From contig NZ_CP019067.1 in NCBI RefSeq assembly GCF_001989615.1, positions 2,790,001 to 2,854,000 on the forward strand: 64,000 nucleotides of DNA, written 5' to 3'. Each line of letters opens with the position of its first letter. The stretch's first letter is position 1. Origin of the DNA: Halorientalis sp. IM1011. GTDB lineage: Archaea > Halobacteriota > Halobacteria > Halobacteriales > Haloarculaceae. Below, piece after piece: positions 1-64,000 of the stretch. The position numbers and the translations under genes were made by a program. Under the pieces are notes generated by a model. The model saw nothing but the letters and a program-made list of their open reading frames with translations, did no database searches and was not told the origin of the DNA.

Positions 1-590
1 CGTGCCGTACAGGTCGCCCGGCCGTGACTGATCAGCAGGTGAGTGTAGTCCTGCCACTCCGATTCGGGAACGACCGGCATGAGGTCCTGTTCGATCGCTT
101 CCGGACGCTCCTCTTCGGTGATCCCGAGTCGGCGGCTCAGCCGCTGGACGTGCGTGTCGACGACGATTCCCTCCACGACCTCGTGGCCGTGCTGGAGCAC
201 CACGTTGGCCGTCTTCCGGCCGACCCCCTGGAGGTCGGTCAACTCGGACATCGTGTCGGGAACCTCTTCGTCGTGTTCCTCGACGATAGTCTGGCAGGCG
301 CTCGTGATGTACCCCGCCTTGTTGTTGTAGTAGGTGATCGAGTTCAGGTCCTCGGCGAGCTCCGCCTCGTCGACCTCGGCGTAGTCCTCGGCGGACTCGT
401 ACTTCTCGAAGAGGTGTTCGGTCTCCTTGTTGACCCGCTCGTCGGTGCACTGCGCCGAGAGGATCACGGCGATCAGTAGTTCCAGCCGGTTCGAGAAGTT
501 CAGCGAGATGGTCGTGTCGGGGAACTCCCCGTGGAGGCGGTCGATGACTTCCTGTGTCTGTTCCTCGCGCGAGGAAAGCGGCGTGCCCAT
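1..590 (-). CDS. nth: Endonuclease III (Nth), C-terminus cut by window edge
   Basis: DNA glycosylase/AP lyase of base-excision repair that removes oxidised pyrimidines. About 196 codons are visible from an ATG at 590. The helix-hairpin-helix LQGVGRKTANVVL lies near residues 120-132 and carries the catalytic Lys (about K126). The catalytic Asp is in VVDTHVQRLSRRLG (about D145). The helical core LIAVILSAQCTDERVN (about 39-54) is typical. The end of the visible part (SHGRATCTA) is where the C-terminal 4Fe-4S cysteine loop should begin, so most of that loop lies outside the window. It is divergent from the kinase gene at 831, with 240 bases between them that hold both promoters. Confidence 0.93.
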   Translation of the reverse strand, partial: MGTPLSSREEQTQEVIDRLHGEFPDTTISLNFSNRLELLIAVILSAQCTDERVNKETEHLFEKYESAEDYAEVDEAELAEDLNSITYYNNKAGYITSACQTIVEEHDEEVPDTMSELTDLQGVGRKTANVVLQHGHEVVEGIVVDTHVQRLSRRLGITEEERPEAIEQDLMPVVPESEWQDYTHLLISHGRATCTA

Positions 591-830
591 ATCGAGGCCA
601 GCGGACTCCGCGGACTTTGCCGTTCCGTTTGGGGCGAACAGGCGACACGCGACCGTGGTATTCGCGAAGCGATGTGTCGCGCTCCCGCGGGACGCTCCGC
701 GTCGGTTCGTCAGGTCACGGCCCGCGGTGGTCCCGTTTCGGTACGAAAGGGTACGGGCGAAAAAGCGCTCGCCGGTAGGGCCGAACCGCCGGCCGAAAGG
801 CTATACCTGTGGCCCCACTCGGTTCGGTCG

Positions 831-1628
831 ATGGCGATCCGTCGACTGCTCAGAGGGGATCTCTCGGATGCGGCAGTCGAATCGGTCGTCGAGGCGGTCG
901 CCGAACGGTACGGGTTACCGGCCGACCGCGTGACCTTTCTGGAGGCCGACAACTGGCTGTCGACCCCGCTGGTGATCGACGACGAGGTGTTCGTGAAGGT
1001 CATCACCGACCGGCACACGCTCGTCCACGCACTCCTGACGGCGGGGCGGAACCTCGGCGCGTTCTCCAGCGGTACCGAGGGGTTTTTCGGTCACTTCGAC
1101 TCGCCGGTCGAGATGGCCGAACACGAACTCGCCGCGACCCGACGGATTCGCGAACTCGGGCTCGACGCCCCGGAACCCATCGAGGCGTTCGAGGTCGACG
1201 GGCTCGGCGTCCTCGTCCTGGAGTATCTGCCCGAGTTTCGAACGCTCGACGTACTGGATGCCGCGGCCGTCCGGGACCACGCCCCGGGGCTGTTCGGGGC
1301 GCTGTCGACCATGCACGCCGACGGGCTGGTCCACGGCGACCTCCGTGCCGAGAACGTCCTCGTGGCCGACGGTGACCTCTACTTCATCGACGCGACGAAC
1401 GTCCGCGGGGACGGCCTCGACGACGCGCAGGCCTACGACGTGGCCTGTGCCCTGGGGGCGCTGGCTCCCGAGATCGGAGCACAGGCGACGGTCACGGCGG
1501 CGCTGACCGCGTACTCGCCCGCGGAACTGCTCGACGCGCGGGCGTTTCTGGACTTCGTCAACATCCGTCCGGATCACAGTTTCGACGCGGCAGCGGTCAA
1601 AGGTGAGATCGAGAAAGTGGCGACTTGA
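831..1628 (+). CDS. RIO/Kdo-type small kinase-like protein
   Basis: 265 aa protein-kinase-fold protein, probably RIO1-like. Visible motifs are an ATP-binding Lys in VFVKV (about K56), the catalytic loop HGDLRAEN (H168, D170, N175) and the metal-binding segment YFIDATN (D187). It is much shorter than eukaryotic-type kinases, which fits archaeal RIO or Kdo/APH-like kinases. The frame stays open for 100 codons upstream, but the ATG at 831 opens the conserved-looking N-terminus and follows a TATA-like ctatacc by about 25 bases, so I take 831 as the start. The substrate is unknown. An aminoglycoside-phosphotransferase-like small-molecule kinase is the alternative. Confidence 0.75.
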   Translation: MAIRRLLRGDLSDAAVESVVEAVAERYGLPADRVTFLEADNWLSTPLVIDDEVFVKVITDRHTLVHALLTAGRNLGAFSSGTEGFFGHFDSPVEMAEHELAATRRIRELGLDAPEPIEAFEVDGLGVLVLEYLPEFRTLDVLDAAAVRDHAPGLFGALSTMHADGLVHGDLRAENVLVADGDLYFIDATNVRGDGLDDAQAYDVACALGALAPEIGAQATVTAALTAYSPAELLDARAFLDFVNIRPDHSFDAAAVKGEIEKVAT

Positions 1629-1720
1629 CGGCTCTCGACACTGTTTCATCCAGTTCGACCATGTTACAATCGTTAAGCGGCGGATAGCTATCACCGTGGC
1701 ATCGATAGGTGAGACTGCCG

Positions 1721-2167
1721 ATGACTCGACTCACTCGAAGACGACTTTTGGGCGCGACAGCTTCGGCTACAGCCGCGGTCGCACTCGCTGGCTGTGCCGG
1801 TCCTGAAGGAGACAACGAGACCAGTCCCGAGGGCGAAGGGGGCGAATCACCCGGCGGTGGGGGCCTCGGCGGCACGCCCGAGGAAGATGGCGGTACCTCG
1901 CCCGAGGATGGCGGTCTCGGCGGCACGCCCGAGGAAGATGGCGGTACTTCACCCGAGGATGGCGGTCTCGGCGGTACGGTCGAGGACGAGGGCGGCACCT
2001 CGCCCGAGGACGGCATGGAGACGACCACGGAGGACGGCATGATGTCGCCCACCGAAAACGAGACGTCGCCCGAGGGCGGCGTGGCTCCCGAGAACGGAAC
2101 GGAGACGGAAACTCCCATGATGCCCGAAAACGAGACCACGACGACCGACGACGGTGGGTTCCTCTGA
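1721..2167 (+). CDS. Repeat-bearing Tat lipoprotein, acidic and low-complexity
   Basis: 148 aa. The N-terminus has a twin-arginine signal (TRRRLLGA) followed by a lipobox-like LAGC, so it is probably exported folded and lipid-anchored at the outer membrane face. The mature part is almost entirely Gly/Glu/Asp/Thr/Pro, with three tandem copies of a 17-residue unit and then degenerate TSPE/TED repeats. No enzymatic domain is visible. An in-frame GTG lies at 1709, but ggtgag at 1709-1714 is well placed as a ribosome-binding site for the ATG at 1721. It may be a surface spacer or structural lipoprotein; the function is unknown. Confidence 0.7.
   Translation: MTRLTRRRLLGATASATAAVALAGCAGPEGDNETSPEGEGGESPGGGGLGGTPEEDGGTSPEDGGLGGTPEEDGGTSPEDGGLGGTVEDEGGTSPEDGMETTTEDGMMSPTENETSPEGGVAPENGTETETPMMPENETTTTDDGGFL
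1859..2011 (+). repeat. Three tandem 51-bp coding repeats
   Basis: Units at 1859-1909, 1910-1960 and 1961-2011 encode GGLGGTPEEDGGTSPED-type 17-mers inside the lipoprotein gene. Units 1 and 2 are almost identical in DNA, and unit 3 has diverged (GGTVEDEGG). Because 51 is divisible by 3, copy-number change would alter protein length without a frameshift. Confidence 0.85.
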
Positions 2168-2205
2168 CCTGACCTCGGGCTGGGCGACCCACGAACGGGG
2201 ATGGC

Positions 2206-2212
2206 TTTTTAT
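2206..2212 (+). promoter_or_regulatory. TATA box of the aldehyde dehydrogenase gene
   Basis: TTTTTAT centred about 33 bases before the ATG at 2242. This predicts a transcript with a very short leader. Confidence 0.5.
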
Positions 2213-2241
2213 CCTCGCCGGTGCAATTTTTGCCGGAGAAT

Positions 2242-3765
2242 ATGAGCCAGCAAGTCGAGGGTCCGGCAGGCCACTACGTCGACGGCGAGTGGATCGGCGG
2301 CGGTGAGACGTTCGAGAGCGTCGATCCAGCGACCGGCGAGGGGCTCGGCGAGTTCCACCGGGGGACGCCCGCCGAGGTCGAGCGTGCGGTAACGGCCGCC
2401 GCTGAGGCGTATCCGGCGTGGCGCGACCTCTCGTATATCGACCGTGCCGAACACCTCTGGGAGGTGTTCCACGAACTCAGGGACCGCCACCAGGAACTGG
2501 GCGAGATCGTCACACGGGAGTGCGGCAAAGAGATCAGCGAGGGGAAGGCAGACGTAACCGAGGCCTGGCACATGGTCGAGTGGGCGGCCGGCAACGCCCG
2601 CCACCCCCACGGTGACGTGGTGCCGAGCGAAGTCGCGAGCAAGGACTCGTACATGCGCCGTCGGCCCCGCGGCGTCGTCGGCTGTATCACCCCGTGGAAC
2701 TTCCCCGTCGCCATCCCCTTCTGGCACATGGCCGTCGCCCTCGTCGAGGGCAACACGGTCGTCTGGAAGCCCGCCGAACAGACGCCGTGGTGCGGGCAGG
2801 TCGTCGCCGAGATGCTCGACGACGCCGGGGTCCCCGACGGCGTGTTCAACATGGTGCAGGGCTTCGGCGAGGCCGGCAACGCCATCGTCGAGGACGACCG
2901 CGTCGACACCGTCCTCTTCACCGGCTCCGCCGAGGTCGGCCACTCCATCGCCGACACACTCGGCGGCGAACCGGGCCGGGAGGTCGCCCTGGAGATGGGC
3001 GGGAAAAACGCCATCGTGATCACCGAACAGGCGGATCTCGACGTGGCCGTCCACTCGGCGGTCATGTCGGCGTTCAAGACCACCGGCCAGCGGTGTGTCT
3101 CGGCCGAGCGACTGATCGTCCACGAGGACGTCTACGACGAGTTCAAATCGCGGTTCGTCGACCTCGCCGAGGACGTGGCGGTCGGTGACCCGCTGGACGA
3201 GTCGACGTTCATGGGCCCGGTCGTCGACGAAGGGCAGGTCGAGAAGTTCCACGAGTACAACGCCCTCGCGCGTGAGGAAGGCGTCGACGTGCTGATCGAC
3301 CGCGCCGAACTGGCCGACGAGGAGATCCCTGCCGGGCGAGAAGACGGCTACTGGGTCGGCCCTTTCGTCTACGAGACCGAGTACGACCCGGAGATGCGCG
3401 TCCTGCAGGAGGAGGTGTTCGGGCCACACGTCGCCCTGATCCCCTACAGCGGCGGGATCGAGCGCGCTGTCGAGATCCACGACGACGTGCCCTACGGACT
3501 GGCGGGTGCGATCATCTCGGAGGACTATCGCCAGCTCAACTACTACCGCGACCACGCGGAAGTGGGGCTGGCCTACGCCAACCTCCCCTGTATCGGCGCG
3601 GAGGTCCAGTTGCCCTTCGGCGGCGTCAAGAAGTCCGGGAAGGGCGCACCGAGCGCCCGCGAGGTGATCGAGGCGGTCACGGAGCGGACGGCGTGGACGC
3701 TCAACAACTCGAGAGACATCGAGATGGCCCAGGGGCTGTCGGCGGACATCACGACGGAGGAGTGA
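2242..3765 (+). CDS. NAD(P)-dependent aldehyde dehydrogenase
   Basis: 507 aa, the normal length for the ALDH superfamily, oxidising an aldehyde to a carboxylate in the cytoplasm. Key motifs are PWNFPV (N153), FTGSAEVG (coenzyme-binding region), LEMGGK with the general base E251, and TGQRCVSAER with the nucleophile C285. The C-terminal EVFGPHVALIPY and LPFGGVKKSG are also typical. An in-frame GTG lies at 2221, but MSQQ at 2242 fits the TATA spacing and the usual N-terminus. The substrate is not predictable; semialdehyde or alpha-ketoglutaric-semialdehyde dehydrogenases are possible. It appears to be a single-gene unit. Confidence 0.92.
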   Translation: MSQQVEGPAGHYVDGEWIGGGETFESVDPATGEGLGEFHRGTPAEVERAVTAAAEAYPAWRDLSYIDRAEHLWEVFHELRDRHQELGEIVTRECGKEISEGKADVTEAWHMVEWAAGNARHPHGDVVPSEVASKDSYMRRRPRGVVGCITPWNFPVAIPFWHMAVALVEGNTVVWKPAEQTPWCGQVVAEMLDDAGVPDGVFNMVQGFGEAGNAIVEDDRVDTVLFTGSAEVGHSIADTLGGEPGREVALEMGGKNAIVITEQADLDVAVHSAVMSAFKTTGQRCVSAERLIVHEDVYDEFKSRFVDLAEDVAVGDPLDESTFMGPVVDEGQVEKFHEYNALAREEGVDVLIDRAELADEEIPAGREDGYWVGPFVYETEYDPEMRVLQEEVFGPHVALIPYSGGIERAVEIHDDVPYGLAGAIISEDYRQLNYYRDHAEVGLAYANLPCIGAEVQLPFGGVKKSGKGAPSAREVIEAVTERTAWTLNNSRDIEMAQGLSADITTEE

Positions 3766-3776
3766 TCGCGTCGAAA

Positions 3777-3812
3777 CCGGCTCCAGCCGGCCGGCGTCCC
3801 GGCCGGAGTCGG
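3777..3812 (+). terminator. GC-rich imperfect hairpin after the ALDH gene
   Basis: The 14-base arms at 3777-3790 and 3799-3812 pair at 12 positions around an 8-base loop, 11 bases after the ALDH stop. There is no T-run directly after it, so the terminator role is tentative. Confidence 0.35.
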
Positions 3813-4043
3813 TCTCGCCGACGGACGAGGTGGTCGGCGTCTCTCGACGCCGCCGGACGGACCGAGTGGCGGTGGCCGAGCAGCGAGGCGGGCGCGATTT
3901 GGTTTGCCGGTCTGACGTGAAAAGCGCCGTACCGGCATCCCACGGTTTGGCTCCACCCTGCATAAATATTCGGACCGACCCGTCGCCGTTCGAAAGCGTC
4001 TCCCACCTCGTGACCCGTTCGGCGACGATGCGACGCTTACCTG

Positions 4044-5567
4044 TCAGCCCCCGTTAGTATCGCCGACCCGCTCGTACCGGACGACCGTGATGCCGCCGTG
4101 GTACGTCCGGGTGTCCACGGGGGTAAAGGACGCGTTCAGGCGGGTTCGGATCGCTCTCTCGTGGGACGGCACCGTGTACGCGAACACGGCCCAGACGGTG
4201 TCGTGCTCCGCCGTCAGGTTCCCCACACGCGCCGGATCGATCCCGTCCGGGATTCCCGTGACCGGGACCCCGGAACGGGAGAAGTAGTAGTCGAACGCCG
4301 TCTTCGTCTGAACGAATCCGGGATGGTAGTTCGTGACGAGCACGCGGTCACCCGCTGTCGCCTCGGACTCGACGTGTGCGGCGGCCTCGTCCCACTGTCC
4401 GTTCTGGTCGGTCGCGTAGTAGCCCGGCAGGGAGCCGACCATCAGGACGAGGAGGACGGCCGCGACGACGAGTGTCCGCCGATCCGAGCCGAGCCCGTCG
4501 ATGGCGGCCCCGACCAGCACGAACAGCGGCAGCGAGGCCACGATGGTGTACCGGATCACGTACAGCGGCACGACGACCTTCGAGACGACGAACAGGAGGC
4601 CGAGGGGGACGACGGCCCACAGGCCGAGCAGGTACGTCCGACCGTCGACCGAGTCGGTCAACCGCGACAACAGCCCGTCGGTCGGCTCGGTCCCCTTCGT
4701 CACGACGCCGAACCCGTACACGGCGGCGACGCCGACGGCGAGGACCACCCAGGGGCCGACGCTCGGCCCCGGCAGTGCACCGAACCCGAAGTACCGGGTT
4801 ATCGTCTGTCTGAACACGGCCAGCGACGGCTCGGGGATCCACCCGAGTCTGGCAGGTGGGCCACCGCTGGAGACCGACAGCACGCGCGAGAGCAACACGT
4901 ACGCCCACGGGGCCGTCAGTGCCGCGACCGCGCCCTGGAGGACGGCCCACCGTCGCCACGATATCGTCTCGTCGACCCGATCCACGAACGGAGTCGTCCC
5001 GACGTAGAGGTTCTGGACGACGAGGACGAACAGCCCGAAGACGTGCGTGTAGATGGACAGGGCCGTCGCCACGACGTACCCGACGTGGTCGCGGGTCGTA
5101 CCGCCATCGCGGAACCGAACGAACGCCAGAAAGGACACTGCGCCGAGAAACGACAGGAGTGCGTACATCCGGACGCTCTGAGAGTGGCTTATGTGGAACC
5201 GCGAGACGGCGACCAGCCCGCCCCCGAGGAGCCCGGCCCGGTGTGAGTAGAGCTCTCGGCCCACGGCGTACGTGACGGCGACCGTCCCGACCCCGAACAG
5301 GACCGACGGGAGCCGTAACCCGAAGACGGACGTGCCCGTGAGCCCCGTCCAGAGCTTCATGAACGGGTAGTACAGCGGCGGATGCGTCTCGGTGATCGGC
5401 ACCTCGAACAGGAGTTCTCTGTAACTGAAACTCCGCACGTAGTACAGCGTCGCGGCCTCGTCGGTCCAGAGGCTCTCCGAGGTCAGGAACGCGACCCTGA
5501 GCGCCGCGGCGAGCACGAGGAGTCCCGAAACACCCAGCAGCTCCACCCGGCGCTCTCGAAGGTCCAT
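4044..5567 (-). CDS. GT-C fold membrane glycosyltransferase (GT39/PMT-like)
   Basis: 507 aa polytopic protein with about ten hydrophobic segments. The N-terminal helix is followed by an outward loop with LWTDEAATLYY (D36, E37), the acidic pair used by GT-C enzymes that take lipid-linked sugars. ETHPPLYYPFMKLW and RLPSVLFGVG follow, the usual signature of the dolichyl-phosphate-mannose/ArnT-like superfamily. It likely transfers a sugar from a polyprenyl-phosphate donor on the outer face of the membrane. Donor and acceptor cannot be told. It stands alone on this strand, 85 bases upstream of the nitrilase stop. Confidence 0.8.
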   Translation of the reverse strand: MDLRERRVELLGVSGLLVLAAALRVAFLTSESLWTDEAATLYYVRSFSYRELLFEVPITETHPPLYYPFMKLWTGLTGTSVFGLRLPSVLFGVGTVAVTYAVGRELYSHRAGLLGGGLVAVSRFHISHSQSVRMYALLSFLGAVSFLAFVRFRDGGTTRDHVGYVVATALSIYTHVFGLFVLVVQNLYVGTTPFVDRVDETISWRRWAVLQGAVAALTAPWAYVLLSRVLSVSSGGPPARLGWIPEPSLAVFRQTITRYFGFGALPGPSVGPWVVLAVGVAAVYGFGVVTKGTEPTDGLLSRLTDSVDGRTYLLGLWAVVPLGLLFVVSKVVVPLYVIRYTIVASLPLFVLVGAAIDGLGSDRRTLVVAAVLLVLMVGSLPGYYATDQNGQWDEAAAHVESEATAGDRVLVTNYHPGFVQTKTAFDYYFSRSGVPVTGIPDGIDPARVGNLTAEHDTVWAVFAYTVPSHERAIRTRLNASFTPVDTRTYHGGITVVRYERVGDTNGG

Positions 5568-5652
5568 TTGTCGGCGAAACTTCCTACCGAAAGAAAACCG
5601 TTGTGTTTTCCGATCAGTGACAGGAATACGGCGACGGCGACACGGTAAACGG

Positions 5653-6474
5653 TCAGTGGTCGCCGTGTCGCCGGTCGGCCAGCGCGGGGAACTCCTCGCG
5701 GACCGACGCGACCCGCTCCGGGTCGAGGTCGGCCGTCACCAGCGTCGGGTCGTCGTCGGAACTCGCCAGCACCGTGCCCCACGGGTCGTAGACGGTCGAG
5801 CGACCCAGTAACTCGGCGTCCTCGAAGGTACCGGTGCCGTTGACCGCCGCGACGTAGGCGAGGTTCTCGACGGCCCGTGACCGCGGGAGCAACTCCCAGT
5901 GCTCGACGCGCGGGTACGGCCACGCGCTCGGGACGAGCACGAGCGTCGCCCCGTCGTCGACGAGGTCCCGATAGAGTTCCGGAAAGCGCAGATCGTAACA
6001 GGTCGTGATCCCGACGCCGAACCCCTCGAAGTCGACGACCGGCGTGCGCTCGCCGGCCACGAGCAGGTCCGACTCGGCCGAGTCGTAGCCGAACAGGTGG
6101 TGTTTCCGGTAGACCGCGCGGCGCTGCCCGTCGCGGTCGAAGAAGACGGCGGTGTTGGCCAGGCCCTCCTCGGCGGGCACCGGAAGGTCGGTCTCGGCGG
6201 CCGTCGCCGCCAGATCCTCCACGACCGTGCCAGCCAACACGGCGATCCCGTACTCGCGGGCGGCCGCCGCCAGCCGCCGATGGGTCTCGCCGCCGATCGG
6301 TTCGGCGACCCGGGCGTACAGGTCGAACGCGAAGTAGCCCACGTCGAACAGTTCGGGCAGGGCGACCAGATCCGCGCCGGAGTCTGCGGCCCGCTCGACG
6401 GCGGCGACCGCGCGGTCGACGTTGCCGGTCACCTCGCCGGGCTCGACGGCGATCTGGGCCAGCGCGACCTTCAC
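5653..6474 (-). CDS. Carbon-nitrogen hydrolase (nitrilase superfamily)
   Basis: 273 aa. The complete Glu-Lys-Cys triad is visible: E41 in VALPELFDVGYF, K124 in YRKHHLFGYD, and C159 in GITTCYDLRFPELYR. Length and motifs match omega-amidase/N-carbamoyl hydrolase type enzymes that cleave non-peptide C-N bonds. The ATG overlaps the stop of the upstream SRPBCC gene (6471-6474), so the two are probably co-transcribed. The substrate is unknown. Confidence 0.9.
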   Translation of the reverse strand: MKVALAQIAVEPGEVTGNVDRAVAAVERAADSGADLVALPELFDVGYFAFDLYARVAEPIGGETHRRLAAAAREYGIAVLAGTVVEDLAATAAETDLPVPAEEGLANTAVFFDRDGQRRAVYRKHHLFGYDSAESDLLVAGERTPVVDFEGFGVGITTCYDLRFPELYRDLVDDGATLVLVPSAWPYPRVEHWELLPRSRAVENLAYVAAVNGTGTFEDAELLGRSTVYDPWGTVLASSDDDPTLVTADLDPERVASVREEFPALADRRHGDH

Positions 6475-6899
6475 GCTTCGATCCCCAGATCCTCACGGAT
6501 CGCGGCCTCGATGTTGCGGAGCTGTTCGTCCATGTGGCGCTTGAAGTACCGCTCGACGCCGGGCAGTTTGCCGTCGACGGTGAAGCGATTGATCACGCGG
6601 GTCCCTCCGTCAACGTCTTCGAGTTCGTGCTCGCCGACGACGCGCATCACCTTCGACCGGCCGACGAACTCGACGTAGCGTGGCGGGTCGAACTCGGTCT
6701 CTTCTGTTTCGATGGCGATGCGTCTGTTGACGACGGGAATCGGGAGTTCGACGAACCACGTCGCGGTGTGTTCGCCGGTCTTCTCGAAGTCGTCGACGAC
6801 GCTTATGGGACGGGCCCGTTTCTCCGGGTCTGCGATGAACGACCACACCTGTTCCCGTTGGGCGGGCAACTCGAACGTCCGCTCGACCCGGACGGTCAT
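6471..6899 (-). CDS. SRPBCC (START-like/CoxG-like) ligand-binding protein
   Basis: 142 aa. The opening segment VRVERTFELPAQREQVW followed by FIADPEKRARPI is the usual N-terminal strand and helices of polyketide-cyclase/START-like small proteins, which form a hydrophobic pocket. EVTFxP-like strands and a C-terminal long helix (YFKRHMDEQLRNIEAAI) complete the fold. It overlaps the nitrilase gene by 4 bases. The ligand is unknown. It could bind a lipid or act as an assembly factor. Confidence 0.75.
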   Translation of the reverse strand: MTVRVERTFELPAQREQVWSFIADPEKRARPISVVDDFEKTGEHTATWFVELPIPVVNRRIAIETEETEFDPPRYVEFVGRSKVMRVVGEHELEDVDGGTRVINRFTVDGKLPGVERYFKRHMDEQLRNIEAAIREDLGIEA

Positions 6900-6948
6900 A
6901 GACTGTCTTCGGGCCGCCGGTCAAAAAAGCGTCCGACTCTGTCGGGAC

Positions 6949-7173
6949 TCAACTTCGGGTGACTCGCCAGGTCGTCGAGCGCGCCCGTCCCCACTTCTCG
7001 ATGTCCACGTCGTCGGACTTCTCGGCCAGTCGCGGGAGGCGCGCACCGACCTGCTTCGCCGACAGACCGATGTGCTCGGCGATGTTTTTGGCCCGGACGT
7101 AGGCTTCGTCCCCGCCGACCTGGTCGCGCAGGTGCTCCAGGATACGCCGTTCCTCTTCACTGAAATCGGCCAT
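6949..7173 (-). CDS. Small winged-helix-like protein (DUF7123-like)
   Basis: 74 aa. The segment AKNIAEHIGLSAKQVGARLPRL looks like a helix-turn-helix, and the C-terminus WGRARSTTWRV like the wing strand of a small winged-helix domain. I recognise it as a common short haloarchaeal family, probably DUF7123; the family number is from memory. It may be a DNA-binding regulator. No partner is obvious. It is separate from the small membrane protein gene at 7228-7413. Confidence 0.7.
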   Translation of the reverse strand: MADFSEEERRILEHLRDQVGGDEAYVRAKNIAEHIGLSAKQVGARLPRLAEKSDDVDIEKWGRARSTTWRVTRS

Positions 7174-7227
7174 ACAGGTAGTAGGCGGTCCAGACGTTTT
7201 AAGCTCTCGTTTTGCCGAAACGCCTGC

Positions 7228-7413
7228 CTACGAGAAGACGTGGATCGCGGCGATAGCCAGCGATCCGAACACGATCGCGAGCGCGAAGCCCCAGCCCGCC
7301 AGCAGCTGTTGTGCGGCCGCGACGTACATCACGACTGCCCCCGCGACGCCGAGCGCCCCGAAGAGCAGTCCGAGGCCGATCGCCATGTCCGACTGCAGTG
7401 CGGTTTCTGCCAT
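7228..7413 (-). CDS. Small two-helix membrane protein
   Basis: 61 aa with two hydrophobic stretches (about residues 11-31 and 38-58) joined by a short QQLLAG turn. No charged active-site residues are visible. It is typical of the many short integral membrane proteins of haloarchaea, and its function is unknown. It has its own ATG at 7413 and is divergent from the LEA14-like gene. Confidence 0.6.
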   Translation of the reverse strand: MAETALQSDMAIGLGLLFGALGVAGAVVMYVAAAQQLLAGWGFALAIVFGSLAIAAIHVFS

Positions 7414-7523
7414 TGTCCGGCCTTCCGGTAGCGCGCACTTAGTTTATTCGAACGACCGCGCTGGCCGTCAGCGCCGCGTGCCTGCCAGAAGACATAACTG
7501 CCCCCTCCGACTGCACCCTCTCG

Positions 7524-8711
7524 ATGGATACCGAACGGGTTCAGTCGGCGTTTCTCGGAAGTAAGGCGCGCATAGCCGGGTCCGTCGGGGGCGGACTCGT
7601 CGTGCTCGTCGTCCTCGCCTTCCTGGTGGGTGTGATCGGCGTGCCGGGTGTCGGAGCCGTGGAGAACCGCTTTGCCGGTGTGAACAACTCGACGACCGTC
7701 GTCGAGACGGACATGACCGTCACCAACCCCAACCCGGTCGGGGTCTCGTTGTCGGACACCACGGTCAACTACACCGTCCGGATGAACGACGTGGCTATGG
7801 CCACCGGGTACAGGGAGGGGCTCTCGATCGGTCCCGGTAACTCGACGCTCCAGTTCAGGACGTACATGCGAAACGACCGCATCCCGCCGTGGTGGCACTC
7901 ACACATCGAGAACCGCGAGCGGACCAACGTCACGATCGACGCCGTGGTCCGGTCGGGACTGCTCGGCGGGCGGGAGTTCGCGGTCCCGCAGGAACGGACC
8001 ATCGAGACCGATCTGCTCGGCCAGTTCAACTCCTCTGAGACGCGGCCCATCGAGGCCGGCCGCTCGGTGCCGTCCGACCCGGTCCTGTTCGTCAACGAGA
8101 CCGCCGCTCACTGGGACCGGGAGGAACTGACCCAGGAACGGACTCCGATGGCGATGTCCTTCGAGGCGTACAACCCCAAACAGTACCCCTACGCGATCAC
8201 CGAACTCGGGTACAATATCACGATGAACGACGTGCAGGTCGGGCAGGGCAGCAGTCAGGAGGTGGCGACGGTCCTCCCGGGGACCAGCGAGACCATCAGC
8301 GCCGACCTCGCCATTCGGAACGGAAACCTCGACGACTGGTGGGTGACTCACCTCCGGAACGGACAGGTCACCGAACTCGAAATCGAGTTCTACGCCGTCG
8401 TCGACCCAGCCGAAGACGCCGTCGGTGGCGGCCTCGGTGGCACCGGCTCGTTCCAGATCCCGCTCGAACCACTCGACTACCGGACGACCATCGAGACCGA
8501 TATGTTCGGGACGAAAAACGAGACCGCGACCGGAACGGACTCCGGCGACGGTACCGAGGACGGACGGACCACGTCGACCGACACGGCCGACGGGACCGTG
8601 ACCGACGACACCGGCGGCAGCGACGGCACGAGCGGCGGTGACGACGGCGTTTCGACCGCGACGACCGATGGAAGCGGTTCCGGTACCGAGGACGGCGGTC
8701 TCCTCGGATGA
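7524..8711 (+). CDS. LEA14-like (WHy domain) membrane-anchored protein
   Basis: 395 aa. An N-terminal signal-anchor helix (about 20-42) is followed by two LEA14/WHy-type beta-sandwich domains. The first begins near TDMTVTNPNPVGVSLSDTTV and the second near MAMSFEAYNPKQYPYAIT. The NPN/NP motifs and the 'VNYTVRMNDV' type strands are characteristic. Both domains contain PPWW/DDWW-H segments before helix ENRE or LRNG. The C-terminus is a Thr/Asp/Gly-rich disordered tail ending EDGGLLG. It probably sits outside the membrane and may have a structural or stress role; the biochemical function is unknown. Confidence 0.75.
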   Translation: MDTERVQSAFLGSKARIAGSVGGGLVVLVVLAFLVGVIGVPGVGAVENRFAGVNNSTTVVETDMTVTNPNPVGVSLSDTTVNYTVRMNDVAMATGYREGLSIGPGNSTLQFRTYMRNDRIPPWWHSHIENRERTNVTIDAVVRSGLLGGREFAVPQERTIETDLLGQFNSSETRPIEAGRSVPSDPVLFVNETAAHWDREELTQERTPMAMSFEAYNPKQYPYAITELGYNITMNDVQVGQGSSQEVATVLPGTSETISADLAIRNGNLDDWWVTHLRNGQVTELEIEFYAVVDPAEDAVGGGLGGTGSFQIPLEPLDYRTTIETDMFGTKNETATGTDSGDGTEDGRTTSTDTADGTVTDDTGGSDGTSGGDDGVSTATTDGSGSGTEDGGLLG

Positions 8712-8720
8712 CTTAAAACA

Positions 8721-8751
8721 CCCTGTCATCCCGCGGACAGGGCTTTATAAG
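8721..8751 (+). promoter_or_regulatory. Hairpin abutting a TATA box upstream of the 8784 gene
   Basis: CCCTGTC (8721-8727) and GACAGGG (8736-8742) form a perfect 7-bp stem with an 8-base loop. Directly after it comes CTTTATAAG (8743-8751), a very good haloarchaeal TATA box. The hairpin could terminate the LEA14-like transcript or be an operator over the BRE region. Confidence 0.5.
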
Positions 8752-8783
8752 ATTGGGTGAAACGTGTGGTCGCATGACACGGA

Positions 8784-9272
8784 GTGCTGACGCTCCTGGT
8801 CGCGTTCTTCGAGGGTAACGAGGATCGCGACACCGGGAAGGGTGTTACGGCGGTGGGGGATCGCATCCGGGTCGAGGTCGAGGGGGTGACCCACGAGTTG
8901 ACCCGCGAAGAGGCGACCGAACTCAAAGGGCAGATAGACGACGCGCTGACGAGTCGCCGGGAGTTCCTGCACACCGCAGGGCAGTTCCGCGACGACGGCG
9001 CGTACGTCGTCTCGCGTCGGGGTGCCGACTCGGCCGGCAACAGCAAGGTGTTCGAGAGTTTCGAACAGGTGCGCCGGCTCTACGACCGGCTCCCGGCGGA
9101 GTTCACGGCCGACGCGGTCGGCCGATCGGGGATCACCGGCTCGCGCCGGCACATGCTCGTGCGCCACTACGCGGAACATCCGGCGTTCGACTGTACGATC
9201 ACGCGACGGAGTCCGCTGACGGTGCGAAAGACGACGGCCGAGGGGGCCGGCGACGAGGCGACTGCGGACTGA
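8784..9272 (+). CDS. Haloarchaeal conserved hypothetical protein
   Basis: 162 aa from a GTG at 8784. No family is recognised with confidence. The N-terminal third (GDRIRVEVEGVTHELTREEA) looks like a small beta-strand module followed by a helix. The middle has FEQVRRLYDRLPAEFTADAVGR and GSRRHMLVRHYAEHP, resembling a small DNA/RNA-binding helical segment. The start is uncertain: the TATA box at 8743-8751 points to the ATG at 8774, which is in another frame and stops after 14 codons. A later in-frame GTG at 8853 is also possible. Confidence 0.55.
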   Translation: MLTLLVAFFEGNEDRDTGKGVTAVGDRIRVEVEGVTHELTREEATELKGQIDDALTSRREFLHTAGQFRDDGAYVVSRRGADSAGNSKVFESFEQVRRLYDRLPAEFTADAVGRSGITGSRRHMLVRHYAEHPAFDCTITRRSPLTVRKTTAEGAGDEATAD

Positions 9273-9349
9273 CGAACGAAAGACGGCAGCGGCCGACTCA
9301 CGAACGGAGGCCGTCGGTCACCGGTCGCCTTCTCGAAAAAGTCGCGGAG

Positions 9350-10384
9350 CTACTGGATCTCGGTGTGGACCGACTCCTCGTTGAGCGCGAGGTTCGTCGC
9401 GATCTCGGCGTTCCGGACGGCGTACTGGGCGGTCTGCTGGAGGCTGACCAGCACCTCCCGGACCCGGAGCAGTTCCTCGTTTTCCATCTCCGGGAGATCG
9501 TCCAGAATCTCCTGTTCGCGGTTGCCGATCTGGGCGTACAGCTTCCGGACCTCGATGGCGGCGTCGTAGTCCCGCTCGACGGCGGCTTTGACCGCCATCT
9601 CGGTGATCTCGTTGACCTGGTCCGTGAACTCCCGGATGCGCCGCATCGTCGAGGATTCGACGTTGAGGGTGTGACCCTCGGTTTCGAGGACGATCTCGGC
9701 GATGTCCTCGGCGTTGTCCGCGGTGAGTTCGAGGTTCTTGGCGATCGAGCGGTAGCCGATCAGTGGGAAGCCGTTGTCCAGCCCCACCGCCCGCGCGAGG
9801 TTGGGGTTCTGGTAGGCCGTGAAGATCAGTCGCAAGAGGAGAACGAATATCTTGTTGGCCTGTCGCTCCCGGTTGAGGGCTCGCTGGGCGAGGTCGGGGT
9901 TGCCGTGGGCCAGCGCCTTGACGGCCTCGTTCCGCATCGTCGACCCGGTCGATTCGAGCCGTTCGAGCAGGTTGTTCAGCGTGAAGTCTTCGGGGTCGAC
10001 CGAACAGCGAATGGCGATACGCTCGGGCGTCTCCTCGATGACGCCAAGGCCCATCAGCTGTGTCTCGGCGTTGTAGACGGCGTTGATGTGTTCGGATTTG
10101 AGGGTGCCGTCCTCGCCGGCCTCGACGTGGATGATGCGTCGGCCGAGAACGTACTGGGCGACGATGGCCCGCTCGACGGCGTCCGCATCGAGGTCCTCGG
10201 TGTAGATGATCGCTTCGGACTCTTCGGTCTGAACGGACTCGGGCATCACGGTGAGCGTTCCCTTCCCACCGATGCGCAGGGACACCTCGTCGCCTTTCTC
10301 GACGTTGTGCTCCGACGCCCATTCGGCGGGCAACGTCATCGCCAGCGTGGAGGGACCGAGCCGCTGTACTTTCCGCGTTTCCAT
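9350..10384 (-). CDS. phoU: AbrB-PhoU phosphate uptake regulator
   Basis: 344 aa. The N-terminal SpoVT/AbrB DNA-binding swapped-hairpin domain (KVQRLGPSTLAMTLPAEWA, about 4-22) is followed by PhoU-type four-helix regions (about 120-335). This architecture is the usual archaeal PhoU, thought to regulate phosphate transport genes; no pst genes are seen here. The upstream gap (10385-10487) is AT-rich, with ctatacacc/ttaatc stretches suitable for its promoter. It is convergent with the gene at 8784. Confidence 0.85.
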   Translation of the reverse strand: METRKVQRLGPSTLAMTLPAEWASEHNVEKGDEVSLRIGGKGTLTVMPESVQTEESEAIIYTEDLDADAVERAIVAQYVLGRRIIHVEAGEDGTLKSEHINAVYNAETQLMGLGVIEETPERIAIRCSVDPEDFTLNNLLERLESTGSTMRNEAVKALAHGNPDLAQRALNRERQANKIFVLLLRLIFTAYQNPNLARAVGLDNGFPLIGYRSIAKNLELTADNAEDIAEIVLETEGHTLNVESSTMRRIREFTDQVNEITEMAVKAAVERDYDAAIEVRKLYAQIGNREQEILDDLPEMENEELLRVREVLVSLQQTAQYAVRNAEIATNLALNEESVHTEIQ

Positions 10385-10487
10385 ACTCCCTTTGTCAGAC
10401 GCCGGCGACCTTAATCTTATCTATACACCACTTAATCCGGAAACGAATGTAATACCTCTTGATCGATAAGGCAGAAATTCCACGTTC

Positions 10488-11555
10488 CTAAATCACTTGC
10501 ATCAGCCGTCGCTCGTACCGGCCGACCCTGACCTGGAGCCACCCCGTGAGTTCCTCGTCGAGATCCGGATCGCCGGTGTCGACCCGGAGCGTGCCGAGTT
10601 CGTCGAGCTTGGACTTCGAGGCGACGACTTCGAGGTCGCACTGCTCGATCACGGCCGGCGAGAGTTGCTGGTTCCCGCGGCCGAAGACGAACCCCTGCCC
10701 GCCGATGGGCGAGACGACGATGACGTTCTCCTCGCCGAGGTGATCGAGAATTTCGCGTTCGCTCGCGTCCGCGACCAGCACCTCGCCGTCCCGCCACACG
10801 TCGACGCCGAGCGGTGACCCCTCGAAGCCGAGTCGCTCCTTGACCGCGCCGACCGTGCTCCCGGGACCGAGGACGTAGGTCACGCCGTCGCGAACCTCGC
10901 GGGCGACCCCCTCGGCGAGGCTCTCGACGGTGCCGCCACCGAGTTGTTTGCTGGCCTGGCGCTGTTCGGCGGCCGGGACGCGCACGACGGCGCGCAACTC
11001 CGTGTGGACCTCGCCGTCGCGGTACTCGTCCTCGTCGATGTCGTTGACCTCGGCGCGCTCGGTGTCCTCGAAGGTCGCGGCGATGTCGCCCGCGGCCCGT
11101 GGCGTGACCCCGAACACCGACGAGTACACCTTGACGCCCGCGGGGACCCCCAGCATCGGCACGTCGGCGTCACCCTCCCGGATGGTCTCGGCCACGTCGA
11201 CGGCGGTCCCGTCACCGCCGACGAACAGGACGAGATCGACTCCCTCGTCGAGGAAGGTCTCGACGGCCGCGCGCGTGTCGCTCGCAGCGGTCTCCTCGCC
11301 CGCGGGTTCACCGACGACCCGCGGTTCGAAACCGGCCTCGCGGGCGACGGCTTCGCCCATCGGTGCCGCGTACGTGAGAATCTCTGTCTCGGGGGCGCGC
11401 TCGTGGATCCTATCCAGTGCCGCGCGGGCGCGGGAGGGGGCGCGCGGTTCCGCGCCGCGTTCGCGTGCCTCGTCGACTTTCCCGTCCGTCCCTTTCAGCC
11501 CGACGCGCCCGCCCATCCCGGCGATGGGGTTGACGACGACCCCGATCCGTCCCAT
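10488..11555 (-). CDS. Archaeal ATP/polyphosphate-NAD kinase (COG3199 type)
   Basis: 355 aa from the ATG at 11555. It makes NADP from NAD. The Rossmann start GRIGVVVNPIAGMGGRVGLK and the hallmark LFVGGDGTAVDVAETI are present, followed by PMLGVPAGVKVYSSVFGVTP. The length and the C-terminal half (SPIGGQGFVFGRGNQQLSP) match the long archaeal COG3199 family rather than the short bacterial NadK. The longer frame to 11756 is not used: a TATA-like TTTTTACG on this strand lies about 28 bases before 11555, giving a leaderless start. It is upstream of phoU but separated by 103 bases. Confidence 0.88.
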   Translation of the reverse strand: MGRIGVVVNPIAGMGGRVGLKGTDGKVDEARERGAEPRAPSRARAALDRIHERAPETEILTYAAPMGEAVAREAGFEPRVVGEPAGEETAASDTRAAVETFLDEGVDLVLFVGGDGTAVDVAETIREGDADVPMLGVPAGVKVYSSVFGVTPRAAGDIAATFEDTERAEVNDIDEDEYRDGEVHTELRAVVRVPAAEQRQASKQLGGGTVESLAEGVAREVRDGVTYVLGPGSTVGAVKERLGFEGSPLGVDVWRDGEVLVADASEREILDHLGEENVIVVSPIGGQGFVFGRGNQQLSPAVIEQCDLEVVASKSKLDELGTLRVDTGDPDLDEELTGWLQVRVGRYERRLMQVI

Positions 11556-11688
11556 TACCGTACGGTTCCCGTGGCAGCGTAAAAAGGCGTCCGACGGCGG
11601 CAGGGCGTCACACCACGTACTCTTAACCATCTGAAACGTCCGCTCGCGCTCCGGGATTCTTAAGGCCCAGCGGTCGGAACGGCCGGCT

Positions 11689-11829
11689 ATGAACGCGATA
11701 CTCTCGACCGCGGCCGCGAACGCATCGGAACCGGGCGTCCAGGAGGCGATCATCAACAGCAGCGGTGCCCTCGTCGGACTGGTAGGCGTGTTGCTCGCCG
11801 CGGCCTGGGTCGCGTATCTATACCGCTAA
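11689..11829 (+). CDS. 46-residue membrane protein
   Basis: ATG at 11689 encodes a 46 aa protein: a polar N-terminus (MNAILSTAAANASEPG) and one transmembrane helix (about residues 25-44) ending in AYLYR. A TATA-like ttcttaagg lies about 28 bases before the start, consistent with a leaderless gene. Its stop (TAA 11827-11829) overlaps the stop of the convergent CinA-like gene. The function is unknown; it could be a small subunit of a membrane complex. Confidence 0.6.
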   Translation: MNAILSTAAANASEPGVQEAIINSSGALVGLVGVLLAAAWVAYLYR

Positions 11830-12527
11830 CCGTCCGCCGCTTCCGGCGATTCGACCCGTTCGCGGAGCCACACGGCCGCCTCGCGGACCGCCTCCGCATT
11901 CGTGCTCTCCAGTTTTATCCGAACCGTCTCGCCGGGGTAGCTCCCCACCTTCACGTCGAATTCCTCGCGTACGTCCCGAACCCGGTCGAGCAGCGCACTC
12001 TCGGGTTCGTCGGCGACGACTGTCTCGACGTGGCGACGCTCGCCCGAGAAGCGATCCGCAACGTCCTCGAACATCGCCTTCATCTCGTCGGGGACCCCCG
12101 GCAGGACGTACACCGATTCGAGGACGCAGCCGGGCGCGACCCCCTCGCGGTTCGGGAGCATCTCCGCGCCGGCGGGTATGTCTGCGGTCCCCTCGGCGAG
12201 GTCCTCGCGGGTGTACCCCCCTTCAGATTCGAGCCAGTCCAGTGCCTCGTCGCTCCGGGTCACCTCGCGGCCGAAGGCTGTCGCCACGCCCGCCATCGTC
12301 ACGTCGTCGTGGGTCGGTCCCAGTCCGCCCGTGACGACGACGGCGTCGTACTCGGCGCGGTACTCGTTGACCACGCGGGCGATGTCGGCGATCCGATCCG
12401 GGACGACCGTCACTCGCTCGACGGTCGCACCCCGGTCGGTGAGTCGCTCTCCCAGCCAGGCGGCGTTCGTGTTGACCGTGTCCCCCGCGAGCAACTCGTC
12501 GCCCACGGTGACCAGCGCGACGCGCAT
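11826..12527 (-). CDS. CinA N-terminal/MoaB-like molybdopterin-binding protein
   Basis: 233 aa. RVALVTVGDELLAGDTVNTNAAWL opens the MoCF/MogA fold, and VVTGGLGPTHDDVTM is the pterin/nucleotide-binding loop. NREGVAPGCVLESVYVLPGVPDEM completes the family signature. It lacks the C-terminal amidohydrolase part of bacterial CinA, as is usual for archaeal relatives. It may be an ADP-ribose/nucleotide pyrophosphatase-like or cofactor-binding protein. A TATA-like ttttatt lies about 28 bases upstream of 12527 on this strand. Confidence 0.85.
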   Translation of the reverse strand: MRVALVTVGDELLAGDTVNTNAAWLGERLTDRGATVERVTVVPDRIADIARVVNEYRAEYDAVVVTGGLGPTHDDVTMAGVATAFGREVTRSDEALDWLESEGGYTREDLAEGTADIPAGAEMLPNREGVAPGCVLESVYVLPGVPDEMKAMFEDVADRFSGERRHVETVVADEPESALLDRVRDVREEFDVKVGSYPGETVRIKLESTNAEAVREAAVWLRERVESPEAADG

Positions 12528-12558
12528 ACCTCGGGTTGGCGACCCGCGAATAAAAGTC

Positions 12559-13194
12559 CTACAGTCCCGCCACGTCCGGCTCTTCGGTCCGGATATCCTC
12601 CACTTCGAGATGATCGAGGACGTTCACGAACGCCCCGGGATCGGGCACGAGGAAGATCCGGATGCGAAACGCCTGTTTGGGCTCGGTCACGTCGACCTGC
12701 GAGTCGAGCACGATGGCCAGCGAGTCGTCGGTGATGTGCGAGAGGTTCGCCGCCATCAACTCCCGGCCGGTGCCGTGTTCGAGTTCCGGCGTCCCCATCT
12801 CGATGGAGCGACCGAGCGTGTTGGCGAGCCCGTCGATGAATCCCGAGGTGAAGATGTTACACATCTCCTGCAGGGCGCTCTCGTGGAACTGGTTCAACTC
12901 CCCTTCGACCGCCCGGCCGGTCATGTGTTCGGCGACGTTCTCGGCCGTCTCCATCCCGAAGGTCATCACGAAGTAGCCGTAGGGCGGTTCGGTCAGTTTC
13001 ACCGAGGCACAGAACAGTCGCTCGTCACCCAGATCGTCGGGGATGTCGCCCGGTTCGACCATCGAGAGGCTCTTGACCGCGACCGACGCGTCGAGCCCCG
13101 CCAGCGACTCCAGCGAGTCGGCGACGTTGCCCGCACCGCTCTCCATGAGCACGTTGATGATCCGGAGCTTGCGCACGTCGATCAGCAGGGGCAT
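12559..13194 (-). CDS. cheC: CheC-type chemotaxis phosphatase
   Basis: 211 aa. Two CheC/CheX helices are present. The first contains ESGAGNVADSLESLAG. The second, FHESALQEMCNIFTSGFIDGL, has the E-x3-N dephosphorylation motif (Glu in QEMCN). In this family such motifs dephosphorylate CheY-P, tuning archaellum switching. No other che or fla gene is in the window, so this is an isolated copy and may serve a different response regulator. It is upstream of the CinA-like gene on the same strand, with a 31-base gap that holds the latter's promoter. Confidence 0.85.
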   Translation of the reverse strand: MPLLIDVRKLRIINVLMESGAGNVADSLESLAGLDASVAVKSLSMVEPGDIPDDLGDERLFCASVKLTEPPYGYFVMTFGMETAENVAEHMTGRAVEGELNQFHESALQEMCNIFTSGFIDGLANTLGRSIEMGTPELEHGTGRELMAANLSHITDDSLAIVLDSQVDVTEPKQAFRIRIFLVPDPGAFVNVLDHLEVEDIRTEEPDVAGL

Positions 13195-13299
13195 CGACGG
13201 TCACGAGGGCGGCCGCCCGGTTGAAGCTTCGGGCCGCTTCGGGTCCCGAATCACCCATTCACGACGCGACGGCCGTCACCGTATTCCCGGCGACGGCTG

Positions 13300-14070
13300 T
13301 CACCGCATTCCCGGTGGCGGGCCGTCGTCGCCCACGTCGTCACCGGTGTCGACGTCGAGCCCGACCTCCTCGCGTCGCCGTTCGAGTTCGCGGATCTGCC
13401 GGAGGTAGTAGATCGTGCCGCCAGTGCCGATCACCAGCGCCAGAATCACCAGTGCGCCGAAGATCCACAGGTCCCGCTCCAGATACCAGCGGATCGAGAG
13501 CATCCGGCTCTCCACGTCGTCCCAGACGAGCGTCACGCGGTCGTTCTCCAGCGTGGCGTCGTACTCGCCGGGGCTGACCTGTGCCAGGATCGGGACGCTG
13601 ACGCGTGCGCTCTCCGGTAGCGTCACCTCGTAACTCCCCGAGACGAACGTCGGCAGATTGAAGCTCTTCCCGTTTCGCGGGGCCGAGAATGCCACGCTCC
13701 CGCTGACCTGCTCGCCCGGCAGCGAGACGTTCGTGCGCCGGCGGGTCCGCTCCACGTCGTCGGCGGTGAGGTTCCGGACTGTGCCGTTCTCGAACCGGAA
13801 CTTCAGGCCCTCGATGTCCAGCGGGTGCTCGGTCCCCAGCGCGTCCCGGTCGTAGAGTTCGAGGTAAGACCGGTTCTCGACCCGATAGACGGCCGTATAG
13901 CGCGTGTCGTTGATGTCGAACGTCGCGTTGGCGTCGGTCTCCCAGTCGTAGGTGACGTTCTTGCCCAGCGCTTCCGCGTCTGGTTCTCCCGGCCCCAGTA
14001 TCGATGAACAGCCCGCGAGGGTGAGGAGGGCGGCGAGCGCGACGACTCCGAGGACGAGGCGGCGATTCAT
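13300..14070 (-). CDS. DUF5803-like membrane lipoprotein
   Basis: 256 aa from the ATG at 14070. A lipoprotein signal with lipobox LAGC (about C21) leads to an Asn/Thr-rich extracytoplasmic beta-domain (about 25-205), one transmembrane helix (about 207-228) and an acidic cytoplasmic tail after a charged RQIRELERRREEVG helix. I recognise it as the haloarchaeal DUF5803 family (from memory). Its ATG overlaps the DUF2110 stop by 4 bases, and DUF2110 in turn abuts tfe, so all three are likely co-transcribed. The function is unknown. Confidence 0.75.
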   Translation of the reverse strand: MNRRLVLGVVALAALLTLAGCSSILGPGEPDAEALGKNVTYDWETDANATFDINDTRYTAVYRVENRSYLELYDRDALGTEHPLDIEGLKFRFENGTVRNLTADDVERTRRRTNVSLPGEQVSGSVAFSAPRNGKSFNLPTFVSGSYEVTLPESARVSVPILAQVSPGEYDATLENDRVTLVWDDVESRMLSIRWYLERDLWIFGALVILALVIGTGGTIYYLRQIRELERRREEVGLDVDTGDDVGDDGPPPGMR

Positions 14071-14732
14071 GGAACGACGGCGAGGATCTCCGAGGGGAGG
14101 TGTTTGCCGATGCTGGCGAGCAGGCCCGGCGGGTCGGTCCCCTCCTTGCAGAGCACCGACTGTTCGAGCAGGCCCTGCCGCTCGACGGTCACGATGTCCT
14201 GCGCGTGGCCCGCGCGGTTGACGGTAGCCCGCACCTCCGCCCGGGTCGCGCTGTTGACGTTGACCCGCCCGGTCCCGCGGGTCCAGTCGTACAACTCGTC
14301 GCGCTGGTCGTCCGACAGCCGCGGCGAGTCGTCCCAGACGAATTCGAGCGGGAGGTGCTGGACCAGTCCGAACCGTTTGCGGATCTGCTCGGGCGAGCCC
14401 TGCCCGAGGCCGATCTCCGCGGCCGGGATCCGGACCTCCTGCCCGGCGTCGAGGACGAACCCGTCCTCGTCCCAGCCGTCGAGGGTCCCGACGTAGGTCT
14501 CGCCGGCCTCGAACTCCGTCGTGATCGCGCCCCACTCCTCGCGGAGCAGGTTGCGCGCGGCCACGGCGTCGTCGCCCTCCACGGTGACGGAGGGGAAGTC
14601 GTCGTCGCGGAGGCCGACCTCGTAGGTCACGTCGAGGTCGCCGACCGCGTTCTGGATCAGGGAGCCGAGACCGTCGAGTGCGCGCTCGCGGGCGTCACCG
14701 TCGACGTAGCACTTCGTTGCGAGGACGACCAT
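14067..14732 (-). CDS. DUF2110 family protein
   Basis: 221 aa archaeal conserved protein. Recognisable parts are the N-terminal ferredoxin-like-looking segment (LATKCYVDGDARERALDGL), a central beta-barrel-like stretch (YVGTLDGWDEDGFVLDAG) resembling an S1/OB RNA-binding module, and the tail GLLASIGKHLPSEILAVVP. The linkage to tfe suggests a role in transcription or RNA handling, but this is inference. It shares one base with tfe (ATG at 14732 overlapping the TGA). Confidence 0.8.
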   Translation of the reverse strand: MVVLATKCYVDGDARERALDGLGSLIQNAVGDLDVTYEVGLRDDDFPSVTVEGDDAVAARNLLREEWGAITTEFEAGETYVGTLDGWDEDGFVLDAGQEVRIPAAEIGLGQGSPEQIRKRFGLVQHLPLEFVWDDSPRLSDDQRDELYDWTRGTGRVNVNSATRAEVRATVNRAGHAQDIVTVERQGLLEQSVLCKEGTDPPGLLASIGKHLPSEILAVVP

Positions 14733-15262
14733 CAGGCTTCGGTCTCTCGTTCCACGTTCAGTTCGTCACGCAGCGAGTCGATGCGTTCCTCCATGGCCTG
14801 GACCAGCGCCGTGTTCTCCATGGCGTCGACCGGCGAGCCACACTCGGGACACTCGAACCCGAAGTCCATCGCCTCGTCGAACTCGAAGCGGATGCCACAG
14901 ACGTCACAGAGGTAGAACTCGTTCTCGTGTTCGTACTGCTCGCGGTCCTCCAGGGCCTCCAGCAGGCGGTACATCTCCTCTTCGAGTTGCTCGGGGATCT
15001 TGTCGTACTCGAAGGTCCAGAGGTAGGTCAGCCACCCCGAATCCTCGTCGCGGAGCCGGCGGTACGTCGCCAGGTCGTTCTCGTAGAGAATGAAAAGCGC
15101 GCGGCGAACGTCGTTGAGCTCCAGCCCCAACTCTTCCGCGAGCTCCTCGTCCGTCACCTCGCCGTCCGGCGGTGCGGCCGCGACGGGCATCCCCTTCGGG
15201 CCCACCAGTTCGTGGAGGTACTTCTGTATGACCGGGTCCTCCAGGAGTTCCTCAAAAGCCAT
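14732..15262 (-). CDS. tfe: Transcription factor E (TFE alpha)
   Basis: 176 aa homologue of the TFIIE alpha N-terminal half. It stabilises the open promoter complex of archaeal RNA polymerase. The winged-helix part is about 1-85 (EEVTDEELAEELGLELNDVRRAL type region) and the zinc ribbon uses C119, C122, C138 and C141 (CDVC ... CPEC). The length is normal. It heads the tfe-DUF2110-DUF5803 overlapping run and has its own promoter. Confidence 0.95.
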   Translation of the reverse strand: MAFEELLEDPVIQKYLHELVGPKGMPVAAAPPDGEVTDEELAEELGLELNDVRRALFILYENDLATYRRLRDEDSGWLTYLWTFEYDKIPEQLEEEMYRLLEALEDREQYEHENEFYLCDVCGIRFEFDEAMDFGFECPECGSPVDAMENTALVQAMEERIDSLRDELNVERETEA

Positions 15263-15288
15263 TGGTGTATCTATCCGTGCCTGCCGCC

Positions 15289-15297
15289 TTTAAAAGC
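15289..15297 (-). promoter_or_regulatory. TATA box of tfe
   Basis: GCTTTTAAA on the minus strand, centred about 31 bases before the tfe ATG, predicts a leaderless or nearly leaderless mRNA. The same AT-rich patch lies in the divergent region before the gene at 15365. Confidence 0.5.
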
Positions 15298-15364
15298 ACC
15301 GGACCGGGTTCCGGCTGGGAAGTTCCACACAGATATTAGGTGGGTGGGACCACGACTGTCGGGT

Positions 15365-16036
15365 ATGGCCGCCCTCTCCGAGTCCCTCCCCGGCAGTCCC
15401 TCGCTCCGGCGTGCACTGTACGCCGTCGGTCTCGTCGTGTTGTTCCGGTATTTCTTCGAGTTCTCGTGGGCACAGGTCGTCGTGATAGCTGCAATCGTCC
15501 TCCTGAGCGAGTCTGCCGAGATCGGCCGCGAGATTCCCCGCATCGACGAACGACACGCACGACTCGCCCTCGGCGGGATCCTGCTCGTCGTCGGCGGGTT
15601 CGTGGCCTGGCGCGGCACCGACACTGGCGTCGCCGCCGGGGCAGCCCTCGTCGGCGGCTGGCTGGTACTGGACGCCCTCTACAGTCTCCGCGCAGGGATC
15701 CGGTTGGACGACGCAGCCGAGGAGGACCCACCGACCAGCGAGATGATGCTGTCGATGCAGGTCGGAAATATCGTCGCCGAGGAACTGAAAGATGGGCCGA
15801 AGACCGTCCCCGAACTCGCTGGGGCGACCGATATGACCGAATCGCGGGTCCGCGACGCGCTCGACTACCACGAGCGGGCCGGGACCGCCTACCGTGTGAG
15901 CGACCACGCCGACGGCGACCGCGAGGTCTGGGCCCTCGACGAGTCGGCTGTCGGTCCCTGGGCGTTCGTCCGGGACAACACCTGGCGGATCGTCGCCCGC
16001 CTCGCCCGCCCGTTCCGGCTGTTCGTGCCGTCCTGA
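15365..16036 (+). CDS. Membrane protein with C-terminal winged-helix domain
   Basis: 223 aa. Three or four hydrophobic helices occupy about residues 16-110. A soluble C-terminal domain follows (about 125-200) with LKDGPKTVPELAGATDMTESRVRDALDYH, a recognisable winged-helix recognition region. This order (membrane helices, then DNA-binding domain) suggests a membrane-tethered regulator. It is divergent from tfe and nearly abuts the convergent aTrm56 gene. The ligand and targets are unknown. Confidence 0.65.
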   Translation: MAALSESLPGSPSLRRALYAVGLVVLFRYFFEFSWAQVVVIAAIVLLSESAEIGREIPRIDERHARLALGGILLVVGGFVAWRGTDTGVAAGAALVGGWLVLDALYSLRAGIRLDDAAEEDPPTSEMMLSMQVGNIVAEELKDGPKTVPELAGATDMTESRVRDALDYHERAGTAYRVSDHADGDREVWALDESAVGPWAFVRDNTWRIVARLARPFRLFVPS

Positions 16037-16046
16037 CGAATTCTGG

Positions 16047-16610
16047 TTACTCGCCGCCGTCAACGTCTCCGTCGGCCTCCTCAACCCGCTTACCGACGGC
16101 CTGAGGGATGACCACTTTCTCGGCGTCCTCCCACTCCCGGTCGAGTTCCCGGCCCTCGAACAGGCGGTCGAGGAAGACGGCGAGCGAGGCGATCTCGGAG
16201 TGGGGCTGGTTCGTGACGCCGACGTTCCAGTCCGCTTTCTCGTACACGTCGAAGGGGACTTTCTCCGCACCGACGACGACCAGAAGCGGCTCCCGTCGCT
16301 CGCGGTGGCGCTCCCGGATCTCGCTTTCGACGGTCTGGACCTCCTCGCCGTACATCGTGAGGTGGACGATCGCGCCCTCCCAGTCACGGAGGGTGGGTCG
16401 CCAGGATTCGACGGTGTCGACGGCGAAGGGGCCGCCGAAGCGGTCGGTGATGTCCTCGACGGTGTCGGCCCGGCTCGCGCCGTCGCCGGCGAGGATCACA
16501 CGGTCGGCCCCCAGCGCCCGCGCGGTCAGCCCGACGTGGGTCGTGATCCGCTCGTCACGGCCCGGTCGGTGGCCGAGTCTGAGCACCGCGACCTCGGGGT
16601 CTCCCTGCAT
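16047..16610 (-). CDS. trm56: tRNA (cytidine-56-2'-O)-methyltransferase aTrm56
   Basis: 187 aa SPOUT-class methyltransferase that makes Cm56 in the T-loop of archaeal tRNAs. Diagnostic pieces are VLRLGHRPGRDERITTHV at the N-terminus, LTARALGADRVILAGD, the conserved IVHLTMYGE and the knot segment LLVVVGAEKVPFDVYEKADWN. NVGVTNQPHSEIASLAVFLDRLF closes the SAM pocket. The start at 16610 is preferred over the in-frame upstream ATG at 16625, because a ggggag ribosome-binding site precedes it closely. Confidence 0.93.
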   Translation of the reverse strand: MQGDPEVAVLRLGHRPGRDERITTHVGLTARALGADRVILAGDGASRADTVEDITDRFGGPFAVDTVESWRPTLRDWEGAIVHLTMYGEEVQTVESEIRERHRERREPLLVVVGAEKVPFDVYEKADWNVGVTNQPHSEIASLAVFLDRLFEGRELDREWEDAEKVVIPQAVGKRVEEADGDVDGGE

Positions 16611-16736
16611 ACTCCCCAGAAGCACCGTGCCCGGTTAGGGGGTTTCGATACGATGGCCGCCCCACTCGTCCGGCCACGGGGTGTGAGTACCTGCGCCGAT
16701 GCAAAGAGTTACACAGCAGCCCCGAAACGAACGTCC

Positions 16737-17054
16737 ATGCGCCCCCTCTCCGTGTCTGCGATCCCGTCCGTCGCCATCTTGGTGGCGATGGTCGTCTTCT
16801 GGCTGGTGATGATCGTGTCGGTCTTCCTGACCAACTCCGCCGTGCTGTTCGCGAAGCGCGCCCCCGATACCCGACGCGAGCGATTCGTGACCACGTGTGC
16901 GCTCGCCACGCTCGGGTCCTTCCTCGCGGGGACGGTGCTGGCCCCACCCGAGCCGTTCACCCAACTCGCGTGGTACCTGGGCGGACTCGTCGTGACGATT
17001 CCGGCGGCGGTCCTGTACGTGACATACGGTGCGACGGTGCTCGACACCATCTGA
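16737..17054 (+). CDS. Small three-helix membrane protein
   Basis: 105 aa with three hydrophobic helices (about 8-32, 52-68, 75-100) and a short charged loop KRAPDTRRER between the first two. No motif or family is recognised. It has an ATG at 16737 and its own upstream region. Possible roles are those of a small membrane accessory protein. Confidence 0.55.
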   Translation: MRPLSVSAIPSVAILVAMVVFWLVMIVSVFLTNSAVLFAKRAPDTRRERFVTTCALATLGSFLAGTVLAPPEPFTQLAWYLGGLVVTIPAAVLYVTYGATVLDTI

Positions 17055-17147
17055 ACGAGTTCGTTCCGCGTTCTGCTGCGTGGGTTCAACTCCCGCTCCG
17101 AAAAGATTTCGTTACATTATTATCAGATTTCTATACTCATTTCCCGT

Positions 17148-18533
17148 ATGGAATGTCAGTCCTGTGGACGTGACGTCGCGGCGGACGCGACCGTGTGTCC
17201 GTCGTGTGGGGCGTCCATCGAAGCCGGTCAGAACGTGACAGTTGGGGACGGTGGTGACCCCGTGGACTCGAATCCACAACAGTCCACGCAGGGGCAGCAA
17301 CCGGGGGGCCAGCAGGTCGGCCCCGGCCGGAACGCGGTCGGGCAACAGCAGGGCCTGGCCGACCAGATCCGGAACTCGCTGGCCGACCTCCCGCTGACCG
17401 CCGGTGCCGTCTTCGGGGCGGTGGCCGTGTTGCTCCCGTTCGGACTGCTCGCCGGGGCGGCGCTGATCTTCCTGGACTACGAGCCGCTGGCGGCCGCGGC
17501 GTCGCTGTTCTTCGTCGTCGCGGGCTTCGGGTCCGGGCACGAGATCGTCCGGACCTACCTCCGGGGTGCGAGCTTCGATTCGCTGTCCGCCGTCGACCCG
17601 TCGGACTACCCGTCGGTCGAGACGGAACTCGCGAACACGATCGACCTCCTGCAGACGAACCCTGACGCGGCGCTGTTGCTGCTGTACCTGCTCGGACCGT
17701 TCGTCCTCTACATCGGCGGTCGCTACCTCTCGCGTAACTACGCGATCGACGGTGATCTGGTCGATCACGCGACGACCGGGACCGCGGTAGTCGCCGGCGC
17801 CTTCCCCCTCGCGCTGGTGATCGGCGTCGTCTTCGGCGTCGACGACCTGATCGGTGGCGTGCTGGTCGCCGGACTGGTCGTGCCCGCGACAATCGGCGCG
17901 CTCGGCGGGCTGTCGGTCTTCGCGTTCGACGAGGACACCGGCTTCACCAGCCGAATCACGGGCTGGCTCGGTGTTGCCGGCGGGCTCGTGGTCACCTACC
18001 TGCTGTTCGATCCGGTCCCCGACCGGGCAGCGGCCCAGCTCCAGGAGATCCAGCAGCAAGCCGCCGCTGCCGGGGCCGACACCGTCGCCGAGGAACTCAC
18101 GCTCACCGTGCCACAGAAACTGGTCGGCAGCATCGCGGGCTTCCTCTCGACGGTCCAGTTCGAGCCCGGGTTCGGCAGTCAGGGGACCGTGATCCTCCTG
18201 GCGGTCGCCCTGGTCACGCTGCTGGCCGGTTTCCTGCGTGCGTATCTCGACCGCGAGGTCATCGCCACGAAGGTCCAGGCGGCCAAACTCGGCGCGCGGA
18301 TCGTCCTCGGGTACGCGACCGGCGTGCTCTTCCTCACGATTCTCCTCCCGCTGAGCACTATCGTCGTGACGATGCCGTTCAGTTCGCGGCTGTTCGCTGC
18401 CGTGTTGCCGACGGCGGCCGATCTCCCGTCGATCGTATTGCTCGGCGGCGTCATGTTCCCGGCAGTGCTGGGTGCCGCCGGCGGCTACCTCAGCGCGATG
18501 TATCTCGAACGGCAGGGTCGTCCGATCCGGTGA
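17148..18533 (+). CDS. Zinc-ribbon, multi-pass membrane protein
   Basis: 461 aa. An N-terminal zinc ribbon (C3, C6, C17, C20) is joined through a Gln/Gly-rich linker (about 40-70) to a large membrane part. This has around nine or ten hydrophobic segments in two blocks, separated by the extramembrane insert AAQLQEIQQQAAAAGADTVAEE. No transporter signature is seen. The AT-rich region acattattatc before 17148 is a likely TATA box. Its 3' end overlaps the convergent JAMM-like gene by 44 bases. The function is unknown. Confidence 0.65.
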   Translation: MECQSCGRDVAADATVCPSCGASIEAGQNVTVGDGGDPVDSNPQQSTQGQQPGGQQVGPGRNAVGQQQGLADQIRNSLADLPLTAGAVFGAVAVLLPFGLLAGAALIFLDYEPLAAAASLFFVVAGFGSGHEIVRTYLRGASFDSLSAVDPSDYPSVETELANTIDLLQTNPDAALLLLYLLGPFVLYIGGRYLSRNYAIDGDLVDHATTGTAVVAGAFPLALVIGVVFGVDDLIGGVLVAGLVVPATIGALGGLSVFAFDEDTGFTSRITGWLGVAGGLVVTYLLFDPVPDRAAAQLQEIQQQAAAAGADTVAEELTLTVPQKLVGSIAGFLSTVQFEPGFGSQGTVILLAVALVTLLAGFLRAYLDREVIATKVQAAKLGARIVLGYATGVLFLTILLPLSTIVVTMPFSSRLFAAVLPTAADLPSIVLLGGVMFPAVLGAAGGYLSAMYLERQGRPIR

Positions 18534-19167
18534 GGTTCCGGGCCGACCGGCTCGAATCCGTTCGCTCTCCTCGCCCGACTCGCCCTCCGTCGTCCGCGCC
18601 GCCGACGACTCGCGTATCGAGCGGGTTGGTCATGCTGTCGGTCGTGAAGTAGGCGGTGCCGTTGGTTTCGGTGTAGACGCCCATCGTCTCGACGAACGGG
18701 CTGAGGCGGCCGAACAGCGCGATGTCGAGCTTGCTCAGTTCGCTCTCGTTGTGCCCGGGGTGGCTGTGGACAGTGCCGATCAGGGTGGCCGTGTCGCCGC
18801 CGAGCACCTGACCCGCCGTTTCGGGCAGGCAGGTGAACGTCACCCGCTCCGGTCCCTGGCCGACGGGATCGGCGTGGACGACTTCCTCGACCCGGAGGTG
18901 CGTCTCGTTGGTCGTTCCGTAGAGACACCAGCCTTCCTCGCGGTCTTCGTCGTAGTGGCGGTCGAACTCGGCCGCGTCGGCGGCGTCGATCACGACCGTC
19001 CGGCTATCGTCGTCGTAGGCCATCGCGCCCATCGACACGCCGATACTGCCGGCGTACCAGACGACGCCGGCCCCGAGGATCACGAATCCGGCCGCAAAGG
19101 CGATAGCCAGTCTGGCGACGGTCCGATCGCTCGCCCGCGCTAGTAGCCAGGTAGTCGGCCCGGCCAT
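18490..19167 (-). CDS. Membrane-anchored JAMM/MPN-like putative metalloprotease
   Basis: 225 aa. One transmembrane helix (about 17-39) precedes a domain with the JAMM signature: a Glu in the EEGWCLYG strand (about E77/E78), then GTVHSHPGHNESELSKLDI giving H134, H136, S145 and D148 in the H-x-H-P-x8-S-x2-D spacing. JAMM enzymes are zinc isopeptidases that act on ubiquitin-like proteins (SAMPs in haloarchaea), but soluble ones are the norm. The orientation of the helix decides whether the domain faces inside or outside. The C-terminus (after about 185) is charged and low-complexity. Confidence 0.7.
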   Translation of the reverse strand: MAGPTTWLLARASDRTVARLAIAFAAGFVILGAGVVWYAGSIGVSMGAMAYDDDSRTVVIDAADAAEFDRHYDEDREEGWCLYGTTNETHLRVEEVVHADPVGQGPERVTFTCLPETAGQVLGGDTATLIGTVHSHPGHNESELSKLDIALFGRLSPFVETMGVYTETNGTAYFTTDSMTNPLDTRVVGGADDGGRVGRGERTDSSRSARNLTGSDDPAVRDTSR

Positions 19168-19411
19168 CGTCAGATCACGTCCGCGTACCTACCCAGTTCG
19201 CACTGCTGGCGGTCCTGTCCGGTCGCTCGCGTTCCTGCATTCGTCGTCATACCTGCGACGTGAGAGGGGCATGCAGCCCGGTAGAATAGTTCTGTTTGCG
19301 GCATAGATACCGTATGAGAGGATCTAGATCGTCTTAGTGGCGAGTAGTGTATCAGCTGCCGAAATCCGCCGGCTTCAAAACGCATTTGAGGGGTGCAATT
19401 GGACGAACGGC

Positions 19412-20341
19412 ATGGACCTGACAGGAAAGTCCCTCCTGGTGACCGGCGGTGCGGGTTTCGTCGGCTCTCACCTCTGTGAACGACTGGCCCAGAACAACGA
19501 CGTCCGCGCGGTCGACGACCTCTCGAACGGCGACCCCTCGTGGGTGCCCGACGGCGTGGAGTTCGTCGAGGGCGACCTGACCGACCCCGCCGTCGCAGAG
19601 GACGTCATCACGGCGGACCTCGATGGGGTCTTCCACTTCGCGGCCGATCGAACTGTGGACACCGACGACCCGCGCGCCCAGTACGAACTCAATGGCAACC
19701 TCACGCTCACCGTGCTCGAACGGATGCGCGAGGTCGGCGTCGACAACATCGCCTTTACCTCCTCCTCGACGGTGTACGGCGAGGCACCTCGTCCCACGCC
19801 CGAGGACTTCGCGCCGATGGAACCCATCTCGGCCTACGGCGCGAGCAAACTCTCCGAGGAGTCGCTGATCTCCGTCTACGCGAAGAGCTACGGGATTCAG
19901 GCGTGGGTCTACCGCTTCGCGAACATCGTCGGCCCGCGCCTCCAGAAGGGCGCTGTCATCCCCGACTTCATCCACAAGCTCCGGGAGAGTCCCGACACGC
20001 TCGAAATCCTCGGGGACGGTCGCCAGGAGAAATCGTACATGCACGTCAAATCCTGCGTCGACGCGATGTGTCACGTCGTCGAGAACGCCGACGACGACCT
20101 GAACGTCTACAACCTCGGGACCCGGACCACCACGTCGGTCACTACCATCGCCGACATCGTCAGCGACGCGATGGACCTCGATCCGGAGTACGAGTTCACC
20201 GGCGGCGACCGCGGCTGGGTCGGCGACGTCCCCCGCATGCGCCTCTCCATCGAGAAGCTCTCGGCACTGGGCTGGGAACCCGACCAGTCCAGCGACGACG
20301 CCGTGCGAAAAGCCGCCGAGGAACTCGTCCAGGAGCACTAG
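19412..20341 (+). CDS. NAD-dependent sugar-nucleotide epimerase (extended SDR)
   Basis: 309 aa. The NAD-binding motif GGAGFVG is at 12-18, the catalytic segment FTSSSTVYGE at 115-124, and the active-site pair YGASK (Y142, K146). FANIVGPR and the C-terminal sugar-binding half match UDP-glucose 4-epimerase/dTDP-glucose dehydratase-like enzymes. It probably supplies an activated sugar for S-layer or lipid glycans. The open frame runs to 19337, but MDLTGKSLLVTGG at 19412 is the natural start. No glycan cluster surrounds it. Confidence 0.88.
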   Translation: MDLTGKSLLVTGGAGFVGSHLCERLAQNNDVRAVDDLSNGDPSWVPDGVEFVEGDLTDPAVAEDVITADLDGVFHFAADRTVDTDDPRAQYELNGNLTLTVLERMREVGVDNIAFTSSSTVYGEAPRPTPEDFAPMEPISAYGASKLSEESLISVYAKSYGIQAWVYRFANIVGPRLQKGAVIPDFIHKLRESPDTLEILGDGRQEKSYMHVKSCVDAMCHVVENADDDLNVYNLGTRTTTSVTTIADIVSDAMDLDPEYEFTGGDRGWVGDVPRMRLSIEKLSALGWEPDQSSDDAVRKAAEELVQEH

Positions 20342-20392
20342 TCAGAAGCCCCCAACGGCAGCCCTTTTGTCACCCGGTTCCTACGCTCCGGC

Positions 20393-21151
20393 GTGCAGAT
20401 CGTCGGGTACGACACGGGCGTCGGTGACGACCGTGAGCCTGCCCTGACCCTCGCGACGGCCGAGGGGATCGAGCGGCTGTCGCTCGCGCCGGGGACGGAT
20501 CTCGCGTACACCCTCGACGACCGCCACTGCGCCGGGACGATCAGCGACGGGAGCCACGAGGCCTGCCCGAACCCAACCGGGCCCTACTGCGACGATCACA
20601 CCAGCCGCTGGGCCTGCGCCCGCTGTGTCGGGAACTGCGACCTCCCCCTGCCGTCCTGCCGGGAGGAACACGCGATCTATCTCGCAGCGTTCGCCCCGGC
20701 GACGTTCAAGGTGGGCGTCACGCGCTCCTGGCGGCTGGACACCCGCCTGCGCGAACAGGGGGCCGACAGGGCGGCCCACCTGCGGACGGTCGCGGACGGC
20801 CGGATCGCCCGGCAGGTCGAAGCCGACATCGCCCAGGCGGTGGGCGACCGGGTGCGCGTCCCGACGAAAACCGAGGGACTCCACCGCGACGTGGACGAGG
20901 CTGCGTGGCGCGACCTGCTGACCGAGTACGACCCCACCGAGACCTTCGAGTTCGACTACGGGTTCGCGCTGGCCGACCGGCCGGTCGCCGAAACCTTGCT
21001 GACCGGTACGGTCCGGGGCACGCAGGGCCGGGTCCTCGTCCTCGATAACGGTGGAACGACCTTCGCCGTGGATATGCGCGACCTGGTCGGGTACGATATC
21101 TCGGAGGGGGGCACGGATCGGGAGTTACAGGCCAGTCTCGGCGCGTTCTGA
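20393..21151 (+). CDS. DUF2797 protein with zinc-binding Cys cluster and GIY-YIG-like part
   Basis: 252 aa from a GTG. A cysteine-rich N-terminal half (CAGT, CPNPTGPYCDDH, CARCVGNCDLPLPSC, about 50-90) probably binds zinc. The next segment, IYLAAFAPATFKVGVTR followed by RLREQGADRA, resembles the core strands of GIY-YIG domains (Y-L and K-V-G pattern). I recognise the whole as DUF2797. No nuclease activity can be claimed, because the exact GIY and YIG triplets are altered. It lies 51 bases downstream of the epimerase. Confidence 0.75.
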   Translation: MQIVGYDTGVGDDREPALTLATAEGIERLSLAPGTDLAYTLDDRHCAGTISDGSHEACPNPTGPYCDDHTSRWACARCVGNCDLPLPSCREEHAIYLAAFAPATFKVGVTRSWRLDTRLREQGADRAAHLRTVADGRIARQVEADIAQAVGDRVRVPTKTEGLHRDVDEAAWRDLLTEYDPTETFEFDYGFALADRPVAETLLTGTVRGTQGRVLVLDNGGTTFAVDMRDLVGYDISEGGTDRELQASLGAF

Positions 21152-21167
21152 TTCCTTCGCCCCCGTC

Positions 21168-21185
21168 GTGTTTTACACAAAACAC
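21168..21185 (+). promoter_or_regulatory. Perfect inverted repeat in the promoter of the 21212 gene
   Basis: GTGTTTT (21168-21174) and AAAACAC (21179-21185) flank a 4-base centre, starting 44 bases before the ATG at 21212. The AT-rich centre would overlap the TATA position, so a repressor site is plausible. Confidence 0.4.
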
Positions 21186-21211
21186 TTACCGGGGTGTGCG
21201 GACCGTCGTGT

Positions 21212-22228
21212 ATGGAGCGTGAAACGAAACTCGCGGGCGCGGCGGGGGCGGTCCTCGTCGCGGCCGCCCTGTTCGTCGCCGTCGCGCCGGGTGCGCTGGC
21301 CGACGCGACGCCCGACCCGCCGCCCTCCGAGCTGTCGGTACAGGAACAGACCATCGCCGCCGGGGAGATAACCGGTGGGACCGCGACCCTCTCGGTCCGG
21401 AGTCGGCTCTCCCACGACGGGGGTCCCGGCGAGAACGTGACGGTGCTGGTCCGCGCGGTGAACGAAGACACCGATCTGGTCGCCGCGACCAGAACGACCG
21501 AGGTCGGGACGGTCGAGGGCACGCGCGAGGTGCCGGTCGTCCAGAACCTCAGCGTCGACCGCGAGGGCGACTACCGGATCGAGACGCTCGTCTACCAGGA
21601 CGGTGAGCGGGTCGCCTCGGGGACCAAGACCGTCCGGGGCGTCGGCGGTCTCCAGCCGGACTACGCTCGGACCGGTGTCGAGTTCCACACCTTCGAGGGC
21701 TTCGGCTCGGGGCAGTTACCGCCGATCCAGTTCTCGATCACCGAGAGCGATGGGTCCTCCGCGACGCTGAACGTCACCGCCTATCTCACGAACACCGGTG
21801 ACCTGGCCAACGACGAGCTGAAGATCACCGTGCTGGCCCGGCAGGCGGACTCGAACATCGTGGCCGACCGGCAGGTCAGGACGGTCGGATCGATTCGGCC
21901 GGGGCGGACCGCCACGCCCTCCGCGTTGCTGACGGTGCCGGACGACTACAACTACAAGCTGATGGCGATACTCCAGGCCGACGACGTGCTGGTCGGGACG
22001 GCACAGGCGACGGCGACGCTGAACCCCAACCAGACGGTGACGGTCGAGGCGAACGGCACGGGCAGCGACACACTCGACACGAGCGACTTCGAGGCGGAAG
22101 ACGAGACACAGCAGACCGAGAGCGCCCCCGGTGAGCGGACTACCACCGAAGGCGGTCCCGGCTTCGGCGCGGCTATCGCCTCGCTGGCCGTCCTCGCCGT
22201 CGCACTCTACGCACGGAGGTTCCAATGA
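21212..22228 (+). CDS. Secreted PGF-CTERM surface protein (DUF7490-like)
   Basis: 338 aa. Signal peptide about 1-36 (cleavage near ALA-DA), two Ig-like/CARDB-looking beta domains (about 45-145 and 155-290), a Thr/Glu-rich stalk, and the C-terminal tripartite anchor PGFGAAIASLAVLAVALYARR. This is a PGF-CTERM sorting signal processed by archaeosortase A, so the protein is likely lipid-linked on the cell surface. The repeated TLNVTAYLTNTGDLANDELK motif suggests adhesion or scaffolding. Start at 21212; the ATGA overlap with the next gene shows co-transcription. Confidence 0.75.
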   Translation: MERETKLAGAAGAVLVAAALFVAVAPGALADATPDPPPSELSVQEQTIAAGEITGGTATLSVRSRLSHDGGPGENVTVLVRAVNEDTDLVAATRTTEVGTVEGTREVPVVQNLSVDREGDYRIETLVYQDGERVASGTKTVRGVGGLQPDYARTGVEFHTFEGFGSGQLPPIQFSITESDGSSATLNVTAYLTNTGDLANDELKITVLARQADSNIVADRQVRTVGSIRPGRTATPSALLTVPDDYNYKLMAILQADDVLVGTAQATATLNPNQTVTVEANGTGSDTLDTSDFEAEDETQQTESAPGERTTTEGGPGFGAAIASLAVLAVALYARRFQ

Positions 22229-22542
22229 CGGAGACGACAGACACGACCGACGACGCACCGACCGCCAGTCAGTCGCCTGCGGGATCGGACGCGACCGATT
22301 CCACGACGGTCGAGGAGATGAGCGTCTTCGACCAGCTCCAGTGGGGCGCGCTGGTGGTTCTGGTGATCGTCGCGCTCTGGGCGACGGCACAGTTCTACCT
22401 GAGCGCGACCCGGGCTATCGACGTCTGGGTCGGCGCAGGGTACCAGCCCCTCGTCATGGCCGCGTTCAATCTCGCGTTGCTTCTGAGCGCGGTCGCGGGC
22501 ATCTCGCTTCTGGCCCGGCGGCTCGGAACCGTGCCGACCTGA
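22225..22542 (+). CDS. Small two-helix membrane protein, partner of the PGF-CTERM protein
   Basis: 105 aa: Thr/Asp-rich cytoplasmic-looking N-terminus (1-35), then two transmembrane helices (about 42-60 and 70-95). It overlaps the PGF-CTERM gene by 4 bases, so the two are translationally coupled. No family is recognised with confidence. It may anchor or export its partner, but this is inference from the coupling alone. Confidence 0.6.
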   Translation: MTETTDTTDDAPTASQSPAGSDATDSTTVEEMSVFDQLQWGALVVLVIVALWATAQFYLSATRAIDVWVGAGYQPLVMAAFNLALLLSAVAGISLLARRLGTVPT

Positions 22543-22591
22543 GGAGTCGAACACGACAATCCTTTTCCCGAGCGCTCCCGAACCCGGACCC

Positions 22592-23059
22592 ATGGCAGAC
22601 GACGATCCTTCCGAGGAGACAGAGGCAGAGAGCGAAGCCCCAGAGAGCGAAGGCGAGGAGAAGTCCTTCCGCGAGCGGGTCGAGGAGATCCGCCAGCAGC
22701 GAGCCGAGGAAGGTGAGGGCGAAGAGGGCGAGGGTATGAGCCGCGAGGAGCGCCTCGAAGAGATGATGGGCGGCGGAGGCGGTGGCGGCCCCGGCGGCAT
22801 GGGCGGCGGCGGCAACCCCTTCGCCCAGATGATGGGCGGCATGATGGGTGGCGGCCCCGGTGGCGGCGGCATGGGCCCCGGCGGTGGCGGCCCCGGCGGC
22901 ATGGGTCCGGGCGGCCCCGGCGGCGAAGGTCGCGGTCGCGGCCGCGAGGAAGGCGGCAGCGACAACGAGGAACTGACCCGCGAAGTCCGAAAGCTCCGCG
23001 ACGAGGTCCACGACGTGCGCCGTACCCTCGACCGGATCGCCGACGCGCTCGAAGACTGA
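22592..23059 (+). CDS. Acidic protein with long Gly/Met-rich low-complexity core
   Basis: 155 aa. Three parts are visible: an acidic N-terminus with the helix FRERVEEIRQQRAEE (about 27-41), a Gly/Met/Pro core from about 59 to 121 with repeated GGPGGMG, MMGGMMGGG and GPGGPGG segments, and a C-terminal coiled-coil-like helix EVRKLRDEVHDVRRTLDRI (about 131-149). There is no signal peptide, so it is probably cytoplasmic. No family is recognised. The core could be flexible, metal-binding through its methionines, or condensate-forming; none of these is shown. Confidence 0.65.
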   Translation: MADDDPSEETEAESEAPESEGEEKSFRERVEEIRQQRAEEGEGEEGEGMSREERLEEMMGGGGGGGPGGMGGGGNPFAQMMGGMMGGGPGGGGMGPGGGGPGGMGPGGPGGEGRGRGREEGGSDNEELTREVRKLRDEVHDVRRTLDRIADALED

Positions 23060-23110
23060 GCGCACTCGCAGAACCGTAATTCTCCGCTTTTTCCGCTCGC
23101 CAGCGTCGCG

Positions 23111-24184
23111 TCAACCCTGTGGGAGGATCATCCGGACGCGGCTCCCGTCGGACCCGGTCTCGATGTCGAGATCGCCGCCGGACCGCTCGACGAACCAGTC
23201 GACGAGCCACAGGCCGAGGCCGTTGCTGTGTTCGAGCGCCGACTCGGCGGGCAACTCCCGCACGGACAGTTCGTGATCCGGGATACCGGGCCCGTCGTCG
23301 GCTACCTCGACCGTGACGGTGTCGTCGCCGTTCGAGACAGTGATATCGACCGTGGGGGCTGGATCGTCGTTGTGGACGATGGCGTTCTCGACGACGTTCT
23401 CGACGGCGACTTCGAACATACTGCCGACGGAGACCGGGGCGAACTCGGGGGTGGTCACCGTGATCCTCGCGGCGTCGTGGACGGCACCGAGGTCCTCGCT
23501 GACGCGTTCGACGACGGTGCTCGCGTCGACGACGATCAGGTCGTCGGTCCGCAAGACGGACTCCATCTGTCGGCCCTGCTCGGCCAGTTCGACGATGCGG
23601 TCGACGTGCCGGCGGAAGGTCTCGACCTCGTTTTCGTCGACGTCCAGCGTGTCGATCTGCCCTTCGAGGACGGTCGCGTGGTTGCGCAGGTCGTGTCTGA
23701 GGACGCGGTTGACGACGGACAGTCCCGCCGCCAGTTGTTCGGCTTCCTCGCGGGCCCGTTCCGTTCGCTCCCGTTCGAGTCGGCGCTCGGCGTCGTAGAG
23801 CCCGATGAGTCCGCCGTCGAGCAGGCCGCCGGCCGCCCAGCCGACGAACAGCTCCACCGTCGCATCCGGTGCGATCCCTTCGACGGCGTTCAGGTAGCCG
23901 TTCAGCGCGCCGCCGAAGCCCAGCGCGGCCGCACCGAGCAACGCCCACGCCGCGACGCGCGTGAGGTGCGTCGCACGGTCGCGGTCCGCCCTGACCCAGA
24001 GGCCGACTGCGATCAGCAGGACGAGTATCGCGGCCGGTGCGATCAACCAGACCACGAGCGCCACCGCCGTCACGTCCGAGGAGAGCATGAGCGCCACGTT
24101 CGTGGCCAACAGGACGAGCGACACGGCCGCCAGCGATGCCACTCCGAATCGGATCGTCCGCCGCCGCTCCGGAGCACTCATCAT
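23111..24184 (-). CDS. Membrane sensor histidine kinase
   Basis: 357 aa. Four or five N-terminal transmembrane helices (about 12-125) are followed by a coiled coil and a dimerisation helix with VNRVLRHDLRNHATVLEG (phospho-acceptor His in RHDLRN). The HATPase_c domain has N-box VENVVENAIVHN, G1 DDGPGIP and G2 SNGLGLWLV. No PAS domain is present. It is an orphan: no response regulator is adjacent, as is common in haloarchaea. MMSAP allows starts at 24184 or 24181. Confidence 0.88.
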   Translation of the reverse strand: MMSAPERRRTIRFGVASLAAVSLVLLATNVALMLSSDVTAVALVVWLIAPAAILVLLIAVGLWVRADRDRATHLTRVAAWALLGAAALGFGGALNGYLNAVEGIAPDATVELFVGWAAGGLLDGGLIGLYDAERRLERERTERAREEAEQLAAGLSVVNRVLRHDLRNHATVLEGQIDTLDVDENEVETFRRHVDRIVELAEQGRQMESVLRTDDLIVVDASTVVERVSEDLGAVHDAARITVTTPEFAPVSVGSMFEVAVENVVENAIVHNDDPAPTVDITVSNGDDTVTVEVADDGPGIPDHELSVRELPAESALEHSNGLGLWLVDWFVERSGGDLDIETGSDGSRVRMILPQG

Positions 24185-24277
24185 ACTCTCTCGGTCCGTC
24201 GACTCGTCGGAAGGAGACGGGCCACGATAATGAAACCCCCTCGCGAAACGAGACTCGAAGCCCGTCTCGCCGGAACG

Positions 24278-25384
24278 CTACAGCAACATCTCGTAGACGT
24301 CCGAGAGCTTGTCGACTGCGTGGTCGACGCTCATGGCGTCACGGCGGTCGAGGCAGTTCGCCCCCAGCACGTCGCGTTCGGCGAGCGTCCGCTCGATGAC
24401 CGCCCGGAACCCGTCCGGGTCGCCCGGGGGCGCACGGTAGCCGGTTTCACCGGTGACGACGGTGTCCGAGAGCGCGCCGGCGTCGACGGCCGCGACCGGC
24501 GTCCCGCAGGCGTTGGCTTCGAGCGCGACCAGCCCCTGTGTCTCCACGGGACTGGGGAACGCGAACACGTCGAGCGCGCTGTAGAAGGCGGCGAGGTCCT
24601 CGCGGTCGAGAAAGCCGAGAAAGCGAGCGTCCACGTCGGCGTCGGCGGCCAACCGTTCCAGCCGATCCCGGGCCGGCCCGTCACCGCCGAACACGAGGGT
24701 CACGTCCATCCCGTCGGCCGCCTCGACGATCAGTTCCAGGTGCTTCTCGAACCCGTGGCGTCCGGTGTAGCCGACGAGTGGTTTCCCCGTGTCGAGGTCG
24801 TGGGCCTCGACGAACTGGCTCGTGTCCACCGGCGCGAACCGGTCGGTATCGACGCCGTTCGGGACGACCTCGACGGCGGTCCGGACGCCGATCTCCCGGA
24901 GGTGGTGGCGGGCGGGTTCACTCGGGACCACGACCATCTCAGCCCGGTTGAGGAACCACTTCTCGTAGGACCGCGCGGCCCGTTCGATTGGCGTCCGGAG
25001 CCACCCCTCCGCGATGTAGTCGGCGTATTCGGCGGTCGGGGTGTGGTAGGAGGCGACCAGCGGGACGCCGTGGCTCCGGGCGTACTTCAGCCCGCTGAGC
25101 CCCAGCAGGAACGGTGTGTGAGTGTGGATCAGATCGGGGTCGGACGCATCGATCCCGTCCGGCACGCGCGGCATCGCGGCGTTGAACTCGTCGTAGAACG
25201 GGAATTCGAAGCTCCTGACCGGATACTCGTCCTCGGCGGGGTCGTACTCGTCGGCCCCCGGATAGACGATCGGCATCCGGCCCCCGCGATCCGCCCAGCG
25301 CTGTCGCCAGGTCTGGACCGTGTAGGTCACGCCGTTAACAGTCGGCAGATACGTATCGGTGAAGACGGCCACGGTCCGACCCAT
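24278..25384 (-). CDS. GT4-family glycosyltransferase (GT-B fold)
   Basis: 368 aa from the ATG at 25384. The N-terminal acceptor domain opens with VAVFTDTYLPTVNGVTYTV, typical of mannosyl/glucosyl-lipid and sulfoquinovosyl-type transferases. The donor domain has GYTGRHGFEKHLEL and LVFGGDGPARDRL, then PSPVETQGLVALEANACGTP with the E-x7-E motif. It probably glycosylates a lipid or polyprenyl acceptor on the cytoplasmic side. The acceptor is unknown. It is separate from the kinase downstream. Confidence 0.88.
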   Translation of the reverse strand: MGRTVAVFTDTYLPTVNGVTYTVQTWRQRWADRGGRMPIVYPGADEYDPAEDEYPVRSFEFPFYDEFNAAMPRVPDGIDASDPDLIHTHTPFLLGLSGLKYARSHGVPLVASYHTPTAEYADYIAEGWLRTPIERAARSYEKWFLNRAEMVVVPSEPARHHLREIGVRTAVEVVPNGVDTDRFAPVDTSQFVEAHDLDTGKPLVGYTGRHGFEKHLELIVEAADGMDVTLVFGGDGPARDRLERLAADADVDARFLGFLDREDLAAFYSALDVFAFPSPVETQGLVALEANACGTPVAAVDAGALSDTVVTGETGYRAPPGDPDGFRAVIERTLAERDVLGANCLDRRDAMSVDHAVDKLSDVYEMLL

Positions 25385-25677
25385 CGCAGGACAGTTCGAC
25401 GACCTGTCTCTAATACGTTGTGTCATCGGCGAGATCGTGATAGATACATTTCATCTAGCCCCGGTGCGAGATTCGCCTGCGAGTAGCCCCCATCGCGGAT
25501 ATCGCCGTAACACCGGTGAGGTGATCCGCTCCGACCGAGTCGACCCGCGAGCGCCGGACTACTGAGTCCCTGCACGGGGAGGCCGTGACGAGGGTCCGAA
25601 AAAACCCTACCGAAAGCTCGGCGGTTCCGCGACGGCAAACAGAACCTATACCCCGTCTCGACCGGTGAGTCCCGGGT

Positions 25678-25962
25678 ATGCCCAGCGAGGAGCAACTGGC
25701 CGCCGAGCGCATCGAGCGTCTGCAGGCGCTCGCGAAGGCCGCCACCTCGGCGGGCGAGACCGACCGCGCCCGGACCTACGTCCGCCGCGCCCGTCGCATC
25801 GCCGAGCGCAACCGGCTCTCGCTTCCGCCCGAGTTCAAACGGTTCACCTGCGACCGCTGTGACGCGTACCTCCGCCCCGGCGTGAACGCCCGCATCCGAA
25901 CCCGGGACGGCCACGTCGTCGTCACCTGTGACTGCGGGAGCCACGCCCGCTACCCGTACTGA
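25678..25962 (+). CDS. rnp4: Ribonuclease P protein component 4 (Rpp21)
   Basis: 94 aa subunit of the archaeal RNase P holoenzyme that trims tRNA 5' leaders. The N-terminal helices RIERLQALAKAA and RARTYVRRARRIAERN are followed by a zinc ribbon with C58, C61, C84 and C86 (FTCDRCDAYLRPG ... CDCGSHARYPY). Length and residues are typical. A TATA-like acctatacc lies about 27 bases before the ATG. The YhbY and MscS genes follow on the same strand after 103 bases. Confidence 0.92.
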   Translation: MPSEEQLAAERIERLQALAKAATSAGETDRARTYVRRARRIAERNRLSLPPEFKRFTCDRCDAYLRPGVNARIRTRDGHVVVTCDCGSHARYPY

Positions 25963-26065
25963 TCGCGGTCGCCTCATCCACCCGCCCTGGCTGCCACTGC
26001 GAACCGCACCCACACGCTCCATCGGTGATAGCTTTTAAGAACGATTGCCCTATAGTGAAGACGAC

Positions 26066-26314
26066 ATGACCGAACAGGAGAAGCGTCGGCGGATGCACGA
26101 TCTGGACGTGACCGTCTGGGTCGGGAAACACGGGGTCGAGGCCGTCGTCGAGGAGCTGTCGGACCAGCTCGACGACCGGGACATGGTGAAAGTCAAATTC
26201 CTGCGGGCAGCACGTGGTGGAACCACGACCGAGGACCTGGCCGAGGACCTGGCCGAGCGGGTCGGCGGTGACCTCGCCCGCACCCGTGGGCACACGGCGG
26301 TGATCGAGCGGTGA
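26066..26314 (+). CDS. YhbY/CRM-domain RNA-binding protein
   Basis: 82 aa single CRM domain (CRS1-YhbY), associated in other lineages with ribosome assembly and intron binding. Diagnostic pieces are the basic helix EQEKRRRMHDLDVTVWVGKHG (GKHG as the GxxG-type loop), followed by VVEELSDQLDDRDMVKVKFL and the tail TRGHTAVIER. The in-frame GTG-type extension at 26045 is ignored in favour of MTEQ. It overlaps the mechanosensitive channel gene by 4 bases (GTGA). Confidence 0.88.
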   Translation: MTEQEKRRRMHDLDVTVWVGKHGVEAVVEELSDQLDDRDMVKVKFLRAARGGTTTEDLAEDLAERVGGDLARTRGHTAVIER

Positions 26315-27195
26315 TCCCGCTCCAGTCGGCGAACACGTTCCTCGCGGACCAGCTCGCCAATATCGGCGTTCCCGCGGCCGGGGCAGTCGGCTCGGCCATC
26401 ACCTTTCTCGTGGCCTTTCTCGTCCTCTACGTGCTGGGACGGATCTTCGTCTCCCCCCTGATCAACCGGGTGCTGAAACGTCGTGACCTCGACGAGCACG
26501 CGCGCAAGCCACTCGTGAAACTCGTCCGCATCGTGACCGCCTTCGCCGCGGTCGCCATCGCCTTCACCTTCGCCGGCTACGGCAACATCCTCACCGCCAT
26601 CGCCACCATCGGCGCGGCCGCCACGCTGGCCATCGGCTTCGCGATGCAGGACGTCCTCGCGAACTTCGTCGCCGGCGTGTTCATCTACACGGACAAACCC
26701 TTCCGCATCGGCGACTGGATCGAGTGGGACGGCCACTCGGGCGTCGTCGAGGACATCTCCCTGCGAGTGACACGGGTCCGCACCTTCGACAACGAACTGC
26801 TGACCGTCCCCAACTCCCAGCTGACCGGCGGCGTCATCAAGAACCCCGTCGCCAAGGAGCAACTCCGCCTGAAGTTCCTGTTCGGCATCGGCTACGACGA
26901 CGACATCGACGAGGCGACCGAGATCATCGTTGAGGAGGCCGAGAACCACGACGGGATCATGGACGACCCCGAGCCCTCCGTCCGTCTGACCGAACTCGGC
27001 GACTCCTCGGTCGGTCTGCAATCGCGCATCTGGATCGACAACCCCAGCCGCGCCGACTTCGTGAAGATCCGCGGCGAGTACGTCACGGCCGTCAAAGAGC
27101 GGTTCGACGAGGAAGGCATCGACATCCCCTACCCGAACCGCACCATCGGCGGCGACATCCAGATCGAGAACACCGACGTCCTCACCGCCGACTGA
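26311..27195 (+). CDS. MscS-type mechanosensitive ion channel
   Basis: 294 aa, starting with GTG inside the stop of the YhbY gene. Transmembrane helices near 20-42 and 63-85 lead to the pore helix FAMQDVLANFVAGVFI preceded by TIGAAATLAIG, the classical Gly/Ala-packed TM3. The cytoplasmic beta-domain starts with IGDWIEWDGHSGVVEDISLR and TFDNELLTVPNSQL, as in MscS. It releases solutes on hypo-osmotic shock. The length is that of the small MscS subfamily. Confidence 0.93.
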   Translation: MIPLQSANTFLADQLANIGVPAAGAVGSAITFLVAFLVLYVLGRIFVSPLINRVLKRRDLDEHARKPLVKLVRIVTAFAAVAIAFTFAGYGNILTAIATIGAAATLAIGFAMQDVLANFVAGVFIYTDKPFRIGDWIEWDGHSGVVEDISLRVTRVRTFDNELLTVPNSQLTGGVIKNPVAKEQLRLKFLFGIGYDDDIDEATEIIVEEAENHDGIMDDPEPSVRLTELGDSSVGLQSRIWIDNPSRADFVKIRGEYVTAVKERFDEEGIDIPYPNRTIGGDIQIENTDVLTAD

Positions 27196-27234
27196 CAGTA
27201 CTCGGTTTTTCGCAGCCGTACGCTTCGCTCGCGT

Positions 27235-27310
27235 GATTGAAACCACTGGTGAGTCGCATTCGTCGCTCGCGGTTTGCGAGCGACAGAAGTGCTCCGACAG
27301 GGATTCGAAC
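27235..27310 (-). repeat. tRNA-Glu 3'-end repeat, distal copy
   Basis: 27290-27310 repeats the last 21 nt of tRNA-Glu exactly (discriminator base, acceptor strand, most of the T-arm). The 58 bases 27253-27310 are identical to 27477-27534, and similarity continues back to 27235. On the minus strand the tRNA end is followed by GTCGCTCGC-N5-GCGAGCGAC, a perfect 9-bp hairpin. Confidence 0.85.
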
Positions 27311-27412
27311 CACGCGAAAACGGACCCGTTCGTTTCACTCTCGGGTTGCGATTTCTCTACTTCAAATCCCTGGGGCGCCGCTTTTGCTGCTCACGGATTG
27401 TTCGCAGCAAAA

Positions 27413-27433
27413 TGCTCCGACAGGGATTCGAAC
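27413..27433 (-). repeat. tRNA-Glu 3'-end repeat, middle copy
   Basis: Exact 21-nt copy of the tRNA-Glu 3' end. Its flanks differ from the other copies, but it is again followed, on the minus strand, by a hairpin (TTTTGCTGC paired with GCAGCAAAA). Confidence 0.85.
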
Positions 27434-27457
27434 CACGGTCGGAGCAAACTCCTCCCT

Positions 27458-27534
27458 GATTCAAATCACCTGATGGGTCGCATTCGTCGCTCGCGGTTTG
27501 CGAGCGACAGAAGTGCTCCGACAGGGATTCGAAC
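27458..27534 (-). repeat. tRNA-Glu 3'-end repeat, proximal copy
   Basis: 27514-27534 is the 21-nt tRNA 3' end. The 58 bases from 27477 are identical to the distal copy, including the perfect GTCGCTCGC hairpin. It lies about 100 bases beyond the true tRNA 3' end. Confidence 0.85.
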
Positions 27535-27631
27535 TGAAGGAAGACGGTCGCTCACTTCGTTCGCGCTGCGACTTCCAGAGTTCCAATCCCTTTTTGGAGC
27601 TTTCGCTCCTCACCTTCGTTCGTCGCAGAAA

Positions 27632-27706
27632 TGCTCCGACAGGGATTCGAACCCTGGTCATTGCCGTGAGAGGGCAATATGATTGGCCGGACTACACCAT
27701 CGGAGC
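27632..27706 (-). tRNA. tRNA-Glu (anticodon CTC)
   Basis: 75 nt without encoded CCA. Acceptor stem GCTCCGA pairs with TCGGAGC; discriminator A. The D-arm reads GTGTAGTCCGGCCAATCAT, typical of archaeal tRNA-Glu. The anticodon stem TTGCC/GGCAA encloses loop CTCTCAC with anticodon CTC, decoding GAG. The T-arm is CAGGGTTCGAATCCCTG. No intron is present. Three partial copies of its 3' end lie downstream. Confidence 0.95.
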
Positions 27707-28213
27707 GCATCGGCTTCGGGCGTCGGTCACGCCCTCGGCGCGTCTACTCCACGGTAACCGCGAGTTGTGTTTAACAGTTCCGTTTCGAGACCACTGTGGG
27801 CCGGTGTACCAACGCCCCGTCGGTACCGGGATCGCGCGGTGACGTGGCCCATGTAGTATGGTATCAAATACCGAACCCTTGCCGACTCCCTCGGATCGAG
27901 ATTCCGATCCGGGGGGTAACCGAATCGAACGGGAACGTGGCCGGTAACGGGGTGGATGCGTCCGGCCCGTGTCGGGAGCGAGTCCGTCGCCAAGCGCCGA
28001 CCGGTCGGCCGGTTTCCCGCGAAAATACTCACACAGGACACTCTCGTACGGATACAGGTGGTTGTGGCGTGGGACGGCCGAGTGAGGATCGGCCAGTAGA
28101 GGGGGTCGGCGACTCCTGGGGGCGGCCCGTCACCGTCGAGCGGTGCAACTCTCGACGGGCGGTGGAGCCTGCGACGCCGCGTAGCCGACGGGACAACCAC
28201 GAAAGGGAACACC
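27707..28213. other. Gene-free stretch between tRNA-Glu and the 28214 gene
   Basis: No convincing protein gene on either strand. It holds the tRNA promoter side (tgtttaacag near 27767-27776), a strong hairpin at 27887-27916 (12 pairs including two G-T), a perfect 12-base palindrome ccgaccggtcgg near 27996, and probably the leader of the downstream gene. Confidence 0.6.
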
Positions 28214-28855
28214 ATGTACGACAAATCACTACTGGCGAAGAGTACCGGCGTCTCCCTCGGCGTGATCGCGGTCGTCGGCCTCCTCTTTCTGAGCACCGGG
28301 ACGGGCCTTGCCGTTCCGGTCGCCGGCATCGGCGGATTCACCATCGAGGCCGACAGCATCGAGGGCGACGACCTGGTCCTCTACCCCGACGTGGTCGAGC
28401 GTGACGAGGGGACCGACGCCCCGCAGGCGATCATGGAACTGCAGGCCAACCGGATCGAGGGTTTGCGACTCGTCAAGACCATCGACATGGGCGAGCTGTC
28501 GCTCGACGCCTTCGACGGCACCGCCCGCATCACGATCGAGTCCGGCGGCACCGTCGAGACCGATCAGATCCTGATCCGATCGACGGGACTGAACGCGAGC
28601 GAAGCATCGTTCAGCGGCCTCAGGATGCGGGGTACGGACTCCGACGACCTGACCGAGACGTTCCAGATCACGGCCCCCTCCGAACCGGTCGAGGGGAAGA
28701 CCGTCAGTCTCGACGGCGGTGAGAACCCCGGAATCGAGATGACCGACGCCGAAATCCACGCGACGTACCTCGCGACCAACCGCATCACGCTGCCGGAGCT
28801 AGAACTGCGCGTGCAGTACGACACCGACGACGACGGCGAGTACGAGTACGGATAA
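28214..28855 (+). CDS. Membrane-anchored secreted protein, possibly DUF6230-like
   Basis: 213 aa. A signal-anchor helix (about 14-38) is followed by GIGGFTIEADSIEGDDLVLYPDV and a beta-rich extracellular domain. The pattern of short strands alternating with ADRI/ANRI and LRLVKTIDMG is reminiscent of the actinobacterial DUF6230 family; this match is from memory and tentative. The ATG follows aaaggga, an adequate ribosome-binding site. The long leader-like region upstream carries hairpins. The function is unknown. Confidence 0.55.
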   Translation: MYDKSLLAKSTGVSLGVIAVVGLLFLSTGTGLAVPVAGIGGFTIEADSIEGDDLVLYPDVVERDEGTDAPQAIMELQANRIEGLRLVKTIDMGELSLDAFDGTARITIESGGTVETDQILIRSTGLNASEASFSGLRMRGTDSDDLTETFQITAPSEPVEGKTVSLDGGENPGIEMTDAEIHATYLATNRITLPELELRVQYDTDDDGEYEYG

Positions 28856-28901
28856 CACACGTCGCTGACGCGGCTGCGGCGGGCCGTCCGCGTTCCGCCG
28901 C

Positions 28902-30110
28902 TCACTCGTCGTCGAACGGCGAGCCGGCCGCGTCCGGCTCGTGTCCTTTGAGGCTGATGATGTTCTCCCGGCCGACCCGCAACTTGCTGATGTGCTCTTC
29001 GTCCTCCATGTCCGAGAGGAGCATGCTCACCTTCGATTTCGACCAGCCCGTCTCGTCGACGATGTTGGCCTGTTTCATCCGCCCGCCGTTGTCCTCCAGT
29101 AGCGAGAGGACCCGATCCTCGTCGGTCAGCAACTCCTCGTCGGGGATCGGAGGCTCCTGTGCTGCCTCGGTCTCCCCGCCGGTATCGGTCGCCGCGTCGT
29201 TCGTCGCCGCGTCCGCCGTCGCACCGGCGGTCGGCCCGTCCGGGTCGTCGCCCTCGGTCGTCATCGACCCGAACAGTCCGTTCCGCCAGGCGATGCCCGC
29301 GCCGGCACCGACAGCGACGACGAGGACGCCCGCGAGGACGAGCGGCAAGAGCCCGCCGTCGTTGGAGCCCCCATCGGAGTTCCCACCCGCCGTCCCGTCG
29401 CCGGCACCGACTGCACTCGGATCACCGGTCGTGAACACGACCTGCGGATTGCCGTCGGCGAACGACTGTGCCCCGTCCCAGCTGACGGATCCATTGGTCG
29501 TGCTGTCCGGTGGGGGGGCAGCCTGATCCGTCAACAGCGACAGATCGGGACCGGCCTCGAAGACGAGTTGCTGGCTCTCCCCGACGTAGAACTCGCCCTG
29601 GAAGACGTCACCGACGGTGACCCTGTCGCCGGACACTTGCGTGAAGTTCGTCCACAGGAACGACATCTCGACGATACCGGTGTCTCCTCGGGGATTCAGT
29701 CCGGCCGACCGCCGGAAGTTCTCGGCGGTCATGGTCCGGTCGGTCGCGTTGCTCCCGGCCGCCGTCAGCCCTCGCGCGCTGGTCCGGAACTTCGTCCAGA
29801 GATCGGTCTCCTGGCTCTCGAACTCGTCGGCGTACGTCTGGAAGTTCTCGCGCTGGGTGCTGTTCTGCAGGACACCGGTGAAGTGTTTGAACGTCCACCG
29901 CGCCGAACCGTTCGCGTACACCGTGACGACGAACTGCGTCGACTCGAACTGCTGTGGGGTGGCGAGCGCCCGGCCGTCGTCGGCCTGCATCGCGGCGCTG
30001 TCGACGTGGGTCGTCCCATCGCCGTCGACGGTGGCGACGGCTGGTCCCTGCCCGAGAACGGCCCCGAGCAGCAGGACACAGACGAAAGCGAACGAGAGCG
30101 GACGAGACAT
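28902..30110 (-). CDS. Membrane protein with extracellular sensor and cytoplasmic wHTH
   Basis: 402 aa. Order: signal peptide (about 1-26), extracellular beta-domain (about 50-215, similar to the haloarchaeal DUF7345 type), Gly/Ser/Asp linker, a transmembrane helix (about 240-262), Thr/Asp/Ala-rich linker, then a C-terminal winged-helix (about 320-388) with EDRVLSLLEDNGGRMKQANI and DETGWSKSKVSMLLSDM. This is a one-component transmembrane regulator: an outside signal would be passed to a DNA-binding domain. Targets are unknown. A TATA-like tttttatgg lies upstream on this strand. Confidence 0.78.
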   Translation of the reverse strand: MSRPLSFAFVCVLLLGAVLGQGPAVATVDGDGTTHVDSAAMQADDGRALATPQQFESTQFVVTVYANGSARWTFKHFTGVLQNSTQRENFQTYADEFESQETDLWTKFRTSARGLTAAGSNATDRTMTAENFRRSAGLNPRGDTGIVEMSFLWTNFTQVSGDRVTVGDVFQGEFYVGESQQLVFEAGPDLSLLTDQAAPPPDSTTNGSVSWDGAQSFADGNPQVVFTTGDPSAVGAGDGTAGGNSDGGSNDGGLLPLVLAGVLVVAVGAGAGIAWRNGLFGSMTTEGDDPDGPTAGATADAATNDAATDTGGETEAAQEPPIPDEELLTDEDRVLSLLEDNGGRMKQANIVDETGWSKSKVSMLLSDMEDEEHISKLRVGRENIISLKGHEPDAAGSPFDDE

Positions 30111-30224
30111 CTAGTGGGAGAAAGAACCCCCGGACTCCATAAAAACACTGTGTCTGTCCAATCTTCAGCGATGCCGACACGTCAAACGACCCGATGCTTT
30201 CCGGCGATTCGCCCATCCCCACCG

Positions 30225-30968
30225 TCAGGGAGCCAGCCGGTTCTTCCGGTTTTTCATGTGCTCGTCGTAGTACTCGAAGGTGATCGGACACCACTCCGCG
30301 GCGAGGTCGAGAATACTCTCGGTCATCTGACGAATCTCCCACTGGGCGTCTGCGGCCGCTCGCATGTCGGCGACGTGCATGAGCATCCGGACGTTCATCG
30401 ACATGACCATGTTGACCTCGGTGCCGATGGGCAGGACGAACCGGGCGTCCTCGGGCGGCATCCCGAGATCGAGCAGTTCCTGGTAGGACTCGACGGCGTC
30501 GGCGACCGTCTCCCGAAACACCTCCTCGCGCTTCTCGGCGGTCTCCTCGCCGACCGCGCCGCTCTGCTGGTTGCGACCCACCCAGTCCGGGTCGGTCGCC
30601 GACGGCGGCGTGACGACCATCTCGCCCTCGCGCACGTCGTCGGGGTCCACGTCGTCGAATGAGACGTAACGCATCGATTGGACGTCGAACGACACGTGTC
30701 GGTGCCGGGTGATCTGAGCCATGCAGGATCGGCTGATCCCTTTCACCGCGAAGGTGGCCTGGGGGTGCTCGAAGGGGCCGAAGTGGCCGTGATCGAGCAG
30801 GTGGCCGATCAGGGTCTCCTGTTTGTCCTCTAGAGAGTCTCCCTCGATAGAGTCCATGGTCTCGTCGAACGGCGTCTCGCCGACGAATTCCTCCATGTAG
30901 TCGTTGCGAGCCGCTTTGCAGATGAGTTCCTCAGGGTCCTCGGTGGCCTCGAGTAGACGGACCTCCAT
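30225..30968 (-). CDS. thyX: FAD-dependent thymidylate synthase
   Basis: 247 aa. Makes dTMP from dUMP with methylene-tetrahydrofolate and reduced FAD. The ThyX signature RHRHVSFDVQSMRY (R-H-R-x7-S pattern, with SMRY) is complete. GHFGPFEHPQATFAVKGISRS precedes it and the C-terminal NVRMLMHVADMRAAADAQWEIR binds substrate. The length is normal. It lies between the membrane wHTH gene and the cupin gene. Confidence 0.95.
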   Translation of the reverse strand: MEVRLLEATEDPEELICKAARNDYMEEFVGETPFDETMDSIEGDSLEDKQETLIGHLLDHGHFGPFEHPQATFAVKGISRSCMAQITRHRHVSFDVQSMRYVSFDDVDPDDVREGEMVVTPPSATDPDWVGRNQQSGAVGEETAEKREEVFRETVADAVESYQELLDLGMPPEDARFVLPIGTEVNMVMSMNVRMLMHVADMRAAADAQWEIRQMTESILDLAAEWCPITFEYYDEHMKNRKNRLAP

Positions 30969-31071
30969 ACCTCCACGCCGGAGCGGAGGGTGATAAATTT
31001 CCCTTCTCGACGACCGATGGCCGCGAGGAGCGCGCCGGCGGATTGAAAGCGGTCGCGGTCGAAGAGCGGAT

Positions 31072-31410
31072 ATGGCCTACGAGACTGCCTCGACCGACGA
31101 CGTGGAATCGGTGATCGACGGCGAGTACGGCGGCATGTGGTTCCTGAAGGAAGCGCTGGACACCGACGAACTCGGGCTGACGGTGATGCAACTGGAACCC
31201 GGTGCGAAGGGCAAGCCCCACGACCACAGCGACGACGGACAGGAAGAGGTCTACTGCGTGGTCGAGGGGGAAGTCGTCGTGGAGTTCGACGACGAGACCG
31301 TGACGCTTGCCGAAAACGAGGCCGTCAGAATCGACCCCGACCAGCGCCGTCAGCTCAGAAACGAGAGCGACGACCTGGCGCGACTGGTGCTCGTCGGCGC
31401 ACCGATCTAG
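31072..31410 (+). CDS. Single-domain cupin
   Basis: 112 aa. Cupin motif 1 is KPHDHSDDGQEEVYCVVEGE (two His and the Glu at the metal site) and motif 2 is ENEAVRIDPDQRRQLRNE. The usual second-motif His is replaced by Asp/Gln here, so metal binding may be altered. The binding or enzymatic role is unknown. Its TAG stop shares the palindrome CTAG with the stop of the convergent KaiC-like gene. Confidence 0.8.
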   Translation: MAYETASTDDVESVIDGEYGGMWFLKEALDTDELGLTVMQLEPGAKGKPHDHSDDGQEEVYCVVEGEVVVEFDDETVTLAENEAVRIDPDQRRQLRNESDDLARLVLVGAPI

Positions 31411-32075
31411 AGCGACTGCCAGTCCGTGGGGCCGTCGGTCAGTCCCATGACGCGGGCCTCGCGACCGCTCTCGCCGTCGCGGACCTCGACCAGGCCGTCG
31501 AAGGCCTGTTTGATGACCTGGATGGTCTGGTCGTCGTGGGCCCCGCTGTCGATGGTGAACACGCCGATGTAGCCCGCGGCGTCCAGCCGCGAGGAGAGGA
31601 CGTGACAGAACTTGAACACCGTCTCGCGGTTCGTGTAGGTGAGCATCGTCGACAGCGAGACCAGCGCCATCCGGCCCTGTTCTGCGCCCGCACCGTGGAG
31701 CGCTTCCAGACACTTCGTGATCCCGATCCCGATTCCCGTGAGGTCACCCGGCGAGGAGACCTTGTGGACGTACAGGCCGGGCGGGGTGTCGCCGTCGGCG
31801 AGGCCGCCGCCGGAGCCTTCGGCGCGGCAGTCGACGACGCCTAACTGGAGGTTCGAGACGCCGGCGACGCGGTCGCGGTAGTCTTCGACGATGGTCTCTG
31901 CGCTGTCACTCGTCGAGACGACCAGCGCGCCGTCGCCGTTTCGCGAGCCATCGGCCAGAATCTCCATCGCGAGGCTCTCTTTGCCAGTCATCGCCGGCCC
32001 GGAAATCAGGATACTGGTGCCCGGGCGGACCTCCGACACTGCCTCGTTCTCTAGAACAGATGATAGGTCGTACAT
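31407..32075 (-). CDS. KaiC/RAD55-like P-loop ATPase
   Basis: 222 aa, one RecA-like domain. The Walker A-like GPAMTGKES (26-34) is followed by strands GALVVSTSDSAETIV and RMALVSLSTML (Walker B region, where the acidic residue is not obvious). Such short KaiC-like proteins in haloarchaea commonly pair with two-component proteins. Here the ATG overlaps the stop of the HalX response regulator (TAATG), so the two are coupled. It probably acts as a signalling or scaffold ATPase; no partner beyond the regulator is known. Confidence 0.8.
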   Translation of the reverse strand: MYDLSSVLENEAVSEVRPGTSILISGPAMTGKESLAMEILADGSRNGDGALVVSTSDSAETIVEDYRDRVAGVSNLQLGVVDCRAEGSGGGLADGDTPPGLYVHKVSSPGDLTGIGIGITKCLEALHGAGAEQGRMALVSLSTMLTYTNRETVFKFCHVLSSRLDAAGYIGVFTIDSGAHDDQTIQVIKQAFDGLVEVRDGESGREARVMGLTDGPTDWQSL

Positions 32076-32659
32076 TACGTGTCCTCACTCCCGCCGATAT
32101 GCTGGATCGCCGCCACGAAGTCGTCGTCGTCTTTGACGCCGCCCATGGTCCGTGAGAGCTCCTCCTGCAGGTCGGCGATCCGGTTCTGTAGCTGTGCGTA
32201 TTCGTCGCTCTCCGCGAGTTCTGCGCCGCTCTTTGCCGTTTCGAGCGTGGCCTGCTTTTCGACCAGTGCGTAGTACTTCTGGAGCAGGCGGTCGTACGTC
32301 GATCGTTCGAGGAGCTTCTCGACGGTCTCTAGGAGCTCCCCGCTCCTGATCGGTTTGCTGAGATAGGCGTCGAACCCCATCTCCAGAATGTCGAAGTCGG
32401 GTTCGACGGCGGTCACCATCGCCACCCGACAGCCCAACTCCCGCTCCCGTATGCGTTCGAGCACCTCGTCGCCCGATAGCCCGGGCATCATCCGGTCGAG
32501 CAGAACCACGTCTACCTCCTCGTCGAGCTTGTCGAGCCCCTCGTCACCGTCCGCCGCGATCCGTACCTCGTAGTCGTCGGCGAGCCAGAGGTTGTAGGTC
32601 TCGGCGACGTCGGGCTCGTCCTCGACGATGAGCACGACAGGTGCTGCTGAATCAGTCAT
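32075..32659 (-). CDS. HalX-domain response regulator
   Basis: 194 aa. Receiver domain with acidic pocket E13/D14, phospho-acceptor D55 in VVLLDRMMPG, and K102 in YLSKPI. The C-terminal HalX domain (about 120-180) has ERSTYDRLLQKYYALVEKQATLE, the hallmark coiled segment of haloarchaeal regulators. It lacks a visible DNA-binding domain, so output is probably through protein contact, perhaps with the KaiC-like ATPase encoded immediately downstream with a one-base overlap. No histidine kinase is adjacent. Confidence 0.92.
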   Translation of the reverse strand: MTDSAAPVVLIVEDEPDVAETYNLWLADDYEVRIAADGDEGLDKLDEEVDVVLLDRMMPGLSGDEVLERIRERELGCRVAMVTAVEPDFDILEMGFDAYLSKPIRSGELLETVEKLLERSTYDRLLQKYYALVEKQATLETAKSGAELAESDEYAQLQNRIADLQEELSRTMGGVKDDDDFVAAIQHIGGSEDT

Positions 32660-32822
32660 CTGCGCTCCTGTACGCTTTTACCATTCCTCATACATAGCCC
32701 TGTGGGTCGACGGGCGCCGTCGATATCGGCGCTGGAATGCCCCGTTCGTGCGCCCGGGGCCGAACGTGTTCGCCCTGACCCGAAGCGACACGCAAAAGCC
32801 ACCGGTCGCTGTACCCCTCTCC

Positions 32823-33401
32823 ATGATCACGAACCTCGCACGCGGCGTCCGCGCGTTCACGAGCAACGTCTTCCTCGTCGAGGGGGACCGCACCGTGCTC
32901 GTCGACGCCGGCAACGAGTTCGACGTCGTGGGCGCGGCCCGCGAACACGTCGACGACGTTGACGCCCTCGTCATGACTCACACCCACCCCGATCACGTCG
33001 GCAACCTTCCCGACATCGTCGCCGAGTTCGACGTGGACGTGTGGGGCTACGACACGGACCAGTCCGGCGTCGACCACGCCATCGAAGACGACGAAACGGT
33101 CCAGCTGGGCGACCACGACTACCGCGCGCTCCACACCCCCGGCCACAAAGACGACCACCTCTGCTTTCACTCCGAGGCCGCAAGCACCCTCATCGCCGGC
33201 GACCTGATCTTCGCCAACGGCGGCTTCGGCCGGACCGACCTCGCCGAGGGGAACCGCGAAGTCCTGATCGACAGCATCGAGCGCGTTCGCTCGGTCGTCT
33301 CCGAGGACCTCGACGAACTGCACACCGGCCACGGCCCGAGCGTCCAGACCAACCCCTACCAGGACATCGAACTCGCCGCACAGGCCGCCCGGATGGGATA
33401 G
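32823..33401 (+). CDS. Metallo-beta-lactamase-fold hydrolase
   Basis: 192 aa from the ATG at 32823. The metal motif THTHPDH (52-58), then H108 in HTPGH and D127 in AGDLIF make a glyoxalase-II-like di-zinc site, and a late His (TGHGP) completes it. It is shorter than classical glyoxalase II, fitting the small archaeal MBL group. It may be a hydroxyacylglutathione-hydrolase-like thioesterase or a general esterase. The in-frame extension to 32628 has no support. Confidence 0.88.
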   Translation: MITNLARGVRAFTSNVFLVEGDRTVLVDAGNEFDVVGAAREHVDDVDALVMTHTHPDHVGNLPDIVAEFDVDVWGYDTDQSGVDHAIEDDETVQLGDHDYRALHTPGHKDDHLCFHSEAASTLIAGDLIFANGGFGRTDLAEGNREVLIDSIERVRSVVSEDLDELHTGHGPSVQTNPYQDIELAAQAARMG

Positions 33402-33413
33402 GTACTCGAAACC

Positions 33414-34214
33414 TCACTCCACCGCAGCAAACAGTTCCTCGTAGCCGCGTTCGTAGGCACTCGCGACCGCCGACGGATCCTCCCGTTCCTCGCTCGACAG
33501 CGCTGGAAGCGATGCCGACCCGACGGGGTCGATCAGGTCGACGACGGACGGGACGCGCTCCTCCAGCTGGCCTTCCTCGGGTCCACCGCTGGCGATGGAA
33601 CAGGCCTTGGTGTACCGCTCACCCTCGTAGATCCGGACGCGGGCCGGTTCCACGACGGCGACGGCGTCGGGCTCGAACTCCCGGAGCGGACGGGCCACGT
33701 TCCCGTAGGACTCGACCACTGCACGCTCGCGGTCGGCGATCCGGCCGGCGATGCCGTCCAGCGCGACCAGATGGAGGTTCCCCATCACCTCGTTCAACTC
33801 CGGGAGCGACGAGACGCTGATCGCCTCCTCCAGCGGGAGGTACTTCCGGACTTCAGGGGGAATCTCGACGGGCTCGTTGACCACGTAGTTCTCGGCCACG
33901 CGGTCGACGACGAACTCCCGATCCGTCTGCCCGAGCAGGCCAGCGCCCTCACCCGGCGACGGCCGCCAGAGCCGATGGATCGGATTGATGTCCTCGGGAT
34001 CGAGGTCGTCGGGGCTGGCCGCGGCCAGTCGCTTCGCGTCCTTGCCGAACAGCCGCCCCTGCTCGACGGCGTGGCTGTAGTCGTCGTGGTGGAACCAGTG
34101 GTCGTTGCCCGCGCGGGGTTTGAACCCCACCGCGTCGAGGTAGTCGAGCAGGCCGACGGTGAAGGTCGTCTTGCCCGCGTCGACTCTGTCCGCGCCGGCG
34201 ACGAGCAGTTTCAT
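33414..34214 (-). CDS. Archaeal P-loop ATPase/GTPase of unknown role
   Basis: 266 aa. Walker A GADRVDAGKTTFTVGLLDYL (about 7-26) resembles the deviant motif of dethiobiotin-synthetase/MinD-like proteins (D-x-G-K-T-T). FKPRAGNDHWFHHDDY follows and is strongly conserved-looking. VVALDGIAGRI could be the Walker B region. I know it only as an archaeal predicted ATPase without a proven function. It overlaps the DUF5827-like gene upstream by 4 bases, so the two may work together. Confidence 0.7.
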   Translation of the reverse strand: MKLLVAGADRVDAGKTTFTVGLLDYLDAVGFKPRAGNDHWFHHDDYSHAVEQGRLFGKDAKRLAAASPDDLDPEDINPIHRLWRPSPGEGAGLLGQTDREFVVDRVAENYVVNEPVEIPPEVRKYLPLEEAISVSSLPELNEVMGNLHLVALDGIAGRIADRERAVVESYGNVARPLREFEPDAVAVVEPARVRIYEGERYTKACSIASGGPEEGQLEERVPSVVDLIDPVGSASLPALSSEEREDPSAVASAYERGYEELFAAVE

Positions 34215-34516
34215 GACTCGGCGTCGGTTCCGTCGTCGGTCTCGTCATCACCGGTCTCCAGTCCGTAGTGGCCGGGTTCGGCGTCGTCGGCCGGTTCGGC
34301 GAAGACGAAGGCGTCGCTGTTGTCGAGCATCCACGGGATGGTCCAGTCGAGCAGAATGGCCTCCGTCTCGGGGTCGAGTTCCTGCCCCGGGTCCAGCCCC
34401 TGAAAGAGGCGGGCGATCTCGTAGACGGTGTACATCTCGTCGGGATCGAGCACGTCCTCGGGGTCGCGGAACTCCAGAGACCGCAGATCGTCGAACTCTG
34501 ACTTGGGAACGGGCAT
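34211..34516 (-). CDS. Small conserved haloarchaeal protein (DUF5827-like)
   Basis: 101 aa from MPVPKSEF at 34516, preceded by a gggagg ribosome-binding site. The pattern DPDEMYTVYEIARLFQGLDP and ILLDWTIPWMLDN is typical of the haloarchaeal DUF5827 family (identified from memory). It is strongly acidic and soluble, without catalytic motifs. The open frame runs to 34543, but that start lacks support. It overlaps the downstream P-loop ATPase gene by 4 bases. Confidence 0.7.
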   Translation of the reverse strand: MPVPKSEFDDLRSLEFRDPEDVLDPDEMYTVYEIARLFQGLDPGQELDPETEAILLDWTIPWMLDNSDAFVFAEPADDAEPGHYGLETGDDETDDGTDAES

Positions 34517-34564
34517 GCCTCCCGGTTGGACCCTCGCCGTCAAAACCCTCCCGTCTCGGCCCGC

Positions 34565-34765
34565 TCAGATCGACAGTTCGCTGTAGATGCCCCAGGAGAG
34601 CCCCGCGATGCCGATCACGACGAGAGCGACGCCCACCAGCCACACTGGTGAGCCGAGCGCGAACAGTTCCGTCGCCCAGAGGCCCGCGACCAGCGCGAGT
34701 CCGCCGGCGACGACGGCCTGCACGAACCGCTCTACCGTCCCGAGACCGACCCACTGCGTGGCCAT
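34565..34765 (-). CDS. Small two-helix membrane protein
   Basis: 66 aa from MATQWVGLG at 34765 (the ORF extends to 34792). Two hydrophobic helices (about 15-35 and 40-60) flank a short ATELFALGSP loop. No family is recognised. It belongs to the many short membrane proteins of haloarchaea. Confidence 0.55.
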   Translation of the reverse strand: MATQWVGLGTVERFVQAVVAGGLALVAGLWATELFALGSPVWLVGVALVVIGIAGLSWGIYSELSI

Positions 34766-34879
34766 GGGCGATACTGGGCCTCCGACCGGCATGGGTCTGA
34801 CGGTGGCGAGGGACTCCTCGGAGCGACCGACGTTGCCGCGACCGGGAGGATTTCAACCCGTCGGCCCTATCGTTCACCC

Positions 34880-35263
34880 ATGCCGGACGCGACACTCGTC
34901 TACGACGACGACTGCGGGTTCTGTACGCGGTGTGCGGAGTACCTCGTGGACCGTGCGCCGGTCGAGATCGTCGGGTTCTCCGAACTGGACGCCGATCTAC
35001 GCGACCGTCTGCCCGAGGACTACGAGGAGTGTTCCCATCTGGTCACAGACGACGAGATCTACTCCTGTGGCGAGTCCATCGAGCGGGCGTTTCTCATGTC
35101 CGACGTCGGCGAGGACTACCGGTCCGTGGCCGAGTTCCTGCGAAGCTTCGAGGAGTACGAACGACTCCGGGAGGAGGGATACGAGTTCGTCGCCGACAAC
35201 CGGTCGTTCTGGAGCGACCTGACGACGCTGGTCTTCGGCGACGACCGGCAGCGGGACCGCTAG
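34880..35263 (+). CDS. DCC1-like thiol-disulfide oxidoreductase
   Basis: 127 aa. The family motif YDDDCGFCTRC (C12, C15, C18) is at the N-terminus, followed by the thioredoxin-like helix EYLVDRAPVEIVGFSEL and the C-terminal SCGESIERAF region. It probably exchanges or reduces disulfides in the cytoplasm. In many bacteria DCC1 domains are fused to or sit next to HTTM/LMF membrane proteins. Here an LMF-type gene is convergent, and the two share the stop palindrome CTAG (35260-35263). Confidence 0.88.
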   Translation: MPDATLVYDDDCGFCTRCAEYLVDRAPVEIVGFSELDADLRDRLPEDYEECSHLVTDDEIYSCGESIERAFLMSDVGEDYRSVAEFLRSFEEYERLREEGYEFVADNRSFWSDLTTLVFGDDRQRDR

Positions 35264-36735
35264 AACCGCGACCGCTGCCCGACCGATCCCGACCGTAGTT
35301 CCGACCGCGAAACGGGGTGGACGTAGAGTCCGACGAGTTCCCGTTCCCACCACTCGCCGGTCTCGGCGCGCTCCGCCGGCGAGGTGTACCGGTACCGGAA
35401 CCGTCGCACGCGGACCTGCTCGGGCGGGTCGTCGGGGAATGGGTTGTGAGCGAGCAGGGAGAGGGTGGCCTCGTCGTTCTCCAGCAGGTTTGCGAGGAAG
35501 GCGGTGAACCAGCGCTGGCGGCGGCCGGGCCGGGGTTGCATCGCCGCGAACCAGAGCTGCCAGTCCAGCCGGAGGTGGTAGGGGGCCCACTGGGACGGGC
35601 GCTCGTCGGTCCGGACTGGTTGTCCCTCGAACTCGTAGGCCTCCCAGTCGTCCTCATCGGGATCGTCGGCGCGCGTGCCCTCCACGACCAGCTGATAGCG
35701 GCGCTTCGTGATCGAGCCGAACGCGCCGTATGTGTTCAGCAGATGGAGGGGGTCGAAGGCGGTGTTCATCACCTGTGTGGTCGAGAGCATGTTGACGACG
35801 GGGCGGACGCTCAACGCGATCACGAGAGCGGCGACCAGCACCGACGCGACCTGCAACGGGAGCGGTGCCGGGGCGGAGGAGGTCGCGGGGAGGGGGAGAA
35901 GCGTCGTCAGCACGCCGTCGCTGAACGCCGCGATCCCCTGGATCGCCGTGAGGGCGTTCAGCCACGAGAAGTTGCCCGTCAGCACGAGCCACAGCTGGAA
36001 GCCGATGGTGGCGGCCCCGCCGATTGCGGCGTACGGTTGCGGCGCGAAGTAGAGGAACGGAATCGCCAGTTCGACGACGTGGTTGCCCAGGGTCTCGATC
36101 CGGTGGAACCGGTCGGGGAGGTGATGGGCGTACCAGGAGAGCGGGTTGGGCATGGGCTGGGTCTCGTAGTGATAATCCATGCAGGTCAACTCGCGCCAGC
36201 AGTCGTCCCCGCGCAGCTTGATCAGGCCCGCTCCGAACATGTTGCGAAAGAGGACCCACTTCACGAGCCAGATCACGATCACGGGTGGCCCTGTCGTGCC
36301 GGCACCGAGGAAGATGGCGAGAAAGCCGGTCTCCAGCAACATCGACTCCCAGCCGTAGCCGTAGAAGATCCGCCCGGCGTTGACGAAGGACTGGTAGAGC
36401 CCCCACATCGCGGCCCAGATCGCCACCGAGGCCACCATGGGCCACGGTTCGGGCAGCAAGTAGGGGACGCCCAGCAGGGCCAGCACTGCCAGCGCGACCC
36501 CGATCCAGGCGGCGACGCCGATCACCCGGTCGGAGGGGTAGAAATAGAACAGGCTCGGCCGGTCTTCGAACGCGACGGCCTCGACGTACTCGTCGATGGG
36601 GAGCAGGCCGTCCTCGCCGGCCAGCGCGCGGAACTGGTCGGCGGTGACGAGGAAGGCGACGAGGTAGATCAGCGCCAGCCCGCGCTGGAAGAGGAACCGG
36701 ACGTACCAGTAGCCGCCGGCGTCCAGCAGTTCCAT
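35260..36735 (-). CDS. Lipase maturation factor (LMF1)-family membrane protein
   Basis: 491 aa with about seven hydrophobic helices in the first 330 residues. Family pieces are RFLFQRGLALIYLVAFL, YGYGWESMLLETGFLAIFLG, FRNMFGAGLIKLRGDDCW, and CMDYHYETQPMPNPLSWYAH. The soluble C-terminal part is also LMF-like (WFTAFLANLLENDEATLSLL). In animals LMF1 helps lipases fold; prokaryotic members have no assigned role. The DCC1-like oxidoreductase gene is convergent, which echoes the HTTM-DCC partnership. Confidence 0.85.
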   Translation of the reverse strand: MELLDAGGYWYVRFLFQRGLALIYLVAFLVTADQFRALAGEDGLLPIDEYVEAVAFEDRPSLFYFYPSDRVIGVAAWIGVALAVLALLGVPYLLPEPWPMVASVAIWAAMWGLYQSFVNAGRIFYGYGWESMLLETGFLAIFLGAGTTGPPVIVIWLVKWVLFRNMFGAGLIKLRGDDCWRELTCMDYHYETQPMPNPLSWYAHHLPDRFHRIETLGNHVVELAIPFLYFAPQPYAAIGGAATIGFQLWLVLTGNFSWLNALTAIQGIAAFSDGVLTTLLPLPATSSAPAPLPLQVASVLVAALVIALSVRPVVNMLSTTQVMNTAFDPLHLLNTYGAFGSITKRRYQLVVEGTRADDPDEDDWEAYEFEGQPVRTDERPSQWAPYHLRLDWQLWFAAMQPRPGRRQRWFTAFLANLLENDEATLSLLAHNPFPDDPPEQVRVRRFRYRYTSPAERAETGEWWERELVGLYVHPVSRSELRSGSVGQRSRF

Positions 36736-36851
36736 GCGAGAGGGTCCGTTCTGCGAGGGGCAAATGCCTGACGCCGGTACCGGCCGGGCCCGGCCGTCGA
36801 CGGGAGTCGACAGCCGAAACTGGTATTGAGACGGCGCTGTATCGGGCCGAT

Positions 36852-38036
36852 ATGCCAGAATCCGATCGGTTCGGCGACGACCGTGTCAACGACATCTATC
36901 GGCGCGGGATGCTGGACGACGAAACCACGGATTTCCCCGTCTCCTACGCGGACCTCCGGGACGCCGCCCACGAAGCCATGAGCGACGAGGGCCGGGCCTA
37001 CGTCCACGGCGGCGCGGGGAGCGACGAGACCTTCGAGCGCAACAAGGACTTCTCGCCGTGGCGGATCGTCCCCAAGATGCTGCGTGGCGTCGAGTCCCGG
37101 GACCTCTCGACGGAGATCGCGGGCGTCGACTTCGACGTGCCCATCGCACTGACGCCCCTCGGTGTGCAGTCGCTGCTCCACGAGTCCGCCGAGATCGGCA
37201 CCGCACAGGGTGCCGCCGAGATGGACGTCCCCCTCGTGTTGAGTTCCCTCTCGACGGAACCGATGGAGGACGTGGCCGAGGCACTGGGCGATACCCCGAA
37301 GATGTTCCAGTTCTACTGGTCCTCGGACGACGCCATCGCCAAGAGCTTCCTCGACCGTGCGGAGCAGGCCGGGTACGACGCCATCGTCGTCACCGTCGAC
37401 GCGCCCATCCTCGGCTGGCGCGAACGGCTCATCGAACGCGGCTACTACCCCTTCCTCGAAGGCGAGGGCGTGGGCAACTACTTCTCCGATCCGGAGTTCC
37501 GCTCCCAGCTCGACCAGCCGCCGGAGGACGACCCCGCCGCGGCGGTCGAACACTTCCTCGACGTCTTCGGCGACTCCAGCCTCACGTGGGAGGACCTCCA
37601 GTTCGTCCACGACAACACCGACCTGCCCGTCCTCATCAAGGGCATCCTCGACCCCGAGGACGCGCGGCTGGCCATCGAACACGGCGCGGACGGAATCGGC
37701 GTCTCGACCCACGGCGGCCGGCAGGTCGACGGCTCCATCTCGGCAATCGAGGCGCTGCCTTCGGTCGCCGAGGAGGTCGACGGCGAGGTGCCGATCACCT
37801 TCGACAGCGGCGTCCGGCGAGCTTCGGACGCGTTCAAGGCCATCGGCCTCGGCGCCGACGCCGTGTTGCTGGGCCGGCCCTACGCCTACGCGCTGGCCGC
37901 CGGCGGAGCCGAGGGCGTCGAGACCTACCTGCGGAACTTCGTCGCGGAGTTCGACCTGACGATGGGGCTGTCGGGCTGTCGGAGCGTCGACGAGATCACC
38001 CGGGACCACCTGCGGCACGAGTCCGAGTTGTACTGA
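36852..38036 (+). CDS. FMN-dependent 2-hydroxy-acid oxidase/dehydrogenase
   Basis: 394 aa TIM-barrel flavoenzyme related to lactate 2-monooxygenase and glycolate oxidase. FMN and substrate motifs visible: PIALTPLGVQSLLHESAEIG, IVVTVDAPILGWRERL, VLIKGILDPEDARLAIEHG, and GVSTHGGRQVDGS with the catalytic His (about 287). The usual SNHGGR is STHGGR here. FDSGVRRASDAFKAIGLGAD and VLLGRPYAYALAAGG bind the phosphate. It oxidises an L-2-hydroxy acid, perhaps lactate. It stands alone. Confidence 0.9.
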   Translation: MPESDRFGDDRVNDIYRRGMLDDETTDFPVSYADLRDAAHEAMSDEGRAYVHGGAGSDETFERNKDFSPWRIVPKMLRGVESRDLSTEIAGVDFDVPIALTPLGVQSLLHESAEIGTAQGAAEMDVPLVLSSLSTEPMEDVAEALGDTPKMFQFYWSSDDAIAKSFLDRAEQAGYDAIVVTVDAPILGWRERLIERGYYPFLEGEGVGNYFSDPEFRSQLDQPPEDDPAAAVEHFLDVFGDSSLTWEDLQFVHDNTDLPVLIKGILDPEDARLAIEHGADGIGVSTHGGRQVDGSISAIEALPSVAEEVDGEVPITFDSGVRRASDAFKAIGLGADAVLLGRPYAYALAAGGAEGVETYLRNFVAEFDLTMGLSGCRSVDEITRDHLRHESELY

Positions 38037-38135
38037 CGGGGTCTCCCAGCAAATTATCCGCGCGGCCGTGTTCAAACCTCTCGCGCCGCGAGAACGGCCG
38101 ATGCACATTTATGTCGTAACTCACTCTTTAGGTAC

Positions 38136-39830
38136 GTGTCTCCGGAGGTGACCTTCTCGACGCTCTCGTTCGTCCGCCTCGCGGTCATCGTCGTCACCGT
38201 GTCGCTCGGGTACGTCACCGTCCGGTACCGATCCGAGCCCGGCGCGACCCCGCTTCTCGCCATGCTCGCGGCCATCTTCGTCTGGCAGGTCGGCGATATC
38301 ATGGCCGCTCGCAGTCCGGGTCTGGCGCAGTCGCTGTTCTGGGGGAACGTGGTGTACACCACGGTCCCCGTTCTCGTGACCGCCTTCTTCGTGTTCGTCC
38401 TCGTCTACACGGGCCAGGACGAGTACGTCACCCCGAAAGCGATGGGGCTGCTGGCCGTCGAGCCGGTGGTGTTCGTCACCGCCGTCTGGACGAACGGCTA
38501 CCACGGGCTCTTTCTCTCGAATCCAGTGGTGACCGAGGCGACCTACTGGGGTATCGACTTCTCGCACGGGCCGATGTTCTACGTCCACGTCGTCTACGCC
38601 TACGGACTGGTGCTGGTGGCGCTCGCCCTGCTCGTCCGCCTGCTTCGGGAGCACCAGACGCTGCACCCGCGGCAGGTGTACGCCGTCATCGTCGGCGGAC
38701 TGGCACCGTTCGTCGCCGACCTCCTCTACCAGCTCCGCATCTTTCCCGTCGACCTCTCGCCGATCGCGTTCACGTTCACCGCCCTCGCGCTCACCGCCGC
38801 CCTCTTCCAGTACAAACTGCTCAGCGCCTCGCCGGCGACCCAGCGGAGCATCGCCGAGAACATCCGCGACGGACTGTTCGTCCTCGACGGCGACGACGAG
38901 TTCGTCGAGATAAACAGCGTCGCCCGCCGGCAACTCGGACTCGGCGACGACCCCGTCGTCGGCAGGTCCGTCGCGTCGGTCCTCGATCACGTCCCAGACT
39001 TCTACGACGCCTTCGAAGCCGCCGCCGACGGCTCTCAGGAGGTGCAGGTCGACATCGGAGAGAAGACGCGATTCTATCGGGTGCAGGTCACCGTCCTCCG
39101 GGACCACCGGAACGAGGCAATCGGCCGGCAGTGTCTCGTCAGTGATCTCACCGACCTCAAATACCACGAGACGGAACTGAAACGCCAGAACGAGCAACTC
39201 GACCAGTTCGCCTCCGTCGTCTCCCACGACCTCCGGAATCCCCTCAACGTGGCCAGCGGTCGCGTCGAACTCGCGCGCAATACCGGCGACCTCGAACACC
39301 TCGACCACGTCACGGACGCGCTCGACCGGATGGAGCGCATCGTCAACGACGTGCTCGCGCTCGCCCGGGACGGCAAGACCATCGACGACCCCGAATCCGT
39401 CTCCCTCGAATCCGTCGCACAGGCGGCGTGGACCCAGGTCGAAACCGGTGATTCCGAACTGGTGGTCGAGAGCGACCGCACGCTCCGTTCCGACCGCGAC
39501 CGCTTGCAGCGACTCCTGGAGAACCTCTTCCGGAACGCTGTCGAGCACAACGAGACGGCCGTCACCGTCACCGTCAGCGCGGACGGCGACGGGTTCTACG
39601 TCGTCGACGACGGGAAGGGAATCCCAGCGGACAAACGCGAGGAGGTGTTCGAGCACGGCTACAGCGAACGCGAGGGCGGGACCGGGTTCGGGCTGGCCAT
39701 CGTCCGGAGCATCGCGGAGGCCCACGGCTGGACGGTCACGGCGGCCGAGAGCGACACCGGCGCGCGCTTCGAGTTCACGACCGCTCGGGCTGGCGTCGAG
39801 CAGGCGGCGGCGACCCCATCGGCCGACTGA
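38136..39830 (+). CDS. Histidine kinase with 7TM and PAS domains
   Basis: 564 aa from a GTG at 38136. Seven N-terminal helices form the archaeal/bacterial 7TM histidine-kinase sensory module (about 5-230, with PLLAMLAAIFVWQVGDIM). A PAS domain follows (about 240-350). HisKA contains VVSHDLRNPLN (phospho-acceptor near H363), and HATPase_c has LENLFRNAVEHN, DDGKGIP and GTGFGLAIV. A TATA-like catttatg lies 27 bases upstream, so the GTG is probably leaderless. A related kinase lies at 40650; sod is between them. Confidence 0.9.
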   Translation: MSPEVTFSTLSFVRLAVIVVTVSLGYVTVRYRSEPGATPLLAMLAAIFVWQVGDIMAARSPGLAQSLFWGNVVYTTVPVLVTAFFVFVLVYTGQDEYVTPKAMGLLAVEPVVFVTAVWTNGYHGLFLSNPVVTEATYWGIDFSHGPMFYVHVVYAYGLVLVALALLVRLLREHQTLHPRQVYAVIVGGLAPFVADLLYQLRIFPVDLSPIAFTFTALALTAALFQYKLLSASPATQRSIAENIRDGLFVLDGDDEFVEINSVARRQLGLGDDPVVGRSVASVLDHVPDFYDAFEAAADGSQEVQVDIGEKTRFYRVQVTVLRDHRNEAIGRQCLVSDLTDLKYHETELKRQNEQLDQFASVVSHDLRNPLNVASGRVELARNTGDLEHLDHVTDALDRMERIVNDVLALARDGKTIDDPESVSLESVAQAAWTQVETGDSELVVESDRTLRSDRDRLQRLLENLFRNAVEHNETAVTVTVSADGDGFYVVDDGKGIPADKREEVFEHGYSEREGGTGFGLAIVRSIAEAHGWTVTAAESDTGARFEFTTARAGVEQAAATPSAD

Positions 39831-39911
39831 GGAGGTCGACCGACCGAGCGCTGGCGAACCTGCGGCTGACGGGTCGGGCGTCGAAAGAAATGTCGGGCTT
39901 GGACTACGGCG

Positions 39912-40517
39912 CTACTGCGAGAGGGCCTTCTCGTACTGCTCGGCGACGTTGTCCCAGTCGACGACGTCGAAGAAGCCGTCGATGAAGCTGCCGCGGTCCG
40001 GACCGTAGTCGTAGTAGTAGGAGTGCTCCCAGACGTCCAGGGCCAGGATCGGGTGCGAGCCCCACAGCGCGCCCTGGTCGTGCTTGTCGACGACGAGGTT
40101 GCGCAGCTGGTCGGCGACCGGGTCGTAGACCAGGAGCGCCCAGCCACCGGCGGCGGACGCTGCGGCCTCGAACTCGCCCTTCCAGCCCTCGTAGGAGCCG
40201 AAGTCCTCCTCGATGCGGTCGGCGAGTTCACCGGACGGCTCGCCGCCGCCGTTGGGGTCCATGTTCTCCCAGAACAGCGTGTGGAGATAGTGACCGGACC
40301 CGTTGTGGGTCACGTTGCGGATGGCGCTGCCGGAGCTCCCGAAGTCACCGTTCTCACGGTTCTCGGCGAGGGTCTCCTCGGCGCTTTCGAGGCCGTTCAC
40401 GTAGCCCTGGTGGTGGGTGTCGTGATGCCATTCGAGCACCTGTTCGCTGATCGACGGCTCGAGCGCGTCGTAGTCGTACGGAAGCGGTGGCAGTTCGGGG
40501 TTAGATCTCTCGGGCAT
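39912..40517 (-). CDS. sod: Superoxide dismutase (Mn/Fe)
   Basis: 201 aa. Converts superoxide to peroxide and oxygen. The ligand regions are VLEWHHDTHHQGYV (first His), HYLHTLFWENM, and ALDVWEHSYYYDYG (Asp and His). HDQGALWGSHPILA and the Gly-rich GGWALLVYDP are also typical. Haloarchaeal enzymes of this type use Mn. The promoter side shows a TATA-like ttctaaacc near 40564-40572 on this strand, and a ggagga ribosome-binding site before the ATG. It is flanked by two 7TM histidine kinases. Confidence 0.95.
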   Translation of the reverse strand: MPERSNPELPPLPYDYDALEPSISEQVLEWHHDTHHQGYVNGLESAEETLAENRENGDFGSSGSAIRNVTHNGSGHYLHTLFWENMDPNGGGEPSGELADRIEEDFGSYEGWKGEFEAAASAAGGWALLVYDPVADQLRNLVVDKHDQGALWGSHPILALDVWEHSYYYDYGPDRGSFIDGFFDVVDWDNVAEQYEKALSQ

Positions 40518-40649
40518 ATGTAGTTCTCCTCCAGTCCAACTGTCGGCTGGACACCTGTTAAAGGTTTAGAAGGCGGTCGTTATCGTGCAATAACCGGCCG
40601 TCGCGTAACCGATTGTGGCTAGACCCAGCCTCCGGACACACGGCTCAGA

Positions 40650-42356
40650 TCACTCGCTCGGCGACGGCTCTCGGCCCTCCATCACCGGGACTTCGAGGCG
40701 GATGGTCGTCCCCGACTCGCCGGATTCCGCGATCGTGATCGACCCGCCCAGTTGGTCGACGCCCCAGGCGACGAGCCACAGGCCCAGTCCGCTGGAGTGT
40801 TGCAGCGGCGTCTCCTCCCTGGTCCGGAGGACCGACCGCTCCTCGGCCGGAATACCGGGACCGTTGTCCACGACCTCGACGATCGCCTCGTCGCCCTCGA
40901 CCCGGGCGTCGACCCGGACCCAGGGATCGGGGCCGTCGTTGTGTTCGGCGGCGTTTTCGAGCAGGTTCCGGAGGACGGCTCCCAGCGGGCGGTTGCAGGC
41001 GGCCGACGACTCGGGGAGTGACGCCTCGACGGTCACCTCGGGGTAGGCCTCCCGTGCGCGTTCGACTTCGAGGTCCACGACTCGTGAGAGGGCGATGGTG
41101 TCGTCTGTTTCCTCGTCGTCGAGGATGCGGTCGATCTCGCGGGCCTTGTCGCCCAGGGCGACCATGCGCATGGCCTTCTCTTGGATGCGGTCGACGGCCT
41201 CGCCGTCGTCGAGGCGGTCGGCGTAGCCGTAGATGACGTTCATCTCGTTGCGGAGGTTGTGCCGGAGGACCCGGTTGAGCACGTCCAGTTGCTGGACGCG
41301 GTTGCGCCGGTCGGTCACGTCGTGGATCGAGACGATGTGGCCCGCCGTCCCGTCGACCGTCGTCCCGAGGCCCGTCTCGCTGAGTTCGTAGTACCGCACG
41401 CCGTCGTCGCGTTCGACCTCGATGGTCCGTGTCTCCCCGTCGCTCAGGTCTGTGTACGCGGGGAGCAGGTCCGCGGCCGGGTGTTCGATGGCGGACTTCC
41501 GGGTGCAGTCGAGGATCTCGCAGGCGCGCGGATTGCAGTCGATCACGGTGTCGTCGTCGTCGACGACGATCACCCCGTCGTCCATGCCCTCGACGACGGA
41601 GTCGCGGGCGACGCGACTGGAGACGGGGACGGCGTCGAGAAACCGGAACTGCGACAGCGCGGCCAGCCCCGCCGCGCCGGAGATGACGAACGTGAACGGC
41701 GTCGGGTCGAAACTCGTCAGCGACAGGTCCGTCCCCGTCAGGAAGACGATCGGGAGGTAGTCCGTGACGTAGACCAGGTTCCCGAACCACGGCGCGAGGA
41801 CGGTCACGAGCAGGGCTGCCGCCTGCCCGCGGTAGAGCGACCGGCTACTCACCGCGAGCTGGACGACGTGGAAGGAGCCGGTCGCCAGCAGTGCGTACGC
41901 GTAGGCGATGTACACCCAGAACCAGGGGCCCCGCGACACGTCGACCAGTGCGATGTCGCCGTACCGCGTGACTGTCCGCTCGGCGTACAGCAGGTGGTGT
42001 ACGTCGTTGGTCGCCAGCAGGGCCACCGACACAACCGGGACCGCGCCGAGCAGTGCCAGCGTTCGGCGGGAGACGTACTCCTCGCGGCTGGTGTACTCCA
42101 GCGCGAACACCAGCCACGCCAGGGGCAGGACGGCGAGTGCGAGCCACTCCAGATCGTGCAGGAGCAGCCGACGGCCGGTGTCGAGGGTGAACAGGCCGAT
42201 CGCGGAGGTGACGACCCACCACGTCCCGGCACCCATCAGAACCGCGAACGGTGTCGCGCCGGGTTCCGGGCGCTGTCGCCACGCCACGAGGGTCAACGCG
42301 GCGGCGGCCGTGATCGTCCCCCAGATGAGTACGAACGATACGTGAGAGACTGCCAT
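40650..42356 (-). CDS. Histidine kinase with 7TM and PAS domains
   Basis: 568 aa, same plan as the kinase at 38136: a 7TM module (about 5-235), a PAS segment (VIVVDDDDTVIDCNPRACEIL), HisKA with NRVLRHNLRNEMNVIYG (His in RHNLRN) and HATPase_c with NLLENAAEHN, DNGPGIPAEE and SSGLGLWLVAWG. The RHNLRN form of the H-box is common in haloarchaeal kinases. It has no adjacent regulator. The promoter is near 42357-42427. Confidence 0.9.
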   Translation of the reverse strand: MAVSHVSFVLIWGTITAAAALTLVAWRQRPEPGATPFAVLMGAGTWWVVTSAIGLFTLDTGRRLLLHDLEWLALAVLPLAWLVFALEYTSREEYVSRRTLALLGAVPVVSVALLATNDVHHLLYAERTVTRYGDIALVDVSRGPWFWVYIAYAYALLATGSFHVVQLAVSSRSLYRGQAAALLVTVLAPWFGNLVYVTDYLPIVFLTGTDLSLTSFDPTPFTFVISGAAGLAALSQFRFLDAVPVSSRVARDSVVEGMDDGVIVVDDDDTVIDCNPRACEILDCTRKSAIEHPAADLLPAYTDLSDGETRTIEVERDDGVRYYELSETGLGTTVDGTAGHIVSIHDVTDRRNRVQQLDVLNRVLRHNLRNEMNVIYGYADRLDDGEAVDRIQEKAMRMVALGDKAREIDRILDDEETDDTIALSRVVDLEVERAREAYPEVTVEASLPESSAACNRPLGAVLRNLLENAAEHNDGPDPWVRVDARVEGDEAIVEVVDNGPGIPAEERSVLRTREETPLQHSSGLGLWLVAWGVDQLGGSITIAESGESGTTIRLEVPVMEGREPSPSE

Positions 42357-42427
42357 CGTCCGGGTTCCCGCGTACCTCCTCGGCCTGCCGCCATAAAGAC
42401 AACCGGTGGCGAGTCACGGACGGCGGG

Positions 42428-43846
42428 CTACTCGCCCCGCGCGTGTTCGAACATCTCGATGGCCCGCTCCCGGCGCTCGCCGTGATCCACGATGGGGGCG
42501 GGATAGTCCGGTGCGACCTGCCGGCGCTGGCTCGTCGAGAGGGTCGGCCAGTCGTGGATCAGGTCCGGGTCGACCCCCCGGAGTTCCGGGACGTAGGTCC
42601 CGATGTACTCGGCGTCGGGGTCGTAGCGTTCCCCCTGTGTCGTCGGGTTGAAGATCCGGAAGTACGGCTGGGCGTCGGTCCCCGTCGAGGCCGCCCACTG
42701 CCAGCCGCCGTTGTCGTTGCCCGTGTCGTGGTCGACCAGTTTCTCCCGGAACCAGTCGTATCCCCGCCGCCAGTCGACGAGCAGGTCCTTCGTCAGGAAC
42801 GAAGCCACGAGCATGCGCACGCGGTTGTGCATGTACGCTTCTTCGCGCAACTGGCGCATCCCCGCGTCGACGATGGGGTACCCCGTCTCGCCGTCCTTCC
42901 ACGCCTGCAACGCGTCGGGATCGTCCCGCCAGTCGATCGCTCGCTCGTAGTCCTTGTAGTTCTCCGTGACAACCTCTGGATTGTAGAAGAGGACCTGCGT
43001 GTAGAACTCCCGCCAGGCCAACTGGTCCTGGAACTCCCGGACCGACTCGGCTTCGTCGCTTCCCTCAGCTACCGCGAACTTCGCCGCTTCCGTCTCCTCG
43101 TACACCTCACGGATGCCGATGGTGCCCCACTTGAGGTGGGCCGAGAGCCGGGACGTGCAGTCGTCGGCGGGGTAGTCGCGGCGGTCGGCGTAGCGGTAGA
43201 TGTCCTCGTCACAGAAGTCGGTGAGTCGCTCGCGTGCGGCCGCGGGACTGGCCGGGGGCACGTCGGCCTCGGGCTCGTCGAACCCCAGATCCGTGAGGGA
43301 GGGGAGCGGTTCGTCGTCGCACACGTCGGCGAGCGCGTCGGCGGGTGCGTCGAAGGGCTCCGGCTTCGGGCGGTCGTGCCACTTCTTCGAGAAGTAGGTG
43401 AACACCTGGTAGGGTTCGCCCTCGTTGGTGGTGATCGCGCCGGGTTCGTGGAAGACGGCGTCGTGGACGCTCTCGCGGGTCACGCCCTCCTCGGCCAGCG
43501 CCTGCCGGACCGCGGCGTCGCGTTCGGTCGCCAGCCCGGAGTAGTCCGCACACCAGGTGACGCCGTCGGCGTCGAACTCGTCGGCGAAGGCGGGGATAAT
43601 CTCGCGGGGGTCGCCGTGTCGGACGAGCAGGTCGCTCCCGCGCTCGCGGTACCACTCCCTGAGCGAGGCGAGCGCGTCGAGCATGAACGCCACCCGAGGT
43701 GGCCCGGCGTGGGCCAGCACGTCGCGGTCGAAGACGAACACGGGGACGACGCCGGGCGTCTCGTCGTCGGCTGTGGCCGTCGCGGCCGCTCGCAGGCCGG
43801 CGTTGTCCGCACCGCGCAGGTCCCGACGGTGCCAGTGGATGCGCAT
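42428..43846 (-). CDS. phr: Deoxyribodipyrimidine photolyase (class I)
   Basis: 472 aa. Repairs UV-made pyrimidine dimers using blue light and FADH-. The N-terminal antenna domain starts IHWHRRDLRGADNAGL. The C-terminal FAD domain has WGTIGIREVY, DQLAWREFYTQVLF, RQLREEAYMHNRVRMLVASF, LVDWRRGYDWFREKLVDHD and NDNGGWQWAASTGTDA, with YFRIFNP as the final FAD-contacting piece. Length and motifs are complete. It stands alone. Confidence 0.95.
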   Translation of the reverse strand: MRIHWHRRDLRGADNAGLRAAATATADDETPGVVPVFVFDRDVLAHAGPPRVAFMLDALASLREWYRERGSDLLVRHGDPREIIPAFADEFDADGVTWCADYSGLATERDAAVRQALAEEGVTRESVHDAVFHEPGAITTNEGEPYQVFTYFSKKWHDRPKPEPFDAPADALADVCDDEPLPSLTDLGFDEPEADVPPASPAAARERLTDFCDEDIYRYADRRDYPADDCTSRLSAHLKWGTIGIREVYEETEAAKFAVAEGSDEAESVREFQDQLAWREFYTQVLFYNPEVVTENYKDYERAIDWRDDPDALQAWKDGETGYPIVDAGMRQLREEAYMHNRVRMLVASFLTKDLLVDWRRGYDWFREKLVDHDTGNDNGGWQWAASTGTDAQPYFRIFNPTTQGERYDPDAEYIGTYVPELRGVDPDLIHDWPTLSTSQRRQVAPDYPAPIVDHGERRERAIEMFEHARGE

Positions 43847-43926
43847 ACCACCCGTAGGGCGTCACCCGTCCAAAAGCCCCTGCCAAACCAGTGGGGCACC
43901 CGACCGCCCGATTCAGGCCGCGGCCG

Positions 43927-44508
43927 TCACTCCGTCGGCGTTCCGGTCGATTGCTCGGTCTCCGTCGTGGTCGATTGATCGGTCCCCGATTCGGTCGGCG
44001 TGCCGCCCGCGGGGGTCTGGGTCCCCTGCTGGGCCTGTGTACGAGCCTGCTCGAACGTCGACTCAGGGTACATCGATCCGACTGCGTCCGTCGAGAGCGA
44101 GTCGATCAGCGCGTCGGAACTGCCCGAGACGAGCACCACGCCGTACGCCTCGATGGAGTCTTCCACGGTGATGTTCGCGTCGGCCGCGACCTCGCTCTCG
44201 AAGGAGTCGATGGCCTCACCGTACACTTCCGCCGAGGCCTCCCGGATCTGTGCCTGCATCTCCGACTCGCTGAGTTCCCCGCTTCGCATCTGGGACTGGG
44301 CCTGCAGTTGCTGCTGTTGCAGTTGCCGCTGAGCCTGCTGGCCGAGCTGAATCTGGAGTGTCACCGTCCTGCTCCCCGAGTTCTCCCCGTCGGAGCCGTC
44401 GTCGGTCGCCGTTCCGTCGGACTGGAGGGCGTTACACCCGGCGACCGAGAGCGCTGCTCCGGTTCCGGCGAGCTGGATGAATCGGCGGCGGTTCGTGTTC
44501 GTGGGCAT
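43927..44508 (-). CDS. Gln-rich Tat lipoprotein
   Basis: 193 aa. The Tat signal NRRRFIQLAG leads to a lipobox-like SVAGC, so it is probably exported folded and lipid-anchored. The mature part has a long Gln-rich helix QLGQQAQRQLQQQQLQAQSQ, then an alpha-helical DUF-like segment (ASAEVYGEAIDSFESEVAAD) and a Thr/Ser/Glu-rich C-terminal tail. No known domain is recognised. It is divergent from the SDR gene at 44680, with 171 bases between them. Confidence 0.7.
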   Translation of the reverse strand: MPTNTNRRRFIQLAGTGAALSVAGCNALQSDGTATDDGSDGENSGSRTVTLQIQLGQQAQRQLQQQQLQAQSQMRSGELSESEMQAQIREASAEVYGEAIDSFESEVAADANITVEDSIEAYGVVLVSGSSDALIDSLSTDAVGSMYPESTFEQARTQAQQGTQTPAGGTPTESGTDQSTTTETEQSTGTPTE

Positions 44509-44679
44509 CGTCCCGACTGACCACGAGGAGACGAATAAGGACTTTTCTTCGAAAATGCATTGTCTTCGTTATACGTCCGCCGGTCACCCGTCCGTTCGTC
44601 GTCTGCACTCGGCCACTTCGACCCACCGTGATCCCGCCGACACAAACATTCATTCACCCGGTCTCGCAAGGGACGTGGT

Positions 44680-45447
44680 ATGCACGACGAGTTCGACCTC
44701 TCCGGACGTGTCGCAGTCGTAACCGGCGGAAGCCGCGGTATCGGGCGCGCGATCGCGGAAGGACTGGCCGGTGCCGGGGCGTCTGTCGTTCCCGCGTCCC
44801 GCACTCGCGAGGACGTGGAGACCGTCGCGGAGACGATCCGCGAGGCCGGCGGCGAGGCCCACGCCGGGACGGTGGACGTGACCGACGAGGACAGCGTCGC
44901 GGCCCTCTTCGACGAGGCGGTCGACGCCTTCGGTGGCGTCGACGTCGTCGTCAACAACGCCGGCGTCAACCCGGACCCGGCTCTGGGTCCGCCGGAGCGC
45001 GTCGACCTCGAGGACGGGTTCGACTTCACGGTCGACGTGAACCTCCGCGGGGCGTTCGCCTGCGCGCAGGCCAGCGCGGACCTCCTCGCCGACGGCGGCG
45101 GTAGCCTGATCAACGTCGCCAGCGTCGGCGGGCTGGTCGGACTCCCCCGGCAGCACCCCTACGTCGCCTCCAAACACGGGCTGGTGGGCCTGACCAAGAG
45201 CATGGCGCTGGACTGGGCCCCCGAGGTCCGGGTCAACGCCATCGCGCCTGGCTACGTCGCGACCGACCTCATCGAGGAGGCGATGGACGACGAGGACCTC
45301 CGCCAGTCGTTGCTCGACCGGACTCCCCTGAACCGCTTCGCCGACCCCGACGAGATCGCCGGTCCCGCTGTGTTCCTCGCCAGCGACGCCGCCAGCTACG
45401 TCACCGGCTCGGTGCTATCGGTCGACGGCGGCTGGACGAGTCGTTGA
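44680..45447 (+). CDS. Classical short-chain dehydrogenase (FabG-like)
   Basis: 255 aa. The NAD(P)-binding TGGSRGIG (15-22), NNAG (92-95), catalytic S148 and Y161-x3-K165 are all present. Length and the C-terminal CINRFADPDEIAGP-like region match 3-oxoacyl or 3-hydroxyacyl-CoA reductase relatives, but the substrate is not fixed by sequence. It opens the block that continues with a crotonase, an ABC importer and an acyl-CoA ligase on the same strand, suggesting a step in oxidation of CoA-bound acids. Confidence 0.9.
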   Translation: MHDEFDLSGRVAVVTGGSRGIGRAIAEGLAGAGASVVPASRTREDVETVAETIREAGGEAHAGTVDVTDEDSVAALFDEAVDAFGGVDVVVNNAGVNPDPALGPPERVDLEDGFDFTVDVNLRGAFACAQASADLLADGGGSLINVASVGGLVGLPRQHPYVASKHGLVGLTKSMALDWAPEVRVNAIAPGYVATDLIEEAMDDEDLRQSLLDRTPLNRFADPDEIAGPAVFLASDAASYVTGSVLSVDGGWTSR

Positions 45448-45563
45448 GTTTCGGGACACGTCCGGACCCGCCGAATTACAATGTTAGGATAATCGCTAAA
45501 TTGCACTCCAGTGGTAGCTGAGGGGGAAATTTTTTGAACGGGTGGGCCGACGTGGGTCGTGGT

Positions 45564-46355
45564 ATGTCAGAGGAATCCGTGCTTCTCGACGTCGAGGACG
45601 GTATCGCGACGGTGACGCTGAACGAACCGGACACGCGCAACGCACTGACGGGCGACGTGGCCGAAGGGATCGTCGACGCGTTCGACGAGATCGACGACGC
45701 CGACGCCCGCTGTGTCGTCGTCACGGGTGCCGGCGGTTCCTTCTCCGCTGGCGGGGACATCAACGCTATGCTGGAGGGACTCCAGGGCGAGGTGGCCCCC
45801 TACGAGAAGGTCCAGAACATCAACCACACGTCGGAGGCGCTGACTCGCGTTCACGAGTGTGAACTGCCGGTCATCGCGAAGATCGACGGGACGTGTTTCG
45901 GCGCGGGTGCGAACCTGGCCATCGCGTGTGACGTTCAGATCGCCAGCGAGAGCTCCCGGATCAGCTTCGGGTTCCGGCAGGTCGGCCTGGCCGTCGACAC
46001 CGGGACCTCCTACTTCCTCCCCCGGGTCGTCGGGGAGAACAAGGCACAGGAACTCGTCCTCACCGGGGAGATGCTCGACGCCGAGGACGCGCTCGATATC
46101 GGCCTGTTCACACAGGTCTACGGCGACGACGAGTTCGAGGACGAGGCTTCCGAGTACGTCGATCGGATCGCCACCGGCCCGACGATCGCCCTCAAGACCT
46201 CGAAGCGACTCATCCGGCAGGGACTCAACAGCGACCTCGATCAGGCGATGACCAACGAGGCCGCGGGCCAGGCGCAGGTCTTCGAAACGCACGACCACGA
46301 GGAGGGGGCCACGGCGTTTATGGAGGGTCGGGACCCCGACTTCCAGGGCCGGTAA
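45564..46355 (+). CDS. Crotonase-family (PaaG-like) enoyl-CoA isomerase
   Basis: 263 aa from MSEESV at 45564. The crotonase fold shows oxyanion-hole loops FSAGGDINAM and GTCFGAGANLAIACDVQ. The two hydratase glutamates are absent: E144 of rat hydratase corresponds to N117, and E164 to Q139 (FGFRQVGLAV). The following VDTGTSYFLPR aligns with the PDAGG-x-LLPR loop of PaaG/Eci-type isomerases, with D145 as the likely acid/base. It therefore more likely isomerises double bonds than hydrates them. A TATA-like tttttt lies about 30 bases before the start. Confidence 0.85.
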   Translation: MSEESVLLDVEDGIATVTLNEPDTRNALTGDVAEGIVDAFDEIDDADARCVVVTGAGGSFSAGGDINAMLEGLQGEVAPYEKVQNINHTSEALTRVHECELPVIAKIDGTCFGAGANLAIACDVQIASESSRISFGFRQVGLAVDTGTSYFLPRVVGENKAQELVLTGEMLDAEDALDIGLFTQVYGDDEFEDEASEYVDRIATGPTIALKTSKRLIRQGLNSDLDQAMTNEAAGQAQVFETHDHEEGATAFMEGRDPDFQGR

Positions 46356-46415
46356 TAGAAGGCCTTTTATACTATCTCTCCCGGTCGTGTAACTTAACCA
46401 ACAAACGCCACGAAC

Positions 46416-46423
46416 ATTTATTA
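46416..46423 (+). promoter_or_regulatory. TATA box of the ABC importer operon
   Basis: ATTTATTA about 33 bases before the ATG at 46453 predicts a short-leader start for the binding-protein gene and the permease/ATPase genes behind it. Confidence 0.5.
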
Positions 46424-46452
46424 CCCTCGTTTCCAATGTGGTGACAGACACC

Positions 46453-47829
46453 ATGGTTAACGATGGAAGTAGTAGCGGTGCAGGAGACGCCAATGGTAGC
46501 GAAGAATTGGGGAGCGAATACAATGGAAATAAACGCCGAATCGATCGTCGTCGGTTCCTGCAGGCGGCCGGTGTTGGGGCGGCCGCGACGGGCTTCGCGG
46601 GTTGTCTCGGCGGTGGCCCAAGTGAGCAGTCCGAAGGGATTCCAAGCGAAGTCACGGTCGGCGTTCTCGCGCCGGCACCGGAGAACAACCCGATCGGCGC
46701 GTCGATCGCCAACTCGGCGGAACTGGCTGCCAGCCACCTCGAGGACAATGACGAACTGCTGAGCGGGGTCGACTCGGTCAACGTCTCGATCAAGAACACC
46801 GAGGAGAGTCCCCAGACGGGTCGGCAGCGCTACCGTGAACTGACTCTGGACGAGGGCGCCCACATGACGACGGGGGTGTTCACGAGCGAAGTACTCCTCC
46901 AGTTGATGGACCCGATATCCCAACAGCAAACGGTCCACATGACGACCGGCGCGGCGACGCCCGAGGCGAGCAAGCAGGTCCACGAGGAGTACGACAAGTA
47001 CAAGTATCACTTCCGGACCGGCCCGGTCAACGGCTATCATCTGGGCCAGAACATGGTCGACTTCCTCGGGGCCAAGGGGAGCGACCTCGGCTGGGACTCG
47101 GTGGCGCTACTGGTCGAGGACTACGAGTGGACCAACCCGGTCCAGCGGGCCATCGACGACCACATCGGCGACCTCGACGTCGAGGTCGCGATGGAACAGC
47201 GCTACGCCTCCGGGACGGAGAACTTCGGTCCGATCTACGACAACGTCGAGCAGTCGGGCGCGGACGCGGCCTTCGTCGCGATGGCACACACCGGGACGCC
47301 CGCCATCGTCCAGTGGGCGCGTGACCAGCGGCCCTTCGAGTTCGGCGGTATCCACGTTCTCTCACAGCTGCCATCCTACTACGAGCAGACCGGCGGTGCC
47401 TGTGGCTACACGATCACCCAGAACACGGCGACGCCACAGAGCGAACTCACGGACAAGACTCTGGACTACGTGGAGGCCTTCAACGACGCCAACGACAGCT
47501 ACCCGGTCTACACCGGCTACATCACCTACGACGCGGTGATGCAGTGGGCGAACGTCGTCACCGAGCGCGAAACGGTCAACGCCGACGAGGTCGTCACGGG
47601 GCTCGAAGAGAGTTCTTACACGGGCACTGCGGGCAGCCTCGACTACTACGGACCCGATCACGAGTACGCCCACGACATCATGTACAACTTCTCGCCCGAT
47701 ACGCGGCCCGAAGAGGGTGTCAACCCGGTCTTCCAGCAGTGGCGCGAGGGAGACGGCACCGGTTCGCAGGAAGTCCTGCACCCAAGCTACGTCTCGTCGA
47801 CGGACTACGAAGCACCGCCCTGGGTGTAA
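46453..47829 (+). CDS. LivJ-type ABC substrate-binding lipoprotein
   Basis: 458 aa from the ATG at 46453 (an in-frame GTG lies at 46438). A Tat signal (IDRRRFLQAAG) and lipobox TGFAGC put it on the outer face of the membrane. The periplasmic-binding type I fold starts VTVGVLAPAPENNPIGASI, and the ligand pocket region includes DEGAHMTTGVFTSE. The family is the branched-chain amino acid binding protein group, which also contains aromatic-acid and urea binders. It is first in the importer operon. Confidence 0.9.
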   Translation: MVNDGSSSGAGDANGSEELGSEYNGNKRRIDRRRFLQAAGVGAAATGFAGCLGGGPSEQSEGIPSEVTVGVLAPAPENNPIGASIANSAELAASHLEDNDELLSGVDSVNVSIKNTEESPQTGRQRYRELTLDEGAHMTTGVFTSEVLLQLMDPISQQQTVHMTTGAATPEASKQVHEEYDKYKYHFRTGPVNGYHLGQNMVDFLGAKGSDLGWDSVALLVEDYEWTNPVQRAIDDHIGDLDVEVAMEQRYASGTENFGPIYDNVEQSGADAAFVAMAHTGTPAIVQWARDQRPFEFGGIHVLSQLPSYYEQTGGACGYTITQNTATPQSELTDKTLDYVEAFNDANDSYPVYTGYITYDAVMQWANVVTERETVNADEVVTGLEESSYTGTAGSLDYYGPDHEYAHDIMYNFSPDTRPEEGVNPVFQQWREGDGTGSQEVLHPSYVSSTDYEAPPWV

Positions 47830-47862
47830 CGCGGACGGACTTTCTCAGTTCATATTTCACAC

Positions 47863-48732
47863 ATGGCAAGCTCCTCAGTCCTATTGACAATCCTCGTACA
47901 GGCGGCGATGATCAGCGCCCTGTACGCGTTGATCGCCATCGGATTTACCCTCATCTTCGGCGTCGGGGGTGTCCTGAACCTCGCCCACGGGGCCACGATC
48001 ACGATGGGCGCCTTCTCGGCGTACTACGCCGGACAGCTCGGCCTCGGGATTCCGGCGGCCGTCCTCGCCTCGGTCGCGATTCCGGCGTTGTTCGCCGGGG
48101 CGCTCTACCTCGGGATGGTCAAACGCCTCGAAGACGAACCGATCATGGTGATGATCACCACGCTCGTGGTGAGCGTCGTCATCGAACAGGCCATCATGGT
48201 GTTCGAGGGGACGACCAGCAGGTCGCTCCCCCGGCTCATCGAGGGACAGTTCTCGATCGCCGGCGCGACGTTCCAGAACCTGCTCGGCGTGATGTTCGTC
48301 GTCTCCTGGCTCATCATCGGCCTGTTGTTCCTGTTCGTCAACTACACCAAGACCGGCAAAGGCATCCTCGCGGTCAGTATGAGCCACAAAGGGGCGTCCC
48401 TCGTGGGAATCCGGAGCAGCCGGATCAATCTGATCACCTGGATCATCGCGGGCGCGTTCGCCGGTATCGCCGGCCTGTTCCTCGGATCCTGGCTGACCGC
48501 CAGTTACGCGATGGGGCAGGCACAGCTCGTGCTCTCCTTCTCCATCGTCGTCGTGGGTGGGATCGGCTCGATCCGGGGCAGCGTCGTCGGCGCGTACCTC
48601 ATCGGCTTCCTCGAGATCGCCACGACGAACCTAATCTCGGCCAGTTTGCAGGGACTCGCACCACTGGCCGTTCTGGTGGTCGTACTGCTCGTGAAACCGG
48701 AAGGCCTCTTCGGCCGGGAGTTCGCGGAGTGA
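47863..48732 (+). CDS. livH: LivH-type ABC permease
   Basis: 289 aa with about eight helices. Family pieces are LIAIGFTLIFGVGGVLNLAHGATITMG (start of the LivH fold) and ALVGIRSSRINLITWII-type cytoplasmic loop (EAA-like). It forms the translocation path with LivM. It is 33 bases after the binding-protein stop and 4 bases before livM. Confidence 0.92.
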   Translation: MASSSVLLTILVQAAMISALYALIAIGFTLIFGVGGVLNLAHGATITMGAFSAYYAGQLGLGIPAAVLASVAIPALFAGALYLGMVKRLEDEPIMVMITTLVVSVVIEQAIMVFEGTTSRSLPRLIEGQFSIAGATFQNLLGVMFVVSWLIIGLLFLFVNYTKTGKGILAVSMSHKGASLVGIRSSRINLITWIIAGAFAGIAGLFLGSWLTASYAMGQAQLVLSFSIVVVGGIGSIRGSVVGAYLIGFLEIATTNLISASLQGLAPLAVLVVVLLVKPEGLFGREFAE

Positions 48733-48736
48733 TACA

Positions 48737-49936
48737 ATGAGTGACAAATCAACCTCTCGACTACGTCTGCTGTTCGGGACACTGAACCCGCTCGGCATGC
48801 CGCTGCGCCAGAAGATCGGGTTGCTCGGGCTGGCGTTCCTGATCGCGATCCCGCTGCTGGTCTCGCTGCCGGTCGTCGGGCAGTTCGTGGTCCTGATCAT
48901 GCCGGCCAGCTCCTGGGAACTCGGGCTGTACAACGTGGCGGCCGCGCTCTTTTTCGCCATGTTCGCGATGAGCTGGGACGCCGTCTCCGGCTACACCGGC
49001 GAGATCAGCTTCGGGCACGGCCTGTTCTTCGCGGTCGGCGGCTACACGTCCGCGATGTTGAACATGGGCCACGGGCTCTCGCCGTGGGTCTCGATCCTCG
49101 GCGGCGTCTTGCTGGCCGCGGTGGCCGGCGTCCTGATCGGCGTGCCGGCCCTGCGAATCGAGGGGCCGTACCTGTCGCTGGTGACGCTGGTCGCACCGCT
49201 CATCCTGCTCCAGTTGTTCATCTACATGAGCGACATCTTCGGCGGCGAGCAGGGTCTCGGGAACCCCGACAATCTCGTCGGACTCGGCTTCGTGAGCAAC
49301 TACTTCCTCGCGCTCGGGCTGTTCCTCGCCGTGTTCGTCCTGCTATGGGCGCTCACGCGCTCGAACACGGGAGCCATCCTGACCGCGATCCGGGAAGACG
49401 AGGACGCCGTCTCGGCCGCGGGGCTGAGCACGGCGAAGTTCAAGATTTTCGCGTTCGTCCTCAGCGGTGCGATCGGTGGCCTGGCCGGCGCGGCGTACGT
49501 CCACACGCCGGTCGGCTCGCCGACGCCCTCGGAGCTGATGTCGGTCATCATCAACGTCGAGGTCATCATCGCGGCCGTGCTGGGCGGGATGGGGACCATC
49601 GTCGGCGCGGCCCTCGGCGGCCTGTTCGTCGCCATGGTGCCCGACTACCTGAATCTCATCGAGTTCACCGTCCCGGTGATCGGGAAGTCCATCTCGGAGA
49701 TGTCCTTTTTCCTGTTCGCCATCGTGACGCTGGTCCTGCTGAACATCTTCCCCGGCGGCGTCCTCCGCTGGGGGATCGCGCTGGGCCGGCGCGCGACCGG
49801 GCGCACCGGCGGTGAGGAAGGCATGGCGGCCGACGGGGGTCAGTCCCCCGACGAGGGCGGCACCGATCCGGTCGAACAGACTATCGAACGCTATCAGGAG
49901 TACTACGACAACATGTTCGGAGGTGACGACGAATGA
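48737..49936 (+). CDS. livM: LivM-type ABC permease
   Basis: 399 aa with about nine or ten helices. FAMSWDAVSGYTGEISFGHGLFFAVGGYTSAML is the LivM signature region, and TAIREDEDAVSAAGLSTAKFKIFAF is the ATPase-contacting loop. The C-terminal tail of about 45 residues is an acidic extension beyond the usual LivM length. It overlaps livG by 4 bases (ATGA). Confidence 0.92.
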   Translation: MSDKSTSRLRLLFGTLNPLGMPLRQKIGLLGLAFLIAIPLLVSLPVVGQFVVLIMPASSWELGLYNVAAALFFAMFAMSWDAVSGYTGEISFGHGLFFAVGGYTSAMLNMGHGLSPWVSILGGVLLAAVAGVLIGVPALRIEGPYLSLVTLVAPLILLQLFIYMSDIFGGEQGLGNPDNLVGLGFVSNYFLALGLFLAVFVLLWALTRSNTGAILTAIREDEDAVSAAGLSTAKFKIFAFVLSGAIGGLAGAAYVHTPVGSPTPSELMSVIINVEVIIAAVLGGMGTIVGAALGGLFVAMVPDYLNLIEFTVPVIGKSISEMSFFLFAIVTLVLLNIFPGGVLRWGIALGRRATGRTGGEEGMAADGGQSPDEGGTDPVEQTIERYQEYYDNMFGGDDE

Positions 49937-50733
49937 GCGCCGACACGAGGGCAGAGGAAGCGGCGACCGGGACGGCCGACGAGGGCGTCCGGGCCGACGA
50001 CGGAATCCTCGCCGTCGACGGCCTGCGCAAGGAGTTCGGCGGCCTGGTGGCCGTCGACGACCTCTCCTTCGCGGTGCAGGAACAGGAGATCCTGGGCTTC
50101 ATCGGCCCCAACGGCGCGGGCAAGTCGACGACGTTCAACTGCGTGACGGGCACGTACCCCCCGACCGACGGCACCGTCTGGTACAAGGGCGAAGACGTGA
50201 CCGGCACGCCGCCACACCAGATGGTCAAACGCGGGATGGCCCGGACATTCCAGTCGTTCGCGCCGCTGGAGGACCGGAGCGTCCTGAAAAACGTCGCGCT
50301 CTCGATGATGGACGACAGGCTCGTCACGACCGACGGACTGCTCGGCGAGTTCCACGCCGAGGCGCGCGCGATCTGTGAACGGGTCGGTCTCGGCGACCGG
50401 CTTCACCAGACGCCCGCGGAACTCCCTCACGCCGGGATGCTCCGACTGGAACTCGGCCGCGCGCTCGGGACCGACCCCGACCTGTTGCTGGTCGACGAAC
50501 CCTTCGCCGGCCTCTCGGGCCCCGAGGTCGAGAGCGTCTCCGACCTCCTGCTCGAACTGCGTGACGAGGGCATGACGCTCGTCGTCGTCGACCACAACAT
50601 GCGCGGACTCCTGCAGCTGATCGACCGCGCGATCGTGATCAACTTCGGGTCGCTGCTCGCGGAGGGTACGCCCGACGAGATCACGGAGAACCCCGACGTG
50701 CAGGAGGCCTACCTCGGAGGTGGTCTCGAATGA
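49933..50733 (+). CDS. livG: LivG-type ABC ATPase
   Basis: 266 aa. Walker A GPNGAGKST, Q-loop in FQSFAPLEDRSV, a signature-like segment PHAGMLRLELGRAL (in place of the canonical LSGGQ), Walker B LLLVDEPFAGL and the switch His in VVVDHNM. The unusual signature is common for LivG. The start overlaps livM and is preceded by ggaggtgac. It overlaps livF by 4 bases. Confidence 0.92.
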   Translation: MSADTRAEEAATGTADEGVRADDGILAVDGLRKEFGGLVAVDDLSFAVQEQEILGFIGPNGAGKSTTFNCVTGTYPPTDGTVWYKGEDVTGTPPHQMVKRGMARTFQSFAPLEDRSVLKNVALSMMDDRLVTTDGLLGEFHAEARAICERVGLGDRLHQTPAELPHAGMLRLELGRALGTDPDLLLVDEPFAGLSGPEVESVSDLLLELRDEGMTLVVVDHNMRGLLQLIDRAIVINFGSLLAEGTPDEITENPDVQEAYLGGGLE

Positions 50734-51485
50734 GTTCCGACGCCGAGGGCGAATCGAGAGCAGTGGTCGACTCGGGCGTCGCCGGCGACCCGATCCTCTC
50801 CGTCAATGACGTTCACGTCTCCTACGGAAAGGTACAGGCGCTCAACGGCGTCGATCTGGAGATCGGCAAAGGCGAGTTGATCTCGGTCATCGGCCCCAAC
50901 GGCGCGGGCAAGACGACGCTGGCCAACTCGATCTCCGGCTTTCTCCCATACGACGGGTCGATCACCTACGACGGCGACGAGGTCGGCGAGAACGATCCGG
51001 AGGAACTCGTCGAGGACGGACTCATACAGTGTACCGAGAAACGGGATCTGTTCGGGTTCATGTCCGTCGAGGACAACCTCGATCTCGGGACCTACGTCCG
51101 GGGCGACTACGAGGAACGTCTGGAGTTCGTCTACGACCTGTTCCCGACGCTGGAAGAGCGCAAGGACCAGCACGCACACACGATGTCGGGCGGGGAACAG
51201 CAGATGCTCGCCATCGGCCGTGCGCTGATGAGCGATCCGGAACTGCTGGTGCTGGACGAACCGACGCTCGGACTCGCGCCGGTCATCTTAGAGGACATCA
51301 GCGAAGGGATCGACCGCATCCAGGAGGAAGGCGTCACCATCCTGCTCTGTGAGCAGAACGTCACCTTCGCGATGAACCACGCCGACCGGATCAACCTGCT
51401 CGAAAACGGCGAGATCGTCCGCCAGGGACCACCCGAAGAACTTCGCGACGACGACTACATCCGGGAGTCGTATCTGGGCGGTTAG
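50730..51485 (+). CDS. livF: LivF-type ABC ATPase
   Basis: 251 aa. Walker A GPNGAGKTT, signature HTMSGGEQQMLAIGRALM, Walker B LLVLDEPTLGLAP and the switch region LLCEQNV (with Gln-Asn in place of His). It is last of the importer operon, with an ATGA overlap with livG and gaggtgg before the start. The acyl-CoA ligase follows after 139 bases under its own promoter. Confidence 0.92.
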   Translation: MSSDAEGESRAVVDSGVAGDPILSVNDVHVSYGKVQALNGVDLEIGKGELISVIGPNGAGKTTLANSISGFLPYDGSITYDGDEVGENDPEELVEDGLIQCTEKRDLFGFMSVEDNLDLGTYVRGDYEERLEFVYDLFPTLEERKDQHAHTMSGGEQQMLAIGRALMSDPELLVLDEPTLGLAPVILEDISEGIDRIQEEGVTILLCEQNVTFAMNHADRINLLENGEIVRQGPPEELRDDDYIRESYLGG

Positions 51486-51591
51486 GGCCGACCGCGTCGG
51501 CCACCTTCCGTTGTAAAATCAACCGTGTCACTCGGTTCCGTTGTTAGCGTCTGACAGGAAAACGGGAAACGATGGTGATGGATAAGACAAC

Positions 51592-51600
51592 TATTTTAAT
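51592..51600 (+). promoter_or_regulatory. TATA box of the acyl-CoA ligase gene
   Basis: TATTTTAAT centred about 29 bases before the ATG at 51625, consistent with a leaderless gene separate from the importer operon. Confidence 0.55.
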
Positions 51601-51624
51601 CACGTCAGCCGTTGGTTTCTACGG

Positions 51625-53190
51625 ATGACAAACCTCGTAAACGACGTGGCCGAGACGGTCGCAGAACACCCCGAACAGACCGCTATCTCGTTCCGGGACA
51701 CCGAGATCTCCTACGAGGCGTTCTGGCACCGGACCGGGCAACTCGCGGCCGCACTGCGGGACGCAGGCGTCGAACCCGGTGACCGCGTCGGCGTCTACCT
51801 GCCGAACCTCCCGCAGTTCGTCACCTCCTACTACGGCGTGCTCCGGGCCGGTGGGGCCGTCGTGCCGATGAACCCCCAGTACAAGGCCCGCGAGATCAGC
51901 CACATGCTCGAGGACAGCGAGGCGAAAGTCGTCGTCTCGCTGGCGGATCTCGTCCCGTTCGTCCGGGAAGTACAGGACGACACGAACGTCACGGAGATCG
52001 TCAGCGTCGGCGGCGATGCCGAGGGTGCGACCGAGTTCGACGCCTTCCTCGCCGACGAACCGATGGAGACCGTCGAGCGGGCGGACGACGACGTGGCCGC
52101 CCAGCCCTACACCAGCGGCACCACGGGCACGCCGAAGGGCGTCCTCCTGACCCACCGCAACCTCGGGTGGATGAGCCGCCACGCCGACGACATCATGGAG
52201 GAGGAGATCGGGCCGCAGGACAAACTGCTGGGCGTCCTGCCCCTGTTCCACATCTACGGCATGACGGTCGTGATGAACGCCGGACTCTACGGCGGCGCGA
52301 CCTACTACCCGCTGCCCGAGTGGGACGCCGAGACGGCGATGGGCCTGATCCAGTCGGAGGGGCTGACGATCATGCACGGCGTGCCGGCGATGTACAACGA
52401 CATGATCAACAACCCCAACGCGAGCGACTACGACCTCTCCAGCCTCCGCTTTACGAACTCCGGGGGCAGCAGCTGTCCGATCGAGGTCATCGAACGCTTC
52501 GAGGAGATCTTCGGCGTGCAGCTCAACGAGGGGTACGGGCTCACCGAGACCAGTCCGATCACTCACGCCAACCGCCCCGGCGCGCGCCGGAAGGGTGCGA
52601 TCGGCCAGCCGATCCCCGGCGTCGACGCCAAGATCGTGAACGAGGACTTCGAGGAGATGCCCCGCGTCGAGGAGGGTCCCATCGACGAAGAGGAGCACGA
52701 TCTCGACGAGATCGTCGGCGAGGTCGTCGTCTCCGGCCCGAACGTCATGAAGGGCTACCACGATCGCCCCGGTGCGAACGCGGAGGCGTTCACAGAGGTC
52801 GACGGGAAGACGTGGTTCCACACCGAGGACCTGGGGTACTGGGACGAGGACGACTTCTTCTACGTCATCGACCGGGAGAAACACATGATCGTCACGGGCG
52901 GGTACAACGTCTATCCCCGTGAGGTCGAGGAACTCCTCTTCGAACACGAGGACGTGGCCGACGCCGCCGTCGTCGGCATCCCGGACGAGCGCCGTGGCGA
53001 GACGGTCAAGGCCTTCGTCGTCCCCAGACCCGACGCCGACGTGACGCCCGAGGAGATCAAGGAGTACTGTCTGGAGAACATGGCCGAGTACAAACACCCC
53101 CGCGAGGTCGAGTTCGTCGAGGAACTGCCCCGGACGACGACGGGCAAGGTCCAGAAGTTCGAACTCCGCGAGCGCGAAGAAGAGAACTGA
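51625..53190 (+). CDS. AMP-forming acyl-CoA ligase (ANL superfamily)
   Basis: 521 aa. Motifs: YTSGTTGTPKGVLLTHRN (ATP-binding loop), LPLFHIYGM, NEGYGLTETSPI, and the C-terminal hinge DREKHMIVTGGYNVYPREVEE and late RTTTGKVQKFELR with the adenylation Lys. It activates a carboxylic acid as its CoA thioester via an acyl-adenylate. Length and NEGYGLTE match long/medium-chain and 4-coumarate-type ligases. Linkage to the importer and to a PaaG-like enzyme suggests that its acid comes from uptake. Confidence 0.9.
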   Translation: MTNLVNDVAETVAEHPEQTAISFRDTEISYEAFWHRTGQLAAALRDAGVEPGDRVGVYLPNLPQFVTSYYGVLRAGGAVVPMNPQYKAREISHMLEDSEAKVVVSLADLVPFVREVQDDTNVTEIVSVGGDAEGATEFDAFLADEPMETVERADDDVAAQPYTSGTTGTPKGVLLTHRNLGWMSRHADDIMEEEIGPQDKLLGVLPLFHIYGMTVVMNAGLYGGATYYPLPEWDAETAMGLIQSEGLTIMHGVPAMYNDMINNPNASDYDLSSLRFTNSGGSSCPIEVIERFEEIFGVQLNEGYGLTETSPITHANRPGARRKGAIGQPIPGVDAKIVNEDFEEMPRVEEGPIDEEEHDLDEIVGEVVVSGPNVMKGYHDRPGANAEAFTEVDGKTWFHTEDLGYWDEDDFFYVIDREKHMIVTGGYNVYPREVEELLFEHEDVADAAVVGIPDERRGETVKAFVVPRPDADVTPEEIKEYCLENMAEYKHPREVEFVEELPRTTTGKVQKFELREREEEN

Positions 53191-53205
53191 TCGGAATCGA
53201 CGGGG

Positions 53206-53484
53206 TCAGGCCCTCGACTGCGCTCGTTTTCGGCAGGCACTGACGTGGTCGATGGCCGACGCCACGAGTTCGCCACGACGACCGTGGACCCGTTCGCGGA
53301 GGACGGTCAGCCGGTACTGGACGCGTTCGAGTCGGCCCTGATCGGGCATCCGTTCCTTCTCGGTCGCGAGGTACCACAGCTGCTCGGCGAGGTCGTCCAG
53401 TTCCTCCTCCATCCCGGTCTCGGGCGGCGTCTCGATGGCGGAAAGCAGCGCCCGGTTTGCCGCTTCGAGGTGTTCCCGTGTCAT
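53206..53484 (-). CDS. Small helical haloarchaeal protein (DUF7553-like)
   Basis: 92 aa from MTREHLEAANRALL at 53484. Helices LDDLAEQLWYLATEKERMPDQGRLERVQYRL and ERVHGRRGELVASAIDHV are visible; the pattern is that of a small haloarchaeal helical family (DUF7553, from memory). It has no catalytic motif. It is convergent with the ligase gene, 16 bases apart. Confidence 0.6.
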   Translation of the reverse strand: MTREHLEAANRALLSAIETPPETGMEEELDDLAEQLWYLATEKERMPDQGRLERVQYRLTVLRERVHGRRGELVASAIDHVSACRKRAQSRA

Positions 53485-53548
53485 GTGTGTGGGTCGGGCT
53501 CGCAGTCCCAAAAGTGACCCTCACCGAGTCCGACGCGCTGGCTCCCGA

Positions 53549-53701
53549 TCACGTGTCAGGGGCGGGCCCACGGCCGAACGCCTCGCGTGTGATCGCTTCG
53601 CCACAGACCACACAGCCGTTGGCGACGAGGAGCCGTCGAACCGCCGCGTCGACGACCGTTCGCTCCCCGCAGTGTGGACACTCGAACTCGAAGTCGGTCA
53701 T
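53549..53701 (-). CDS. 50-residue zinc-ribbon protein
   Basis: From MTDFEFECPHCGERTVVD at 53701. Two Cys pairs (CPHCG and CVVCGE) 22 residues apart make a complete zinc ribbon, the whole domain of the protein. The family is probably a haloarchaeal DUF (about DUF7560, from memory). It may bind nucleic acid or protein. It lies upstream of the 53206 gene on the same strand and is divergent from mrp. Confidence 0.65.
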   Translation of the reverse strand: MTDFEFECPHCGERTVVDAAVRRLLVANGCVVCGEAITREAFGRGPAPDT

Positions 53702-53850
53702 CGGCCGTCGATTCGACGACTGCGGGACTAAAACACGCCCCACGATGCTGTGGGGAAAGTCGTGCCCCGACCCCGGGAAGCGACCCCTCGTCACTTAAAC
53801 AACCACGACGTTTTGGTCGGGAAGCTACCGAGGGCCGGGTCGAAGGCTAG

Positions 53851-53868
53851 CCGACGCGTTCGCGTCGG
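53851..53868 (+). promoter_or_regulatory. Hairpin just before the mrp start codon
   Basis: CCGACGCG and CGCGTCGG flank TT, giving an 8-bp perfect inverted repeat (7-bp stem with a 4-base loop), ending 10 bases before the ATG at 53879. It sits where a ribosome-binding site would be. It could limit translation. Confidence 0.45.
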
Positions 53869-53878
53869 AGACACCAGC

Positions 53879-55267
53879 ATGTCACACGATCTCGAATCCG
53901 CGGTCGAGTCGGCGCTGGGGCAGGTACAGAACCCGTCGCTGGGAAGCGACGTGTACGAGGCCGGGCTGATCCACGATCTGGCGGTGGAGGACGGCGACGT
54001 GACCGTGGCCCTCGATCAGACGGCCGTCGATCCGACGATGGCCCGCGGGGTCGCCGACGCCGTGGTCAGCGCGGTCGGCGGCGTCGACGGCGTGAACGAG
54101 GTGTCCGTCCGGCGGGTCTCCCCGCAGTCACCCGGCAGGCAACGCGGCGGTGCTGGGCACCCGGCAGGCAACGCGGCGGGCAGCCAGGCAGCGACGAACG
54201 GACACGCGGCAGGCGGTCACCACGGGCCCGGCGCCGGTCACCACGACCACGCGGAACACGGTCACGAGGCCGGCGGGGACGACGAAGCCGGCGCGTTCGC
54301 GGATATCGACCGGGTGATCGCGGTCGCGAGCGCGAAAGGCGGCGTCGGGAAGTCCACGGTCGCGGTCCAGCTCGCCTGTGCGCTGGCCGAGGACGACGAC
54401 GTGGGGATCTTCGACGCCGACCTCTACGGGCCGAACGTCCCGACGCTGCTCGACGTGGACGGCCCGGTCCGCGCGGGGGCGGACGACCGGCCACAGCCGG
54501 TCGAGACTGGCGGCGTCGAGGTGATGAGTACGGGGCTGATGAACGATAGCCAGCCGCTGGCCTGGCGCGGGTCGGTCGCTCACGACGTGGTGACGGATCT
54601 CGCCGAGACCACGGACTGGACCGACCGGGACGTGCTCGTGCTGGACCTGCCGCCGGGGACCGGCGACGTGCCGCTCTCGATATTGCAGGAGACGAGCGTC
54701 GACGGCGTGGTGTTCGTGACGACGCCGTTCCAGTCGAGCGTGGCCGACACCCGCCGTAGCGTCGAGTTGTTCGCCGACGAGGGGGTGCCGGTGCTGGGAA
54801 CGGTCCTGAACATGGCCAGTCACACCTGTCCCGAGTGCGGGGACGAGCACCCGCTGTTCGACGGCGGCGATGCCGACGACCTCGACGTGCCGGTCCTCGC
54901 GGAACTCCCCTTCACCGACGAGGTACAGGCCACGGCCGTCCCCGGCGAGGTCCCGGAGTCGTTCGACGAGCTGGCCGAGCGCGTCACCGAGCGACTGGCC
55001 GAAGTCGGAGGGATCGAGGTGGACGACAACGACGCGGTCGACGTTCGGGGACTCGACTCCGAGGCGCGCTACGACGCCGTCGAGGAGGGGTTCACGTCGG
55101 TCGACTCTGGCGAGGCGTTCTACCTCGTGAGCGACCGCGATCCGACGCCAGTCCGGGAGTTCCTCGGCGACCTCGCGGGTGTCGACGATCCGGTACTCGC
55201 TTTCCAGCCGTTCGAGGTCGAAAAGCGGGACGCAGAGACGTGGGTGTTGCGGACGAGACGGCCCTGA
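53879..55267 (+). CDS. Mrp/NBP35-type Fe-S carrier ATPase fused to DUF2249
   Basis: 462 aa, longer than usual Mrp (about 345-380). Order: DUF59/MIP18-like domain (about 1-85); His/Gly-rich linker (about 92-138, with several HH pairs); deviant Walker A KGGVGKST (153-160); SIMIBI ATPase with DADLYGPNVPT and LVLDLPPGTGD; the Cys pair of the Fe-S site CPEC (317-320); then a C-terminal DUF2249 domain (about 387-460, VDVRGLDSEARYDAVEEGF ... LVSDRDPTPVREFL). DUF2249 is linked in other genomes to respiration. The neighbouring molybdoenzyme operon needs many Fe-S clusters, which suggests a link. Confidence 0.88.
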   Translation: MSHDLESAVESALGQVQNPSLGSDVYEAGLIHDLAVEDGDVTVALDQTAVDPTMARGVADAVVSAVGGVDGVNEVSVRRVSPQSPGRQRGGAGHPAGNAAGSQAATNGHAAGGHHGPGAGHHDHAEHGHEAGGDDEAGAFADIDRVIAVASAKGGVGKSTVAVQLACALAEDDDVGIFDADLYGPNVPTLLDVDGPVRAGADDRPQPVETGGVEVMSTGLMNDSQPLAWRGSVAHDVVTDLAETTDWTDRDVLVLDLPPGTGDVPLSILQETSVDGVVFVTTPFQSSVADTRRSVELFADEGVPVLGTVLNMASHTCPECGDEHPLFDGGDADDLDVPVLAELPFTDEVQATAVPGEVPESFDELAERVTERLAEVGGIEVDDNDAVDVRGLDSEARYDAVEEGFTSVDSGEAFYLVSDRDPTPVREFLGDLAGVDDPVLAFQPFEVEKRDAETWVLRTRRP

Positions 55268-55297
55268 GAAGCGGTCAGATAGCTGTTTGTCTCCTCC

Positions 55298-55933
55298 TCA
55301 CTCCGGGTCGACGATGGCGTCCAGTACTTTCGACTGGGCGATGGCGAGGTGTTCGGTGAACGTCGAGAGCGTGATGCCGAGTTCCTCGGCCACGTGGCTG
55401 GCGTTGGCCTCGCGGGGGTGCTCGAAGTAGCCCATCTCGTAGGCGGTCTCGAGGACCTCCCGCTGGCGGTCGGTGAGCCGGCTCCGGTCGACGAGGACGA
55501 GGTTCTCCTCGTCCACGTCGCCGGACTGGCTGAGGTGTTTCAGCCGGACGCCCTCGTAACGCTCCCGGAGCTCCGAGACGATCTCGCGGACCTGCGCCAC
55601 GTCGGGCGCGTAGAAGGTCAGGTGGAGCCGGCCGTCCTCGGCCCGGACGTTCTGTAACGGAGAGCCCTGCAACTCGACGGTTTCACAGGCACAGGGGTCG
55701 GTCCAGTCGCGGTCGAATCGGTAGCGGGTCCGCCCGTCCGTCTCGAAGACGGGATCCACGTCCGCCCGGTTGAGGTCGGCCTCGACGGTGAACTCCTCGG
55801 TCACGTCCCCGTCGCCCGCCCTGTTCCAGGTGACTGATTCGACGGACTGGTCGGTTTCAGCCGATACCTCGCCCGCCGGACAGCCACCCGGGGCGTCGAT
55901 CGCCATCGCGATCTGGAGACCGGTCGCGCTCAT
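55298..55933 (-). CDS. Bat/DmsR-like HTH_10 transcriptional regulator
   Basis: 211 aa from MSATGLQ at 55933. The C-terminal HTH_10 domain (about 153-206, SRLTDRQREVLETAYEMGYFEHPREANASHVAEELGITL) is the DNA-binding end of bacterio-opsin activator type proteins. The N-terminal domain has three cysteines (C18, C81, C83, as CPAGE and CAC), which could bind metal or an Fe-S cluster. It is divergent from the molybdoenzyme operon. In Halobacterium the DMSO reductase operon is regulated by such a protein (DmsR), so it probably controls the operon at 56555. Confidence 0.8.
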   Translation of the reverse strand: MSATGLQIAMAIDAPGGCPAGEVSAETDQSVESVTWNRAGDGDVTEEFTVEADLNRADVDPVFETDGRTRYRFDRDWTDPCACETVELQGSPLQNVRAEDGRLHLTFYAPDVAQVREIVSELRERYEGVRLKHLSQSGDVDEENLVLVDRSRLTDRQREVLETAYEMGYFEHPREANASHVAEELGITLSTFTEHLAIAQSKVLDAIVDPE

Positions 55934-56410
55934 AATCCCCTCTCGGTGCTCCCACAGTATTGGGGTACTCCCGGACACGTTCGGGTCTATCGACCGAGAC
56001 CGGCCGAACTGGGCCGGGCGACCCGCCGCTGGCAAAAAACCCCCCGGAGTTTTGGCTCCACACTGATCCCCGATCGGCCGGTAGGTACAGGTGCAACCGA
56101 ATGCGGGTTCGGTTGCTGGATAGTTCGGGATCAGCGGACCTCACGAACCGGTCCGACGAAGCGTCCACTGCCACCGAACGGCTCCGACCGTTCGGCACGT
56201 TGGCGGTCCGAGTGCTGGTGTCCTCCGCCTCGGCTGTGCCGGGAACCATCCCGGCACGCACACCTATTTCGGGCCGACGGCACATATCTATCAGGTACTT
56301 TATCAAAATCACACTTTAAGCAGCTAGTATGACGGATAACGTATAGTAGAGAAGGAATACGTCTTTCGTACTTCGAATTATAAAGATATCCTAAATTAGG
56401 TGTTACGGCT

Positions 56411-56448
56411 CTATATAAGTGTATCGCCGAACGTTTTCCCGTACGTTC
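56411..56448 (+). promoter_or_regulatory. Promoter of the molybdoenzyme operon
   Basis: CTATATAAG (56411-56419) is a strong TATA box, predicting transcription start near 56440. GAACGT (56429-56434) and ACGTTC (56443-56448) form an inverted repeat across that start, a good candidate operator. A second AT-rich motif attataaag near 56378 could be an alternative TATA. The leader to 56555 is about 115 bases. Confidence 0.55.
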
Positions 56449-56518
56449 CAGTCTTCTGAGAACACGCTCGCGGAGTCAAATGTGTGCGAGCGAATCGTCC
56501 GGTGTATGATAGCAGTGC

Positions 56519-56551
56519 ATGGTGGACGGACGACCGCGGCACAGGAGGTGA
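56519..56551 (+). promoter_or_regulatory. Ten-codon upstream ORF ending in the Shine-Dalgarno site
   Basis: ATG 56519 to TGA 56549-56551 encodes MVDGRPRHRR. The stop codon is part of GGAGGTGA (56544-56551), the ribosome-binding site of the catalytic-subunit gene at 56555. The arrangement could couple or tune translation. A shorter ORF MCASESSGV (56480-56509) lies before it. Confidence 0.35.
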
Positions 56552-56554
56552 CCC

Positions 56555-59500
56555 ATGTCCCTCTCGCGGCGTGAGTTCCTCGCGGCGGCGGGGACAGGCG
56601 CAGTGGGGGCATTGGTCGGTGACGCCTGGTCGGCGACCCAGGCCGTCGAACCGGTGACCAGCGTGGACAACCCGCTCAGGTCCTACCCCAACAGGGACTG
56701 GGAGCGGGTCTACCACGAGATCTACGAGTACGACGCGGTGGACTGGACGGTCTGTCACCCCAACTGTACCCAGTCGTGCGCGCTGAACTTCTACATGAAA
56801 AACGGGGTGCCGATCAGGGCCGAACAGATCTACCACCAGGAGGAGGGCAGTCCCGGCCCCGGCGGTCCGGGCGGCTACGAGGAGGCCGACGTGAGCCGCC
56901 ACTGGAACCCGCGCGGGTGTATGAAGGGGCTGACCCTCCACCGGCGGACCTTCGAGCCGAGCCGGATCAAGTACCCCATGGTCCGGAAGGGGTGGGACCC
57001 CGAGGACCCGAGCCCGGAGGGGCGGGGGGAAGACGAGTTCGAGCGCGTCTCCTGGGACGAGGCGATCGACCTGATCGCCGAGAAGATGGCCAATCTGGAG
57101 GACAACAAGCGCTTCCACGTCTTCAACGCCATCAAGGCCGACGGGCTGATCACCCGGCACGGCTCGGCGCGGCGGCTGGCCTCCATCTTCGGGGGCTGTG
57201 AGTGGACCGAGTACGACTGGTACGCCGACCTGCCGCCGGGACACGTCATCACGACGGGGTACCAGACCTCAGACGCCGACGCGTCGGCCTGGCGGAAGGC
57301 CGACTTCACGATCATGCAGGGGAAGAACCTGATCCACAACAAGCTCGCGGACAACCACTGGCTCCAGGAGACCCGCGAGCGCGGCGGGAAGATGGTCGGC
57401 GTCTACCCCGACTACTCCCCGACGGTCCAGAAGTGCGATCGCTGGCTCCCCGTCCGCCCCGGCAGCGACCCCGCCTTCGCGCTCGGGATCGCGAACGTCA
57501 TAATCACCGAACAGCTGTACGACGAGGAGTTCATGCGGCAGTTCACGACACTGCCGCTTTTGATTCGCCAGGACGACGGGAAGTACCTGCGCGCACACGA
57601 GGTGTTCGAGGACCACGAGCCGCCGGCCGAGGACGTGGAGGACCAGCACGAACACGACGACTGGGGCGACTTCGTGGCGCTCGATCAGAACGGCGAACTC
57701 GTCGCGATCACCCGCGAGGAGGTCGGCGAGGAGACTCCGGCAACGCCCCGGCTGGAGGTCGACCGCGAGGTGACCCTCGCCGACGGCGACTCCGTGTCCG
57801 TTCACACCGACTTCACGCGCCAGAAGGCCAACATCCTGGAGAACTACGACCCCGAGACCGTCGAGGATATCACGACGATCCCCGCCGAGGGGCTCCGGAA
57901 GACCGCCCGCGAACTGGCCGCCGCCGAGAAGGCCCAGTGGTTCACTGGCGAGGGAATCAACCACTGGTTCCACAGCAACGACTCGCTCCAGCGGACGATC
58001 TTCTTCGTCCAGTCGATGCTGGGCAACATCGGCGAGGCCGGCGCGGGCTACTACAACTACTCCGGCCAGTACAAGATCGAACTGCTGGACGGCTATCCCA
58101 CCTACGTCAACCCGGACGGCCACGCGGCCCACGGGATGTACCCGGGCTATGCCTTCGCCTTCTTCGGCGGGGAGACGCTGGACGCCCACCAGATCCGCGG
58201 GGACTTCGACGAGGACCTCGACCTCGTCCCGCAGGGCGACGCGGACGAGCCGGTGCTGCCGGAGAACGCCGACTCCTACACGATGTCCCGGCCGGCCGTG
58301 CTGTGGACGATGAACTGCAACCTGCTGAACCAGACCAAACACCAGCAACACGTCGTCGAGAACTTCGTCAAGCACCCCGACACGGGTAACGAACTGTTCG
58401 TCGTCTCGGACATGCACATGACGTACTCGGCCCGGCACGCCGACATCGTCCTGCCCGTGCACTCCTGGCTCGAATGCGAGTACCCGGACATCACGGTCGG
58501 GCCGGAGAACCCCTTCCTGCACATGGACCACGGCGTCATGGACCCCATCTACGACACCAAGCAGGACGGGGAGATCGTCGCGCTGGTCGCGGAGAAACTC
58601 GACGAGAAGATCCCGCCCGAGGAGCGCAACGTCGACTCCTACCGGGAGTACTTCCACAAGTTCCTCGACGACGACGAGGACGTGCGGGACTACATCCAGC
58701 AGACCCTCGATGCCGGGATGACCACCCGCGACATCGACGTCGAGGACATCGAGGACGGCCCGGAACGGCTCCAGCTGAAGACCTACCCGCGGATCCCCTT
58801 CTGGTCACAGATCCACGAGGACCGGCCGTTCTACACCAAGACCGGTCGGATGGAGTTCCACAAGGAGGAGGATCGGTTCCTCGAACTCGGTCGCGCGGAT
58901 CTGGACCACATCGAGAGCCCGGAGGGGACGCCGTACGGTCGCAACCAGAAGTGGGACGAGGCAAAAGACGAGGAGAACCCGATCTACCACGATCAGGAGT
59001 ACCAGTTCTACTACAACACGCCCCACCCGAAGTACCGGACTCACTCCTCGTGGGGCATGACGGACTGGAACCTGCTCTGGTCGGCCAGGGACTTCGGGTC
59101 GACCAGCGCCGACCCCGATGGGACCGACCGACTCGTCGAGGACTTCTCGTTCCCGGAGGGTGACGGCGAGACCAACGACACGCCGCCGCTGGGCGAGGCC
59201 TTCGTCGAGATCCACCCAGAGGACGCCGAAGACATAGACGTCGAGACCGGCGACTACGTCCGGATCAGCGGGCTCCGCGGGAGTCTCGTCGTCCGTGCGA
59301 TGGTGAGCGAACGGATGCGCCCCCGCTCGGCCGGCGACATGGGCCAGCTCACCATCTGGCACGGCTGGTGGCCCCAGCACTTCCCGGACGACGAGGAGAA
59401 CCCCGACAGCGAGAAGGGGTACAACGTGACGACGAACATCTGGCTCGACCCCGCCCAGGAGACCGACGACCTCGTCCACAAGGCGGTGTTCGGCGACCCC

Positions 59501-59716
59501 AACATCTCCGACGTGGTCGAGGACGACATCGTCTGGAAGGGTGCCGAACTGGAACACGGCTACGAGGAGACCGTCTGGGCACCGACCGGCACCAACCGCG
59601 ACGACCTCGTGGAGGTCGAGAAGTACGAGGCGGCCGACTGGCGGCCCGGCGACGCGCGCAAGGACGACCTGATGCAGGACTACATTGGAGGGTCGCTGCA
59701 GGGAGGTGACAGCTAA
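56555..59716 (+). CDS. Type II DMSO-reductase-family molybdopterin oxidoreductase, catalytic subunit
   Basis: 1053 aa. A Tat signal SRREFLAAAG sends the folded enzyme outside. The 4Fe-4S ligands are C67, C71, C75 (CHPNCTQSC, a C-x3-C-x3-C spacing) and C122. YDWYADLPPGH (Y220, D221) matches the NarG segment carrying the Mo-ligand Asp, which marks the Nar/Ddh/Ebd/Ser/Clr/Pcr group (type II), not Ser-ligated DmsA. Large insertions make it longer than DmsA. The cofactor is bis-MGD. It shares one base (TAATG) with the Fe-S subunit gene. The substrate cannot be told. Strong GGAGGTGA before the start. Confidence 0.9.
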   Translation: MSLSRREFLAAAGTGAVGALVGDAWSATQAVEPVTSVDNPLRSYPNRDWERVYHEIYEYDAVDWTVCHPNCTQSCALNFYMKNGVPIRAEQIYHQEEGSPGPGGPGGYEEADVSRHWNPRGCMKGLTLHRRTFEPSRIKYPMVRKGWDPEDPSPEGRGEDEFERVSWDEAIDLIAEKMANLEDNKRFHVFNAIKADGLITRHGSARRLASIFGGCEWTEYDWYADLPPGHVITTGYQTSDADASAWRKADFTIMQGKNLIHNKLADNHWLQETRERGGKMVGVYPDYSPTVQKCDRWLPVRPGSDPAFALGIANVIITEQLYDEEFMRQFTTLPLLIRQDDGKYLRAHEVFEDHEPPAEDVEDQHEHDDWGDFVALDQNGELVAITREEVGEETPATPRLEVDREVTLADGDSVSVHTDFTRQKANILENYDPETVEDITTIPAEGLRKTARELAAAEKAQWFTGEGINHWFHSNDSLQRTIFFVQSMLGNIGEAGAGYYNYSGQYKIELLDGYPTYVNPDGHAAHGMYPGYAFAFFGGETLDAHQIRGDFDEDLDLVPQGDADEPVLPENADSYTMSRPAVLWTMNCNLLNQTKHQQHVVENFVKHPDTGNELFVVSDMHMTYSARHADIVLPVHSWLECEYPDITVGPENPFLHMDHGVMDPIYDTKQDGEIVALVAEKLDEKIPPEERNVDSYREYFHKFLDDDEDVRDYIQQTLDAGMTTRDIDVEDIEDGPERLQLKTYPRIPFWSQIHEDRPFYTKTGRMEFHKEEDRFLELGRADLDHIESPEGTPYGRNQKWDEAKDEENPIYHDQEYQFYYNTPHPKYRTHSSWGMTDWNLLWSARDFGSTSADPDGTDRLVEDFSFPEGDGETNDTPPLGEAFVEIHPEDAEDIDVETGDYVRISGLRGSLVVRAMVSERMRPRSAGDMGQLTIWHGWWPQHFPDDEENPDSEKGYNVTTNIWLDPAQETDDLVHKAVFGDPNISDVVEDDIVWKGAELEHGYEETVWAPTGTNRDDLVEVEKYEAADWRPGDARKDDLMQDYIGGSLQGGDS

Positions 59717-60888
59717 TGCCAGACGTCTACAACCCCCAGCTCGGTCGCGAGCAGAGCTACCCCTACGAACACCGCGAGGAGGAGCGCGACTGGCACTGGG
59801 GCATGGTCATCAACACGAACCGCTGTATCAACTGCAACACCTGCTCCTTCGCCTGTAAGTCCACCTGGACCTCGGGCAAGGGACAGGAGTACATGTGGTG
59901 GATGAACGTCGAGACCGAGCCCTACGGCGGCTACCCGATGGGCTGGGACATGCGCCTGCTCGACGACCTCGAAGAAGGACAGACCATCTTCGAGGCCGCC
60001 GAGGACGACGAGCGTGTCAAGGGCTACATAGCTCAAAAGGAAGACTGGGAGTACCCCGCACTCGGCGACGACTCCGTCCACGGCGAGTACCCCGAGGACG
60101 AGGTCGTCGAGAGCGACGTCGAGGAGGGCGAGTACCACGACATCTGGCAGTTCTACCTGCCCCGCCTCTGTAACCACTGCAAGAACCCGGCCTGTCTCGC
60201 GGCCTGCCCGCGACAGGCCGTGTACAAGCGCGACGACGGCATCGTCCTGATCGACCAGGAACGCTGTCGGGGCTACCGCCGCTGTGTCAAGGCCTGTCCG
60301 TACCACAAGCCGATGTTCAACGCCGAGACCGGCGTCACGGAGAAACCCATCGGCTGTTACCCGCGCATCGAGGACGGCAACGTCCCACGGTGTGTCTCCT
60401 CGTGTATCGGGAAGACCCGGCTCCACGGGAACATCAACCGCGGGCCGGACGCCCCCTCGCCTGGCGGGACGGCTCCCGGCGGTCGGAGCCCGATCAACTA
60501 CCTCGTCAAGTCCGACGAGAAGATCGCGCTGCCGCTCTACCCGCAGTTCGGCACCCAGCCGCAGGTGTTCTACATGCCGCCCTACCACGTCCCGCCGGAG
60601 TTCCTGACCCAGATGTTCACGCCGAACACGGAGGAGAAACACAACGACTGGCCGGGCGACACCTACGAGGAGAGCATCGAGATCGTCCAGCAGCGCGTCA
60701 GGGATCCGAGCCACGAGGTGCTGGGCATCCTCCAGCTGTTCGGGGCGACGACCCGGATGATCGAGACGTACGAGGTCACGGACACGCGGGTCAAGGGCTG
60801 GGACCCCGACGGCGAGAAGGTCGTCGACATCCCCATCGAGGAGCCCATGGAGATCCGCGAGGGCGAACAGTGGACCAACCAGCCCTGA
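59716..60888 (+). CDS. Fe-S (four-cluster) beta subunit of the molybdoenzyme
   Basis: 390 aa electron-transfer subunit of the NarH/DdhB/SerB type. Cys clusters: CINCNTCSFACK (C37, C40, C43, C47), CNHCKNPACLAACP, CRGYRRCVKACP and CYPRIEDGNVPRCVSSCIG. CRGYRRC has Tyr where NarH has Trp, as I recall for other type II beta subunits that keep a 3Fe-4S cluster. There is no signal of its own, so it would be co-exported with the Tat substrate. It is followed by a gaggtgatc ribosome-binding site for the chaperone gene. Confidence 0.92.
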   Translation: MPDVYNPQLGREQSYPYEHREEERDWHWGMVINTNRCINCNTCSFACKSTWTSGKGQEYMWWMNVETEPYGGYPMGWDMRLLDDLEEGQTIFEAAEDDERVKGYIAQKEDWEYPALGDDSVHGEYPEDEVVESDVEEGEYHDIWQFYLPRLCNHCKNPACLAACPRQAVYKRDDGIVLIDQERCRGYRRCVKACPYHKPMFNAETGVTEKPIGCYPRIEDGNVPRCVSSCIGKTRLHGNINRGPDAPSPGGTAPGGRSPINYLVKSDEKIALPLYPQFGTQPQVFYMPPYHVPPEFLTQMFTPNTEEKHNDWPGDTYEESIEIVQQRVRDPSHEVLGILQLFGATTRMIETYEVTDTRVKGWDPDGEKVVDIPIEEPMEIREGEQWTNQP

Positions 60889-60898
60889 GGTGATCAGG

Positions 60899-61624
60899 AT
60901 GAGTGACTACACTTTCCCCGACGACGGGACCGACACGGATCGCCACGGGGCCCGGGCTGCGCTGTACGGCGCGCTGGCCGGCGTCTTCGTCTACCCGGAC
61001 GACGAGGTGCTCGCGGACCTCACAGCGCCCGAGGCCGCCGAGGGCATCCGCGCGGCCGCCGAGACCCTCGGACTCGTCGAGGAGGCCGAACGCCTGCTCG
61101 ACGCGCTCGACGAGACCGACGCCGAGTCCCTCGAATCGAGCTACAACGGCCTGTTCGGGTTGCCCACCGACGGCGGCAGCTACGAGGTGGTGCCCTACGA
61201 GGCCGAATACACCGTCGGCGACGACGTGAGCCTCGCCCAGCGCCGGATCGCGACCGTCGCCGGCCTGCTGGAGGCGTTCGATCTGGAGCGGTCGCCCGAC
61301 TTCGCCGAGCGTCACGACCACCTCGCGCTGGAACTGGAACTCGCCCAGATCCTCGCGGCCCAGCGGGCGGCCTCGCTGGCCGCCGACGCCGAGGACCGGG
61401 CGGCCGACCTCGAACGGATCGAGGCCGCGCTGCTCGACAATCACCTCTCGGATTTCCTGCCGTCGCTGGCGATCGACCTGCGGGCGGCGACCGACGATCC
61501 GGTGTATCTGGCGGCCGCCGACCTCGCGGAGAAACTGGTCGGAGCGGACCACGCCGCGCACCCGCCGAGTGACGTGGACGCGGACGCAGACCTCTCCGGT
61601 CCGGCGGGGGTGAGCGCGCGATGA
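60899..61624 (+). CDS. TorD/NarJ/DmsD-like assembly chaperone
   Basis: 241 aa from the ATG at 60899, helical throughout. Typical pieces are RAALYGALAGVFVYPDDEVL (start), LESSYNGLFGLPTDGGSYEVVPYEAEY (the conserved TorD Tyr/Pro segment), and DFLPSLAIDLRA. Such proteins hold the apo-catalytic subunit for cofactor insertion and proofread its Tat signal. It sits between the Fe-S and heme subunits. It overlaps the next gene by 4 bases. Confidence 0.85.
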   Translation: MSDYTFPDDGTDTDRHGARAALYGALAGVFVYPDDEVLADLTAPEAAEGIRAAAETLGLVEEAERLLDALDETDAESLESSYNGLFGLPTDGGSYEVVPYEAEYTVGDDVSLAQRRIATVAGLLEAFDLERSPDFAERHDHLALELELAQILAAQRAASLAADAEDRAADLERIEAALLDNHLSDFLPSLAIDLRAATDDPVYLAAADLAEKLVGADHAAHPPSDVDADADLSGPAGVSAR

Positions 61625-62709
61625 GAGAGCGCCTTCCCGACCGGCTCCGCACGGCGCTGGAACTACCGGGCCGTGCGGCCGCGCGGCTGGACGACTACCC
61701 GCCGGCCCTGTCCGCGCTGGCGGTGGCGCTCGCGGCCGGCGTGTTCGCCGTCGGCCTCGTCGTCGCCGCACAGGCCGGCCTGGCGATGGCGGTCACGGGC
61801 GGGAGTCAGCCGGTGGCCCAGACGTCGACGGTCCCGATGGACGTGGACGCGTCGAACTGGCAGGACGCGCCGAGGCGGACGGTCACGCTGTACGAACAGC
61901 AGATGGCGCTCCCCTACGGCGGCGGGAGCGTCGGCGAGGTCGACGTGAAAGCGATGACCAACGACACCCACGTCGGCTTCCGACTGACCTACGACGATCC
62001 GACGCGGGACCTGGCGCTCGACCGGCCGGGGAACTACAGCGACGCCGCGGCGGTGATGCTGCGCACCGGCGAGCAACCGCCGATCACGATGGGCGCGAGT
62101 GGCCAGCCCGTCGACATCTGGTACTGGCGGGCCAGCTGGCAGTACGCGAACGACAGCGCTGAGGGGGCGGGCGACATGTACAGCTACCCCCACCCGGACA
62201 ACGAGACCCGACCCGGAACTGCGGCCGGGAACCCGATTTCGCAGGCCACCTACGACGACTTCGGCCAGAACTACTACGCGAAGGGCTTCGGCTCGCTGAG
62301 TGACGCGCCGACGCAGACCGTGCGGGCGAACGGCGAGCGGACCGAGGACGGCTGGCAGGTCGTGTTCGTCCGCGAGCGCGACACCGAGGGTCAGTACGAC
62401 GCGACGTTCGGCACGGACGAACCCGTCTACCTCGCCTGGGCGGTCTGGAACGGGAGCGCCGACGAGGTCAACGGCAAGAAGTCGGTCTCGCTGGAGTTCA
62501 CGAAGCTGACGAGCGACGGCTCGCAACTCGTCGCCGCGGACAGCGGCCCCGGCGACGGGACGCCCACGCCGACGGAGAACGCCACGACGACTACCGGGAG
62601 CGGTGACGGCCTGCTCGGCGGTGACCTCGGCAGCTACCTCGTGATGCTCGTGCTGGCGACCGGCCTCGCGTGGCTGTACAGTTACCGGAAGTTCGGAGGT
62701 GAACAATGA
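61621..62709 (+). CDS. Membrane-anchored heme gamma subunit (ethylbenzene-dehydrogenase type)
   Basis: 362 aa. An N-terminal helix (about 31-58), an extracellular beta-sandwich (about 70-300) and a C-terminal helix (about 336-354, YLVMLVLATGLAWLYSYRK). The body resembles the heme-b domain of EbdC/DdhC/SerC: VPMDVDASNWQDAP at the start, VGFRLTYDDPTRDL, AAVMLRTGEQPPITMGASGQPVDIWYWRA. The heme ligands (Met and Lys in relatives) were not assigned. In type II complexes this subunit passes electrons to or from quinone or cytochrome c; here it also provides a membrane anchor. It has its own ATGA overlap. Confidence 0.8.
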   Translation: MRERLPDRLRTALELPGRAAARLDDYPPALSALAVALAAGVFAVGLVVAAQAGLAMAVTGGSQPVAQTSTVPMDVDASNWQDAPRRTVTLYEQQMALPYGGGSVGEVDVKAMTNDTHVGFRLTYDDPTRDLALDRPGNYSDAAAVMLRTGEQPPITMGASGQPVDIWYWRASWQYANDSAEGAGDMYSYPHPDNETRPGTAAGNPISQATYDDFGQNYYAKGFGSLSDAPTQTVRANGERTEDGWQVVFVRERDTEGQYDATFGTDEPVYLAWAVWNGSADEVNGKKSVSLEFTKLTSDGSQLVAADSGPGDGTPTPTENATTTTGSGDGLLGGDLGSYLVMLVLATGLAWLYSYRKFGGEQ

Positions 62710-63656
62710 CCGACTTCGCGATGGAGAGCGCCCGCGGTCGGGCGCTGGACGACGGTGACGGATCGATCTCCGAGGCGCGGCTCCGTACCGCCCTCTCGGA
62801 CGAGGACGCCGGGACACGCCGCGACGCGGCCCTCGCGCTACTCGACCGCGCGCGGGACACCGGCGTCGCCGACGAGACCCGGAAGGCGCTGGCGGCTGGC
62901 GCACGTACCGACGACGACCCGGACGTCCGCCAGTTCGCCGTCGAGGCGCTGGGCGCGGCCGGCGGACCGGTCTCGGCGCTTGCGGCCGCGCTCTCGGACG
63001 ACGACGAGTGGGTCCGCGCCGAGGCGGTCGTCGCCCTCTCCCGCGTCGAGGGGGACGTTTCCGAGCCGATCCGGACGGCGGCCGACGACGACAGCGGCTG
63101 GGTCCGACGCAACGCGGTCATCGCGCTGGGCAAGCGCGAGGCCGCGAGCTGGGACCTGCTCGCCGACCGGCTCAAGAACGACCCGCACCCGCCGGTCCGG
63201 GAGTACGCGGCGGCGTTCCTCCCGGGGTACGCCGACGCGGCCGGCGACGAGGACGCCGTGCGACTGCTGGCGGCCGTGCTGGCCCGCGACCAGAACGCCT
63301 TCGTCCGCGCGAAGGCCGCCGTCTCGCTGGGTGACTTCGGGACCGACCGTGCCCAGCAGGCACTGGAGGAACAGGGCCTGCAGGACCGATCGGACGACGT
63401 GCAGCGGGCCGCGAAGCGCGCGCTGGCCCGCGCCCGCGGCGAGGACCCCGACGACGTCGACGTGTCGGACTGCGGCCCGGACGTGCCAGGTGGCGAACTG
63501 GCCCCGGACGGGACCAGCACCCACCCGGACGTACCGGGACAGGGCGGATCGAGCGGACGACAGCCGAGCGGCCCCGGCCCGTCTCCCTCGCGCGAGGGAA
63601 TGGGCGGTTCGAACCGGCCGCGCCCGAACGACGGCCCGGGAGGGCCGGGCTACTGA
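62706..63656 (+). CDS. HEAT-repeat protein of the molybdoenzyme operon
   Basis: 316 aa. About six to seven HEAT-type helical pairs (about 25-245), with repeating ALSDDDEWVRAEAVVALS, RRNAVIALGKREA, VREYAAAFLPGY and VRAKAAVSLGDFG segments. The C-terminal 70 residues are Gly/Pro/Ser-rich and disordered, with one Cys. It is probably a scaffold for complex assembly; no lyase motif is visible. It overlaps the gamma gene by 4 bases with a ggaggtgaac site before the start. Confidence 0.8.
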   Translation: MTDFAMESARGRALDDGDGSISEARLRTALSDEDAGTRRDAALALLDRARDTGVADETRKALAAGARTDDDPDVRQFAVEALGAAGGPVSALAAALSDDDEWVRAEAVVALSRVEGDVSEPIRTAADDDSGWVRRNAVIALGKREAASWDLLADRLKNDPHPPVREYAAAFLPGYADAAGDEDAVRLLAAVLARDQNAFVRAKAAVSLGDFGTDRAQQALEEQGLQDRSDDVQRAAKRALARARGEDPDDVDVSDCGPDVPGGELAPDGTSTHPDVPGQGGSSGRQPSGPGPSPSREGMGGSNRPRPNDGPGGPGY

Positions 63657-63666
63657 GGGGATACCC

Positions 63667-64000
63667 ATGACCGACACGGACACCAGCACCGACGAATCGC
63701 TCGCGGTATCGATCCCGGACGAACACGCCGGCGCGTTCGTCGCCGAGGTCTTCGAGGACGCCGAGCGCTCGACGACGTGGGAGGATGCCGTCGACGCGAT
63801 GGTCGCCCCCTCGGCGCGCGACGCCTGGGAGGAACTCTCCCCGAAGGAGCAGGTGATCGAGGTCCTGCAGAAGGCCGACGAGTACGACGAGCGCGCGGCC
63901 GAGCTACTCGAAGACGTGCCGCTCCGCGGGAGCGACCCCTCGCCGGAGACCCGGGAGACCTTCGAGGACGCGCTGCGGATCCGTCGCAACGCCGACGTGT
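63667..64000 (+). CDS. Unknown protein of the molybdoenzyme operon, C-terminus cut
   Basis: 111 codons visible from the ATG at 63667. Acidic soluble start (TDTSTDESLAVSIPDEHAG), then helices ERSTTWEDAVDAMVAPS and SPKEQVIEVLQKADEYDERAAELLEDV. No family is recognised. It follows the HEAT gene by 10 bases, so it belongs to the same transcript. The rest lies beyond the window. Confidence 0.55.
   Translation, partial: MTDTDTSTDESLAVSIPDEHAGAFVAEVFEDAERSTTWEDAVDAMVAPSARDAWEELSPKEQVIEVLQKADEYDERAAELLEDVPLRGSDPSPETRETFEDALRIRRNADV

Follow-up and report, generated by a model that had tools for sequence, protein, structure and literature searches.

An exported haloarchaeal molybdoenzyme operon of the nitrite oxidoreductase lineage, probably a nitrate/nitrite oxidoreductase

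Introduction

Much of the nitrate formed biologically comes from enzymes of the periplasmic nitrite oxidoreductase (NXR) type. Their origin has been suggested to lie in a bacterial or archaeal donor that reduced nitrate or oxidised nitrite, and archaeal nitrate reductases have been placed next to NXR (PMC3578206). The anammox enzyme of Kuenenia, NXR-ABC (PDB 7b04), combines an exported alpha, an Fe-S beta and a haem gamma of the ethylbenzene dehydrogenase (EB_dh) type with Met/Lys ligands; Asp275 is stated to be its Mo ligand, NXR works both ways, and the FS0 clusters of nitrate reductases (NARs) and NXRs are described as 3Cys/1His or 3Cys/1Asp (PMC8387239). NXR and NAR have further been set apart at three positions: Asn312/Thr259, Glu527/Ala542 and Lys917/His1092 (PMC12300631). 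The haloarchaeal nitrate reductase pNar consists of NarGH, a gamma and NarAB, and some haloarchaea respire nitrate without a recognised NarG (PMC8400030).

Here we describe an operon of this kind in a window of 64,000 nucleotides from Halorientalis sp. IM1011 (contig NZ_CP019067.1, positions 2,790,001 to 2,854,000). Halobacteriota had already been seen within the wider NXR-A clade (PMC12758564); in the literature searched, we found no description of the function, operon, ligand changes or nitrate-respiration link of the family to which the window operon belongs.

Results

Operon layout

A tight plus-strand operon, in which adjacent genes overlap or abut, occupies the right end of the window. 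Its genes and those beside it are (window coordinates):

53750..55267, plus strand: Mrp/ApbC-type P-loop Fe-S carrier ATPase (MrpORP/ApbC match, E 1e-58; start uncertain)
55298..56002, minus strand: DmsR/NarO-type HTH_10 regulator, divergent from the operon (PF24277, E 1e-42; PF04967, E 6e-21)
56555..59716, plus strand: alpha, catalytic Mo-bisMGD subunit of the NXR branch, 1053 aa (PF00384, 2.8e-41; also PF01568)
59716..60888, plus strand: beta, Fe-S electron relay subunit (Fer4 clusters, 14 cluster Cys; best PDB match 7b04_A)
60890..61624, plus strand: TorD/NarJ-type assembly chaperone (PF02613, 5.9e-19; TIGR03482, 4e-19)
61621..62709, plus strand: gamma, haem-b subunit, predicted to be membrane-anchored (EB_dh haem domain PF09459, 2.3e-29)
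62706..63656, plus strand: HEAT-repeat protein, accessory (PF13646, 4.9e-33; synteny)
63667..64000 and 224 bases beyond the window end, plus strand: small acidic helical protein of ~185 aa, conserved in the operon

The alpha subunit opens with the Tat motif MSLSRREFL (SRREFL) and carries the FS0 motif C67-x3-C71-x3-C75-x46-C122 and YDWYADLPPG at 220-229, and beta, which has no signal, carries CRGYRRC at 184-190, all as the initial annotation had read them. Profile searches likewise bore out its DmsR-type regulator, its TorD chaperone and its ethylbenzene-dehydrogenase-like haem gamma; the haem-domain similarity of gamma was thus clear, and hydropathy placed hydrophobic segments near both ends of this subunit (32-50 and about 331-349). 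The operon had been taken to stop at gamma, but the HEAT-repeat gene and the small acidic protein gene come next. The latter, found at 19 loci in the synteny comparison (cluster c6), gave zero Pfam or NCBIfam matches in the profile search, and the AlphaFold model of its product (fair, 78) had no PDB fold match at E ≤ 0.001. The Mrp gene (cluster c3) was present in 18 of 22 loci, immediately 3' of the operon in most other species and relocated upstream in Halorientalis sp. IM1011. Among the operon genes checked there was no NrfD gene and no Rieske or cytochrome b gene, and no NXR-T tubule gene was seen with the operon.

Phylogenetic position

The three subunits each matched the anammox enzyme best among PDB entries: alpha found NxrA (7b04_B) at 4e-129, followed by PcrA (4e-71), NarG (8e-52) and EbdA (6e-40); beta found NxrB (7b04_A) at 7.5e-86, followed by PcrB (2.5e-55); gamma found NxrC (7b04_C) at 2.7e-21, followed by EbdC (7e-12). 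In a maximum-likelihood tree of 42 rows (LG+C20 PMSF), the sister group of the alpha family consisted of Kuenenia NxrA and five haloarchaeal NxrA-like proteins (100/100), and NarG, pNarG, PcrA, ClrA and EbdA clustered together elsewhere. The beta tree was concordant, with grouping to NxrB at 96/95. These trees were built without Nitrospira, Nitrospina, SerA, DdhA and Pseudomonadota clade members; in the alpha tree, the NxrA, PcrA and EbdA rows come from printed HMMER alignments and cover these proteins only in part (864 of 1148 residues for NxrA). In this sampling, alpha and beta grouped with NxrA and NxrB as sister, not nested.

AU tests rejected a union of the alpha family with Nar/pNar/Pcr (p 1e-30), with Clr/Ebd (p 1.6e-34), and with both together (p 6e-6). 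Long-branch attraction as the source of the NXR grouping was discarded, the alpha grouping being unchanged without Kuenenia or without the haloarchaeal NxrA-like rows. An assignment to the Nar/Ddh/Ebd/Ser/Clr/Pcr group had been made earlier: the export, the Asp ligation, the type II character and the haem gamma of the complex stand, whereas membership of the Nar/Pcr/Clr/Ebd branch does not, and EbdA-type hydrocarbon oxidation is ruled out by the tree. Nor did alpha, an Asp-ligated type II enzyme, fall within Ser-ligated DmsA/TorA.

Among NCBIfam profiles, the subunits matched TIGR03479, 03478, 03482 and 03477 best, each at a strong E-value; all bit scores (430/233/69/136) lie below the cut-offs (985/481/152/170), and the window complex is a relative outside the curated type II NCBIfam core.

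Cofactor ligands and active site

The earlier choice of D221 as Mo ligand is not upheld by alignment. The second Asp of YDWYAD, D225, aligns with PcrA D170, NarG D222/223 and NxrA D275 and is assigned as the Mo ligand of alpha, whereas NxrA has Thr at the D221 position. The substrate Asn (Asn70/N52) has its equivalent in N70. N262 and E466 are the NXR-type Asn312 and Glu527 (T and A in NARs, T and K in pNarG), and H824, at the Lys917 position, is His as in NAR, giving NXR-type residues at two of the three positions. At the gate, E219 takes the place of the Phe of Nar and Pcr, and Y506 occupies a position that is Glu in NAR, Trp in PcrA and Tyr in NxrA. An AlphaFold model of alpha from an 11-row alignment reached pLDDT 42 and was left unused.

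The C-x3-C-x3-C part of FS0 is identical in the window and all 21 named orthologues. Its first position corresponds to NXR Cys67 and its second to NAR Cys53, so the window family mixes one half of each type; a four-Cys FS0 also occurs in ~900-aa relatives from another family of the phylum. In beta, Pro211 stands where NarH, pNarH, ClrB and NxrB have a cluster Cys (22 of 22 orthologues), and all 14 remaining cluster Cys are kept across these 22; the position is that of NarH C244, which we take to be an FS2 ligand. The axial haem ligands of gamma are M157 and K287 by alignment, invariant among the orthologues compared. Across the orthologues checked the predicted electron relay is therefore unusual, with a four-Cys FS0 and one FS2 Cys of beta replaced by Pro. 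The operon belongs to the NXR lineage; judged by FS0 and Lys917, at which the sequences depart from NXR, it would not be NXR proper.

Comparison with described systems

With Kuenenia NXR (PDB 7b04, PMC8387239), the window complex has in common the exported alpha, the Fe-S beta, the EB_dh-type gamma with Met/Lys ligands and an insert found in both gammas, the Asp Mo ligand, the substrate Asn, the Asn312/Glu527 equivalents and the gate Tyr. It differs in the four Cys of FS0 (3Cys/1Asp in NXR), in H824 and gate E219, in the FS2 Cys missing from beta, in its predicted membrane-anchored gamma and in having no visible NXR-T gene. The haloarchaeal NxrA-like clade (~1190-1220 aa) is likewise exported and of the NXR branch, at 35-37% identity, but has its own C-x3-D FS0 as in NXR, keeps Lys917, and has Thr/Ser and Met at the Asn312/Glu527 positions. 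PcrA (4ydd), ClrA and EbdA (2ivf) share the type II fold and Asp Mo ligand, and Clr and Ebd an EB_dh gamma; their FS0 has His, their gate residues are different, and sister placement is rejected by the AU tests above.

A full pNar operon lies ~100 kb away in the same genome, with its own DmsR/NarO-type regulator (41% identical to the window regulator), gamma, chaperone, HEAT and Mrp genes, together with Rieske and cytochrome b genes. The two systems share Tat export, haem gamma, TorD chaperone, HEAT, Mrp and regulator type, and these common accessory genes suggest common assembly needs. Alpha, however, is only about 33% identical to that of pNar and sits in another branch, the gate has Tyr in place of Glu and FS0 Cys67 in place of His, and the narAB Rieske/cytochrome b genes of pNar have no counterpart. 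A 'dms-like' neighbourhood, as first proposed, is ruled out: the regulator type is common to pNar and NarO, the denitrification regulator, which is in the same class as DmsR (PMC11218638).

Distribution, neighbourhood and nitrate respiration

Gene order (alpha-beta-chaperone-gamma-HEAT-small protein-Mrp) is largely conserved across 21 named haloarchaeal species of Natrinema, Natrialba, Haloarcula, Halosimplex, Halostella, Halobaculum, Halorussus and other genera, with alpha 77-88% identical; the operon is thus not a chance assembly. Within the class, about 41 of 391 genomes have it, and it is plasmid-borne in three Halobaculum. Neighbour genes were scored within the retrieved flanks of orthologous loci. 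Two Halosimplex carry a pNar operon divergent from, and head-to-head with, the window-type operon. NirK, NorB and halocyanin lie in the flanks of two Halorussus, NirK and halocyanin in Halostella, NorB in two Natrialba, and NirK, NorB, halocyanin and a formate/nitrite transporter near the operon on a Halobaculum plasmid. Four Natrinema have a cytochrome-d1 protein with a cupredoxin/CuA-like domain, two d1-like propellers and HemA; six have MobB and molybdate-type ABC genes (ModAB). Denitrification neighbours in four of seven genera would arise by chance at about 7e-7, given about 1% per genus, a rough figure that ignores relatedness and gene clustering. We saw no chlorite dismutase or sulfur genes in those orthologue flanks that were inspected.

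pNarG is also present in 11 of the 21 named species (in pieces in one) and was not found in the other ten: six Natrinema, two Natrialba, Halobaculum litoreum and Halorussus aquaticus. Natrinema altunense and N. versiforme have been reported to grow anaerobically on nitrate with NarG/NarH not found (PMC8400030), and both genomes hold an intact window-type alpha and no pNarG, alongside two other PF00384 proteins in N. altunense (727 and 834 aa) and three in N. versiforme. This match, made solely through PMC8400030, is the strongest functional pointer, but it is a correlation in only two named species.

Discussion

With the anatomy, phylogenetic position, denitrification neighbourhood and aligned cofactor ligands of the complex in hand, we infer its substrate, direction and electron donor. 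The initial annotation had held that a substrate could not be chosen; nitrate/nitrite can be, and is very probably right. On balance, we consider the complex a probable nitrate/nitrite oxidoreductase on the outer membrane face, most likely run as a nitrate reductase. Alpha-beta would be exported by the Tat pathway, beta travelling with alpha, and held at the outer membrane face by the haem-b gamma, with nitrate and nitrite interconverted at the Asp-ligated Mo-bisMGD centre. By its phylogenetic position the complex is an archaeal, early-branching member of the periplasmic NXR lineage. Since the operon has no quinol module, electrons would be exchanged with a different carrier outside the cytoplasm, for which halocyanin is our best guess; in heterotrophic haloarchaea, respiratory nitrate reduction would run from such a donor through the gamma haem and FS4 to FS0 to nitrate.

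The same complex could work physiologically as a nitrite oxidase, turning nitrite into nitrate outside the membrane while a high-potential gamma haem delivers the electrons to halocyanin and an oxidase; this would serve detoxification or yield additional energy. NXR is the closest solved enzyme, N262 and E466 are as in NxrA, a quinol-oxidising module is lacking, halocyanin genes lie near several operon copies, and a separate pNar coexists in 11 of 21 species. We nevertheless regard this as unlikely: NXR Asp71 and Lys917 are Cys71 and H824 in alpha, as in NARs, the hosts are heterotrophs with denitrification genes, and two hosts without pNarG respire nitrate (PMC8400030). The main substrate might instead be another oxyanion or a sulfur compound (chlorate, perchlorate, selenate, tetrathionate or DMSO), with the denitrification neighbours reflecting shared anaerobic regulation only. 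The promiscuity of pNar and PcrA towards chlorate and nitrate (PMC8301774), gate E219 in place of the Phe of PcrA and Nar, and the DmsR-type regulator would fit, but the examined flanks showed neither chlorite dismutase nor sulfur genes, the AU tests reject Pcr and Clr/Ebd unions, and the active-site pair is NXR-type, which leaves such a substrate rather improbable. A haloarchaeal dms-type DMSO/TMAO reductase with an exchanged anchor would share the regulator type, and the Ser/Asp contrast cannot separate it, because an Asp ligand is also listed for haloarchaeal DmsA (PMC10100899); the dms operon, however, has an NrfD/PsrC anchor and an alpha of ~830 aa that is a distant outgroup in our tree, whereas the window gamma is of the EB_dh haem type, and we give this explanation hardly any credence.

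Several observations run counter to the nitrate-reductase reading. The enzyme would be redundant in the 11 of 21 species that have pNarG, and its operon lacks a counterpart of narAB, the quinol-oxidising cytochrome b/Rieske module of pNar. Its FS0 and FS2 ligands do not match those in the characterised NARs and NXRs used for comparison, and at least three genomes have a split or disrupted alpha. Nitrate phenotype and gene coincide in only two named species, which have other Mo enzymes, among them the 834-aa one in N. altunense.

We advance one broader idea tentatively, as possible but doubtful. The window family may preserve a step between NAR and NXR, in which FS0 passes from His-x3-Cys (NAR) through Cys-x3-Cys (window family) to Cys-x3-Asp (NXR) with the Asn/Glu pair already NXR-type; it might then be a reversible archaeal nitrate/nitrite enzyme whose rewired relay (four-Cys FS0, three-Cys FS2) sustains nitrate respiration without NarG or even archaeal nitrite oxidation.

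For haloarchaea that respire nitrate without a recognised NarG (PMC8400030), the window-type operon offers a named candidate in two, and in several related archaea it is a good candidate for the nitrate-respiring enzyme that has been missing. An archaeal group that can be cultured, branches immediately outside NXR and has ligands of an intermediate type would open the way to genetics that are impossible in anammox bacteria.

Relatives of the catalytic subunit

In the alpha subunit tree, Kuenenia NxrA was placed as sister of a second haloarchaeal clade (genome pieces L049, L058, L090, L091 and L065:7001-10371), whose proteins are about 1187-1247 aa long and share the C-x3-D FS0 motif of NXR. 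A survey of the class's genomes revealed that this clade is frequent within one family of the Halobacteria. A copy on plasmid 2 of Natronococcus occultus SP4 is frameshifted and carries no gene annotation. Smaller relatives of approximately 900 aa, from another family of the phylum (L092-L098), have a four-Cys FS0 and branch outside every named type II group.

FS2 cluster of the beta subunit

Alignment revealed that Pro211 of beta (window 60346-60348) replaces one FS2 cluster Cys in 22 of 22 orthologues; FS2 is possibly a second three-iron cluster or a non-Cys cluster.

Operon neighborhood and integrity

Window 53750-55267: Mrp ATPase gene, upstream of the operon's regulator
Window 63667-64000 (L006:9667-10224 in the same genome's longer piece): acidic all-helical protein, conserved in the operon
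L023:3034-9706 (also L011, L027, L028): Tat-exported protein in which a CuA-like cupredoxin is fused to a cytochrome d1 domain (PF02239, E 7e-76), together with its neighbors

In most other species the Mrp gene immediately follows the operon, whereas in the window it lies upstream of the regulator. Family and fold searches with the small acidic protein returned no match of either kind. In four Natrinema, the cupredoxin-cytochrome d1 fusion, two d1-like propellers and HemA adjoin the operon; NirK has been named as the sole haloarchaeal nitrite reductase (PMC8400030). Some genomes (L028; G349, G552, G767, G780), for example that of Natrinema pallidum DSM 3751, carry alpha in split, interrupted or fragmentary form, indicating either assembly errors or that alpha is dispensable in some lineages.
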